From Nitrospirota bacterium (lineage in GTDB: Bacteria; Nitrospirota; Thermodesulfovibrionia; Thermodesulfovibrionales; Dissulfurispiraceae): a stretch of 39,411 nucleotides of DNA. How positions within the stretch are numbered: position 1 is the first letter of the stretch; each line of letters starts with the position of its first letter. The stretch lies in contig JADFXI010000014.1 in assembly GCA_015233655.1 (NCBI GenBank), positions 1-39,411 of the forward strand. The letters run 5' to 3'. The notes beneath the pieces are model-generated. The model searched no databases and was not told the DNA's origin. It was given only the letters and a program-made list of their open reading frames with translations. Position numbers and translations under genes: made by a program. This document shows, piece after piece, positions 1 through 39,411 of the stretch.

Positions 1-73
1 CACATCTGCAAGATTTATAGAGGCCCTCGCGGACATCGCCCTGAATAAAGCGACGGACGCTGGATGGCTTTGA
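1..73 (+). CDS. hemH: Ferrochelatase, C-terminal fragment (probable)
   Basis: An open frame entering from the left edge ends at TGA 71-73 and reads TSARFIEALADIAL followed by a short tail. Ferrochelatases end in a similar segment (a conserved P-C-L-N followed by a helix of the type FIEALADL). The next gene starts 21 bases downstream and resembles protoporphyrinogen oxidase, the enzyme acting just before ferrochelatase in heme synthesis, which supports the call. Only about 23 residues are visible, so the identification rests on a short match plus context. The 5' part lies outside the window. Confidence 0.5.
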   Translation, partial: TSARFIEALADIALNKATDAGWL

Positions 74-94
74 ACTTGCTCGGAGGAGGAACCA

Positions 95-1291
95 ATGTCA
101 TCACATGAAGTTATAGTACTTGGAGCCGGCATCAGTGGATTGAGTTTTGCGCACTACTGTAGCAAGGCGGGGCTGAAGACACTCGTTATGGAGAAAGATG
201 AGCGTGTCGGCGGGACTTTGCATTCCCATCAGTTTGAATCCGGCGATGGTTTCTGGATAGAAATGGGCGCCCATACGTGCTACAACTCTTACGGCAACCT
301 GATAGGTATTGTCGAGGATTGCGACATGCTTAACCAATTAATTCAACGTCAGAAAGTGCCCTTTAAAATGCTCATTGACAACCATATAAAATCAATTCCG
401 TCCCAACTGAATTATCTCGAACTGCTCCTTTCGGGGCCGCGTATATTCACTCTTAAACAGACAGGGCAAAGCATACAGGCGTTCTATTCCAAAATCGTCG
501 GCAACTCAAACTATAAACGGGTCATAGGTCCTGCAATGTCCGCTGTTTTATCCCAGAAAGCTGATGATTTCCCGGCTGATATGCTGTTCAAGAAGCGTCC
601 CCGCAGAAAGGATGTCATGAAGAGTTTTACCTTTGCCAAAGGAGTCGGAACCATTGCCGAGACCGTGGCCTTACAGAAGAATATCGAAATTGTTGCTGGG
701 AAGAAGGCACAGGAAATTACATTTAAATCAGGGGCTTTCCGGATAGTTGCGGATGGCGCGGTCTTTGAGACGGACAAACTGGTCTTGGCTACGCCCGCGT
801 CTGTTGCAGCAGATCTCTTAAGGACATCATTCCCGGCACTTGCTGAAATACTGTCACGCATAAAGGTAGAAAAAATAGAATCAGTCGGAACTCTGATCAG
901 TAAAGATTTGGTGAAGATCCCTCCTGTTGCAGGACTCATACCATCATCAGACAATTTTTACTCTGTTGTCGCCAGGGATACCGTGGTCCATGATAAATAC
1001 AGAGGGTTCACATTCCATTTCAAGCCGGATGTGCTAAGCCCTGAGGCCAAACTTAAACATATGGCGGAGGTACTTGGAGTGGAGCAGTCTCAGCTCGGCC
1101 CAACTGTGGAGAAGCTGAACTTCATCCCGTCACTTAGAGTCAATCACGGCTCACTCATCAGACAAATCGAGCAAACCATCTCCGGAAGCCGTCTCTTCCT
1201 GACAGGCAATTATTTTGACGGAGTCGCAATAGAGGACTGCGTAATGAGATCGTTGAAAGAATTCACACGGCTGAAAGCCGCTCTGCGTTAA
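95..1291 (+). CDS. FAD-dependent oxidoreductase, protoporphyrinogen oxidase-like (HemY/HemG type)
   Basis: A 398-residue flavoprotein of the amine-oxidase/protoporphyrinogen-oxidase superfamily. The N-terminus carries the FAD-binding Rossmann motif GAGISGLS (residues 10-17), an acidic residue at the end of the second strand (MEKDERVGG) that binds the ribose, and a C-terminal FAD-contact segment (LTGNYFDGVAIEDCV) typical of HemY-type oxidases. It probably oxidises protoporphyrinogen IX to protoporphyrin IX at the membrane; a related desaturase role cannot be excluded. It is shorter than usual HemY (about 450-470 residues). The start is set by the strong ribosome site GGAGGAGG at 80-87. It follows the probable hemH tail, which suggests a heme-synthesis operon. 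Confidence 0.78.
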   Translation: MSSHEVIVLGAGISGLSFAHYCSKAGLKTLVMEKDERVGGTLHSHQFESGDGFWIEMGAHTCYNSYGNLIGIVEDCDMLNQLIQRQKVPFKMLIDNHIKSIPSQLNYLELLLSGPRIFTLKQTGQSIQAFYSKIVGNSNYKRVIGPAMSAVLSQKADDFPADMLFKKRPRRKDVMKSFTFAKGVGTIAETVALQKNIEIVAGKKAQEITFKSGAFRIVADGAVFETDKLVLATPASVAADLLRTSFPALAEILSRIKVEKIESVGTLISKDLVKIPPVAGLIPSSDNFYSVVARDTVVHDKYRGFTFHFKPDVLSPEAKLKHMAEVLGVEQSQLGPTVEKLNFIPSLRVNHGSLIRQIEQTISGSRLFLTGNYFDGVAIEDCVMRSLKEFTRLKAALR

Positions 1292-1727
1292 GAGCCGTGC
1301 TTCAACAATATTGCTTTGGAATAATGTTGCAGGAGCCGCGGTTAAACTGTAAAAAATAGGACTTGACCTATCTGTCAATGTCAGATCAAGTCTCAGTTTA
1401 CGCTCGTACACCGCATAGTCTTTGCCGGAGAGAATAGTTTCATGTACTTCCTGCTATACGCACTTTTCAAAAGGTTCGAAATAATGTAAGTTATTATCGG
1501 TAATCATCCGTGGGGCACGGCGAACGTTGTCTGACTAATATACAAATTTCCGATAGTATCGGGGCGATTTGAAGAGGCCTCGCTAATAACCAAGTATGAG
1601 CGATTAGCTACAATACGATATGCTTGGCGCTCTCTGAAATATGAGTGTGTCTGTCTGAATCTTAACGTGTATGAAACGGGCAGCGAGGGAATAAATACTA
1701 AATAGGGTGAAAATAGGAGGACGATCG
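1292..1727. other. Intergenic stretch with one stem-loop
   Basis: No supported gene is seen in these 436 bases. The clearest structure is a stem-loop at 1360-1392: GACTTGA pairs with TCAAGTC, and an inner TCTG/CAGA pair closes a 7-base loop, with a 4-base bulge on the left side. It lacks a clear T-run, so I do not call it an intrinsic terminator. The rest is fairly AT-rich and shows no tRNA or recognisable riboswitch. Just before the next gene is the ribosome site AGGAGG. Confidence 0.5.
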
Positions 1728-2774
1728 ATGCGGAAAATATTAATAACGATCATATGTCTAATTGGATTGTCAGTTTCTTATTCGTATGCAGGAAATATGG
1801 AGGACGCTAAAACGGCTTCCGATAAAAAAGATTATAAAACCGCTTACGACTTGTATTTAATAGAGGCGGAAAAGGGAAATGCAGAGGCTCAAAACAATTT
1901 AGGGGCTAGGTATGCAAACGGCCTGGGGGTAAAACAGGAGTTTAAAGAGGCTTTAAAATGGTATAAACTTGCAGCGGCTCAGGGATATGCTCAGGCTGAA
2001 TATAATATAGGCATTGCGTATTTCTCTGGGCAAGGAGTAGCACAGGATTATAGGGAGGCTTTAAAATGGTTTCAGTTCGCAGCGGCGAAGAGAAATGCTT
2101 CGGCTGATAACCTTTTAGGTGTTATGTATACCAATGGTTTGGGAGTAATGAGAAATATTAAGGCTGGTTTTGACTCGTTTAAAGCTGCAGTAGAGCTAGG
2201 AGATTCAGTTGCCAAATGCAATCTCGCGGAGTTCTATGCAAAAGGAATCGTAATAACGCAAAATTTAGCAATGGCCCATAAACTTACAAAAGAGGGATTT
2301 GACAGTGGAGAACCATACTGTAAGGAAGTTTGGGAAAAATATAATTTAGCGAACTACGTCGCTGATCATACCACGATATTCACTTTCAAAGATGGCCTTA
2401 TTGATGACCCGGAACTCGGTTTCCAATGGATGCCCGCCCCATCTCGGGGGTTGGATCAATATCAGGCAGAGGAGTATGCCCGGAATTTAAGCATTGCCGG
2501 AGGCGGATGGCGTCTGCCGACAATGTGGGAACTGAAGAGCTTATATGATCAATTCCAGATAGATATTACTGATCCTATTAGACAAAAGTTTAATGTTAGT
2601 TCCTGCCCTGCTGGCTGTTGGGTATGGACATCAGAGTTTGAACATACGACGAACGAGAAGGTCCCGATCCAGAGAGCGCGGTATATCAATTTCGCCGATG
2701 GCTATGATGGCATGGCATGGCGCGAAGGCTCCCGTGACTACTATCGCGTGCTCGCGGTACGCTCCAAACGGTAA
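1728..2774 (+). CDS. Exported Sel1-repeat protein with C-terminal DUF1566 (Lcl) domain
   Basis: A 348-residue exported protein. The start at 1728 is chosen because AGGAGG lies at 1716-1720 and the N-terminus from there is a signal peptide (MRKILITIICLIGLSVSYSYA); an in-frame GTG at 1707 would swallow the ribosome site. Residues about 25-190 hold four to five Sel1 repeats of about 36 residues (pattern A..LG.xYxxGxGVxxDxxEALKWYxxAA), alpha-alpha hairpins that mediate protein contacts. Residues about 215-348 match DUF1566/Lcl_C (GGWRLPTMWEL, CWVWTSE, RYINFADG, YYRVLAVR), a fold related to C-type lectin/FGE-like domains. No enzymatic residues are evident. Codon use is AT-richer than neighbours, consistent with an accessory gene. 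Confidence 0.82.
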   Translation: MRKILITIICLIGLSVSYSYAGNMEDAKTASDKKDYKTAYDLYLIEAEKGNAEAQNNLGARYANGLGVKQEFKEALKWYKLAAAQGYAQAEYNIGIAYFSGQGVAQDYREALKWFQFAAAKRNASADNLLGVMYTNGLGVMRNIKAGFDSFKAAVELGDSVAKCNLAEFYAKGIVITQNLAMAHKLTKEGFDSGEPYCKEVWEKYNLANYVADHTTIFTFKDGLIDDPELGFQWMPAPSRGLDQYQAEEYARNLSIAGGGWRLPTMWELKSLYDQFQIDITDPIRQKFNVSSCPAGCWVWTSEFEHTTNEKVPIQRARYINFADGYDGMAWREGSRDYYRVLAVRSKR

Positions 2775-3219
2775 TCTGGTATAGTCAGCGTCCGCCAGCG
2801 TAGTCGGTGGCATGCTTGAGCCCTAAAAGGTCATGTTATGAGCATCCCTTAAGGGATTTACCCTAGACGATATCCTGTTGCCTGTTAATCGGCGTGCAGT
2901 GTTCTATCACTAGTTTCTGGAGGAGGGTAAGGTTATCTGTGCGCCATGCAACCTAATAGGCTGTTGCGGGCGTTAACCATTTCTTTTGGCATTCCTCATA
3001 TTTCCACTTTTTTTGCAAAACGTTTGTGTGTCAGGGTGAATCAAACTCAAGTCGAATCCATGCCATTATGAGTATTCCCGGAAAAAACTCGCACGAACGA
3101 GAATAGCACTTTATCCTACATTGTCCGTAAGGTCAAGTAGCGGCAACTATAGTAAGGACAAATTAAGTATGGTGTCCCCAGAATAATGGCAGAATGAATA
3201 AATCAAGCGGACAGGCAGT
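2775..3219. other. Intergenic stretch, no gene seen
   Basis: About 445 bases without a supported frame. It contains a perfect 14-bp palindrome ATCCCTTAAGGGAT at 2844-2857, which has no T-run and no obvious partner gene. The stretch separates the Sel1 gene from the toxin-antitoxin module and may be decayed accessory DNA. Confidence 0.4.
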
Positions 3220-3248
3220 TTGATTTATCGTATCCTTTAAGATACAAT
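3220..3248 (+). promoter_or_regulatory. Promoter and putative operator of the toxin-antitoxin operon
   Basis: TTGATT at 3220-3225 and TACAAT at 3243-3248 are separated by exactly 17 bases, a good sigma-70 arrangement. The inverted repeat GTATC-CTTTAA-GATAC (3230-3245) lies in the spacer and overlaps the -10 box, where the antitoxin or toxin-antitoxin complex of such modules usually binds. The predicted transcription start is 3255, the A of the toxin ATG, so the mRNA would be leaderless. Confidence 0.65.
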
Positions 3249-3254
3249 ATAATT

Positions 3255-3545
3255 ATGCTTGAGGTGCGTAAGACAGAGATATTCTCTGACTGGTTTGAGG
3301 CCCTGCGCGATAAGGAGGCCAAAGCGCGCATTCAGGTAAGGGTGGACCGTGCTTCTATGGGAAACTTCGGCGACTGTGATGCAGTCGGCGAGGGCGTATC
3401 GGAAATGAAAATTCATTACGGTCCAGGTTACAGAGTATATTTTACTCGACGCGGACGCGATATCGTGATTTTGCTGGCTGGGGGAGACAAAAGCACTCAA
3501 AGCAAAGACATTAAAACAGCGCTGCAGATAGCGCGTGACCTTTAG
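3255..3545 (+). CDS. Type II toxin, RelE/ParE superfamily (HI1419 / addiction-module killer type)
   Basis: A 96-residue basic protein whose order of elements fits the HI1419-type branch of the RelE/ParE toxins: N-terminal EVRKTEIFSDWFEAL, a central region ending in VSEMKIHYGPGYRVYFTRRG, then IVILLAGGDKSTQSKDIKTA. The motif GYRVYF and the GGDKSTQ.KDI segment are hallmarks of this branch. These toxins generally act as ribosome-dependent mRNA interferases, but activity cannot be read from the sequence. It is followed after 9 bases by its antitoxin (toxin-first order). There is no ribosome site before the ATG; see the promoter entry for the leaderless reading. Confidence 0.88.
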   Translation: MLEVRKTEIFSDWFEALRDKEAKARIQVRVDRASMGNFGDCDAVGEGVSEMKIHYGPGYRVYFTRRGRDIVILLAGGDKSTQSKDIKTALQIARDL

Positions 3546-3554
3546 GAGGCTGCT

Positions 3555-3872
3555 ATGAAACGTAATAAAATTAAAACTACACGCTGGGATTCCGCTGAAT
3601 ATTTAAATACAGAAGAGGACATGGCATTATATCTGGATGCCATGATTGAAGAATCGGATGGTGATCCTGCGTCGATTGCTGTGGCTCTAGGCAATATCGC
3701 GCGTGCCAAAGGCATGACCCAGATCGCACACGATACGGGCTTGGGGCGCGAGAGCCTGTACAAAGCGCTTTCTCCGGAAGGCAACCCGGAATTTGCTACC
3801 ATATTAAAAGTTGTACGCGCACTCGGTCTTAAGTTCCACATAGAGGCCGACCATTGCAAATCACCTGTGTAA
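3555..3872 (+). CDS. Antitoxin of the module, HTH DNA-binding (HI1420 type)
   Basis: A 105-residue protein matching the putative addiction-module antidote family. Residues about 45-100 form a Cro/C1-type helix-turn-helix (AVALGNIARAKGMTQIAHDTGLGRESLYKALSPEGNPEFATILKVVRALG). The N-terminus (TTRWDSAEYLNTEEDMALYLDAM) is the usual toxin-contact part of the family. The ribosome site AGGAGG overlaps the toxin stop, so the two are translationally linked. By family analogy it neutralises the toxin and represses the promoter through the inverted repeat at 3230-3245. Confidence 0.88.
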   Translation: MKRNKIKTTRWDSAEYLNTEEDMALYLDAMIEESDGDPASIAVALGNIARAKGMTQIAHDTGLGRESLYKALSPEGNPEFATILKVVRALGLKFHIEADHCKSPV

Positions 3873-4054
3873 AATCCTATTCCGGAAACTCCTCCTTCTT
3901 GTTCAGTATATGGTCCGCTGCCGTTCCCTGCTGCTCCTGGGCTGCTGTCGTGATAACCATTTTTTGTTCTTAGAGAAACAAATGCACATGGGCAGCTTGA
4001 ACAATGTTCGACTGCCGGCGGTCTTTGCGCCTCGCACGGAGGCTAACAGGTCCT
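3873..4054. other. Gene-poor spacer downstream of antitoxin
   Basis: No convincing frame. On the minus strand, beyond the stop of the orphan gene at 4055, a shifted frame continues for about 50 codons (starting KDLLASVRGAKTAG), which may be a decayed tail of that gene. No terminator is evident. Confidence 0.3.
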
Positions 4055-4573
4055 TCAGAGGCTGCTGGCAACAATCCTCTTGCCGCCGTCTTCAATAAGG
4101 TGGCAATCGACCCTGACGGCGTGATCTTTTAGGTGGCTCTCCAGCTGCTTCTTGGATGCATGGCAGACTTTCCTCAACACATTAAACCGCTTGCCGTAAT
4201 ACAACCACGGGAAAAGGTCGTTGATATCGGCATTTTTAAATGGCTGCAGGTCCTGCTGGCTGACCCCTGCATTCTTGAGGACAATAAACGCATCTCCTGG
4301 AGCAGGACGCGCCGACTTCCATGAAGAGACTCTTAAGATATTCTCCCACCCTAGGACTAAGTGGATTCTCGACAGGCCTGCTGCAGCAGATGTATTGAAA
4401 GTATCCACGGCACCGGCGATCATGTCAAATACGTTTTCACGCTCTCCGGCAACGAAATAAGCGTCATCTGTAAAATTGTAGAGTTCTTTGTGCGCTGCTC
4501 GCGAGCCTTCACCGTCGCATATGACCAACTCGCGGTTGCCTTTTAGACTTTCTATGGGGCATAAGAGCGGCAT
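4055..4573 (-). CDS. Hypothetical protein, possibly 3'-truncated
   Basis: I do not recognise this protein. From the ATG at 4573 it is about 172 residues with a balanced globular composition (FTDDAYFVAGERENVFDMI, LFPWLYYGKRFNVL, CHLIEDGGKRIVASSL) and GC-rich third codon positions, which favours real coding. An in-frame ATG 24 bases further upstream is possible. The ribosome site is weak (AGGT, 8 bases before ATG). No signal peptide or membrane segment is visible. It lies between the toxin-antitoxin pair and a repeat element, and sequence past its stop could continue in another frame, so it may be a remnant of a longer gene. Confidence 0.4.
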   Translation of the reverse strand: MPLLCPIESLKGNRELVICDGEGSRAAHKELYNFTDDAYFVAGERENVFDMIAGAVDTFNTSAAAGLSRIHLVLGWENILRVSSWKSARPAPGDAFIVLKNAGVSQQDLQPFKNADINDLFPWLYYGKRFNVLRKVCHASKKQLESHLKDHAVRVDCHLIEDGGKRIVASSL

Positions 4574-4626
4574 AATAATGTAACCTAATTGTAACATTCC
4601 CTAAAAAACATTTCTATATCAATAAA

Positions 4627-4797
4627 GGGTAGTGGGCTACTTTGTTTTTGCTCCGGATCACCTGAGTTCTCAACAGTGGGTAGGTATCGCCCTGCCCACA
4701 AATCGAGAAATGGCAGAAATAGACTCTCTTCAAGACTTGTCAGAAAAAAACTAGAAGACTAATTGCTCCGGAGCAAAAACAAAGTAGCCCACTACCC
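4627..4797. mobile_element. 171-bp element with perfect 30-bp terminal inverted repeats (MITE-like)
   Basis: 4627-4656 begins GGGTAGTGGGCTAC and ends TTGCTCCGG; 4768-4797 is its exact reverse complement over 30 bases. The 111-bp interior has no gene but holds a hairpin (GTGGGTAGG 4676-4684 with CCTGCCCAC 4691-4699). A third copy of the repeat lies alone at 12236-12269. The size, perfect ends and lack of coding suggest a miniature inverted-repeat element. No clear target-site duplication flanks this copy. Transposon family unknown. Confidence 0.55.
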
Positions 4798-4866
4798 AAC
4801 CTGAACACTAATCAGTGATTGTGTTAAAATTCATGAACAAGTCTGCATTAACCGTCGAGGCTGATA

Positions 4867-5448
4867 ATGAATAGGTTGCTGCGTTTAATTTCGATATTTT
4901 TCATATTAATCTGCTGCTCGTTTATAGGCTGCTCAGCTGGGGAGCCGATTAGACAGTCTCCTGCCATGACCATGGGAGAATACAGTTCCATAGCAGTAGC
5001 AAAGTTTGTCTCACCAGAGCCTGCCATAGGACAACGGGTGGCTGAACGGCTCGCTGTCAAGTTCGCCGCTGCAGGATACTCTGTGACTCGCTTCGAGAAG
5101 CTGGCAAAGATCTCAGGCAAAGATGTATTGACCTCCACTGCGCTGACACCGACTGATAAAGCGGCTCTGCAGGCAAACGGCATCAAAGCAGTTTTGTATG
5201 GGGCAATTGAGCGTTATGAGTGCCAGAGCGAGCAAAAATGGTCATGGACCGGATATGCGCCTGAGAAAGTAAGTCTTCAATCCTGCAGCGCCTCTCTTTC
5301 AATAAGAATTGTCGATAGCTCTACGGGCCTGACAGTCTGGCAAACCAATGGGGCTCATTCAGAAAAAGCCCCTGACGTGACTGCGAGAATGGTTATGGAA
5401 AGAGTTCTGACAAAGATAGAGGATGAAATCCCGCAGATCCGTCAATGA
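4867..5448 (+). CDS. Exported lipoprotein, CsgG/GNA1162-like fold suspected
   Basis: A 193-residue lipoprotein: a hydrophobic signal ends in the lipobox SFIGC with Cys22 as the lipidation site. The mature part has alternating strands and helices (YSSIAVAKFVSP, VAERLAVKFAAAGYSVTRFEKL, IKAVLYGAIERYE, LSIRIVDSSTGLTVWQTNG, MVMERVLTKIEDEIP), the pattern seen in CsgG, LpoB and GNA1162-like periplasmic lipoproteins. A membrane-anchored assembly or activator role is plausible, but the exact family is not certain. The ribosome site is modest (CGAGG, 4855-4860). Its stop lies 5 bases from a truncated gene on the other strand, so this gene probably arrived with the accessory segment. Confidence 0.65.
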   Translation: MNRLLRLISIFFILICCSFIGCSAGEPIRQSPAMTMGEYSSIAVAKFVSPEPAIGQRVAERLAVKFAAAGYSVTRFEKLAKISGKDVLTSTALTPTDKAALQANGIKAVLYGAIERYECQSEQKWSWTGYAPEKVSLQSCSASLSIRIVDSSTGLTVWQTNGAHSEKAPDVTARMVMERVLTKIEDEIPQIRQ

Positions 5449-5452
5449 TAAT

Positions 5453-5506
5453 CTATCCTGCCGCCGTAGCAGCAGCGACAGTTGTTTCGAGAAACGCTTG
5501 TGTCAT
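5453..5506 (-). pseudogene. Truncated gene start coupled to rlmD, resembles inositol monophosphatase (SuhB) N-terminus
   Basis: Immediately behind rlmD, with an ATGA overlap of stop and start and the ribosome site AGGAGA, a frame starts MTQAFLETTVAAATAAG and stops at TAG 5453-5455. Seventeen codons with a proper start signal and operonic coupling look like the beginning of a real gene cut off by rearrangement. The segment resembles the first helix of inositol-1-monophosphatase family proteins (pattern FLxxAxxAAxxAG). The break coincides with the end of the accessory region. It could alternatively be a genuine 17-residue leader peptide. Confidence 0.5.
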
Positions 5507-6744
5507 GAGGTTCTCCTAAGCAAAGCAAGGGATTCTATATGATAGGTCTGGGGAAAAAAATCTATAAGGCGTACGGACTCTATTTCGTATCGCACCAGCA
5601 TTTTTTTCAGGTCCCTGGCAAGAGTGGACGGATTGCACGATACATACGCGATCCTAAGGGGCAATGCCCCCAAGATTTTTTGTATGACTTTATCAGTCAG
5701 GCCCGGCCTCGGCGGATCCATAGCAAGAATATCAATGTCTTCAGTTATTGCGGCTGAATCCACAGCGGAATTGATAAACACGCAATTGCTGATGCCGTTG
5801 ATTTCAGCGTTTCTCCTGCCGTCTCTGACTGCATCGGCGTTCTCCTCGATAGCGACTACTTCACAGGCATCCAGGGCCAGCGGGATAGAAAAGTTTCCTG
5901 CGCCTGAGAACAGGTCCATAATCTTCTGTCCCTGAAGCGGCTGAAGCGCCTTTTTCAGCAAGCTGACAACAGCAAGGTTCATCTGCCAGTTGCTCTGAAA
6001 GAAGCTGGACTGGGATATTGTGTATTTCAGGGTGTCGAGATCGAGCGTCATAAATTGTTTCCCGAGCCTAATCGCTTTTCTACCCGCCATTTCAATAATG
6101 GTTCCTGAAAAACCGCTATCCAGAAAAGTGCGGGCCAGCTTGTTCATATCAATGCCCTCGACAGCTGCCTGAGATGTCTTCAGTAACGCAAAGGCACCGC
6201 TTCCGAACGAAATATGTATTTCGCCTGTCGATACCTTCCCCAATAGCGCCCTCGCCTTTGCAAATGCCACGTTAATCTCCTGCGTCATTAACGGACAAGC
6301 GTTGATATCAACAACATCGCGGGATTTTTCCCTGTAAAAGCCGATTTTGCCGTGAGAAATCTTGAATTGGCCTCTGAGGCGGTAGTTCCAGGGGCTGGAA
6401 CTTACCACCGATGGGGAAAGCTCCGTGTCGATCTTGGTTATCCGTTTTATACAGTCAGTCAGAATTTTCTCTTTAATACTGACCTGAAGCTCATGAGTCA
6501 TGAACTGAAGCTGACACCCTCCGCATGCGCCGAAATAAATGCACTCAGGTACGCACCTTTGCGGAGAAACAACATCTAATGATACAGCTGTGCCGAGACT
6601 GTAGTCTTTCTTATCCTCTTCGATCCGAACTTTCACCACTTCACCGGGGATAGCGCCCTTTATCATCACAATCTTGCCGTTTAACTTGCCGATTGAGCGG
6701 CCTCCGTAGGCAGGCGATTCTGCTTTGATAGTCACCACAGACAT
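5503..6744 (-). CDS. rlmD: 23S rRNA (uracil-C5)-methyltransferase, RlmD/RumA family
   Basis: A 413-residue TrmA/RlmD-type enzyme that methylates a uridine of 23S rRNA from S-adenosylmethionine. Residues 1-60 form a TRAM domain (YGGRSIGKLNGKIVMIKGAIPGE). The [4Fe-4S] cysteines are present: CVPECIYFGACGGCQLQ around residues 64-80 and a further Cys in DINACPLM. The C-terminal Rossmann domain has LFSGAGNFSIPLA (SAM binding), the MDPPRPGL motif and the catalytic SCNPSTLARDL near residue 370. TrmFO/RlmC specificities cannot be excluded from sequence alone. There is no ribosome site; TACAAT lies 6 bases before the ATG, consistent with a leaderless mRNA. Confidence 0.9.
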   Translation of the reverse strand: MSVVTIKAESPAYGGRSIGKLNGKIVMIKGAIPGEVVKVRIEEDKKDYSLGTAVSLDVVSPQRCVPECIYFGACGGCQLQFMTHELQVSIKEKILTDCIKRITKIDTELSPSVVSSSPWNYRLRGQFKISHGKIGFYREKSRDVVDINACPLMTQEINVAFAKARALLGKVSTGEIHISFGSGAFALLKTSQAAVEGIDMNKLARTFLDSGFSGTIIEMAGRKAIRLGKQFMTLDLDTLKYTISQSSFFQSNWQMNLAVVSLLKKALQPLQGQKIMDLFSGAGNFSIPLALDACEVVAIEENADAVRDGRRNAEINGISNCVFINSAVDSAAITEDIDILAMDPPRPGLTDKVIQKILGALPLRIAYVSCNPSTLARDLKKMLVRYEIESVRLIDFFPQTYHIESLALLRRTS

Positions 6745-6759
6745 CTTTCAATTGTAACA
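6745..6759 (-). promoter_or_regulatory. Extended -10 element giving a leaderless rlmD transcript
   Basis: On the minus strand TACAAT (6756-6751) is preceded by TGT, an extended -10. Six bases separate it from the ATG at 6744, so the expected transcription start is the first base of the start codon. No good -35 box is visible. Confidence 0.5.
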
Positions 6760-6830
6760 TAGAAGCCATTCACTGCCGGGTCGAGGGGCCTTTTACATTA
6801 AACACTCTTATTCTCTTGCTGTGCGATGTA

Positions 6831-6859
6831 TTGACATTAACCGACTAAAGTCTTATTAT
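6831..6859 (+). promoter_or_regulatory. Sigma-70 promoter of the dnaJ heat-shock cluster
   Basis: TTGACA at 6831-6836 and TATTAT at 6854-6859 have an ideal 17-base spacer. A short palindrome GACT-AA-AGTC (6843-6852) lies in the spacer. No CIRCE element and no canonical HAIR sequence is visible here. The dnaJ ribosome site (AGGAGAGG) follows. Confidence 0.75.
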
Positions 6860-6880
6860 ATGAAATAGGAGAGGTAAGTA

Positions 6881-7957
6881 ATGACGACATCTGTTAAAGA
6901 TTACTATAAAACACTCGGCATAGCCAAAGACGCTTCGCAGGATGACATCAAAAAGGCGTTCCGGAAGCTCGCCAGAAAATATCATCCTGACCTGAATCCC
7001 GGCGATAAGGCCGGCGAGGAAAAATTCAAGGAACTCAATGAAGCCTATGCCGTACTCAGCGACCCTGAGAAACGCGCGCAGTATGACAACGCCGGGACCA
7101 CGTTTGATCAATTCGGCGGATTCAGAGGGGCCCCGGGTGCCGAATCTTTTGATTTCAGTGATATCTTTGGTGACATCTTCGGGACCCGAACAGAAAGCGT
7201 GCAGAGCCATGCGCGGGGGCAGGACATAATTATGGGCATGGAACTTACACTTGAAGAGGCCTTTAGAGGAATATCAAAATCCTTGTCGATTAATCATACT
7301 GCGCGATGCGGTAAATGCGGGGGGAGCGGGGCCGAGTCCTCAGAAACTTGTGCCGGCTGCAAAGGCACCGGGCAGGTGCAAACCTCCTCCAGGGGCTTCT
7401 TCAGAATGGCGCAGCCCTGCCCTGAATGCAGGGGATCAGGAAGAAAGATAACCGCTGTATGCAAGAATTGCCGTGGACAGGGAGAAGTCGTCGATACCGA
7501 TAACCTGACCGTAAAAATACCTTCGGGCGTTGATAATGGCTCCATTGTTAAATTAAAGGGCAAGGGCAATGCCGGAACAGGCAGAGGGCCGGCCGGCGAC
7601 CTTCTTCTCGAAATATCCATAAGGCATCATCCGGTGTTCACGCGGAAGGGTGACGATATTTATGTTCAGCTTCCGGTCACTTTTGGTGAGGCTGCGCTTG
7701 GCGCCAAAGTTGAAGTCCCGACCATTGACGGGGTTTCTATCATGAAGTTGCCTGCCGGAACTCAGGGAAACCAGAAGTTCAAACTTTCGGGAAAGGGTTT
7801 CATAAATCCCAAGTCCAAAGAAAGAGGCGACAACTATGTCGAGATAAAAATCGCGGTCCCCAAAGAAATACCGGAAAAAGCCAAAGAGGCGATTCATATT
7901 ATAGAATCCTTATACAAAAAACCCCCGCGGAAGGGAATGGTGCACCATGAGGATTAA
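6881..7957 (+). CDS. dnaJ: Chaperone DnaJ (Hsp40)
   Basis: A 358-residue type I Hsp40 that stimulates the ATPase of DnaK and delivers unfolded clients. The J domain (residues 6-70) has the HPD signature at about 35-37 (KYHPDLN). A Gly/Phe-rich linker follows (FDQFGGFRG, FDFSDIFGDIFG). The zinc domain has all four CxxCxGxG repeats (CGKCGGSG, CAGCKGTG, CPECRGSG, CKNCRGQG). The C-terminal substrate-binding domain is complete (GDLLLEISIRHHPVFTRKGDDIY). No dnaK is in the window, so this may be a second, stress-specific DnaJ. It overlaps hspR by 11 bases. Confidence 0.95.
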   Translation: MTTSVKDYYKTLGIAKDASQDDIKKAFRKLARKYHPDLNPGDKAGEEKFKELNEAYAVLSDPEKRAQYDNAGTTFDQFGGFRGAPGAESFDFSDIFGDIFGTRTESVQSHARGQDIIMGMELTLEEAFRGISKSLSINHTARCGKCGGSGAESSETCAGCKGTGQVQTSSRGFFRMAQPCPECRGSGRKITAVCKNCRGQGEVVDTDNLTVKIPSGVDNGSIVKLKGKGNAGTGRGPAGDLLLEISIRHHPVFTRKGDDIYVQLPVTFGEAALGAKVEVPTIDGVSIMKLPAGTQGNQKFKLSGKGFINPKSKERGDNYVEIKIAVPKEIPEKAKEAIHIIESLYKKPPRKGMVHHED

Positions 7958-8303
7958 GAGCAGGCAGGAAAGAAGCAGTCCTTTATACATGATAAGCGTC
8001 GTGTCGAGAATACTCGAAGTCCATCCGCAGACGCTGCGCATGTATGAGCGTGAGGGATTCGTCAGCCCCCACAGGATAAACCGCCAGCGGTTCTATTCGG
8101 ATGACGATATAGAACAGCTCGATCTGATCATCAAGCTAATCAAAGAGCTTGGGGTCAATAAGGCCGGGGTGGACATCATCCTACGCATGCGAAAACGACT
8201 TAAGTCGCTTCAGGGTGAAGTGCTCGAAATGATGCAGTATCTTGATGCCGGTTCGAGGCGGGAGTTTGAAAAACGTATTCACGATATATTCAGTGAAGAA
8301 TAA
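7947..8303 (+). CDS. hspR: MerR-family heat-shock repressor HspR
   Basis: A 118-residue MerR-type regulator. The winged helix-turn-helix is at residues 14-75 ([45 protein letters not shown]), followed by a coiled-coil dimerisation helix ([35 protein letters not shown]). Replacement of the usual MerR Tyr-Ser start by [11 protein letters not shown] is typical of HspR. In actinobacteria and Helicobacter, HspR represses chaperone genes with DnaK or CbpA-type co-chaperones at HAIR operators. Here it sits between dnaJ and clpB, overlapping the dnaJ end, so it likely controls the whole cluster. A HAIR-like inverted repeat lies just downstream of its stop. Confidence 0.9.
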
Positions 8304-8308
8304 AACCA

Positions 8309-8384
8309 CGTTATGGCGTTGAGCGCTGCTGCTCAATAACCAGCAATTCGGGTCAGTCGGCTCCTTCAGAAATACGCTATAACG
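8309..8384 (+). promoter_or_regulatory. HAIR-like inverted repeat and nested stem upstream of clpB
   Basis: TTGAGC (8319-8324) and GCTCAA (8331-8336) flank a 6-base centre. The HspR operator HAIR is known as CTTGAGT-N7-ACTCAAG, so core TTGAG/CTCAA is shared but the spacing is one base short. It is nested beside an outer imperfect inverted repeat, CGTTATGGCG (8309-8318) with CGCTATAACG (8375-8384), which could also fold in the mRNA leader. The clpB ribosome site AGGAGG follows at 8391. Confidence 0.4.
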
Positions 8385-8401
8385 TTCAGCAGGAGGTAAT
8401 T

Positions 8402-11050
8402 ATGAGATTGGACAAATTAACGGTCAAAAGCCAGGAAGCTATACAGGAAGCCCAGGGCATCGCTGAAAAGAACGGCAATCAGCAGCTTGATGTGGAGCAT
8501 GTTCTTCTAGCGCTCATAAGCGATGAAGAAGGCATTGTGCTTCAAATACTCAAAAGGCTCGGGGCCGATGTTGCCGGGATAAAAAGAGAGACGGAAAAAG
8601 AGATAGAGCGTTTCCCAAAGGTCTCCGGAGCTGCGCCTATGGGCCAGATTTACATTGCTCCACGTATGAAGACAGTACTCGAAAAGGCCTTTGAAGAGGC
8701 AACTCACCTGACTGACGAGTTCATCAGCGTGGAGCACCTCCTGCTCGCCATCGCCAACACATACGGCCCTGCATCCGAGATACTCAAGCGAAACGGCGCA
8801 GCCCCGGATGCGATACTTGCCGCCATGCGAGAAATCCGCGGCGTCCACCGTGTAACAGACCCTAATCCTGAAGAAAAATACCAGGCCCTAGCCCGGTACG
8901 GCAAAGACCTTACCGATCTGGCGAAGAAAGGAAAACTTGATCCGGTAATTGGCCGCGACGAGGAAATCAGGAGGATCATCCAGGTGCTCTCCAGAAGGAC
9001 CAAGAACAATCCCGTGCTCATCGGCGATCCCGGCGTAGGAAAGACAGCAATTGCCGAAGGGCTGGCCCAGAGAATAGTTGCCGGAGACGTGCCCGAAACC
9101 CTTAAACACAAGCGGCTGATAACCCTCGACATATCGAGCCTCGTTGCAGGCTCAAAATTCAGAGGTGAGTTTGAGGAGCGACTGAAGGCTGTTCTCAAGG
9201 AAATAGAACAGTCCGAAGGCAAGATCATAACCTTTATAGACGAACTTCATACTCTCGTCGGGGCCGGAGCCGCCGAGGGATCGGTTGATGCATCCAACAT
9301 GCTCAAACCTGCGCTCGCAAGAGGTGAGCTTAGATGCGTCGGCGCAACGACAATTAATGAATACAGGAAGTATATAGAAAAGGACCCTGCCCTCGAAAGA
9401 AGGTTCCAGCCTGTGCTGGTTAAAGAGCCGTCTGTCGAAGATACAATTTCGATCCTGCGGGGGCTGAAAGATAAATATGAAGTCCACCATGGCGTAAAGA
9501 TAAAAGATTCTGCTCTCATAGCGGCGGCGATCCTCTCTCACAGATACATAACCGACAGATTTCTTCCTGACAAGGCGATTGACCTGATTGATGAATCGGC
9601 GGCCAAGCTGAGAATGGAGATCGACAGCATGCCGACCGAACTCGACGAGATGGAGCGAAAGCTGAGGCAGTTCGAGATCGAGAAACAGGCCGTAATGCGC
9701 GACGACGGCTCTCAGGACGTACAGGAGAAGCTCGGGAAACTGGCCAGGGAAATGGCGGAACTTCAATCAAAACGAGATGTGCTCAGGGCCCAGTGGTTGA
9801 GTGAGAAGGAAGTGATCCAGAAGATCCGCGACCTGAAGGAACAACTCGAAACGACAAAGACCGAATCCGAGAGGGCCGAGCGGGAAGGAGACCTGGGAAA
9901 GGCCGCAGAGCTAAGGTACGGCAAACTCCTTCAAGTGCAAAAACTCCTTGATGAGGAAAACTTGAAGCTCGGGCAGACCCAGTCAAAGAGAAAGATGCTC
10001 AAAGAAGAAGTCGATGAGGAAGACATCGCAGGCGTCGTTTCTAAATGGACAGGGATACCTGTATCGAGGATGCTCGAAAGCGAAGTCCAGAAATTGCTGA
10101 AGATGGAGGATAACCTGAGGAAACGGGTAGTAGGCCAGGATGAGGCGATCATCGCTGTCTCAAATGCCATTAGAAGGGCGCGTGCCGGCATCCAGGACCC
10201 TAACAGGCCCATCGGTTCCTTCATGTTCCTCGGCCCCACCGGAGTCGGGAAGACAGAACTGGCAAAGGCGCTTGCTGAATTTCTCTTCGATGATGAAGCG
10301 GCGGTAATAAGGATTGATATGTCCGAATACCAGGAACGCCATACCACCTCGCGTCTTATCGGCGCACCACCCGGCTACGTCGGATACGAAGAAGGGGGCC
10401 AATTGACAGAGGCCGTGCGGAGGAGGCCCTATTCGGTCGTGCTGTTCGACGAAGTCGAAAAGGCGCATCCCGAGGTATTCAATGTCCTGCTCCAACTCCT
10501 CGATGACGGCAGGCTGACGGACGGTCACGGCAGGACCGTTGACTTCAGAAACTCGGTCGTCATCATGACATCGAACATCGGCAGTACGCACATACAGGAG
10601 ATACTTGAGGACAGGGCCCAGAGGCCTGCGGCATACTGGTGCGAGGAAGACGGGAAGGACTTGAGGGAGAAGATAATGATTGACCTGAAGGCCTTCTTCA
10701 GGCCAGAGTTCCTAAACAGGATAGATGATATTGTTGTGTTCTGCCCGCTGGATGAACAATTGCTCAAGAGCATTGTCGAAATTCAGGTCAACCGTATGAA
10801 GAAATATCTGCAGGACAAGAAAATCGATATCGTGCTCACAGACGCGGCGAAGAAGCATATCGCCCAAATGGGATACGATCCTGTTTTCGGCGCCCGTCCG
10901 CTCAAGCGGGCCATTCAAAATGAGATCCTTAACCCGCTCGCGCTCAAGATCCTCGACAAGACCTTCGAGGGAGGCGATGTCATCGAAGCCGATTACGCAG
11001 ACGGTCGCCTGGAATTCAGGCGGTCAGCGGAACATGCGGCAGTGTCTTAA
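8402..11050 (+). CDS. clpB: ATP-dependent disaggregase ClpB (Hsp104 family)
   Basis: An 882-residue Hsp100 AAA+ hexamer that extracts polypeptides from aggregates with DnaK/DnaJ. The N-domain is at residues 1-145 with both Clp repeats. AAA1 has Walker A GDPGVGKT near residue 207 and Walker [10 protein letters not shown]. The long coiled-coil middle domain (about 410-530, [18 protein letters not shown] onward) distinguishes ClpB from ClpA/ClpC. AAA2 has Walker A GPTGVGKT near 611, the pore loop GYVGYEEGG and Walker [13 protein letters not shown]. Full length (typical 850-880). About 24 residues near [20 protein letters not shown] are somewhat family-specific. Strong ribosome site AGGAGG. Confidence 0.97.
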
Positions 11051-11077
11051 GATAAATTTTTTGCAGAGGAGGTTGTT

Positions 11078-11539
11078 ATGTCACTCGTTAAATGGGGGCC
11101 TTTAAAAGAGCTTGAAGAAATGAGACGGGATATGGACCGGCTTTTCGATGAATTCTTTTCTCCGGGCCCGAGAAGGAGAAGGACCTGGGGAGAAAAGCCC
11201 GAAGAAGGAACTATTGTTCCAAATGTCGAGATTTATGACAGGACAAACGAGATCGTATTGAGGGCGGAACTCCCTGGAGTGAAAAAGGAGGACATAGACC
11301 TTTCGATCTCTAAAGACTCCGTAACTCTCAAAGGACAACTGAAAAAAGACGAAGATGTAAAACCCGAAGCATACTATTTAAGCGAAATAGGTTACGGAAG
11401 CTTTGCCAGGAGCGTGGGCCTGCCTGTCGAGGTCGACAGCGAAAAAGCGAAAGCTTCGTTAAAGAACGGCTTCCTTGAACTGGTGCTCCCTAAGCGTGAG
11501 GAGTCCAAACCCAAAGAAATAAGAATTGAGGTGTCTTAA
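11078..11539 (+). CDS. Small heat-shock protein, Hsp20/alpha-crystallin family
   Basis: A 153-residue holdase chaperone. The amphipathic N-terminus (LKELEEMRRDMDRLFDEFF) precedes the alpha-crystallin domain (about residues 48-140: VPNVEIYDRTNEIVLRAELPGV, then YGSFARSVGLP and ASLKNGFLELVLPK with the G-x-L motif), and the tail has the I-x-I-type oligomerisation motif (EIRIEV). It lies 27 bases after clpB with the ribosome site GAGGAGG and closes the heat-shock cluster. Such proteins hold unfolding proteins for refolding by ClpB/DnaK. Confidence 0.94.
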   Translation: MSLVKWGPLKELEEMRRDMDRLFDEFFSPGPRRRRTWGEKPEEGTIVPNVEIYDRTNEIVLRAELPGVKKEDIDLSISKDSVTLKGQLKKDEDVKPEAYYLSEIGYGSFARSVGLPVEVDSEKAKASLKNGFLELVLPKREESKPKEIRIEVS

Positions 11540-11545
11540 GACAAT

Positions 11546-11581
11546 CGTTGTTTGACAACGGAACAATTCTTTTGTTATAAA
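11546..11581 (+). promoter_or_regulatory. Promoter of tRNA-Asn
   Basis: TTGACA (11552-11557) and TATAAA (11576-11581) with an 18-base spacer (TTATAA at 17 bases is equivalent). The -35 box sits in a small hairpin, CGTTGT-TTG-ACAACG (11546-11560), which could be the end of the hsp20 transcript. Transcription would start about 13 bases before the tRNA. Confidence 0.65.
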
Positions 11582-11601
11582 AGATGTTCGACAGTGTTCT
11601 A

Positions 11602-11677
11602 TCCCGGGTAGCTCAGCTGGCAGAGCAGGTGGCTGTTAACCACCCTGTCGGGGGTTCGAATCCCTCCTCGGGAGCCA
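11602..11677 (+). tRNA. tRNA-Asn (anticodon GTT)
   Basis: A complete cloverleaf of 76 bases. The acceptor stem TCCCGGG pairs with CTCGGGA (one G-T pair), the D arm is GCTC-AGCTGGCA-GAGC, the anticodon arm GGTGG-CTGTTAA-CCACC gives anticodon GTT, and the T arm is GGGGG-TTCGAAT-CCCTC. The 3' GCCA is encoded. No intron. The gene stands alone between the heat-shock cluster and the rhodanese gene. Confidence 0.97.
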
Positions 11678-11739
11678 TTTTTTAGCTTTTTAATTTACTA
11701 GCTTTATTGTGTCGCAAAATCGTGTTTTTTAAAATATGC

Positions 11740-12180
11740 CTACCTTCGCTGTGAAAGCGGTGCGACCGGCATTCTTTTCTTCTGCCAGACCGAAAAACCT
11801 TCCGAATAGATAGCTATGTTCGTATATCCTTCAAGCGCTGCCCTGTGCGCCCATTGCCTGCCCGTCTCGCCTTTCGCATTCGAGTAAACGACCAGGAGCA
11901 GATCCTTTTTACCTGGAAGGCGGTGCTTAAATATGTCGAAATCCTTCTCAGGTATGCTGATAGCGCTGAAAATATGAGCGTTGTCGTATGCCTCTTTCTC
12001 CCGTGCATCAATAACGGTAAATTGTTTTTCTCGCCCGCCTTCAAGCCTGTAGGCATTGTCCACTATCATCGAATGGAGCTGTGCGGTATCAATCTCCTTA
12101 AAATCTGACCCTGCCAAAGAACTTGAGACATAGACTAAAGTAAAAATAAGAAGCCCGGCCACTATTTTTTTAAAGTCCAT
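11740..12180 (-). CDS. Exported rhodanese-domain protein lacking the active-site cysteine
   Basis: A 146-residue protein with a signal peptide (MDFKKIVAGLLIFTLVYVSSSLAG) and one rhodanese domain: FTVIDAREKEAYDNAHIFSAISIPEKDFDIF, then LLLVVYSNAKGETGRQWAHRAALEGYTNIAIYSEGFSVWQKK. In active sulfurtransferases the loop after the fourth strand begins with the catalytic Cys (pattern VYCxxGxxS); here that position is Ser100 (VYSNAKGETG, codon TCG). It is therefore probably a non-catalytic periplasmic binding or regulatory domain. The start has no ribosome site; TAAAAT lies 6 bases before the ATG. The promoter and first 11 codons duplicate those of the nucleotidyltransferase gene at 15114. Confidence 0.82.
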   Translation of the reverse strand: MDFKKIVAGLLIFTLVYVSSSLAGSDFKEIDTAQLHSMIVDNAYRLEGGREKQFTVIDAREKEAYDNAHIFSAISIPEKDFDIFKHRLPGKKDLLLVVYSNAKGETGRQWAHRAALEGYTNIAIYSEGFSVWQKKRMPVAPLSQRR

Positions 12181-12297
12181 CCGTTTATTTTACAGGATTC
12201 ATTCGCGCATAATCACTAACACTCCTGATTCGGTTTGATCCGGAGCAAAAACAAAGTAGCCCACTACCCATGATTCCCCGTATTTACGTTTTCCTAG
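12148..12297 (-). repeat. Duplicated 5' module, copy A (promoter plus first codons of the rhodanese gene)
   Basis: Copy A of a repeat shared with 15082-15188. A 35-base block (12185-12219) is identical in both. Towards the genes the likeness continues through the start codon and 11 codons (28 of 33 bases equal; MDFKKI versus MEFKKI). Upstream it resumes after position 12275 (GTATTTACGTTTTC versus GTATTTGCGTTTTC). Copy A is interrupted by an extra 45 bases relative to copy B. Confidence 0.75.
12226..12275. mobile_element. 40-bp solo repeat insertion flanked by TGATT duplications
   Basis: Positions 12236-12269 match the terminal repeat of the 171-bp element (34 bases identical to the reverse complement of 4627-4660). 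The segment 12231-12270 is flanked by TGATT at 12226-12230 and 12271-12275. The related copy B at 15163-15167 has a single TGATT and no insert. This looks like a short insertion with a 5-bp target duplication, or the scar of a larger element. Confidence 0.5.
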
Positions 12298-12302
12298 AAA
12301 GC

Positions 12303-12337
12303 TTGACAAATATATTCAGAAATTGATATATATCAAT
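12303..12337 (+). promoter_or_regulatory. Promoter and ArsR-type operator of the arsR-VTT-methyltransferase operon
   Basis: TTGACA (12303-12308) and TATATA (12327-12332), spacer 18. A perfect 16-bp palindrome ATTGATATATATCAAT (12322-12337) covers the -10 box, the classical place and AT-rich form for an ArsR-family operator. The adjacent regulator gene very likely represses its own operon here until its ligand releases it. Confidence 0.75.
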
Positions 12338-12364
12338 AGTTGAATGTATTAACGGAGATTGCCC

Positions 12365-12706
12365 ATGCTTTCATCAGGTCAGAAAATTGAGCTTTTAAAG
12401 GTCATCGCCCATCCGGTAAGAATTAAAATTCTAGAGGAACTCGCAAAAGGCGTGAAGTGTGTGAGCGATTTCGAGGAATTCCTGGAATTGCGTCAGCCTA
12501 ATATCTCACAGCATCTCGCCCTCCTCAGAGATCACGGCATCGTCGATTACTACATTGACGGAAGACTCAGATGCTATTTCCTTGTGGACCCTTTTGTGCC
12601 GGACCTTCTGGATTTGCTTAAAAAGGACTACCACCAGCTGCTTCCGAGGCCGGCTTGTTGTCCAGTAACAAAAAAAGGGGTGTACCCAGGTGACAGAAAA
12701 AAATAG
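12365..12706 (+). CDS. ArsR-family winged-helix regulator
   Basis: A 113-residue ArsR/SmtB repressor. The start at 12365 has GGAG 8 bases upstream; an in-frame TTG 6 bases earlier is less likely. The winged helix spans residues about 8-85 (ELLKVIAHPVRIKILEELAKG, then LRQPNISQHLALLRDHGIVDYYIDGRLRCYFL). Candidate thiol ligands are Cys in KCVSDF and a C-terminal ACCP pair, so a metalloid, heavy metal or reactive sulfur/selenium signal is possible; the ligand is not determined by sequence. It probably controls the two genes behind it (gaps of 18 and 18 bases) through the palindrome at 12322-12337. Confidence 0.9.
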   Translation: MLSSGQKIELLKVIAHPVRIKILEELAKGVKCVSDFEEFLELRQPNISQHLALLRDHGIVDYYIDGRLRCYFLVDPFVPDLLDLLKKDYHQLLPRPACCPVTKKGVYPGDRKK

Positions 12707-12724
12707 ACGAGTATTGTCGGGCAC

Positions 12725-13447
12725 ATGGATCCTTTTACACGAAACCACGAATGGATATTTAAGTCTGCCATGAATCCAAAAAAGATATTGCTTATCGCAG
12801 TTCTTATGCTCGCGGGGGTGCTATTCTTCTATTTTGATCTGGGCAGATACCTGGCCCTGACCTCGCTCAAGAATAATCGCGTCATGTTGATGGATTTCTA
12901 TGAGCAACATAGATTGTTGATGGTTGTTATTTTTATTTCTGTCTATATTGCGCAGACAGCTTTTTCTCTCCCCGGTGCCGCAATCCTATCTTTGGGTGCG
13001 GGTGCCGTGTTTGGGACTTTAATGGGCGCTATATATGCCAATATCGGCGCAACCATCGGAGCGTCAATTGCTTTTCTGGTCACGCGTTATCTGTTTCATG
13101 ATTTAATCGCGAGCAGATTTGGGTCGCGCCTGCAGAAGTTAAACCAAGAACTCGAGACCCGGGGACTCAACTACCTTTTATTCCTGCGGCTTGTCCCGCT
13201 CTTTCCTTTTTTTCTTATAAATTTTGGCGCTGGTCTGACAAGAATGCCCTTACGGACCTTCTTTTTCGGCACGATGATAGGTATTATCCCCGGCAGTATC
13301 GTTTTCTGTAATGCAGGCTCAAGTCTTGCGACTATTACGGATGTAAGCCAGATTGCCTCACCACATGTGCTTGGCGCATTTACACTGCTAGGAATTTTTG
13401 CCCTTGTGCCGGTAATCTATCAAAAGATCAAGGGGACAAAACGCTGA
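12725..13447 (+). CDS. TVP38/TMEM64 family (VTT domain) membrane protein
   Basis: A 240-residue integral membrane protein. Segments: residues 20-37 (LLIAVLMLAGVLFFYF), 66-82 (LMVVIFISVYIAQTAF), the conserved re-entrant region SLPGAAILSLGAGAVFGTLMGAIYANIG and a Gly-rich helix, then FLRLVPLFPFFLINFGAGLTRM, and two C-terminal helices. The FLRLVPLFPF.L.N motif defines the VTT/DedA superfamily, proposed to move lipids or ions. An in-frame ATG at 12770 (MNPKKILLIAV) is a plausible alternative start; neither has a strong ribosome site. VTT proteins often accompany metalloid or mercury genes, which fits the ArsR neighbour. Confidence 0.85.
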   Translation: MDPFTRNHEWIFKSAMNPKKILLIAVLMLAGVLFFYFDLGRYLALTSLKNNRVMLMDFYEQHRLLMVVIFISVYIAQTAFSLPGAAILSLGAGAVFGTLMGAIYANIGATIGASIAFLVTRYLFHDLIASRFGSRLQKLNQELETRGLNYLLFLRLVPLFPFFLINFGAGLTRMPLRTFFFGTMIGIIPGSIVFCNAGSSLATITDVSQIASPHVLGAFTLLGIFALVPVIYQKIKGTKR

Positions 13448-13465
13448 CAGTCCGGAGGTATGCCA

Positions 13466-14398
13466 ATGTTAAAAGTGCATTTTTTCCTTAACGAACCGCA
13501 GGGCAAGACTTGAATGCATTTTGAAGAAATAATGCCCGGTCTGGGCAAAAAGTATGACCTAGAAATAGAGGTCACATCAAAACCAAGGCAGCATTACGGC
13601 ACTGCCGAGTATCTGGCGACGAACCTTCCAGCTGCACCGGCTATTGTGATAGGTGATGAGATTATCGTCAGCGGAAAAGACATCTCAAAAGAAAATCTTG
13701 AAGCCGCAATTTGCAGGCATATGGGAATAGGCGCCGGAGAGCACAAGCCGGAGCCGGAGGCAATGCATCTGCATGATGCAAATCACCAAAATCAAATAAG
13801 GTATAGGACTACGGCATTGTTCTACGATATTCTCGACTTCCCCTGGGAATTGCAGTACAAAAAATGGCGGCCTGCCTTGGTTGGCGATATGAAGGGGAAA
13901 GTGATTGAGGCAGGAATCGGTACCGGGCGCAACCTTAAATACTACTCCCCCGATGTCGATCTCACCGCTATAGATTTTAGTCCCTCAATGCTGCAACGTG
14001 CGAAGAGGCGGGCCGGCTATGCCAGATGCTCAGTCAACCTGATTTGTGAAGACGCCTGCCAGATGAAATCAATACCTTCCAGTCATTACGATTGGGTGCT
14101 GTCAACTTTCTTGTGCTGTGTCATACCGGCTGAACTTCAACATTTGGCAGTAGAACAATTTGTGAGGATACTGAAGCCGGGAGGCCGTTTCCGACTCCTT
14201 GAAATGGTCTATTCAAAGGACAGTGCCCTAAGAAAGAGACAGAACTTTTTCTCACGCTTTGTCGAAAAAGTATACGGGGCCCGGTTCGATCGGAATACCT
14301 TGAAACATGTTGAGAAGGCCAAGGAACTTGAAATAACCAGGACCGAGTTCCTGAAGCATGATGTCTACCTTATAATTGAGGGGATTAAGAAAGGATAG
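13466..14398 (+). CDS. Putative selenoprotein: thioredoxin-like domain with Sec (TGA 13511-13513) fused to a SAM-dependent methyltransferase
   Basis: The frame starts at ATG 13466 with GGAGG at 13454-13458 (7-base spacing), reads MLKVHFFLNEPQGKT, meets TGA, and goes on in the same frame without break for 294 codons (310 residues if TGA is Sec). Residues 1-90 look like a thioredoxin fold: strand LKVHFFL, redox loop ending in Sec16, helix MHFEEIMPGLGKKY, strand DLEIEV, and a cis-Pro segment PAAPAIVIGDEIIVSGKDI. Residues about 105-310 are a class I methyltransferase with SAM motif VIEAGIGTGRNLKYY, acidic LTAIDFS and post-motif ILKPGGRFRLLEMVY. The nearest ATG after TGA (13514) has no ribosome site. 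Substrate unknown; a thiol, selenol or metalloid is my guess. Alternatives are a Cys-to-stop mutation or a sequencing error. Confidence 0.72.
13533..13547 (+). promoter_or_regulatory. Candidate bacterial SECIS hairpin
   Basis: TGCCC-GGTCT-GGGCA forms a 5-bp stem with a 5-base GGTCT loop. The loop starts 24 bases after the TGA at 13511-13513. Bacterial SECIS elements are short hairpins right behind the UGA with a G-G-U apical loop; that of E. coli fdhF also carries GGUCU about 18 bases after the UGA. The element lies within coding sequence, as expected in bacteria. Confidence 0.65.
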
Positions 14399-14609
14399 CG
14401 CTTTCGTTTATAACGAGTGGTGGGCGGGAGACTATCTTGGCGGAATGACCGAACAATTCCTGGCGATCATCGAGGAATTGCAGGTAACTGTCCACATCCC
14501 CAATGGTGGCAGGCCGCTGCAACCGATTCCGCCTCATCGCTTCGGTAGCGATGTTCAACTCCTCTATTTCATCCTGTGTAAGATTACCTAAAACCAAGGA
14601 TTCTCTCAT
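14385..14609 (-). CDS. Small partner protein of the nucleotidyltransferase
   Basis: A 74-residue protein starting MRESLVLGNLTQDEI. GGGAGG lies 6 bases before this ATG; an upstream in-frame ATG would overlap that site. It overlaps the end of the upstream nucleotidyltransferase gene by 26 bases, so the two are coupled. The sequence (ATIGDVDSYLQFLDDRQELFG) recalls short partners commonly paired with such nucleotidyltransferases, though I cannot name a family. Its 3' end overlaps the convergent methyltransferase gene by 14 bases. Confidence 0.6.
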   Translation of the reverse strand: MRESLVLGNLTQDEIEELNIATEAMRRNRLQRPATIGDVDSYLQFLDDRQELFGHSAKIVSRPPLVINESAILS

Positions 14610-15114
14610 ATGCATCCTCCCTGCCGGTAATCTTACAATAATCCTTTATCTTTTCCCAGTCAAGATCATCAGCAAGAACTTCAACAATAGACTGAATATC
14701 CGCCCAGTCCTTCATTTCCCTTTTTGGGTTGTTACGAATGCTTTCTAGCTTCATTCCTATTATGTCCTCTGGAAGAGCTACATGGATAGCTTTGCCATCC
14801 AAGCCCATCAATATCCGGCTCGACTCGATAATCCCTTTTTCCTTTTTAGTATAAAGAAAATCCACCGACCCCATGTCCCGTATTAAATGAACGAACTGGT
14901 CAGCAAAGGTTGAACTGACAGTATGATCATAGCCTAATCCCTTCATGACAGCGGTGATTTTTTCTCTATCAATAGACCTTGCCAGAAAGTCGATATCCAT
15001 GGTGTCTCTTCGCACTCCCCAGAATCCCATGGCGACCGCCCCTACTATTGCGTAGGGAACGTTAAGCCTATCCATTTCGAGAAGGAGCGCGGTCAGTATT
15101 TTTTTAAATTCCAT
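14584..15114 (-). CDS. Nucleotidyltransferase-fold protein, AbiEii/MNT-like
   Basis: A 176-residue protein of the nucleotidyltransferase superfamily. The core motif is intact: YAIVGAVAMGFWGVRRDTMDIDFL (residues 21-44) has the GG/GA-x(9)-R-x-T-x-DID pattern with the metal-binding aspartates, and a third acidic strand VDFLYTKK follows. It resembles AbiEii/AbiGii-type toxins and MNT proteins that add nucleotides to RNA or proteins, and it has an overlapping small partner, so a toxin-antitoxin-like module is possible but unproven. No ribosome site precedes the ATG; the promoter and first codons duplicate those of the rhodanese gene. Confidence 0.75.
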   Translation of the reverse strand: MEFKKILTALLLEMDRLNVPYAIVGAVAMGFWGVRRDTMDIDFLARSIDREKITAVMKGLGYDHTVSSTFADQFVHLIRDMGSVDFLYTKKEKGIIESSRILMGLDGKAIHVALPEDIIGMKLESIRNNPKREMKDWADIQSIVEVLADDLDWEKIKDYCKITGREDAYERILGFR

Positions 15115-15188
15115 ATGCTTATTATTTTACAGGATTCATTCGCGCATAATCACTAAACTTTATGATTATTAGTATTTGCGTTTTCTCC
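15082..15188 (-). repeat. Duplicated 5' module, copy B (promoter plus first codons of the nucleotidyltransferase gene)
   Basis: Copy B of the repeat described at 12148-12297. Positions 15122-15156 are identical to 12185-12219. The extended -10-like CTGTAAAAT lies in the repeat (9 bases before the ATG here, 6 in copy A). Similarity spans ATGGA-TTTAAAAAAATA of the coding start. This copy has a single TGATT at 15163-15167 and no insertion. Confidence 0.75.
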
Positions 15189-15245
15189 TGAACTTGAAGA
15201 ATTAACCAGGCTATGAATGAATATTCCCTTATGTGTGAGATTATA

Positions 15246-15271
15246 AAAGGGGGGATTTGGTTCCCCCCTTT
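15246..15271. terminator. Strong intrinsic terminator
   Basis: AAAGGGGGG (15246-15254) pairs with CCCCCCTTT (15263-15271) around an 8-base loop. The A and T flanks make it potentially bidirectional, but the gene it naturally serves is the minus-strand membrane protein ending at 15309. Confidence 0.8.
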
Positions 15272-15308
15272 ATTGTGTGCTATTGCGTTTAAGAGTGAAT
15301 TGTATTGT

Positions 15309-15644
15309 CTACTTCGCCTTTGCTGCTTCTCCCGCAAACTCTTTTGCCTCTACAGGAGAAGTAAGGGCCTCAACTGCGTAACCCATCGCCGTGCCCAGAA
15401 TAGACCCGATAACTATGCTTACAGATGCAATACAGACTATGCCGAGCATAATGCCGACAGCTATTATCATCCGCACCAGCACCGTAGGCTCTACAGGCCC
15501 TCCCATTAGATGTTTTAAAACTACCAATGCTCCATAGCTGCCGAAGTAAAAGCCCGGTAAAAGTCCGAGTGCCAGAAACACTACTCCTCCGAGTGCCGCG
15601 CCGATCTTTGTCCCCATCCTTACCATCTCTTGTCTCGCTTTCAT
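15309..15644 (-). CDS. Small membrane protein, paralogous to the gene upstream
   Basis: A 111-residue hydrophobic protein with three predicted membrane segments: IGAALGGVVFLALGLLPGFYFGSYGALVVL, VRMIIAVGIMLGIVCIASVSIVIG and a Gly/Ala-rich stretch SILGTAMGYAVEAL, then an Ala-rich acidic tail. It shares the order basic start - G.G..F...GLLPG - ..R.I...G...G..... with the neighbour at 15677-16033, indicating an old duplication. A ribosome site AGGAGG precedes the start. Function unknown; I recognise no named family. Confidence 0.7.
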   Translation of the reverse strand: MKARQEMVRMGTKIGAALGGVVFLALGLLPGFYFGSYGALVVLKHLMGGPVEPTVLVRMIIAVGIMLGIVCIASVSIVIGSILGTAMGYAVEALTSPVEAKEFAGEAAKAK

Positions 15645-15676
15645 TGTCCTGTCCTCCTTAATTTATTTATGTTCAG

Positions 15677-16033
15677 TTATTTAATTCTTCCAGCATGTGC
15701 ATGAGTCATGTCCGCTGTACCGGTTTCCTTAAGCGCATCAAAAATGTGCCCGCTAAGCCATCCGGCAATTGCGCCTCCGGTGACAAAAACAACCCCGGAC
15801 ATCATTACTCCCATAACCATACAGGCCCCGACGATAATCCTCGGCAAAATGGAAGCGGTCAGCGGCAATCCGAAAATGCCGCCGCATATATTAATTCCGA
15901 TTACGCCGCCGATAAAGGACCCTGGCAGCAAACCTATAAGTGCAAACAAGACCAGACCCGCGCCTACTCCGGCGTACAAACCCTTTTTTGCCATTTCTTC
16001 TGTTTTGGCTTCCAAGCCTCTACCTGTTTTCAT
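15677..16033 (-). CDS. Small membrane protein, paralogous to the gene downstream
   Basis: A 118-residue membrane protein. The start MKTGRGLEAKTEEMAKKG is selected because AGGAGGT lies just upstream; a longer frame from 16069 would overlap that site. Segments LYAGVGAGLVLFALIGLLPGSFIGGVIGINICGG, LPRIIVGACMVMGVMMSGVVFVTGGAIAGWL and the tail HIFDALKETGTADMTHAHAG are visible. The shared GLLPG and R-I-I-V-G motifs mark it as a paralogue of 15309-15644, 32 bases away in one operon. Role unknown. Confidence 0.7.
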   Translation of the reverse strand: MKTGRGLEAKTEEMAKKGLYAGVGAGLVLFALIGLLPGSFIGGVIGINICGGIFGLPLTASILPRIIVGACMVMGVMMSGVVFVTGGAIAGWLSGHIFDALKETGTADMTHAHAGRIK

Positions 16034-16226
16034 CGCCTTGTACCTCCTTAGTGAAACTCTTAGCTGCATCTGCCTTTAATAAAGCATTTGCCATGCCAAC
16101 AATTAATACATTGATTTTAAAGGGATGTTGTTCTAACAGTTTTTGCAAAATTGCAAACCAGGAGGTCTGCTTTTGCAGGAATGCGAAGAATACCGGCTTA
16201 AAGTCCGCGGATACAGGCAGCTCTTA

Positions 16227-17198
16227 TTATTGTGCCTCTTTCACCTTTTGCCATGTTGTGTCAGGGTCAAACTTTGTCACGGCGGCTGCAATCTCCTCTG
16301 TCTTTGGCCCCAAATCTTTTTCGTAAACAATGCCCTGCTGGTTTACTATAAATGTCATGATGCCGGACACCCCATACTCCGCGGGGTATGCCAGCAGTCC
16401 GAAGCCACCTGTCATCGCGTCCTTAATCATATAATCAAGTTCGCCGCCCGGAGCGTTTCTGCCCTGACTCTTAAGTATTCTGTAAAAATATCCATGGTAT
16501 GGCTTATGTTTTTCGCCCGGTTTTCTTGCAGTGTATCCCTCTTCCGTGGCCCGTGCGAATAGCGGGCCCAAAGGACTGCTTTCCTCTCCGGCAGCAGCCT
16601 TCCAGTAAAGACCGTCCTTCTTGCCTTCATGGCTCATAAATCTCTGCGCATACTTTAAAACCCCGCTGCCATCACGGTCTTTGCTCGCATATTCACGCTG
16701 CGCCTCAATATACCCCAGAGAAACCCTGATGGTGTCTAATTCATTCCTGCCTATCCTCCGGTTAATTATCTCCTGCTTTCCTTCTTCCGTCGAAAAAACC
16801 CAGTGACGTCCGGCTTTAACAATAGGGATAGGAAAAGAACACGCATCCTTTCCAGTAACAGCTAATATCGTCTTCTTGTCCAGCTTCTTAAAATTCAGAG
16901 ACTCATCAGCGGACCTTACAAATCTAGCGCGGGCATTGCTGTCGGCAACGGCATCACCCGAAGAAATGATGGCTTTGCCTCCAGGTCCGAAGATGGCCAG
17001 TAATTCATGCGTGTCGTTGGTCCTTGAAGCCTCTACCAATACCCTGAATGCCTCTTCAGGAGAACTGAACTGCTTCTGCTTTATATCTTCGGCAGCTGCA
17101 GGCAGTAAGCAAGCAGTCATTGAAATTGTGGCGGCTGCAATAAACGCTATTGCAAATCGGTAAAGATTATGCCGAACTGCAGTATTTCTATATATCAT
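16227..17198 (-). CDS. Exported DUF2950 family protein
   Basis: A 323-residue exported protein with signal sequence (MIYRNTAVRHNLYRFAIAFIAAATISMTACLLPAAAE). The start at 17198 is favoured because GGGGGGAAG lies directly before it; a longer frame from 17210 starts inside that site. The mature part fits DUF2950: FSSPEEAFRVLVEASRTND, HELLAIFGPGGKAIISSGD, NRRIGRNELDTIRVSLGYIEAQREYA, then the G.FYRIL..QG..APGG.LDYM and FGLLAYPAEYGVSGIMTFIVN segments. The biochemical role of DUF2950 is unknown; its genes are commonly next to DUF3300-type exported proteins, as here (23 bases behind that gene). Confidence 0.85.
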   Translation of the reverse strand: MIYRNTAVRHNLYRFAIAFIAAATISMTACLLPAAAEDIKQKQFSSPEEAFRVLVEASRTNDTHELLAIFGPGGKAIISSGDAVADSNARARFVRSADESLNFKKLDKKTILAVTGKDACSFPIPIVKAGRHWVFSTEEGKQEIINRRIGRNELDTIRVSLGYIEAQREYASKDRDGSGVLKYAQRFMSHEGKKDGLYWKAAAGEESSPLGPLFARATEEGYTARKPGEKHKPYHGYFYRILKSQGRNAPGGELDYMIKDAMTGGFGLLAYPAEYGVSGIMTFIVNQQGIVYEKDLGPKTEEIAAAVTKFDPDTTWQKVKEAQ

Positions 17199-17221
17199 GC
17201 TTCCCCCCATTCATCTATAAA

Positions 17222-18304
17222 CTAACGTAACGGCCGCCCGCCGCCATGGAATCCGCCACCCGAAACGCCGCCTCGTGGAGTCGCGGGGCCTCCGCCACGC
17301 GGAATCTCTCTGCCGACATGCGCTGGTGGAGCAGGGAGTTGCCCGGCCCTGGAGCGGCTTTCGAAACCGCGGTCGCTTGCGGGATGCGCATCATTTCTGT
17401 TGACTGCGTGATCAAAGGCACTGGAGTGACCTCCTTCAGGTCGAGGGGTAAGTCCATAGCCCCGGAATTCCTTGCCTGGCGCAGGCCCTTCCGGCTTCGG
17501 GCCGCGGCTTCTGTCGAAAACCGCCTGTGCCCCGCCCTGGGCCGCAGGACTGCTCCATCCTCTCTGCCCCCTTGCCGGTAAAGTACCGCCGTGGATCCTG
17601 TTTGCGGGATCGATGCGGGATATGCCGCCCGTCTTCGGATCATGGAAATGATTTGTTACAAAACCATCATGATCATGCCCATGATGGTGCCAATGTGTCC
17701 TGACATTAAAGTCTGCCAACACAAAGAAGCCGGGGAACCAGAAATCCGTCCACCAGAATGGATAAGCGACCCATGTATACATATAAGCATAGTCCGGAGG
17801 CGGAGCATAATAAGTAACCGGCGGCGGGCCCTCATCGGCATAATAACTCTCCTCTGCTGTTGCGTTAGGATAACTTGGCGCAGACACAACGCCCGCATAA
17901 CCGCCAGTTGTATCGGGTTTCACAGGCAGGTTATAACCGCTTACATCCGCCTGAAATGCCTGGAGAGCTTCATTCTTTCCTACGCTTAACTTGCCCGAGT
18001 CTGCGGCTTGGCTTATAGCTGCCTGCAGTTCTCCAAGAATATCAGGCGTAACAGGATAATCGGCGATCCAGCCATTACGCGGCACTATACCTGAAGCGCT
18101 TAATAAGTCTTCGGCTTCGGCCTCGTTTTCCGTTGCACTCAGCTTAAGGTCGGCAACAAGTTTGACTGCCAGGGTCCCTTCGCGGATCAAAGGCTGTGAC
18201 AGCGGAGAATTTGCATCAGGCGGCACGTCTGACTCTGCATTCATTAATATAGGCATCATGGCAAATGCCATCAGCATGATGGTTAAGATTAATAGACTCT
18301 TCAT
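17222..18304 (-). CDS. Exported His/Gly-rich protein, DUF3300-like partner of DUF2950
   Basis: A 360-residue exported protein (signal MKSLLILTIMLMAFAMMPILMNA). Residues 40-120 hold a helical region (LAVKLVADLKLSATENEAEAEDLL, then GWIADYPVTPDILGELQAAI). Residues 160-210 are rich in Pro, Tyr and Trp (YYAPPPDYAYMYTWVAYPFWW), followed by a His cluster (THWHHHGHDHDG) and a disordered Gly/Pro/Arg tail ending in GGGFHGGGRPLR. The central and tail parts resemble DUF3300 proteins that accompany DUF2950; the N-terminal part is not the usual DUF3300. The His cluster suggests metal binding. Ribosome site GGAGGTG precedes the start. Confidence 0.65.
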   Translation of the reverse strand: MKSLLILTIMLMAFAMMPILMNAESDVPPDANSPLSQPLIREGTLAVKLVADLKLSATENEAEAEDLLSASGIVPRNGWIADYPVTPDILGELQAAISQAADSGKLSVGKNEALQAFQADVSGYNLPVKPDTTGGYAGVVSAPSYPNATAEESYYADEGPPPVTYYAPPPDYAYMYTWVAYPFWWTDFWFPGFFVLADFNVRTHWHHHGHDHDGFVTNHFHDPKTGGISRIDPANRIHGGTLPARGQRGWSSPAAQGGAQAVFDRSRGPKPEGPAPGKEFRGYGLTPRPEGGHSSAFDHAVNRNDAHPASDRGFESRSRAGQLPAPPAHVGREIPRGGGPATPRGGVSGGGFHGGGRPLR

Positions 18305-18353
18305 CTCTGCACCTCCATGATCCGTCCATCAAACGAACCAACCATCTAATAAC

Positions 18354-18382
18354 ATTATGATACAAAGATGCTGGATTCGCAA
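18354..18382 (-). promoter_or_regulatory. Promoter of the exported-protein/DUF2950 genes
   Basis: Minus strand TTGCGA (18382-18377) and CATAAT (18359-18354) with a 17-base spacer, about 50 bases before the start codon. An A-run at about 18408-18415 and a G11 run lie further upstream. Confidence 0.55.
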
Positions 18383-18429
18383 GTATTCGGCAGACAAGTG
18401 AGATCAAAAAAAATTGTGATACTTTCTGC

Positions 18430-18440
18430 GGGGGGGGGGG
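18430..18440. repeat. G11 homopolymer
   Basis: Eleven consecutive G in the intergenic region between bacterioferritin and the exported-protein gene, about 48 bases upstream of that gene's -35 box. Such runs are prone to slippage and to sequencing error. Confidence 0.9.
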
Positions 18441-18458
18441 CGCTGGATCGGCAAAGTC

Positions 18459-18498
18459 GAAAATGGCCTCGGGCTTGGGTAAGCCAAAGGCCATTTTC
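18459..18498 (-). terminator. Intrinsic terminator behind bacterioferritin
   Basis: GAAAATGGCCT (18459-18469) pairs perfectly with AGGCCATTTTC (18488-18498); an inner GGCTT/AAGCC stem extends it. Read on the minus strand it lies 36 bases after the bfr stop and ends in a short T-rich part. Confidence 0.75.
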
Positions 18499-18533
18499 TG
18501 TAATTAAACCGGCAGTTGCGTCAGGAAACGACC

Positions 18534-19001
18534 TTAATCTAACTGCTCTACCAGGTAGTTCTGCACTCCCATTTGCTTGATCTGGTCCAACTGGGCCTCG
18601 ATCTGGTCAATATGCTCTTCTTCATCTTTAAGGATAGACTCCAGCAGTTCGCGAGTTCCGTTGTCTCCGACCTCTACTGCTACGCGTATGCTATCGTTGT
18701 ATCCCTTGATGGCACCCTCTTCGGCAGTGTGGTCATTCTCATGCATGTTAGGTACTTCTGCGCCTATGTGCATCTTGTTAAGATTACTGACAATGGGCCG
18801 CCCTTCGAGGAAGAGGATCCGGGCAATGAGTTTCTCGGCGTGCTTCATTTCGTCTATGGCCCTCTTCTGGATCATACTGTCCAGTTTCTTGTACCGCCAG
18901 TTGTCACACATCTCGGCGTGGACCATATATTGATTGACGGCTGTCAGTTCCTCGGCCAGGCGCGCATTAAGATGCTCGATGATCTTATCATTCCCTTTCA
19001 T
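18534..19001 (-). CDS. bfr: Bacterioferritin
   Basis: A 155-residue four-helix ferritin that oxidises and stores iron in a 24-mer cage. Ferroxidase ligands are in place: Glu in LAEELTAVNQY (about residue 18), the Glu and His of DEMKHAEK (about 51-54), and the later E..EHID pair (about 127-130). Met in IDEMKHAE corresponds to the heme-binding Met52 of E. coli Bfr. The length is typical (155-160). Ribosome site GGGAGG precedes the ATG. It is followed by a strong terminator and stands as a single-gene unit or with the unknown gene 39 bases upstream. Confidence 0.95.
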   Translation of the reverse strand: MKGNDKIIEHLNARLAEELTAVNQYMVHAEMCDNWRYKKLDSMIQKRAIDEMKHAEKLIARILFLEGRPIVSNLNKMHIGAEVPNMHENDHTAEEGAIKGYNDSIRVAVEVGDNGTRELLESILKDEEEHIDQIEAQLDQIKQMGVQNYLVEQLD

Positions 19002-19040
19002 CCAAAACCTCCCGTCACATGATTTTAAAAGGGATTAATC

Positions 19041-19526
19041 TTAGGCCATCCCCTCGTCGTCCGCACTGTCATTTTCCTGTTCTTCAATAAACCTGAACAG
19101 TTTTTCCATAGCATCTATCTGCTGAAGCTTCTTATTCCTGCCCGAAAACCTTATTATATCTTCGATAAAGTCCGGCGATTCAGGCATCTCGGCATTATAG
19201 ACACCCCTCTTCGTTACCTTATATCCTTCAATTTCGGTCTTCAGCGCATCTCTGGAAGCGATAATCTTCCTGACAGCAACATACCCGTTCTTTACATTAA
19301 GCAGCGCAATTGATGAACGCAGAAAGTCTATCGCATCGTTCCAGTTCTCGAGAGAAAAATCTATCTCGGCATGTATCAGCACCTCGTTCCCTTTGCTGAT
19401 ATCTATAGTACTTACCGAATTGTTATTTGATAGGTTCCATAACCTGTCGGTAATATCCTGGCAGATATTTTCGCACTCGTAAGGTAGTTTGATATAGAAG
19501 GCCCTGATTTCCCGGAACAGCTCCAT
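19041..19526 (-). CDS. Conserved-looking hypothetical protein
   Basis: A 161-residue soluble, acidic protein that I do not recognise. It reads as a well-formed alpha/beta protein (LFREIRAFYIKLPYECENICQDI, WNDAIDFLRSSIALLNVKNG, VAVRKIIASRDALKTEIEGY) with a charged C-terminus (FIEEQENDSADDEG). No signal peptide or metal motif. TAAAAT lies 5 bases before the ATG and there is no ribosome site, again suggesting a leaderless message. Located upstream of bfr on the same strand. Confidence 0.65.
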   Translation of the reverse strand: MELFREIRAFYIKLPYECENICQDITDRLWNLSNNNSVSTIDISKGNEVLIHAEIDFSLENWNDAIDFLRSSIALLNVKNGYVAVRKIIASRDALKTEIEGYKVTKRGVYNAEMPESPDFIEDIIRFSGRNKKLQQIDAMEKLFRFIEEQENDSADDEGMA

Positions 19527-19775
19527 AGGTCATTTTATCTTACCGGCACGGTTATAAGTCAAGATACCTTCTAAAATAATATCTGCATGCAAAGTCACGT
19601 CTTGAGTTCCAAAGTCTTTCCTAGAAAAAGGGGATACAATAAATTCTTTTTTTCTAATGCCTTATGTTGTAACCTTTTCATATTTCCTTACGACTTAACT
19701 AGTAGTGTGAAAAAATATTTCGGCTTTACTCTCTGTTTTTTTATGATCTTATTGTTGATACTGCATTTGGCGCCG

Positions 19776-19805
19776 TTGACTTTTTGCATGATTAATCAAT
19801 ACAAT
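19776..19805 (+). promoter_or_regulatory. Promoter of the second arsR gene
   Basis: TTGACT (19776-19781) and TACAAT (19800-19805), spacer 18. A palindrome TGATTAATCA (19789-19798) lies in the spacer and may be an autoregulatory operator. The expected transcription start is within 4 bases of the ATG at 19816. The preceding ~250 bases are AT-rich with no supported gene. Confidence 0.6.
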
Positions 19806-19815
19806 TTATGCTGAC

Positions 19816-20157
19816 ATGACAAGAGAAAAATCAATATACGATTTGCAAGCCGAGATCTGCAAGGTGCTCGCAAGCCCCAAGAGGATAGAAATCATTTCGG
19901 CATTGAAGGAAGGCGAAAAAACCGTCACCGAGATCGTGGACATACTCGGCATACCCAAGCCTAACGTTTCACAACACCTTGCTGTAATGAGGCTAAAGGG
20001 CATTCTGAAGAGCAGAAGAGAGGGCGTCAATATCATCTACAGCATTGCCAACCCTAAAGTAATTCAGGCCTGCAGTCTTATGAGAGAAGTGCTTTCCGAC
20101 CTGCTGACAGATAGAAGTAAAATGGCGTCCCTGTTAACGCGGTCCAAGTCCCTCTAA
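19816..20157 (+). CDS. ArsR-family winged-helix regulator (second copy)
   Basis: A 113-residue ArsR/SmtB-type regulator: DLQAEICKVLASPKRIEIISALKEGEKTV, then the recognition region IPKPNVSQHLAVMRLKGILKSRREGVNIIYSI. It has only two Cys (in EICKVL and QACSLM) and no CxC motif, so its signal may not be a thiophilic metal. No ribosome site is visible and its promoter abuts the start codon. It lies 136 bases upstream of the porin gene, whose -10 box is covered by a palindrome, so it is a likely regulator of the porin unit. Confidence 0.88.
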   Translation: MTREKSIYDLQAEICKVLASPKRIEIISALKEGEKTVTEIVDILGIPKPNVSQHLAVMRLKGILKSRREGVNIIYSIANPKVIQACSLMREVLSDLLTDRSKMASLLTRSKSL

Positions 20158-20233
20158 ATTTTATCAGCAGCATGTAACCCTGTCCTTTCCCGTCAGACCC
20201 GTATCAGGCTTGCATCCTGAGTCAAGAATTTGC

Positions 20234-20262
20234 TTGACTTAATAGTTGCGTATATGCATATA
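20234..20262 (+). promoter_or_regulatory. Porin promoter with ArsR-like palindrome
   Basis: TTGACT (20234-20239) and CATATA (20257-20262), spacer 17. The perfect palindrome TATATGCATATA (20251-20262) covers the -10 box. By position it resembles the operator of the arsR gene at 12365, and the adjacent ArsR protein is the natural candidate to bind it. Confidence 0.6.
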
Positions 20263-20293
20263 TATATGTCAACTAATTAGAAGGGGGTGCAGG

Positions 20294-22129
20294 ATGAAAC
20301 AAAAGCTATTGGCAGTACTTCTTTCGCTTACCTTTTTGCTTCCGCTCCCCGCATTTGCTGTTGATCAGGGAGATCTTATGCAAAAGATCGACCAGCTTTC
20401 AAAAGAACTAGATCGACTGAAACAGCAGATGACGGAGATGCAGAGCAAAGAGACAGTTAAAGAGGAAAGAATCACAACTGTGGAAAAGAAAGCCGAGGCA
20501 GCAAGCGGACCCTCCTGGCTTGAGATCGGCGGAGACTTCAGATTCAGGGCTGATTCCCTGCGCGGCAGCGTGCCTGTACACGATCTGTACAGCTACAGCC
20601 AGGGCATGGGCACAAACCTTGATGCCACCAGCCTTGTTGGAATGGGTCTTCAGTACCCGGCCCTTCTGGGCTTTTTACAGAACCCCGGCATAAGCGTTCC
20701 TTCTCAGTACACGGCAACACTTAATCAGATGTTGGGTGCCTATGCTGCGGGTCAAATGACTTTGGCCCAGATATACAGCAACCTTAAGGCATCCGGACTA
20801 GTCATCCCGACAAATTTTTCCGTATTTGGAGCATCGCAGGGCGCTTCAACACCTAAAAACGATACCATACTGCTTAACCGTGTCGGTCTGAATCTGCGCG
20901 CTAAAGCAACAGAGGACATCACAGTTAAGGTAAGACTTGAGATGTACAAAGTGTGGGGCAATGACGCTGCTGATCCAAACCAATACTTTGCAGACAGGTT
21001 CATTGTTATGGACGGCAACCTGGGCCACATCCCCACTGATAATGCACTAAGAGTTGACCAGGCTTTCGCCACATGGAGCAATATAGCCGGCGTACCCCTC
21101 TGGTTTTCTGTCGGAAGAAGACCTTCAACAGGCGGCGTGCCGACCAATATACGCCAGAATACCGAAAAAATCGGGACTTCCGGAGTCCCCGGCCTTTTGG
21201 TCGATTATGCTTTTGACGGCTTGACCCTTGGGTATGCACCTGACATCGATGCACTACCAGGCGCTTATGCGAAATTCTGCTATGGCAAGGGCAACGATAC
21301 AGGCTTCAGGACAAACGCAAGCGCCATGAAAGACACCAACTTTGTGGGCTTGAATGTCGTTCCATACGACACCGATGCACTCCATGTAGAGCTGCAGTGG
21401 CAGAGAGGTATGGATATCTTCGCCTTCCCTGGAGGAGAGAGTGCACAAGATCCCTTCGGCCTGGGCAACAAGAACACGAATGTCGGAGATATCACCTGGT
21501 GGGGCGCTGTGTTTATGGGCAGAGTTGATGACCTCGGGCCTGGGAACCTCAACTGGTTCGCCACCGGCGCTCTGAGCAGGACCTCCCCTAACGGTAACAC
21601 TTATAACGCACCGTTCATCTGGAATGATTCAAACAGGAACGGTGTTTACGACTCCGGCGAGTCTGTATTATATTCCGGTCAATACGGCCTCCTGTATAAC
21701 GACACCAACTTCGGCGGCCAGCAAACAGGTCGTACAGGCAGCGCCATTTACCTCGGGGCCCGCTATGACATCAAGTCCTCGGGCACCAAGATCGGCGCGG
21801 AGTTCAACCACGGCTCCAAGTACTGGATGGCTTTCACTCCAGCTGCAGACGACCTCTGGACCAGCAAGCTGGCAGCAAGGGGTAATGTCTATGAACTCTA
21901 TTTAATTCAGCAGCTCAACAAGAAGCCTATCGCAAAACGTGGTGACGCCTTTGTAAGACTGGGCTTCCAGCATTATGATTACCAGTACACCGGCAGCGGT
22001 TTCTGGTTAGGCGCTCCTCAAAAGATCAGCGACCTGACTTCCGGTACGGCTGGATTGGTAAATACCCAGATGTTTCAGCCGATCAAGTCTGCAAACGATA
22101 TTTACTTCACGTTCGACGTAGTATTCTAA
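20294..22129 (+). CDS. Outer-membrane porin, DUF3373 family
   Basis: A 611-residue exported beta-barrel protein. The start at 20294 follows GGGGTGCAGG and gives a signal peptide (MKQKLLAVLLSLTFLLPLPAFA). Residues 23-70 form a coiled coil (LMQKIDQLSKELDRLKQQM). The barrel part begins SWLEIGGDFRFRADSL and ends with the terminal aromatic of outer-membrane proteins (FTFDVVF). It fits DUF3373, a porin-like family described from anaerobic bacteria. A calcium-type loop NDSNRNGVYDSGE is present near residue 450. Substrate unknown; linkage to an ArsR regulator and a TlpA-like thioredoxin suggests induction by stress or metal. Confidence 0.85.
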   Translation: MKQKLLAVLLSLTFLLPLPAFAVDQGDLMQKIDQLSKELDRLKQQMTEMQSKETVKEERITTVEKKAEAASGPSWLEIGGDFRFRADSLRGSVPVHDLYSYSQGMGTNLDATSLVGMGLQYPALLGFLQNPGISVPSQYTATLNQMLGAYAAGQMTLAQIYSNLKASGLVIPTNFSVFGASQGASTPKNDTILLNRVGLNLRAKATEDITVKVRLEMYKVWGNDAADPNQYFADRFIVMDGNLGHIPTDNALRVDQAFATWSNIAGVPLWFSVGRRPSTGGVPTNIRQNTEKIGTSGVPGLLVDYAFDGLTLGYAPDIDALPGAYAKFCYGKGNDTGFRTNASAMKDTNFVGLNVVPYDTDALHVELQWQRGMDIFAFPGGESAQDPFGLGNKNTNVGDITWWGAVFMGRVDDLGPGNLNWFATGALSRTSPNGNTYNAPFIWNDSNRNGVYDSGESVLYSGQYGLLYNDTNFGGQQTGRTGSAIYLGARYDIKSSGTKIGAEFNHGSKYWMAFTPAADDLWTSKLAARGNVYELYLIQQLNKKPIAKRGDAFVRLGFQHYDYQYTGSGFWLGAPQKISDLTSGTAGLVNTQMFQPIKSANDIYFTFDVVF

Positions 22130-22137
22130 ATTGCATC

Positions 22138-22169
22138 AAAAGGGAAGGGGCCCGGGCTCCTTCCCTTTT
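22138..22169 (+). terminator. Intrinsic terminator of the porin gene
   Basis: AAAAGGGAAGG (22138-22148) pairs with CCTTCCCTTTT (22159-22169), followed by more T. The loop includes CCCGGG. Confidence 0.85.
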
Positions 22170-22182
22170 TTATTGAGGAGCT

Positions 22183-22701
22183 ATGCGACAGTTACGATTG
22201 CTTATCAGTCATGCATTATTGTCCTTTGTATTTCCGGCCGTCTTTTATGTATCATCGGTTTCGGCCCAGATACCCGGCTCACCTGCGCCTGATTTCACGC
22301 TCACCGATTTGCATGGCAGTAAGGTCTCCCTTTCCGGCTTAAGAGGCAATGTCGTTATCATGAATTTCTGGGCAACATGGTGCGGGCCGTGCAAGGCTGA
22401 GATGCCCTCACTTCATAATCTCTACACGGAATATAAAAGCAAGGGGCTTGCGGTGGTGGCCATTTCGATTGATGCAACCGAGAAACCCGTCATATCGTTC
22501 ATTGAACAGAAAAAACTCGCGTTCCCGGTACTGATTGATAAGAACAAAGAGGTCTATTTTGATAGTTATGCCGGCATGGGCCTCCCTGAAACATTTATAA
22601 TAGACAGAAAGGGCATTGTCATCGAAAAAATAATGGGAGAGCAGGAGTGGGACTCCCCCAGGATGAAAGAAAGAATCCTTAAGTACCTGACAGGGAGGTA
22701 G
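22183..22701 (+). CDS. Periplasmic TlpA/ResA-like thioredoxin
   Basis: A 172-residue exported thiol-disulfide protein. The signal sequence ends near VSSVSA; then PGSPAPDFTLTDLHGSKVSLSGLRG and the active site FWATWCGPCKAEMPSL (CxxC near residues 64-67), followed by the cis-Pro segment GLPETFIIDRKG. This order matches TlpA/ResA/AhpC-TSA-like reductases that keep periplasmic cysteines reduced, for example during cytochrome c maturation. Ribosome site GAGGAG. It lies past the porin terminator and 3 bases before the lipoprotein gene. Confidence 0.92.
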   Translation: MRQLRLLISHALLSFVFPAVFYVSSVSAQIPGSPAPDFTLTDLHGSKVSLSGLRGNVVIMNFWATWCGPCKAEMPSLHNLYTEYKSKGLAVVAISIDATEKPVISFIEQKKLAFPVLIDKNKEVYFDSYAGMGLPETFIIDRKGIVIEKIMGEQEWDSPRMKERILKYLTGR

Positions 22702-22704
22702 GCC

Positions 22705-23067
22705 GTGAAAAGAAACGCGACAGGAATGGTTTTTTTACTTATGTGCATCATGCTCGCCGCGCTGTTTACTTCAGCATGCTCGGATACATTCGTAATCACG
22801 AAAGACGGCAAAAGTTATTTTTTCGGGAGCAAGAGAGAGGGCTTTTATAAGATGCTCTGCGAAAGCGGAGATTTGAAGACCATCATTGCGGAAACTCAAC
22901 TTCCTTCAAAAACACAGGATGACCTTTACAGATTCAATTGCGTGTTATCGGAACAGTCAAAAGAGAAGGTCGGGGAAATATACATTTCGATGACTCCCGA
23001 GCAGAGGAGGGACCTGCGCCTCGCTTTTCAGAATCACGGGTATGACATCAACTATATGGAGTGTTGA
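22705..23067 (+). CDS. Small lipoprotein of unknown function
   Basis: A 120-residue lipoprotein with GTG start; GGGAGG of the upstream gene end serves as ribosome site. The lipobox is FTSAC with Cys25. The mature part (VITKDGKSYFFGSKREGFYKMLCESGDL, MTPEQRRDLRLAFQNHGYDIN) has three further Cys and shows no family I recognise. It is coupled to the thioredoxin-like gene (3 bases apart), so it may be its redox partner or client; that is inference. Confidence 0.65.
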   Translation: MKRNATGMVFLLMCIMLAALFTSACSDTFVITKDGKSYFFGSKREGFYKMLCESGDLKTIIAETQLPSKTQDDLYRFNCVLSEQSKEKVGEIYISMTPEQRRDLRLAFQNHGYDINYMEC

Positions 23068-23241
23068 GGTAGCAAGATACCCGTATCCGGTCGGATACAT
23101 TAGAAAATCAGACCCTCTGTTATGAATCTTAAGCATTCGCTCCTGACCCTGTCGGTCTATTTGTAATAATTAATAAAATTTGCTTGATGTTTGCAATATC
23201 TCACGGGCCTGAAAGCGCCCGACCATAAGGAGGTGCTTACA

Positions 23242-23559
23242 ATGAAGACGTCAAGATTTTTCACAGCAGCACTGCTTGCGGTTTTCAGCATCATGCTGTT
23301 TGCAGGTATCACGGCAGCGGAAGATAAAATATTGATCAAGGGGAACATCAAAAATTTCAACATCAAGGAGCGGACAGTCACAGTGACCACTGCCGAAGGC
23401 AAGGACATGACCTTTGTCATCGAGAATGACTCTGCGCTCAAGAAACTCGGCGACAGTCTTGAGAAGGGCGATGAGGTAAAAATTAAATATATCATACATG
23501 AAAATAAAAACATCATTAAAGGCGGGAGTGACTTAAAGGGAACCAAAGCAGGCTGCTGA
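23242..23559 (+). CDS. Small exported OB-like protein
   Basis: A 105-residue exported protein. The start is set by GGAGGTG at 23230-23236, giving a signal peptide (MKTSRFFTAALLAVFSIMLFAGITAA). The mature part is beta-rich (ILIKGNIKNFNIKERTVTVTT, MTFVIENDSALKKLGDSLEKGDEVKIKYI), the pattern of small OB-fold exported proteins of the DUF5666/DUF1344 kind, and ends in GC. Function unknown. A stem CGGGC/GCCCG (23204-23221) lies in its leader. It is followed by a strong terminator. Confidence 0.65.
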   Translation: MKTSRFFTAALLAVFSIMLFAGITAAEDKILIKGNIKNFNIKERTVTVTTAEGKDMTFVIENDSALKKLGDSLEKGDEVKIKYIIHENKNIIKGGSDLKGTKAGC

Positions 23560-23578
23560 GCCCGAGGCACATTCAAAG

Positions 23579-23608
23579 AAAGGCGGCCCGGTACACGCGG
23601 CCGCCTTT
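23579..23608 (+). terminator. Intrinsic terminator
   Basis: AAAGGCGGCC (23579-23588) pairs with GGCCGCCTTT (23599-23608) and is followed by TT and AT-rich DNA. It ends the unit of the small exported protein. Confidence 0.85.
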
Positions 23609-23734
23609 TTAAATTTATCCGCATAGCAGACCCGGTGGCAGCGGGCTGCCGTCAGGTCATTTTTGTTCCACTTTTTTTTCTGCATGGTATATAATAATAA
23701 AACTCTCTTGTATATGAAACCGAGGAATAATTGT

Positions 23735-24577
23735 ATGACAGCGGCACCGCAATCCCCCGATATCATGGCCTTGAAAGATCAGGCTCGAATAGTCAGAATC
23801 GAAATTTTGAAAATGCTCACTGCATCAGGCTCCGGCCATACAGGGGGTTCCCTGTCTGCAGCTGACATAGTAACGGCACTCTATTTCTACAAAATGAGGC
23901 AGCGCCCCGGGGATCCCTCGTGGCCTGACAGGGACCGGTTCATTCTCTCAAAAGGTCATGCCGCTCCTCTGCTTTATGCCGTGCTGGCCTTATCAGGATA
24001 TTTCGACAAGTCCCTCCTCGGCAGTCTCAGAAAAGTCGGTTGCCCGCTGCAGGGGCATCCTTCCTCAAAACTTGTCAATGGGGTGGAAGTTTCCACAGGC
24101 TCGCTGGGACAAGGTCTCTCGATATCGAACGGAATAGCATTGGGTCTTCGTCTGGACAAGAAAGAGGCCAGGGTCTACTGTCTTTTGGGAGATGGGGAAA
24201 CTCAGGAAGGACAGGTATGGGAGGCTGCCATGTCGGCAGGCCATTATATGCTCGACAATCTCTGCGCAATAGTTGATGTCAATGAACTGCAAATAGACGG
24301 CAGGTGCTGCGATGTCATGACAGTGGAACCCATGGCGGAAAAGTGGAGGGCATTCAACTGGCATGTGTTCGAAATAAACGGGCATGACATGGAAGAGATT
24401 GCTAATGCACTTGATGAAGCGGAAAAAATCAAGGGCAAGCCGTCCGTTATACTCGCCCGGACTATAAAGAGCAAGGGCGTTTCATTCTTTGAAGGAAAGG
24501 CCGAATATCACGGAGTAACTCCGACGGAAGAGGAACTGCAAAAGGCACTCCTCGAACTGGACAGCAATGGGAAGTAG
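23735..24577 (+). CDS. Transketolase, N-terminal (thiamine diphosphate) subunit
   Basis: A 280-residue protein equal to the N-terminal third of transketolase, as in archaeal and many anaerobic split enzymes. It binds thiamine diphosphate: GSGHTGGSLSAADI, SKGHAAPLLYAVL, STGSLGQGLSISNGIALGL, GDGETQEGQVWEAAM and DVNELQIDG are all standard transketolase motifs. With the next gene it interconverts sugar phosphates in the non-oxidative pentose phosphate pathway. Start at 23735 follows GAGGAA; an in-frame ATG at 23714 is possible. TATAAT at 23690-23695 is a likely -10 box. Confidence 0.92.
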   Translation: MTAAPQSPDIMALKDQARIVRIEILKMLTASGSGHTGGSLSAADIVTALYFYKMRQRPGDPSWPDRDRFILSKGHAAPLLYAVLALSGYFDKSLLGSLRKVGCPLQGHPSSKLVNGVEVSTGSLGQGLSISNGIALGLRLDKKEARVYCLLGDGETQEGQVWEAAMSAGHYMLDNLCAIVDVNELQIDGRCCDVMTVEPMAEKWRAFNWHVFEINGHDMEEIANALDEAEKIKGKPSVILARTIKSKGVSFFEGKAEYHGVTPTEEELQKALLELDSNGK

Positions 24578-25562
24578 AGACCAGGCGACAGATATAAAGT
24601 CACAAAGCGCCGACTTCTGCGGCCAGGCGGTCGCCACTCGCGATGCCTACGGCTCGGCCCTGCTTGAATTAGGCAGGAGAAATGAAAAGGTCGTGGTGCT
24701 TGACGCCGACCTGTCCGGCTCGACAAAGACAGCAAAATTCGCAAAGGCATTTCCGGACAGGTTTTTTAATATGGGCATTTCCGAGCAAGACCTGGTCGGT
24801 ACGGCAGGCGGCCTGTCGCTGACCGGAAAGATTCCTTATGCCTCGACCTTTGCAGTCTTTGAAACAGGACGCGCATGGGAGCAGATCCGGCAAACCCTCA
24901 GCTATTCAGGGCTGAATGTGAAACTCGTCGCCACGCATGCCGGCATCACGGTTGGTGAAGATGGGGCCTCCCATCAGGCCCTTGAGGACATTGCGCTTAT
25001 AAGGGTCATTCCCAACATGACGGTCATAGTGCCTTCAGACGGTTTTGAGACCAAACAGGTCATCGATGCCATTGCAGAATACGAACATCCCGTTTATGTG
25101 CGCCTCGGCAGGGCCAAGGTGCCTCCGGTAATGCCTGCCGGATATCGATTCATCATCGGTAAGGCCCATACATTCAGCCTCGGCAGCGACGTTACTATTA
25201 TCGCAACAGGGATAATGGTGTCAAAAGCGTTACAGGCTGCGGAGCAGCTGAAAAAACAGGGGATAGATGCAGGCGTTGTTAATATGTCCACCATCAAACC
25301 TCTCGATACGGACACTGTTTTGGAAGCTGCAAAAAAATCCAAATTAATTGTTACTGCTGAAGAGCATTCTATCATCGGCGGCCTCGGCGGCGCGGTTTCG
25401 GAGTTCGTGGCTGAAAATCATCCGGTCCATCTGCGCAGGATCGGCACGAGCGATACCTTCGGATGTTCCGGTTCCCCGGATGAACTGCTGAAACTCTTCG
25501 GTCTCACCTCGGAAAATATCGTAAAAACGGTGGAAGGCTTTTTTCAGGACTTCCGGCGCTGA
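24567..25562 (+). CDS. Transketolase, C-terminal subunit
   Basis: A 331-residue protein covering the pyrimidine-binding and C-terminal transketolase domains: TRDAYGSALLELG, VVVLDADLSGSTKT, FFNMGISEQDLVGTAGGLSLTG (with the catalytic Glu of GISEQD), PYASTFAVFETGRAWEQIRQT, THAGITVGEDGASHQALED and VTAEEHSIIGGLGGAV. It overlaps the N-terminal subunit gene by 11 bases, so the subunits are made together. Its stop overlaps the ftsE start by one base (TGATG), joining the metabolic pair to the division operon. Confidence 0.92.
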   Translation: MGSRDQATDIKSQSADFCGQAVATRDAYGSALLELGRRNEKVVVLDADLSGSTKTAKFAKAFPDRFFNMGISEQDLVGTAGGLSLTGKIPYASTFAVFETGRAWEQIRQTLSYSGLNVKLVATHAGITVGEDGASHQALEDIALIRVIPNMTVIVPSDGFETKQVIDAIAEYEHPVYVRLGRAKVPPVMPAGYRFIIGKAHTFSLGSDVTIIATGIMVSKALQAAEQLKKQGIDAGVVNMSTIKPLDTDTVLEAAKKSKLIVTAEEHSIIGGLGGAVSEFVAENHPVHLRRIGTSDTFGCSGSPDELLKLFGLTSENIVKTVEGFFQDFRR

Positions 25563-26224
25563 TGATCTCTTTTAAAAACGTATCAAAATTCTACGACCAT
25601 AATACTGTACTAAAAAACGTTTCCTTCAATATTGCGAAGGGCGAGATGGCCTTTATCACCGGTCCGAGCGGCGCAGGAAAGTCTACACTCCTCAAGCTCA
25701 TGTATATGGCCGAGCTGCCTGACGAAGGCGATATAACAATAGAGTCCGTTCATCTTTCCTCTTTAAAAATGTCCGAAATACCTATGCTGAGACGCAAGAT
25801 CGGCGTCGTATTTCAAGACTTTAAGCTCATCAACAATCTGACTGTTTTCGATAACGTGGCACTTGCGCTGCACATACGAGGGATTTCTGAAAGAGAGATC
25901 CGCGCAATGGCCTCTGAATCGCTGAAGAGGGTCAACCTGCGCCATCTTGCCGAGAGCTTTCCCAAGAGTCTTTCCGGGGGAGAGCAGCAGAGAGTTGCCA
26001 TCGCGCGCGCGATAGTCGGTGGCCCTGTCGTACTGTTGGCCGACGAGCCGACAGGTAACCTCGACCCTGGGACGGCACTCGACATTATTATGCTGTTCAG
26101 GGAGTTGAACGACCAGGGGACAACGATCCTCATAGCCACTCACAACAGGGAATTGCTCAGAAATACTGACAAGAAGACATTAAAGCTCGAAGGCGGCACC
26201 TTCGTCCAGGAGGAGATTGTTTGA
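25562..26224 (+). CDS. ftsE: Cell-division ATPase FtsE
   Basis: A 220-residue ABC ATPase. Walker A is GPSGAGKST (about 36-44), the Q-loop VVFQDFKLI, signature LSGGEQQRVAIARAI, Walker B VVLLADEPTGNLDP and the H-switch THNRELL. Small size, YMAELPDEG and IPMLRRKIGVVFQDFKLI are FtsE features. With FtsX it couples ATP hydrolysis to periplasmic activation of peptidoglycan hydrolases at the septum. It overlaps ftsX by 4 bases. Confidence 0.95.
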   Translation: MISFKNVSKFYDHNTVLKNVSFNIAKGEMAFITGPSGAGKSTLLKLMYMAELPDEGDITIESVHLSSLKMSEIPMLRRKIGVVFQDFKLINNLTVFDNVALALHIRGISEREIRAMASESLKRVNLRHLAESFPKSLSGGEQQRVAIARAIVGGPVVLLADEPTGNLDPGTALDIIMLFRELNDQGTTILIATHNRELLRNTDKKTLKLEGGTFVQEEIV

Positions 26225-27102
26225 CGGCCTCATCGTATTCATTTAAATCCGCATTCAAAAGCCTCGCAAAAGAGAAATGGATCAATATCCTTTCTACTCT
26301 CACAGTCGGATCGAGTCTGCTGATAATAACCCTTGCTGTTTTCTTCCTGTACAACATAGAGTTTATAGCGAACCATCTCCCCGAGAGGTTTTCGATGATG
26401 GCTTATCTGCAGGACCCGATTTCGCAGGAGGATACCCAGAAGATAATCGACACTCTCAGGACAAGACCGGAAGTCCTGAAGGTAAGATACATATCCAAAG
26501 AAGAGGCCCTGCTCGAACTGAAACAGACCCTGAAGGATTCGACCCATATCCTCGAAGGACTTGATGAAAACCCTCTTACCTCTTCAATAGAAATAAAATT
26601 AAGGAAAGAATTCGTTACACCCGCAACAACCTCCAGGATGGCAACGGAGATCAAAAAAATGCCGGGTATAGATACGATTTATTACGGAGAGAGAATAGCC
26701 GAAGCCATTCACATGCTGAAGCGGTCAGTTCAGAACATAAGCATTATTATTTTCTTAACCATATCTCTTGGAGTTGTTTTTGTCACATACAGCACTGTAA
26801 AAATACTTTTCTACAGGAAAAAAGAAGAGATAGAGATCTTGAAACTTCTCGGCGCAACCGGATCGTTCATAAGGGCGCCCTTTCTGATTGAGGGAGGCGT
26901 AATAGGCCTGTTCGGCGGAATTCTGGGAGTAGCCGGGGCCTTTGTCTTTTATTTTGCAGTAACATACCGGTTGAGCATGGTCATTCCCATGTTAAAAACT
27001 CTGATCTTCCCCATTGGGGTGCTGATCGCCCTTCCCTTTGTCGGGATTATACTGGGCGTAATCGGTTCAGCCATCGCAATTGGACGTATAAGGCTCTGGT
27101 AA
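26221..27102 (+). CDS. ftsX: Cell-division membrane protein FtsX
   Basis: A 293-residue FtsX-type permease-like protein with TTG start overlapping the ftsE stop. One membrane helix near residues 20-43 (LSTLTVGSSLLIITLAVFFL), a periplasmic loop (residues 48-155, RFSMMAYLQDPISQEDTQKII onward) and three C-terminal helices (IIIFLTISLGVVFVTYSTVKI, GVIGLFGGILGVAGAFVFYF, GVLIALPFVGIILGVIGSAIAIG). The periplasmic loop binds an EnvC-like activator, encoded immediately downstream with no gap. Confidence 0.93.
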   Translation: MTASSYSFKSAFKSLAKEKWINILSTLTVGSSLLIITLAVFFLYNIEFIANHLPERFSMMAYLQDPISQEDTQKIIDTLRTRPEVLKVRYISKEEALLELKQTLKDSTHILEGLDENPLTSSIEIKLRKEFVTPATTSRMATEIKKMPGIDTIYYGERIAEAIHMLKRSVQNISIIIFLTISLGVVFVTYSTVKILFYRKKEEIEILKLLGATGSFIRAPFLIEGGVIGLFGGILGVAGAFVFYFAVTYRLSMVIPMLKTLIFPIGVLIALPFVGIILGVIGSAIAIGRIRLW

Positions 27103-28329
27103 ATGTTCAGCCCTGCGCGGTCAGGCCATCCCCTCTTTTCTATCTTGCTGGTTTGCCTTGCATCATTCCTTGCTGCGCAATTCCCTTATGCCGGTGCTGC
27201 GCGCGCCGAACATCCGCAGGAAGAATACAAACGAATTCAAAAAGACATCAAATTACACAAGCAAAAGCTTGAGACGGTCAAGAAAAAAGAACTGTCTGTC
27301 CTCGAAGAACTTCGGAAAACAACCACGGAACTGAACGAAATTGAAAGGCAGCTCTCGGCCCAGAGGGACAAGATAAAGCGCCTGAATAGCAATATACTGG
27401 CCGTTCAGGAAGACATCAAGAGCGATAGCGCTATACTGCAGGGACACAAGGCGCGGCTGAAAAAACGTTTGAGGACCCTGCTTATGTTCACATCAAACAA
27501 AGATGCGCTCCTGGCTTTGCTGAGCGGCGAAGATACGGCGCAGACGATAAGACTCGAAAAATATTTAAGCGACATTTCAAATTATGATTACGGGCTTATA
27601 AAAAAATACAGGTCCGAACTCCAGGCCATGGCTGAGAAAGAGAGCGGGTTAAGAAAGCTTTTTGCGGATTTAAAGGCAGAGGAAAAGGGCCTCTCGAAGC
27701 TGGAAGGCTCTTTGAAAGACAAAAAGAAAGAGAGAGAGTCTTTACTCGCCAATGTCAGAAAAGAGAAGGGCGTTTTCGAGAACATGATTAAAGAGATGAA
27801 AGATTCATCCAATCGACTGCTCGCCATCATCAAGGAAACTGAAAGGCAGGAGCGCGAGGCGAGAAAAAAACGGGGCCCGAAAACGAGGCCCGGAACAAAG
27901 GAAGAAGAGCCGGCGGACGACAGCGGGTTCGGCAGGCTTAAAGGAAAGCTTTCCTGGCCGGTTGCCGGGAAAGTTGTTTATCAGTACGGGACACAGGTAG
28001 ACCCCATCTTTAATCTGCCGGTTTTCAGAAGCGGTATTCATGTGAAGACGGAAAATGGCGCCCCTGTCAAGGCCGTCCATGAGGGCCGGGTCGTTTTTGC
28101 CGACAATTTCAAAGGCTACGGACAGCTTGTCATCGTGAGCCATGGCGGCGGCTATCATTCGCTTTACGGCAACCTCGCAAAGATTTTTTCTAAAAATGGC
28201 GCTATAATAAATGAACAGCAAATCATTGGTGAGGCCGGGGAGTCAAGTACGCTGGGAACAAGCGGCCTGTATTTTGAGATAAGGTACAAAGGGAAACCCC
28301 TCGACCCACAGCAATGGTTGAGAAAATAG
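27103..28329 (+). CDS. EnvC-like murein hydrolase activator (coiled coil plus degenerate LytM/M23)
   Basis: A 408-residue exported protein. After a signal (ILLVCLASFLAAQFPYAGAARA) come long coiled coils (about 35-250) that contact FtsX, then a LytM domain (about 285-408). Zinc ligands of active M23 peptidases are missing: the usual HxxxD is only IHVKTEN, and the HxH strand is LYFEIR. That is the state of EnvC in E. coli, which activates amidases rather than cutting peptidoglycan. The ATG directly follows the ftsX stop, so ftsE-ftsX-envC form one unit. Confidence 0.9.
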   Translation: MFSPARSGHPLFSILLVCLASFLAAQFPYAGAARAEHPQEEYKRIQKDIKLHKQKLETVKKKELSVLEELRKTTTELNEIERQLSAQRDKIKRLNSNILAVQEDIKSDSAILQGHKARLKKRLRTLLMFTSNKDALLALLSGEDTAQTIRLEKYLSDISNYDYGLIKKYRSELQAMAEKESGLRKLFADLKAEEKGLSKLEGSLKDKKKERESLLANVRKEKGVFENMIKEMKDSSNRLLAIIKETERQEREARKKRGPKTRPGTKEEEPADDSGFGRLKGKLSWPVAGKVVYQYGTQVDPIFNLPVFRSGIHVKTENGAPVKAVHEGRVVFADNFKGYGQLVIVSHGGGYHSLYGNLAKIFSKNGAIINEQQIIGEAGESSTLGTSGLYFEIRYKGKPLDPQQWLRK

Positions 28330-28346
28330 ATCGACGGAGGACCGAA

Positions 28347-29645
28347 ATGCGTTCAAAAAGAAAATGGCTGGCAGCCACAACACTTCTCTGCTTCATTCTT
28401 GCTGTTGTGTTCATCGGGAGATGGACTATAGGAACTGTAAATGCCCAGGGCAATTATGAGGAATTAAAGACCTTCACTGAGGTCCTGACTTTAATAAAGA
28501 AAAACTATGTCGATGAAGTAAAAACGAAAGACCTGATTACCGGGGCGATAAAAGGAATGGTTTCATCTCTTGACCCGCATTCCAGCTTCATGCCGCCTGA
28601 GTCCTTCAAAGAGCTTCAGGTCGAAACCAAAGGCGAATTCGGAGGCCTCGGCATACAGATCGGGCTGAAGGACTCTCTCCTCACAGTCATTGCACCCATT
28701 GATGATACCCCGGCTTACAGGGCAGGCATCAAGGCAGGGGATAAAATAATAAAGATAGCCGGTGAATCGACAAAGAGCATGGAACTGGAAAGCGCGGTCC
28801 AGAAAATGCGCGGGCCGAAAGGCACCTCCATCGTTCTGTCCATCATGAGAGAGGGATGGCACGAGCCGAAAGATTTCAGCATAACCAGGGACATAATAAA
28901 AATAAAAAGCGTCAAGCCCAAAATGCTCGATTCCTCTATCGGATACATAAAACTCAGCCAGTTTCAGGAATCCACGTCCGCTGATCTATCGACGGCCCTT
29001 GCTTCGCTTAAGAAACAGGGCATGGCTTCAATTATCCTTGACTTGAGAAATGATCCAGGGGGACTGCTTAACAGCGCCGTTGACGTGGCTGCGCAATTTC
29101 TGCAGCCCAAGAAGCTCGTGGTCTACATAAAGGGAAGGACCGGAGAGAAGATAGAATATAATACCGAAAACGAGAATCCCTCCTACACCGAAATCCCTAT
29201 GGTAGTGCTTGTCAATCAGGGCAGCGCCAGCGCTTCGGAGATCGTGGCCGGGGCCCTCAAAGACTGGAAACGGGCCATCATTATAGGGACCCAGACGTTT
29301 GGAAAAGGCTCGGTGCAGAGTCTTATCCCTCTCAGCGACGGTTCCGGGCTCAGGCTCACTACAGCAAAATACTATACCCCGAACGGAATAAGCATACAGA
29401 GTGTCGGCATTACTCCCGACATCCTCGTTAAGCTGCCATCCAAAGAAGGGACAGGGAACCACACGGTTATAAGGGAAAAAGACCTTGAGAGACATCTCAA
29501 GAACGAAAGCATTAAAGAAGAGACTGAAGAGAAAGAGACCGCTCCCTTTGAGGTCGAAGAGAAGGATGATCTGCAATTGCAGAGGGCCATCGATACGCTC
29601 AAGACCTGGAAGGTGTTTGAACAAATGCTCAAAAAAGCGGCATAG
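28347..29645 (+). CDS. C-terminal processing peptidase, S41A family (CtpA/Prc-like)
   Basis: A 432-residue exported serine protease. The start is at 28347 because GGAGG lies 6 bases upstream; a longer frame from 28314 overlaps the envC end. Signal anchor (KWLAATTLLCFILAVVFIGRWTIG), then a PDZ domain (about 85-165: GLGIQIGLKDSLLTVIAPIDDTPAYRAGIKAGD), then the catalytic S41 domain with Ser in NQGSASASEIVAGAL and Lys in GTQTFGKGSVQSL. Such enzymes trim or degrade periplasmic proteins, often peptidoglycan hydrolases and their regulators, which fits the ftsEX-envC operon. The tail is Glu/Lys rich. Confidence 0.94.
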   Translation: MRSKRKWLAATTLLCFILAVVFIGRWTIGTVNAQGNYEELKTFTEVLTLIKKNYVDEVKTKDLITGAIKGMVSSLDPHSSFMPPESFKELQVETKGEFGGLGIQIGLKDSLLTVIAPIDDTPAYRAGIKAGDKIIKIAGESTKSMELESAVQKMRGPKGTSIVLSIMREGWHEPKDFSITRDIIKIKSVKPKMLDSSIGYIKLSQFQESTSADLSTALASLKKQGMASIILDLRNDPGGLLNSAVDVAAQFLQPKKLVVYIKGRTGEKIEYNTENENPSYTEIPMVVLVNQGSASASEIVAGALKDWKRAIIIGTQTFGKGSVQSLIPLSDGSGLRLTTAKYYTPNGISIQSVGITPDILVKLPSKEGTGNHTVIREKDLERHLKNESIKEETEEKETAPFEVEEKDDLQLQRAIDTLKTWKVFEQMLKKAA

Positions 29646-29659
29646 CAAAGAGATCAGCC

Positions 29660-29709
29660 GGCGCATGGCTCGCAGTAAACAACACGAGAATGTCTGCGAG
29701 CCATGCGCC
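29660..29709 (+). promoter_or_regulatory. Perfect 16-bp stem-loop between ctpA-like and exonuclease genes
   Basis: GGCGCATGGCTCGCAG (29660-29675) and its exact complement CTGCGAGCCATGCGCC (29694-29709) enclose an 18-base loop. It starts 14 bases after the protease stop and lies just before the exonuclease start. There is no T-run, so it is a poor intrinsic terminator; it may be an RNA stability or translation-control element, or a small repeat. Confidence 0.7.
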
Positions 29710-29720
29710 CCGGGCCCACG

Positions 29721-30389
29721 GTGAGTAGCGTTATATTTGACATAGAAACAGTCGGGACGGATTTTGATTCACTCGACCCGGCTTCCCAGGAATACTTTCT
29801 TAAATACGCCGAAGATGAAAAAGAAGCGCGGCGTATAAAAGAAAGCCTTTCTTTATATCCTCAGACTGCTGAGATCGTCAGCATCGGCATGCTCAACCCT
29901 GATACCGGCAAAGGCGCCGTTTACTTCCAGACCCCCGGCGATATGCTCCTGCCTTTTGAGGAAAACGGCGTACTGTTTGAGTGCGGAACTGAGAAAGAGC
30001 TGCTGGAAAAATTCTGGATCGCTATAAAAGCATATGATCAGTTCGTCACTTTTAATGGCAGAGTATTTGATTGTCCCTTTATCATGATACGCTCCGCAGT
30101 GAATAGAATAAAACCGTCAAGGGAATTGTTGCCGAACCGATATAGCGGCCCGCACATAGACCTGATGGACCAGCTGTCATTCTTTGGGACATCGAAAAAA
30201 AGGTTCAGCCTCGATATGTGGTGCAAGACTTTCAACATAGAAAGCCCTAAGGCAGCCGGAATCACGGGAAATGATGTGAAAGAATTGTTCAGGGCCAAAC
30301 GCTACGTTGATATTGCCCGCTACTGCGCCAGAGACATCATCGCAACTAAAGAGCTTTTCCTGACGTGGGAAAACTATATTAAGTTCTGA
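29721..30389 (+). CDS. 3'-5' exonuclease related to PolB proofreading domain (DEDDy)
   Basis: A 222-residue RNase H-fold exonuclease. Exo I is VIFDIETVG (residues 4-12, Asp and Glu metal ligands), Exo II is TFNGRVFDCPFI (about 113-124), and Exo III is YCARDIIATKELF near the C-terminus, which gives the DEDDy type. It resembles the predicted 3'-5' exonucleases related to family B polymerases (PF10108). GTG 29721 is preferred over ATG 29703, which lies inside the 16-bp stem-loop; neither has a clear ribosome site. Probably repairs or trims nucleic acid ends; the link to the upstream division operon is positional only. Confidence 0.82.
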   Translation: MSSVIFDIETVGTDFDSLDPASQEYFLKYAEDEKEARRIKESLSLYPQTAEIVSIGMLNPDTGKGAVYFQTPGDMLLPFEENGVLFECGTEKELLEKFWIAIKAYDQFVTFNGRVFDCPFIMIRSAVNRIKPSRELLPNRYSGPHIDLMDQLSFFGTSKKRFSLDMWCKTFNIESPKAAGITGNDVKELFRAKRYVDIARYCARDIIATKELFLTWENYIKF

Positions 30390-30411
30390 TTAAAAGCCCT
30401 GACAAAAAAAG

Positions 30412-32952
30412 TTACTGTATTTTCCGGATGGTATGATTACTCGAATCAGAAATATATAAGTTTATTCCGTCCGTAGTTATCGCGCCCGGCAAAGTGAATG
30501 ACGCAGACGAAGCGATGCCGTCGGCGGAACCGCAGCCTTCACCTATAAGCCCCGCAACAGTCGTGACCGCTCCCGTGCTTATCACTATCTTGCGGATGGC
30601 GCAATTTGCGGTGTCAGCGACATAGAGGTTAGTTCCGTCAGTTGTTATGCCGTAAGGATAATTGAAGCGGGCCACAGAGCCGGTGCCGTCATTTGAACCT
30701 GTCTGCCCGCCGGTTCCCGCGAGCGTCGTGACCACACCTGTGCTTATCACTATCTTGCGGATGGCACTGTTCCACGTATCCGCAACATACAGGTTGGTAC
30801 CGTCTGTCACGACCCCGTAGGGATAATTAAAGCGGGCCGCAGAACCAGTGGCGTCAGTCGTGCCTGATTTCCCGGCACTGCCGGCAAGGGTGGTTACAAC
30901 TCCTGTGCTTACTACTATTTTCCTGATTGTGTGGTTCCAGGTATCCGCCACATAAAGGTTAGTCCCGTCAGTGGTCACGGCTGACGGATAAGTAAAGCGG
31001 GCTGCAGAACCCGTACCATCAGTCGAACCTGTTGTTCCGGAGGTCCCTGCCAGGGTAGTTGCCTGTGCACTGCTTATGACTATCTTGCGGATGGAACAAT
31101 TTGAGGAATCGGCCACATAAAGGTTAGTCCCATCCGTAGTTATACCGTAAGGATAACTGAAGTTCGCTGCCGAACCTTTGCCGTCAGTCGAGCCTGCTGT
31201 TCCAGCAGTGCCTGCCAGGGTCGTTACTACTCCTGTGCTCGCTACTATTTTACGGATTGCAAAATTATATGTATCCGCGACATACAGATTGGTCCCATCC
31301 GTGGTTATGCCGTAAGGATAATCAAACCGTGCTGATGAGCCGGTAGCATCAGTTGAGCCTGCCTGAGAAGCGCTGCCGGCGAGGGTCGTAACCACTCCTG
31401 CCAGATTCAGAGGATTGCCCTGCCGCGCTCCTCCCGTCTGCGTCGTCGATACTGAAGTAACATTAAAATTGATGCACTTATAATCAATAACGCTCCATGT
31501 GGAGCCGTCATATAAAGATTCGCAGAATTGAAAAGCGCCTGCATATGCACTGGAGGGGACCCATTCCGTCATATTGTTATTATTGACGGTCTGGCCGGGG
31601 GAGAGAGTCAATGACGTTAGAACACTGTCATAAACACCGCCGCCGGGAATCACAATAAATGTGTTAAGGTACAGAGTATAAGTGGAGGCGGTATTGTTCG
31701 TAATGGACGAAGATATCGGACCGTAGGTGCCTCCAAGTGTAATGCTGGAATTTGAAGGCGCCGTAAGCGTATGCGTAAGCGAAGTTGATGATGCCGAACA
31801 CACACTGCTAAGGCTTCCCTGTACCGGAGTATAACTCGTTGTCGTAGAGCCATTGCCTAACTGGCCATAGACATTATACCCCCAGTCCAAGACGGTCCCG
31901 TCGCTCCCCAGGGCCACCATATGAAATTCACCCGTTGCAACAGCTGTAATTCCGCTTAAACCGTTTACCTGCACAGCGCTGCTGCTGCTTGTCGCCGTGC
32001 CGTTACCGAACTGGCCGTAGGAATTGTTTCCCCAGATCCAGACGGTCCCGTCACTTTTCAGGGCCATCGAGTTAATAAAGCCCGCTTTTACAGAGATAAC
32101 GCTGCTCAGCCCGCTAACCTGCACAGGATTACTGCTGCTTACTGATGTCCCATTCCCGAGCTGTCCATAATAATTGTAACCGCAGGCCCAGACTGTCCCG
32201 TCGCTTTTCAGAAAAGTGGTATGATACGTCCCTGCTGCTACAGCCGTAACCCCGCTGACCCCGCCTATCTGTGCAGCAGTAGTGCTGTTTGTTGTCGTAC
32301 CGTTGCCTAATTGGCCGCTGCTGTTGTTGCCGACTGTCCAGAGAGTCCCGTCATATTTCAAGACGACCGTGTGGCCATATCCGGCGGCAATAGCCGTTAT
32401 GCCGGCCAGACCGGTGACCTGCACGGCAGAAGAGCTGTTTACAGTTGTGCCGTTGCCAAGTTGACCGCCGCCGTTGTTGCCCCAGGCCCAGACTGTCGCG
32501 TCATTCTTCAAGACAACCGTATGATAAGCCCCTGCCGCAATCGCGATAACACCGCTTATACTGCTTACCTGTACAGGTGTAGTGCTGTTTGTAGTTGTAC
32601 CGTTGCCCAGTTGACCGCTGCTGTTGCTGCCCCAGGCCCAGACTGTCCCGTCATTCTTCAGGGCAACCGTGTGATACGCCCCTGCGGCAATCGCTATAAC
32701 ACCGCTTAAACTGTTCACCTGTACTGCCGTATGACTGTCGGTTGTCGAGCCGTTGCCCAGTTGGCCGCTGCTGTTATATCCCCAGACCCATACTGTTCCG
32801 TCACTCTTCAGGATTGCCGTGTGATAATAGCCTGCAGCAACAGCAGTAACACAATTGACGGCTTCAGCCCTGCCTGCCATGAAAAGAAGGCATAACACCA
32901 GAACAGGATAAACGACATTAAACGCTATTCTTCGCTTTATAATCTTTGCCAT
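30412..32952 (-). CDS. Secreted double beta-propeller protein: seven RCC1 repeats and six NHL repeats
   Basis: An 846-residue exported protein with signal sequence (MAKIIKRRIAFNVVYPVLVLCLLFMAGRAEA). Residues about 35-383 hold seven ~50-residue RCC1 repeats (pattern VxAIAAGxYHTVxLKxDGTVWxWGxNxxGQLGNG). A linker of about 130 residues (LTHTLTAPSNSSITLGGTYG, an Ig-like candidate) follows. The last ~327 residues are six 55-residue NHL repeats (TTLAG..G..G..DGTGSAARF.YPYGITTDGTNLYVADT.N..IRKI). Both groups would form closed propellers of 7 and 6 blades. Likely a surface or secreted binding protein; ligand unknown. The in-frame TTG at 32970 is a less likely start. Confidence 0.9.
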   Translation of the reverse strand: MAKIIKRRIAFNVVYPVLVLCLLFMAGRAEAVNCVTAVAAGYYHTAILKSDGTVWVWGYNSSGQLGNGSTTDSHTAVQVNSLSGVIAIAAGAYHTVALKNDGTVWAWGSNSSGQLGNGTTTNSTTPVQVSSISGVIAIAAGAYHTVVLKNDATVWAWGNNGGGQLGNGTTVNSSSAVQVTGLAGITAIAAGYGHTVVLKYDGTLWTVGNNSSGQLGNGTTTNSTTAAQIGGVSGVTAVAAGTYHTTFLKSDGTVWACGYNYYGQLGNGTSVSSSNPVQVSGLSSVISVKAGFINSMALKSDGTVWIWGNNSYGQFGNGTATSSSSAVQVNGLSGITAVATGEFHMVALGSDGTVLDWGYNVYGQLGNGSTTTSYTPVQGSLSSVCSASSTSLTHTLTAPSNSSITLGGTYGPISSSITNNTASTYTLYLNTFIVIPGGGVYDSVLTSLTLSPGQTVNNNNMTEWVPSSAYAGAFQFCESLYDGSTWSVIDYKCINFNVTSVSTTQTGGARQGNPLNLAGVVTTLAGSASQAGSTDATGSSARFDYPYGITTDGTNLYVADTYNFAIRKIVASTGVVTTLAGTAGTAGSTDGKGSAANFSYPYGITTDGTNLYVADSSNCSIRKIVISSAQATTLAGTSGTTGSTDGTGSAARFTYPSAVTTDGTNLYVADTWNHTIRKIVVSTGVVTTLAGSAGKSGTTDATGSAARFNYPYGVVTDGTNLYVADTWNSAIRKIVISTGVVTTLAGTGGQTGSNDGTGSVARFNYPYGITTDGTNLYVADTANCAIRKIVISTGAVTTVAGLIGEGCGSADGIASSASFTLPGAITTDGINLYISDSSNHTIRKIQ
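30415..31400 (-). repeat. DNA tandem repeat encoding six NHL blades (~165-bp period)
   Basis: Six near-identical units of about 165 bases, each with recurring strings such as ACATAAAGGTTAGT and CCGTAAGGATAA on the plus strand. They encode the C-terminal propeller. The high nucleotide identity points to recent unit duplication or conversion. Confidence 0.85.
31804..32850 (-). repeat. DNA tandem repeat encoding seven RCC1 blades (~150-bp period)
   Basis: Seven units of about 150 bases, each with a recurring CCCAGACTGTCCCGTC-like string on the plus strand. They encode the N-terminal propeller; units 2 and 3 are most alike. Confidence 0.85.
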
Positions 32953-33010
32953 CCCACTTAGCGTAAGCAACAGCCTCGTTCCGTGTCAAGTATAAAAAAT
33001 CTGATATTTA

Positions 33011-34096
33011 CTAACCTATATACTCATTGACTCTGTCGACTTCAAACCTGTCTGTCGACAAAACGTTTCTCACAAAATTGAAAATTTTTCGGCGCACATC
33101 CATGGTCACATCAGGGTAGAAAAGCGGGTTCGCAACAACGACGCCCCTGAATGCAAAAAAGGGGGCCGCCACTTCATTCAATTCCATGTCCCCTGATATG
33201 CGCACATACTCGTCAAAAAACAGATGAAGTGCCTCAAGGTAAGGACCTTTAACTGTCCCGTAATAGCGCAGGGATGAAAACACGTAATTCATTGTCAGGG
33301 CCGTAACATCATCAGCAGCTTCTCCCCACGCGCCGCGGCTTCTGTCCAAGAGTACAAAATCCGTGCCGGTTGAGGCCCGGCTGCCGTCTCCCGACTGCTG
33401 ACTCTTGAATTCTTTAAACCATATGTTTCCGGGATGAAAATCGCCATGTATCTGACATAGCCGGCAGGACTTCGATTTGAGACGCGCCCTCCAATCAATA
33501 CAGAGCTTTTCTATTACCGCCATCTCTTCGTACGGCATCGTTCCTTCAGGATATGTATCGAAGACACCCATAAGGCACTCGCCATGTCCGATGGTGTCCC
33601 TTATCTTTCTCCAGTAGAGCTGCTGCGCCTCCTTTTTTATAGAATGTATGGAGGCGAGGTACGCAGCCATGGATTTGATCTTGCCGAGGTCCAGGACAGT
33701 CAGCCGGTCTTTATGCGCCAATTCCGCAAGGTCCGTAAAATAATCTCTGCCCTCGACCTTTTCCATGAGCAAATAGTATTCTTTGCCGCCGCCGATAGAC
33801 TGTATGGAACCATCGCCATGCTCGGCAAGCACATCTATTGCCGCAACATGCTTCGGGAGGTTTTTATATTCATCGAGGTCAAGAAGAAAAACCGCGGCCC
33901 TGTCAGAAGGATAATCGTGTCCGAGTCCCTCCGATAATAACGCTTTTATAACATATTGCTTGATCTCCGACTGGGTCTGCACTTCTATCAGGAACCCGGA
34001 GCCCTGTACGCCCGAGCCGAGTTTTCTGATGTCCACCTTGACGGCGTTGCTGAATTCTTTAAAAAGATATGCCCTTAAAGCATCCTCGTTGATCAT
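33011..34096 (-). CDS. Phosphotransferase of the aminoglycoside phosphotransferase (APH) family
   Basis: A 361-residue kinase-fold protein. The N-lobe has LGSGVQGSGFLIEV and YVIKALL (ATP-binding Lys), the C-lobe the catalytic loop QIHGDFHPGNIWF (about residues 226-238) and a metal-binding Asp in FVLLDRSRGAWGEAADDVTAL. In typical APH enzymes the second motif is D-W/F-E; here it is DRSRG. The substrate is probably a small molecule and not necessarily an antibiotic. It lies 12 bases behind a PfkB sugar kinase gene, so the two kinases form one transcription unit. Ribosome site AGAGG. Confidence 0.82.
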   Translation of the reverse strand: MINEDALRAYLFKEFSNAVKVDIRKLGSGVQGSGFLIEVQTQSEIKQYVIKALLSEGLGHDYPSDRAAVFLLDLDEYKNLPKHVAAIDVLAEHGDGSIQSIGGGKEYYLLMEKVEGRDYFTDLAELAHKDRLTVLDLGKIKSMAAYLASIHSIKKEAQQLYWRKIRDTIGHGECLMGVFDTYPEGTMPYEEMAVIEKLCIDWRARLKSKSCRLCQIHGDFHPGNIWFKEFKSQQSGDGSRASTGTDFVLLDRSRGAWGEAADDVTALTMNYVFSSLRYYGTVKGPYLEALHLFFDEYVRISGDMELNEVAAPFFAFRGVVVANPLFYPDVTMDVRRKIFNFVRNVLSTDRFEVDRVNEYIG

Positions 34097-34108
34097 GGCA
34101 GCCTCTGT

Positions 34109-35041
34109 CTACATTGCTCCGAAACTGGTGGCGTAACGCCTGACAAATTCATCGTAAGTGAATACGTGCTCCTGCGTGCCATAGTTTTCTACGGCATACG
34201 CAGCAGCGACTGTCCCCATTTTTGCTCCGGTCTCAAGGTCCTTGCCCATAGCAAGTCCCTTGAGCAGACCCGCCCTGTATGCGTCACCGGCTCCGGTCGG
34301 ATCGACAACTGATGAGACCGCACAAGCATGCAGAGTGATGTCCCTGTCCGTCGTGCTGATAAGGGAGCCCTTTTCCCCAAGCGTGCTGATAATGGCGCCG
34401 CACTTCTTCAGCAGTCCTTTCTTGTCCATATTGGTCATGTTGATGATCATCTGAAGCTCATAGTCATTTGATATCAGCAGCATAGATCCTGTGATCCAAT
34501 CGATGAGATCATGTCTGTCCCATGCAGTAAGCGACTGCCCGGGGTCGCAAATATACCTGATTTTTTTCTCCCTGCAGATCTTCGCATATTCCATCATGTC
34601 GGTGAGATTTCCAGGTCCGATCAGGCAGATGGAATTGTCCGGCTCGACGCCGCTGAAGTCGTATCCCGAAGGATGTTTCATCGCGCCCGGGTTGAATCCT
34701 GTTATCTGGTTGTCCGAGCGGTCTGTTGTTATATAAGCCCCTGCAGTGAATTCCTCTTCAATAATCTTGATTCCGTCCACAGGGATGTTCTTTTTTTCGA
34801 GCCAATCAAAGTAGCTCCTGTAATCCTTGCCTATAGTCGCAAGAATAAGCGGCTTCTCGCCAAGCAGGCTCAGGGAGTATGCAATATTGCCTGCGGTCCC
34901 CCCGAACTTTTCTATCATGCCGTTGACTGTAAAACAGACATTCAGAATATGGATTTTATCAGGAAGGATGTGGTCGGAAAACTTTCCAGGAAAATCCATA
35001 ATTCTGTCATATGCCATCGAGCCTGAAACATAAATCTGCAT
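34109..35041 (-). CDS. PfkB-family carbohydrate/nucleoside kinase
   Basis: A 310-residue ribokinase-fold enzyme. N-terminal GTAGNIAYSLSLLG (about 48-61) is PfkB signature 1; C-terminal VDPTGAGDAYRAGLL (about 246-260) is signature 2 with the catalytic Asp and anion hole. ISTLGEKGSLIST is the nucleotide-binding strand. The start MQIYVSGSMAYDRIMDFPGKF resembles adenosine-kinase-like members. It probably phosphorylates a sugar or nucleoside hydroxyl with ATP. Ribosome site GAGGAGG. The downstream APH-type kinase suggests a two-step phosphorylation, but the substrate cannot be told. Confidence 0.88.
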   Translation of the reverse strand: MQIYVSGSMAYDRIMDFPGKFSDHILPDKIHILNVCFTVNGMIEKFGGTAGNIAYSLSLLGEKPLILATIGKDYRSYFDWLEKKNIPVDGIKIIEEEFTAGAYITTDRSDNQITGFNPGAMKHPSGYDFSGVEPDNSICLIGPGNLTDMMEYAKICREKKIRYICDPGQSLTAWDRHDLIDWITGSMLLISNDYELQMIINMTNMDKKGLLKKCGAIISTLGEKGSLISTTDRDITLHACAVSSVVDPTGAGDAYRAGLLKGLAMGKDLETGAKMGTVAAAYAVENYGTQEHVFTYDEFVRRYATSFGAM

Positions 35042-35061
35042 AAAAATCCTCCTCTTATTGC

Positions 35062-36825
35062 CTATTGCCTCAATTCTTCTATCAGCCGTTCAGCGACTTT
35101 GCGGTTAAACCCCTTTATGTTCGCTATTTCGTCGGATGTAGCAGACCTGATGCCCTCAAGACTGCCGAAATGTCTCAAGAGTTCGAGCCTGCGCTTCATG
35201 CCGATGCCCGGAATACGGGTCAGCGGAGAGTCCATAAGTTTTTTGTCCCTTAATTTCCTGTGGAAGCTGATCGCGAACCTATGGACTTCATCCCTTATTC
35301 TTTTAAGGAGCAGGGATGCCTTATTCTTGTCTTCAAGGTCAACGATGCCGCCGTCGCGCAGGAAGGCCCTGTCAGGCTTCTTCGCAACGCCGACAATGTC
35401 TTTAACAAGGCCTGCTTCTTCCATCGCTTTTTGAGCAACTTCGAGCTGTCCTTTCCCGCCGTCGATTATTATGAGGTCCGGCACTTTATCTTCGAGGTTT
35501 TTCAAAGTCCTGAGAACGATCTCCCGCATCATGGCATAATCGTCGACACCCTGTGTTTCTTTTATTTTCAGATGCCGGAACAGCCCTTTCTTGAATGTCC
35601 CGTGCTCCCAGAAGACAAAGGCGCCCACTGATTCGCTGCCCTGAATGGTGGATACGTCAAAGGCCCCGACTGATACGGGCGTCTGCTCAAGATGCAATCT
35701 CTCCTTCAGTATCTGCATAGTATCGTCACCGGCCGATTTTTTCTTGAATGCGAGGTGAAGGCCGGCGTTTTCATCAGCCATTTTCAGCAAGTCGCGTTTC
35801 TTGCCGCGCCTCGGCACTTCCATCTTTATCGCGGCCCCGCGTTTATCTCTCAGCCATCCGGTAATAGCCTCCCTGTCGGTCGGAAGCACCCCGACCAGAA
35901 TGAGAGAAGGCGGAATTATGTCCTTCGCATAGAACAGCTCTATCACACTCCGCATTATCTCGTGCTCGTTCTCTTCAAGGACTTTTTCGAGGTAAAAGTC
36001 CTTTGCTCCTATTAAGACCCCTTTTCTCAAAAACAAAACATTTATAGCGACAGTCTCACCTTCACGGTAGAAACCGATGACGTCGATATCTCCCAGTTCC
36101 GGTGCTATGACTTTCTGCGACTCGAACGCCCGACTGAGACTGGTGATGCTGTCCCTTACCACTGCGGCCTCTTCATAGCGCATCTGCTCGGAAAAAATCT
36201 GCATCTTACGCTCCAGGCTATTCAGCAACCCCTTTTTCTCGCCCGAAAGAAAAAGCTTCACCTCTTCGACAACATCCATGTATTCTTTTTTACTGATTTT
36301 GCCTGCGCAGGGCGCAGGACATTTTTTCATTTCATGCTGAATACATGGCCGCATGGGTTTATCCAGCGTATAGTTGCAGGGCCTGACTTGGAAATTCCTC
36401 CTTATAAATGCCAGGGCCTCCCACATCGCCTGCGCCGGGATATAAGGGCCGAAATAGATATTGCCGTCACGCTTTATTCCCCGCACAACCTCTGCCCTGG
36501 GCCACTCTTCGGTCACAGTCAATTTTATATAAGGGTAGTTCTTGTCGTCCCTGAGGATAATATTGAAGTTCGGTTTGTGCTGTTTGATCAGGCTTGCCTC
36601 GAGGATCAGCGCTTCAAGCTCGTTGGCTGTGACGATATATGAAAAATCCTTGATCATCCTGACCATGGCTGCTTTGCGCGGTTCCAGGTTTGCCGATTTC
36701 CGGAAATAGCTCCTCAAGCGATTTCGAAGGTCCTTTGCCTTGCCGACATAAAGGACCTGCCCTTTCTGCCCCTTGAAAATATATACTCCCGGCCTCCGGG
36801 GCGTATTTGACAGTTCTGTGACCAT
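35062..36825 (-). CDS. uvrC: Excinuclease ABC subunit C
   Basis: A 587-residue nucleotide-excision-repair nuclease that makes both incisions around a lesion bound by UvrB. The GIY-YIG domain (about 8-90: PGVYIFKGQKGQVLYVGKAKDLRNRL) cuts 3'. A Cys pattern C.YTLDKPMRPCIQHEMKKCPAPCAG follows, then the UVR helix pair (ERKMQIFSEQMRYEEAAVVRD), the RNase H-like 5' nuclease (VGAFDVSTIQGSESVGAFVFWE, DLIIIDGGKGQLE) and C-terminal HhH motifs (IPGIGMKRRLELLRHFGS, IKGFNRKVAERLI). The ATG at 36825 lies 6 bases from TATAGT, so I prefer it to the in-frame ATG at 36831. Confidence 0.96.
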   Translation of the reverse strand: MVTELSNTPRRPGVYIFKGQKGQVLYVGKAKDLRNRLRSYFRKSANLEPRKAAMVRMIKDFSYIVTANELEALILEASLIKQHKPNFNIILRDDKNYPYIKLTVTEEWPRAEVVRGIKRDGNIYFGPYIPAQAMWEALAFIRRNFQVRPCNYTLDKPMRPCIQHEMKKCPAPCAGKISKKEYMDVVEEVKLFLSGEKKGLLNSLERKMQIFSEQMRYEEAAVVRDSITSLSRAFESQKVIAPELGDIDVIGFYREGETVAINVLFLRKGVLIGAKDFYLEKVLEENEHEIMRSVIELFYAKDIIPPSLILVGVLPTDREAITGWLRDKRGAAIKMEVPRRGKKRDLLKMADENAGLHLAFKKKSAGDDTMQILKERLHLEQTPVSVGAFDVSTIQGSESVGAFVFWEHGTFKKGLFRHLKIKETQGVDDYAMMREIVLRTLKNLEDKVPDLIIIDGGKGQLEVAQKAMEEAGLVKDIVGVAKKPDRAFLRDGGIVDLEDKNKASLLLKRIRDEVHRFAISFHRKLRDKKLMDSPLTRIPGIGMKRRLELLRHFGSLEGIRSATSDEIANIKGFNRKVAERLIEELRQ

Positions 36826-36831
36826 ACGCAT

Positions 36832-36918
36832 ACTATATCATAAGACCGAATTGAGCGTTATAGCGGCTGGCGCTGCAGCGCAATATCTTTTTTTCAGTGT
36901 TGTTTTATAATTGAGTAT
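36832..36918. promoter_or_regulatory. Divergent uvrC / penicillin-binding protein promoter region
   Basis: On the minus strand TATAGT (36837-36832) serves uvrC; on the plus strand TATAAT (36906-36911) serves the penicillin-binding protein, 7 bases before its ATG. Both would give leaderless or nearly leaderless transcripts. Between them is a perfect 12-bp palindrome GCGCTGCAGCGC (36870-36881), preceded by GAGCGTTATAGCG. The stretch 36857-36887 resembles 8310-8340 upstream of clpB. Confidence 0.5.
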
Positions 36919-38697
36919 ATGTCGGCTTTTAAGTGGCAGCGGTTTATATTAATTGCCTTCCTCGCAATAAGCGTCGGTGCTTTCGGAGGCTTCGTATACT
37001 GGGGCCTGTCAGATTTCCCTGAAGTAAGATCGCTCGAAACCATTACTCCACTGGAATCTTCTTTCGTATATTCCGCAGACGGCCATATATTGGCTGAATT
37101 CTATCTGGAAAGAAGAAATTTCATCCCTCATTACAAAATCCCGGACATAGTAAAAAAGGCCTTCATTTCCATTGAGGACCAGCGGTTTTATTCGCACTCA
37201 GGCGTCGATTTAATAGGAATACTCCGCGCGCTTTACAGAGACATAATGGCCAAAAGCATTGTCGAAGGCGGCAGCACCATCACCCAGCAATTGACCAAGA
37301 TGCTCTTCCTGAAACCGGAACGCAATCTTGCGCGTAAGGTAAAAGAAGCGATCATATCGGTGCAGATTGAGAAACGGTATACCAAGGATGAAATACTCGG
37401 CATGTATCTTAACAAAGCGTATTTCGGGGCCAGGGCGTATGGCATAGAAGCCGCCGCCCAGACCTATTTCGGCAAGACGGTCCTTGACTTGTCACTCGCC
37501 GAGGCGGCAATGCTTGCCGGACTTCAGCGCGCGCCTGCAACGTATTCTCCTTTTAAGAATTCTGAAAAGACCTCGGTGCGAAGACAGCTCGTATTGAAAA
37601 AAATGCTCGAAATCGGTTTTATAACGATAGATGAATACCGCCGCGCGATCGAAGAGCCGCTCCCTACCGCCCCTCACAACAGGAAATACGAAGCCCCGTA
37701 TTTCATAGAGCACCTCAGGCAGCAACTCGAAGCCAGATACGGCGACAAACTATATACTTCCGGGCTCAGAATATATTCCACTATCGACTACTCTTTGCAA
37801 ATGGCTGCTGAAAACGCCTTGAAATACGGCATCGAACTCGTCGAAAAACGCGTCAAACCGCCTGTGCAGGCCGCACTGGTTGCGGTGGATTTGAGGGACG
37901 GTACTATTAAGGCGCTCGTGGGAGGCACCGATTACTGGGAGACACAGTTCAACAGGGCGACTCTTGCGCTGAGACAGCCGGGGTCGGCTTTCAAACCTTT
38001 TGTTTATGCAGCCGCCATGGAAGATGGGATGTCGACGGACGATGAAATTCTTGATGAACCCCTGGTCTTTCCCGGCGCGAAACCCGGCAGTACCTGGTCT
38101 CCAAAAAATTACGATAATAAGTACCACGGGACCGTACCATTGAAAACAGCTATTGCCCTTTCTTTGAACGCCGCCACAGTGCGCCTTGCCGACGACATCG
38201 GCCTTGATAAAATAATCAGCCTGGCCAGGCGTTGCGGTATTAAAAGCACCCTCCAGCCTTATATGCCGATAGCCCTGGGCGCTTCCGACGTGACGCTGCT
38301 TGAATTGACCTCGGCCTATGGCGTATTTGCTACCGGCCGAAGGACCGACGCACTTACTTATTCAAGGATATTGAACAGGGAAAAAATCCCTATCGAAGAG
38401 ATGCATTCCTCCTCTGAAGAGGTGCTCCCTCAGGACAGCGTTGACAAGATGAAGGAACTCCTGCATGCGGTCATTGAGTCAGGCACTGCCGTAAAAGCTA
38501 AAGAGCTAAAGAGAATGGTTTACGGCAAGACAGGCACGACCAATGACTTTTCCGACGCATGGTTTGTCGGATTTGACGACAATCTCGTTGTCGGCGTTTG
38601 GGTGGGCCGGGACAACCATAAGCCCATTGGCCCCAAAGAGACCGGGGCACAGGCTGCGCTGCCGATATGGATGGATTTCATGAAGCATACGCAGTAG
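36919..38697 (+). CDS. Class A penicillin-binding protein (PBP1A family)
   Basis: A 592-residue bifunctional peptidoglycan synthase. A membrane anchor (FILIAFLAISVGAFGGFVYWGL) is followed by the glycosyltransferase domain (about 55-225) with the catalytic-Glu motif SIEDQRFYSHSGVDLIGILRA and GGSTITQQLTKMLFL, and the transpeptidase domain (about 300-570) with SxxK in RQPGSAFKPFVYA, SxN in ALSLNAATVRLAD and KTGT in YGKTGTTNDFSDAWFVG. It is compact relative to E. coli PBP1A (850). No ribosome site; TATAAT 36906-36911 suggests leaderless expression. Divergent from uvrC. Confidence 0.94.
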   Translation: MSAFKWQRFILIAFLAISVGAFGGFVYWGLSDFPEVRSLETITPLESSFVYSADGHILAEFYLERRNFIPHYKIPDIVKKAFISIEDQRFYSHSGVDLIGILRALYRDIMAKSIVEGGSTITQQLTKMLFLKPERNLARKVKEAIISVQIEKRYTKDEILGMYLNKAYFGARAYGIEAAAQTYFGKTVLDLSLAEAAMLAGLQRAPATYSPFKNSEKTSVRRQLVLKKMLEIGFITIDEYRRAIEEPLPTAPHNRKYEAPYFIEHLRQQLEARYGDKLYTSGLRIYSTIDYSLQMAAENALKYGIELVEKRVKPPVQAALVAVDLRDGTIKALVGGTDYWETQFNRATLALRQPGSAFKPFVYAAAMEDGMSTDDEILDEPLVFPGAKPGSTWSPKNYDNKYHGTVPLKTAIALSLNAATVRLADDIGLDKIISLARRCGIKSTLQPYMPIALGASDVTLLELTSAYGVFATGRRTDALTYSRILNREKIPIEEMHSSSEEVLPQDSVDKMKELLHAVIESGTAVKAKELKRMVYGKTGTTNDFSDAWFVGFDDNLVVGVWVGRDNHKPIGPKETGAQAALPIWMDFMKHTQ

Positions 38698-38714
38698 CGG
38701 GTAGAGGTATTGTC

Positions 38715-39395
38715 CTAATTTGAGGGTTCCTCATCACCAATAATATGTTCAAGAGATGTAACTTGCTTGGCTAATTTTTTCTTCTCTGATTCGTGCTTGC
38801 GCTCAATCTTCTTTAAATCCTCCGCAACCGGAAGATATTCAGGTTTTATGCCTCGCCCAATAAGAACATTGCGAACATCGGTATTATTCTTAACATGCTC
38901 AGTAGTAATATCTGATTCACTCCCCAAGTCATCTCTTTTAATATTGAAGTTAGTAATTTCATTGGCGAAATCTTTCGCTTTAATGGTAATAGTTGGTAGA
39001 AAATCAGCTAACGGACGACCTTTGGGCACATTGAGACGATCCTTCATGTCTTGCGTAGTTCTGCCACCGAAAAGAGCCTGATCTCCTTTACTGCGGATAC
39101 GTGCAAAACTTTGCGAATCGCCAAGGCGTTCAAAGATAACACCCGAAAGTTGTTTTTCGGATAGGGAAAGTTTTTTCCGGGCACTTAATCTTTCAACCTC
39201 TATCAAATGCTTTTCTATAATTTCTTGTTTACGGGTTTGTACCGCAAAATACGTTTGCGCAAAGGCTATTTCATCTTTGGAGGGGTCTCCATTTTGAGCA
39301 ATAAGATAACAGGCATATCTATCAAGGGCTATATCATCGATCGAGCGTTGAGCACCGGAACCAACAGCAACCTTTTTCGTGACATCAAGAAAAAA
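38715..39395 (-). CDS. dinD: DNA damage-inducible protein D (DinD), 5' end missing
   Basis: A partial protein of about 226 residues that matches DinD: VAVGSGAQRSIDDIALDRYACYLIAQNGD, AQTYFAVQTRKQEII, LSEKQLSGVIFERLGD, IRSKGDQALFGG and the C-terminal LIGRGIKPEYLPVAEDLKKIERK. In E. coli DinD is SOS-induced and inhibits RecA filaments; here the N-terminal BRO-like part is absent because the contig ends. The last ~25 bases of the window do not fit DinD and are an inverted copy of this gene's own 3' part, creating a stop at 39396-39398. The frame is open to 39395. It converges on the penicillin-binding protein gene. Confidence 0.85.
   Translation of the reverse strand, partial: FFLDVTKKVAVGSGAQRSIDDIALDRYACYLIAQNGDPSKDEIAFAQTYFAVQTRKQEIIEKHLIEVERLSARKKLSLSEKQLSGVIFERLGDSQSFARIRSKGDQALFGGRTTQDMKDRLNVPKGRPLADFLPTITIKAKDFANEITNFNIKRDDLGSESDITTEHVKNNTDVRNVLIGRGIKPEYLPVAEDLKKIERKHESEKKKLAKQVTSLEHIIGDEEPSN
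38759..38783. repeat. 25-bp inverted repeat, internal arm (within dinD)
   Basis: Starts TAACTTGCTTGGC and ends TTTTTTCTT; it encodes KKLAKQV of DinD on the minus strand. It is the exact reverse complement of 39387-39411. Confidence 0.95.
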
Positions 39396-39411
39396 TTAGC
39401 CAAGCAAGTTA
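39387..39411. repeat. 25-bp inverted repeat, contig-end arm
   Basis: The final 25 bases of the window are the exact reverse complement of 38759-38783 and interrupt the dinD reading frame. This may be an assembly-end artefact or a real inversion junction. Confidence 0.95.

Follow-up and report, generated by a model that had tools for sequence, protein, structure and literature searches.

A 37-bp insert, the probable solo-end remnant of a MITE linked to IS1-type elements, in a gene leader of a Nitrospirota bacterium

The ISAba3-like element of the IS1 family has the end GGTGGTGTTTCAAAAAGTATGCTG and is flanked by an 8-bp target duplication, according to the available excerpt of PMC6382973. The short dispersed element (MITE) that supplied the insert described here and its larger relatives are like that element in that their ends begin GGTxxTGTxTCA, an 8-bp duplication is found and the relatives carry an IS1-type transposase. 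Compared with the same excerpt, they are unlike it in that the relatives are 2.3-3.4 kb long with other genes between the ends, their transposase is a single ORF of ~280-296 aa and the MITE codes for nothing. For Chunjie of Geobacter uraniireducens and QMITE2 of Coxiella, the excerpt of PMC10969869 describes full copies with conserved ends and duplications beside many partial, presumably dead copies. Full and partial copies coexist here too, but, unlike what that excerpt describes, several partial copies break off close to where one terminal repeat ends on its inner side, and in two a duplication still surrounds a solo end. Nearly precise excision of the Tn10 type, as covered in the excerpt of PMC12524634, also removes the interior of an inverted-repeat element and leaves a short remnant; the excerpt of PMC9397093 deals with excision in the IS3 family. 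A search of open-licence papers by title and start of abstract returned no description of this MITE or of solo ends of IS1-type MITEs.

The insert and its empty site

The window, which is the whole stretch of DNA analysed (39,411 nt, contig JADFXI010000014.1 of Nitrospirota bacterium assembly GCA_015233655.1; own genome, G000), contains the literal text TGATT (12226-12230), 40 bases and a second TGATT (12271-12275). This text lies in one copy (A) of a leader of which a second, insert-free copy (B) was located by alignment at 15082-15188 (plus strand), with one TGATT at the corresponding point (15122 onward). With 45 bp taken out of copy A (12224-12268), A and B aligned over ~104 columns; the junction is free of gaps, and a single gap of 3 bases lies elsewhere. 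Among 5000 random window segments, 9 scored at least as high as the right-hand part of the alignment alone, so the homology of A and B continues past the insert. Copy B accordingly serves as the empty-site reference that the original prediction had made of it, and the insertion event is readable against it once the insert and one target copy are removed; a single draft genome suffices to orient this event. The further view of B as a duplicate of the module did not stand: only ~100 bp is common to both (window 12148-12296 and 15082-15188), and the gene behind A is a rhodanese gene while that behind B has a weak nucleotidyltransferase match below the Pfam cut-off, which makes this a shared leader and not a second rhodanese/arsR module. 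As an observation in its own right, a leader of ~100 bp fronts two genes that match different Pfam families, one for a rhodanese and one probably for a nucleotidyltransferase. The same region was sought in the sole congener in the data, Nitrospirae bacterium nDJH15bin8 (JADFXU01; abbreviated G001), with no match and hence no orthologous empty site there.

The prediction had also read the insert as 40 bp flanked by a 5-bp duplication. To assess duplication length, the k bases that end the left flank were matched to the k bases that open the right flank in 12 full MITE copies (6 from the own genome, 6 from the congener), with mismatched flanks as control. Flank identity was 0.667 at k = 8 against 0.29 in the control; for all remaining values of k between 3 and 13 the range was 0.23-0.38 against 0.23-0.30, and a sum as high as the observed one occurred in 0 of 20,000 permutations. 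A duplication of 5 bp was ruled out (0.283 at k = 5 against 0.273 in the control). With the peak at 8 bp only, TGATT is the unmutated core of an 8-bp duplication, an example of how a repeat of 5 bases picked out by eye can belong to a longer one. The flanks of the other copies, which had been proposed as a check, do show duplications; their length, however, is 8 bp and not 5, and they reach 6/8 or better in only 6 of the 12 full copies (8/8 in 1, 7/8 in 4, 6/8 in 1, at most 5/8 in 6).

On the family length of 8 bp and the junction against copy B, the two target-site duplications are CCTGATTC (12224-12231) and CATGATTC (12269-12276), identical at 7/8 positions. In the direction of the repeat they read GAATCATG and GAATCAGG (7/8) with 37 bases between them, an agreement at offset 37 that 1 of 50 control octamers also reached. 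Copy B reads TATGATTA at the target site, so CATGATTC looks the more ancestral of the two and the C at 12225 is likely a later change.

Because the duplication is 8 bp, the inserted DNA is 37 bp (12232-12268), with GGTAGTG... on the minus strand. It equals, with 0 mismatches, arm positions 1-34 of the full MITE copy on contig C1 followed by the terminal ACC of that copy, so that 34 nt come from one arm and 3 nt from the other MITE end. A repeat search paired 12235-12275 with both ends of a 171-bp element at 4627-4797 (95-97% over 36-40 nt), in agreement with the earlier statement that 34 bases match the terminal repeat of this element. As a remnant of an insertion it is clearly marked and ordinary in kind.

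The repeat family and its larger relatives

The MITE is ~169 bp long, non-coding and dispersed, has inverted ends of 33-34 bp (GGTAGTGGGCTACTTTGTTTTTGCTCCGGATCA) and a target duplication of constant length; the 169-nt element folds into a long hairpin (z -10). The full-length copy in the window, of the same subfamily as the insert, lies at 4628-4796 (plus strand; 169 bp from GGTAGTG to CACTACC), and its own flanks have no visible duplication (3/8). A pattern search of the two genomes gave 19 and 16 matches, which were grouped into 23 loci: 12 full copies (own genome, 6 copies of 169-211 bp; congener, 6 copies of 167 bp), 2 shortened copies with both ends, 8 one-ended copies and 1 cut by a contig end. 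The full-copy count omits C17 (cut by a contig end) and G001 C14:40187 (near a contig end), and BLAST alone detected one extra single end, C60. The 211-bp copy (L016, G000 C190:24191-24401) has an extra ~41 bp with a hairpin of its own, CCCCAAAAAG...CTTTTTGGGG.

Exact pattern scans were extended to other collections. Viral sequences gave 2 stretches, neither MITE-like beyond the part searched. The genome_contigs set gave 22, among which L111, L112 and L129 are the congener itself and most others are without an inverted partner; one stretch from Chitinophagaceae (L118) includes a 128-bp pair in which 6 of 24 positions are mismatched.

A larger element in the congener (G001 C1:15081-17581) has the ends GGTAGTGTCTCAGTTTGAATTTT and GGCAGTGTCTCAGTTTGAATTTT, the end in common with the congener MITE being 17 bp, and contains an uninterrupted 279-aa transposase frame. 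This protein scores 27.4 bits against Pfam IS1 (PF03400; cut-off 24.1), and its plasmid homologues are annotated as IS1 family. Against the NCBIfam IS1 equivalog it scores 71.9 bits where 100 are required, which indicates a divergent branch and not canonical IS1. D65, D137 and E202 are invariant in 9 of 9 aligned transposase proteins and probably constitute the DDE triad. Among the larger relatives with both ends (n = 7), the 8-9 bp duplication of IS1 elements is exact at 8 bp in 4, exact at 9 bp in 1 and absent in 2. The plasmid elements of Acidiphilium multivorum and Mesorhizobium loti (2634 and 3370 bp) have exact 8-bp duplications and ends of the TCTCAG and GGTCAG kinds, both of which also occur in the congener and the own genome; viral contigs L147 and L148 have 8 bp and L149 has 9 bp, and L131 and L168 have none. 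Three of the 10 transposase relatives (L144, L146, L150) were omitted from this count, as the DNA examined does not include both of their ends.

The transposase is present in 1 of the 31 genomes of the family search, that of the congener, and the own genome gave 0 matches at E 1e-10 (assembly 84% complete). IS1595 as the parent was rejected, IS1595-type transposases being found in 0 of 2 genomes. An IS1-type transposase probably moved the MITE. Taken together, these observations connect a small repeat, dispersed in a Nitrospirota lineage, with IS1-type elements.

Other genes lie between the ends of relatives in elements of 2.5-3.4 kb (L147 812-3321, L149 607-3479, L166 2264-4897, L167 1793-5162). 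Between the ends of the congener IS1-type element there is a tRNA-Ser(GCT) (L131 2269-2342, G001 C1), upstream of the transposase on the same strand; a tRNA-Ser(GCT) occupies the same place relative to the transposase in viral contig L146 (1295-1368), and the two are only loosely alike.

Solo ends and the origin of the insert

The window insert has counterparts. A solo end in the congener (G001 C33:105157-105194) consists of 36 nt of the opposite arm and 2 nt more, with 0 mismatches and octamers of 7/8. Two shortened copies keep both ends: G001 C11 (40+14 nt, 1 mismatch, duplication 8/8) and C79 of the own genome (25+14 nt, 2 mismatches, duplication 6/8, equalled by 7 of 50 control octamers). 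No two shortened copies are identical in sequence. The remaining single ends have no convincing duplication (at most 6/8, control level), and no inverted partner was found beside 11 single ends with up to 2.9 kb taken, the best having 7-9 mismatches in 20, as in the control; single ends C111, C33 and C126 are diverged and may be old. In the eight counted solo ends the arm match ends at 34, 36, 41, 41, 30, 29, 28 and 55 nt, 7 of 8 (4 of 5 in a stricter set) being no longer than 41 nt, so that in this small sample the stops cluster around the inner boundary of the 33-34 bp repeat. This count rests on a 26-base pattern, which favours copies with an intact end, and on a rough uniform null, and leaves out the weak single ends G1C22 and G1C13, which were included in the duplication and partner searches, as well as G0C126 (arm match 21 nt). 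Recurring solo ends of this kind form a small natural set of junctions for asking how bacterial MITEs decay.

We consider it very probable that the insert is the solo-end remnant of an IS1-related MITE that entered as a full element and later lost its interior. An IS1-family transposase would have inserted a full MITE of ~169 bp into the rhodanese-arsR spacer, duplicating 8 bp of an original target site most like CATGATTC. A later deletion of ~132 bp would then have taken away the loop together with almost the whole second arm, so that the residue between the duplications would be 34 nt from one arm joined to 3 nt from the opposite end. The deletion presumably followed the insertion, and its cause may have been slippage during replication of the hairpin, or a one-ended cut that was then repaired by end joining. 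Long hairpins are held to promote deletion, and slippage normally uses microhomology, as nearly precise excision of the Tn10 type uses short direct repeats. Two solo junctions here, unlike those of Tn10-type events, are without microhomology, which counts against slippage and makes end joining after a one-ended cut also possible. Also counting against the remnant reading are the shortness of the second-end remnants (3 nt and 2 nt, expected by chance at 1/64 and 1/16), the transposase not found in the own genome, the lack of a duplication at 4628-4796 and the missed NCBIfam cut-off.

The stops at 34, 36, 40, 41 and 41 nt, the 2-3 nt of the other end in two solos and the lack of microhomology would all be explained if solo ends were footprints of abortive excision, in which transposase would cleave a few bases within one end, degradation would run from there as far as the other end, shielded by bound transposase, and the ends would be joined; we regard this as unlikely. 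Less probable still is that a mini-element of 37-38 bp itself inserted, having been shortened elsewhere and mobilised as a tiny MITE, with no later deletion needed. Very short units might move, given that the two shortened copies with 14 nt of both outer ends have duplications of 8/8 and 6/8, but the window insert and the congener solo retain just 3 and 2 nt of the second end, and the shortened copies all differ from one another in sequence. One-ended transposition, known for Tn3-type elements, would insert one end and adjacent DNA with a normal duplication and no second end. One whole end does lie inside the insert, but past the arm the sequence does not continue as it does in the element (AACC against AATT; CCTCC against CCTGA) and instead agrees with the other end in its terminal ACC and CC, so that this course is very doubtful. 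That nothing was inserted in A, copy B having lost 45 bp or the copies having drifted, is highly improbable and largely refuted by the dispersed repeat: a genome search gave only two leader copies, which makes polarity depend on the repeat, but the extra 37 bp match its ends and are flanked by the 8-bp duplication of that MITE family.

Flanking genes and other features of the window

On one side of the remnant lies a rhodanese-domain gene (11740-12180, minus strand; PF00581) and on the other an arsR-family regulator gene (12359-12706, plus strand; PF01022). A 35-bp block beside the rhodanese start (12185-12219) is identical in A and B, and a block with CTTGACA and an AT-rich dyad (12303-12350, plus strand) precedes arsR and is conserved in a paralogue on C235; both are putative promoter regions, the latter promoter/operator-like. 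The insert sits between the two blocks, and both are intact. A promoter scan of 12150-12400 gave one site, at 12309-12336 on the minus strand, and none inside the insert. A regulatory effect was for this reason dropped as a shown fact, and the proposal that control of both genes had changed found no support, the conserved blocks on either side being untouched; such an effect is possible, and what is known of rhodanese or arsR control is unchanged by the insert. The arsR paralogue aligns at 81% over 419 bp (window 12302-12720 and G000 C235:12662-13080), with the promoter/operator-like dyad kept.

Elsewhere in the window, Rfam gave only a tRNA at 11602-11674. A long ORF at 30412-32970 (minus strand) contains tandem repeats of 165 and 150 bp at 30550-32823. 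A perfect 25-nt inverted repeat (38759-38783 and 39387-39411), possibly a mobile element or an assembly break, has one arm that ends exactly at the contig end.

Follow-up and report, generated by a model that had tools for sequence, protein, structure and literature searches.

Organization of the Locus

The window, that is, the whole stretch of 39,411 nucleotides that was analyzed, harbors three closely spaced genes for an ArsR/SmtB-family repressor, a VTT-domain membrane protein, and a protein that joins a TsoC domain to a methyltransferase and is very probably a selenoprotein (Table 1). All three lie on one strand with gaps of 18 bases and probably constitute an autoregulated operon. The palindrome of the candidate operator has no second copy in the window even if up to three mismatches are allowed (0.19 expected), and the combination of TTGACA with an A/T-rich dyad recurs, as judged by eye, upstream of the ArsR genes of many relatives.

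Table 1. Features of the putative operon and of the tsoC-methyltransferase gene (positions in the window).
Feature	Position	Strand	Description	Basis
Candidate operator-promoter	12303..12337	+	TTGACA 12303-12308, followed by perfect 16-bp palindrome ATTGATATATATCAAT 12322-12337	sequence
ArsR/SmtB-family repressor	12365..12706	+	first gene of the putative operon	Pfam HTH_5; NF033788
VTT-domain membrane protein	12725..13447	+	TVP38/TMEM64/DedA-like	Pfam VTT_dom 3e-28
Shine-Dalgarno sequence	13454..13458	+	GGAGG of the probable selenoprotein gene	sequence
tsoC-methyltransferase fusion gene	13466..14398	+	310 aa + stop, Sec very probably residue 16
TsoC domain	13469..13726	+	residues 2-87, predicted thioredoxin fold, NEPxGxxU motif, Pro58 loop	NF045708 match, model
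In-frame TGA	13511..13513	+	very probably read as selenocysteine	TGA/Cys conservation in relatives
SECIS-type hairpin	13533..13547	+	TGCCC-GGTCT-GGGCA, 5 bp, GGTCT loop	pairing, covariation, family statistics
Interdomain linker	13736..13765	+	predicted flexible	pLDDT < 50 at residues 92-96; alignment with separate genes
Methyltransferase domain	13763..14398	+	class I, SAM-dependent, residues about 104-310, conserved Cys188, Cys217, Cys218	Methyltransf_25, model

The product of the first gene scores 74 bits on NF033788 (cut-off 55), and its Cys32, Cys70, and Cys98-Cys99 region are conserved in close relatives. ArsR genes that are 57-73 % identical stand beside tsoC-like genes at many loci, and VTT genes are found directly downstream of tsoC at the loci L020, L028, L030, and L033. 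The window lacks TsoB, which usually neighbors TsoC; a rhodanese encoded there (11740-12180) reaches only 18 bits against the TsoB cut-off of 805, and the ArsR protein attains 32 bits on the TsoR model (cut-off 115). At L020, by comparison, the gene immediately preceding tsoC encodes TsoB (a rhodanese/DsbD selenoprotein; 955 bits), and the TsoR at L025 scores 154 bits. A standard Tso operon has tsoB (and tsoA) selenoprotein genes and TsoR as neighbors of tsoC. As neither TsoB nor TsoR occurs in the window by the curated cut-offs, the gene is a TsoC family member that lies outside such an operon.

The rhodanese-like protein that adjoins the operon on the minus strand is an exported one and has Ser (VVYSNAKG) at the position of the expected catalytic Cys. 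Elsewhere, a second type of tsoC-like locus (L084, L088, L089, L090, L095) combines a small Sec thioredoxin-like gene with the same type of ArsR as well as DsrE-like, SQR-like, TauE/SafE, and MMPL transporter genes, and thus represents a conserved sulfur-related selenoprotein cluster. Two tsoC copies lie close together in several relatives (L023, L025, L040/L076).

Probable Selenocysteine at Codon 16

Read base for base, the gene comprises 310 codons plus stop with the TGA in frame. It starts with ATG at 13466-13468, a further in-frame ATG at 13460 being disfavored as start because of its proximity to the GGAGG. The 15 sense codons that precede the TGA read MLKVHFFLNEPQGKT, and behind it the frame stays open for 294 codons until TAG at 14396-14398. 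All of these elements (GGAGG, ATG, 15 sense codons, TGA, and the subsequent open frame) had been described in an initial annotation of this DNA and match the sequence exactly; what it overlooked is that the 294 codons mostly encode a separate methyltransferase domain.

A search with the N-terminal 91 residues against bacterial and archaeal genomes retrieved 18 relatives with 44-60 % identity. In each of the 17 close relatives that cover the site, the codon of residue 16 is TGA, embedded in the frame MLKVxFFLNEPNGxPU. A more diverse alignment of 37 rows shows TGA in 30 and Cys in seven rows of this column and no other residue, with N9, P11, G13, U/C16, and P58 as invariant columns. Cys-bearing TsoC-like copies include L049, L050, L052-L054, L063, L065, and L068. 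Alternation of Sec and Cys at one site is a classic sign of selenoproteins. The family model detects a relative in 46 of the 396 genomes that represent the phylum and in 27 of 176 genomes of the order.

Could the TGA nevertheless be an ordinary stop that terminates a 15-codon leader peptide, followed by a separate 294-aa protein starting at the next ATG? An ATG indeed follows the TGA directly, and conventional gene prediction would yield this open reading frame. The leader, however, encodes strand 1 of the thioredoxin fold, and its 15 residues are conserved among relatives; the codon after the TGA is mostly Lys in relatives, which have no start codon there; Cys homologues continue straight through the site; and the hairpin behind the TGA covaries. 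Owing to the conserved first strand, the read-through homologues, and the covarying hairpin, the leader peptide model was rejected, its probability being close to nil. A sequencing error that turned TGC into TGA is likewise ruled out, since the TGA is conserved across many independent genomes.

Taken together, the TGA/Cys homologues, the hairpin statistics and covariation, the presence of tRNA-Sec, selB, and selD (see below), and the match to TsoC support the proposal of the initial annotation that this TGA encodes Sec. As it had anticipated for a selenoprotein, homologues have Cys or TGA in place of residue 16, and the peptide ahead of it is common to them as well, instead of their starting only at the later ATG. 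We thus assign a probability of about 93 % to the reading that UGA codon 16 encodes selenocysteine and that the gene at 13466-14398 is a selenoprotein. It clearly illustrates how the catalytic residue, together with the first strand of the fold, would be dropped by standard gene calling.

The SECIS-Type Hairpin

The hairpin noted previously is present in the sequence exactly as described, with 24 bases intervening between the TGA and the start of the GGTCT loop. The gene thereby has what is expected of bacterial selenoprotein hairpins, a conserved G at the beginning of the loop, roughly 16-37 nt behind the UGA. By itself, this single hairpin is not extreme (z = -1.6), so that support was drawn from the family. 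Here, hairpins with a G within the first two loop positions at roughly 16-37 nt were counted in 49 TGA- or Cys-bearing copies; this set was gathered with a pattern requiring U or C, and the absence of other residues at the site therefore rests on the 37-row alignment instead. Such hairpins occur in 38 of 42 TGA copies versus one of seven Cys copies, and resampling of synonymous codons for the 42 TGA copies (200 trials) gave 12.2 on average and never more than 25.

Covariation points in the same direction. In the register of the hairpin at 13533-13547, 98.9 % of cells are paired across 19 sequences and two pairs show compensatory change, with L042 displaying two compensatory double changes. A second register is supported in 11 more sequences (four pairs with double changes), and across the TsoC family, the hairpin is found in three or more registers relative to the gene, its loops being mostly of the GGU/GGC type. 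Rfam returned no match to a SECIS family for either the whole window or 13440-13640, only a tRNA and chance matches. In view of the family data, the hairpin is more than chance.

Selenocysteine Machinery of the Genome

The source assembly (3.29 Mb, 262 contigs, 84 % complete) encodes a tRNA-Sec with UCA anticodon, SelB (368 bits, cut-off 242), and SelD (316 bits, cut-off 125), the latter with its own in-frame TGA in a GUAAK motif and hence of the Sec type. The sel genes that the initial annotation had expected are consequently in place as far as selB, selC, and selD are concerned, but selA was not found in this incomplete assembly with two models, so that one of the refuting observations named in that annotation holds in part. 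Within the family, selA is present in 27 of 31 genomes and in all 22 near-complete ones; in the single genome of the same genus (81 % complete), selA was not found and selB did not exceed its cut-off either. Because of the 84 % completeness and the ubiquity of selA in near-complete family genomes, we read its absence as an assembly gap and not as a refutation, while still counting it against the Sec reading. The selB contig begins with a transposase-like ORF (L009:270-947) immediately ahead of selB, and selA may thus have been separated by rearrangement or by an assembly break.

The same genome also contains a 95-nt tRNA-Cys with GCA anticodon, U73, and a long variable arm (L002:1501-1595; G000:C202:12855-12945), which resembles the selC* tRNA-Cys class of anaerobes reviewed in PMC7609411. 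It is conceivable, albeit very improbable, that such a second, Sec-like tRNA-Cys decodes the UGA as cysteine with the help of SelB. The tRNA scores 52.6 bits on the tRNA-Sec model, above the cut-off of the latter, and the missing selA would fit this scenario. Under standard wobble, however, its GCA anticodon fails to read UGA; the genome also possesses a UCA tRNA-Sec, its SelD is itself a Sec-type enzyme, and selA is encoded by each of the 22 near-complete family genomes. Insertion of selenocysteine hence remains the preferred reading.

The TsoC Domain

The N-terminal domain is a member of the already catalogued TsoC family (NF045708, "NEPxGxxU motif selenoprotein TsoC"), a match that had escaped the initial annotation. 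With U entered as Cys, the protein scores 135.3 bits (cut-off 45), and reading through the TGA in a search of the genome gave 131.4 bits; the motif, including the in-frame TGA, is present as NEPQGKTU at residues 9-16. Tso denotes a three selenoprotein operon, and the cluster is described in PMC13188914, which lists TsoC without a stated function and, where it mentions the protein, credits it to Haft and Tolstoy 2025. TsoC is typically a stand-alone protein of about 90-110 aa, although this is not a requirement of the NF045708 model; the 310-aa fusion described here departs from this length.

The fold was judged on a domain-only alignment and model, since a full-length alignment split the C-terminal helix of TsoC across the methyltransferase. 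The model (pLDDT 91.4, pTM 0.81) predicts a strand-helix-strand-helix-strand-strand-helix arrangement with Pro58 ahead of strand 3 and residue 16 at the N-terminal end of helix 1, which bears out the earlier suggestion of a thioredoxin-like fold with the TGA just before the helix. The best fold matches in the PDB are thioredoxins, the arsenic chaperone ArsD (3mwh, 3kgk) among them, and are weak (E about 0.004-0.02), while the TsoC profile gave nothing significant against PDB sequences. A search of a plasmid collection by tblastn yielded spurious weak matches only. A role of the TsoC domain as an ArsD-like metallochaperone is conceivable, the fold match being a weak one. The cysteine cluster of ArsD is absent from the TsoC domain here.

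Methyltransferase Domain and Fusion

The C-terminal domain scores 59.2 bits on Methyltransf_25 (Pfam cut-off 27), contains the glycine motif with invariant G150, G152, and G154, and is modeled with a pLDDT mostly above 90. Cys188, Cys217, and Cys218 are kept in 13 of 13 close relatives; Cys188 and Cys217 are lost in two outgroups. The closest fold is that of the phosphatidylethanolamine N-methyltransferase 8ys9.

At four related loci (L025, L057, L047, L067), a separate gene immediately downstream of the tsoC-like gene encodes the same methyltransferase with 54-66 % identity, and the fusion probably derived from adjacent genes of this kind. A Pro/Glu linker replaces the usual KKGxLGRLFGK tail and stop of TsoC. 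Within this linker, GGAGG (13756-13760) and an in-frame ATG (13763-13765) coincide with the start of the methyltransferase genes that relatives keep separate, so that internal initiation could possibly also yield free methyltransferase. Across the 176 genomes searched in the order, all other TsoC-like frames comprise at most 142 codons, and the phylum sample holds two other longer ones, of which G022 is due to upstream extension and G023 is a weak partial match. The methyltransferase and TsoC-like genes co-occur (9/15 versus 37/381 genomes; Fisher p 5e-6, uncorrected for kinship). Of the 12 close relatives of the methyltransferase that the phylum sample contains, nine have no tsoC-like gene within 1.5 kb; the enzyme thus functions in the absence of TsoC, too.

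What is new here is the joining of TsoC to a methyltransferase within an ArsR/VTT operon, and it rests on one fragmented assembly. One may hence ask whether the TsoC domain is correctly assigned but the fusion is an assembly artefact of what are really two genes, as in L025. The short length of all other TsoC-like frames in the order, the origin of the contig from a 262-contig, 84 %-complete assembly, and the GGAGG and ATG exactly where separate methyltransferases begin would be in line with this scenario. We nonetheless regard it as improbable, since the frame runs on without interruption through a Pro/Glu linker of natural appearance, which takes the place of the KKGxLGRLFGK tail and stop instead of simply displacing them. 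A genuine fusion is a strong genomic hint of the functional partner of TsoC, a methyltransferase that some relatives encode next door.

Possible Function

According to the proposed mechanism, SelB and tRNA-Sec, guided by the hairpin just behind the UGA, would insert Sec at codon 16, a step supported by comparison. The product is very probably a two-domain enzyme in which TsoC, with one Sec for redox chemistry or ligand binding, is coupled to a class I SAM methyltransferase. The selenolate may capture or reduce a soft substrate, be it a metalloid, an organometal, or a sulfur or selenium species, and the fusion suggests that substrate or electrons could then be handed to the attached methyltransferase, the conserved cysteines of which may bind the substrate, too; confidence in this carrier mechanism is low. 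Presumably, the ArsR protein would sense the same chemistry via its cysteines and derepress the operon. The most likely role is thus that of a Sec-based carrier or reductant for the methyltransferase to which it is attached, in an operon that would respond to thiols, metalloids, or sulfur. The ArsR and VTT neighbors held in common with relatives make the TsoC pathway testable.

As to the substrate, the ArsR family and the conserved cysteines are compatible with metalloids and sulfur alike. That the operon deals with reactive sulfur (persulfide, sulfide) and not with metal(loid)s, the Sec domain acting as persulfide reductase or carrier and the methyltransferase generating methyl-thiol or methyl-selenol, is a serious contender, if somewhat short of even odds. 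Related loci carry rhodanese/DsbD (TsoB), DsrE-like, sulfide:quinone-reductase-like, and TauE/SafE genes, and the conserved Cys residues fit as well. None of these sulfur genes of relatives lies within the operon of the window itself, however, and the rhodanese nearby has Ser for the expected catalytic Cys. A further point in favor of sulfur is that the regulator reaches 48.7 bits on the model of BigR, a sulfite/sulfide sensor, if under the cut-off of 155; a function as SqrR/BigR-type persulfide sensor was considered and may apply, with this score under the cut-off. Its Cys pattern is only partly like that of such sensors.

A stricter version of the carrier role, in which a soft metalloid or chalcogen species bound by the selenolate of TsoC passes directly to the fused SAM enzyme, appears rather unlikely. 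The methyltransferase domain is nearer to phospholipid N-methyltransferases than to arsenite methyltransferases, which counts against the proposed function, and it misses the NCBIfam cut-off for the arsenite methyltransferase ArsM (19.2 bits versus 263). If true, such direct transfer would make the protein a single-chain selenoprotein for detoxification or volatilisation under an ArsR-type sensor and tie the uncharacterised Tso family to methylation chemistry.

Comparison with Known Systems

The protein resembles TsoC (NF045708) in the NEPxGxxU motif, the Sec position, the domain length, the SECIS-type hairpin, and the Sec machinery of the genome. It differs from TsoC in being fused to a methyltransferase and lacking the KKGxLGRLFGK tail, and its locus differs in that TsoB is not alongside and the ArsR neighbor is not TsoR by curated cut-off. 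With thioredoxins and ArsD, the TsoC domain shares the predicted fold, but it has a single Sec in GxxU and no CxxC. Phospholipid/phosphoethanolamine N-methyltransferases (8ys9, 5wp5) and CpaM are nearest to the C-terminal domain by both sequence and fold; the scores, however, stay under the curated cut-offs, and the domain here has the additional conserved Cys188/217/218. Finally, a Sec module is likewise combined with a class I SAM methyltransferase in MduS (NF045649), ArsM/AhpD (NF041537), ArsM/DUF2284 (NF041536), and MTase/UXPK-star (NF047649), on whose models the protein scores about 18-27 bits against cut-offs of 380-575; in contrast to these, the Sec module here belongs to a different family, namely TsoC.
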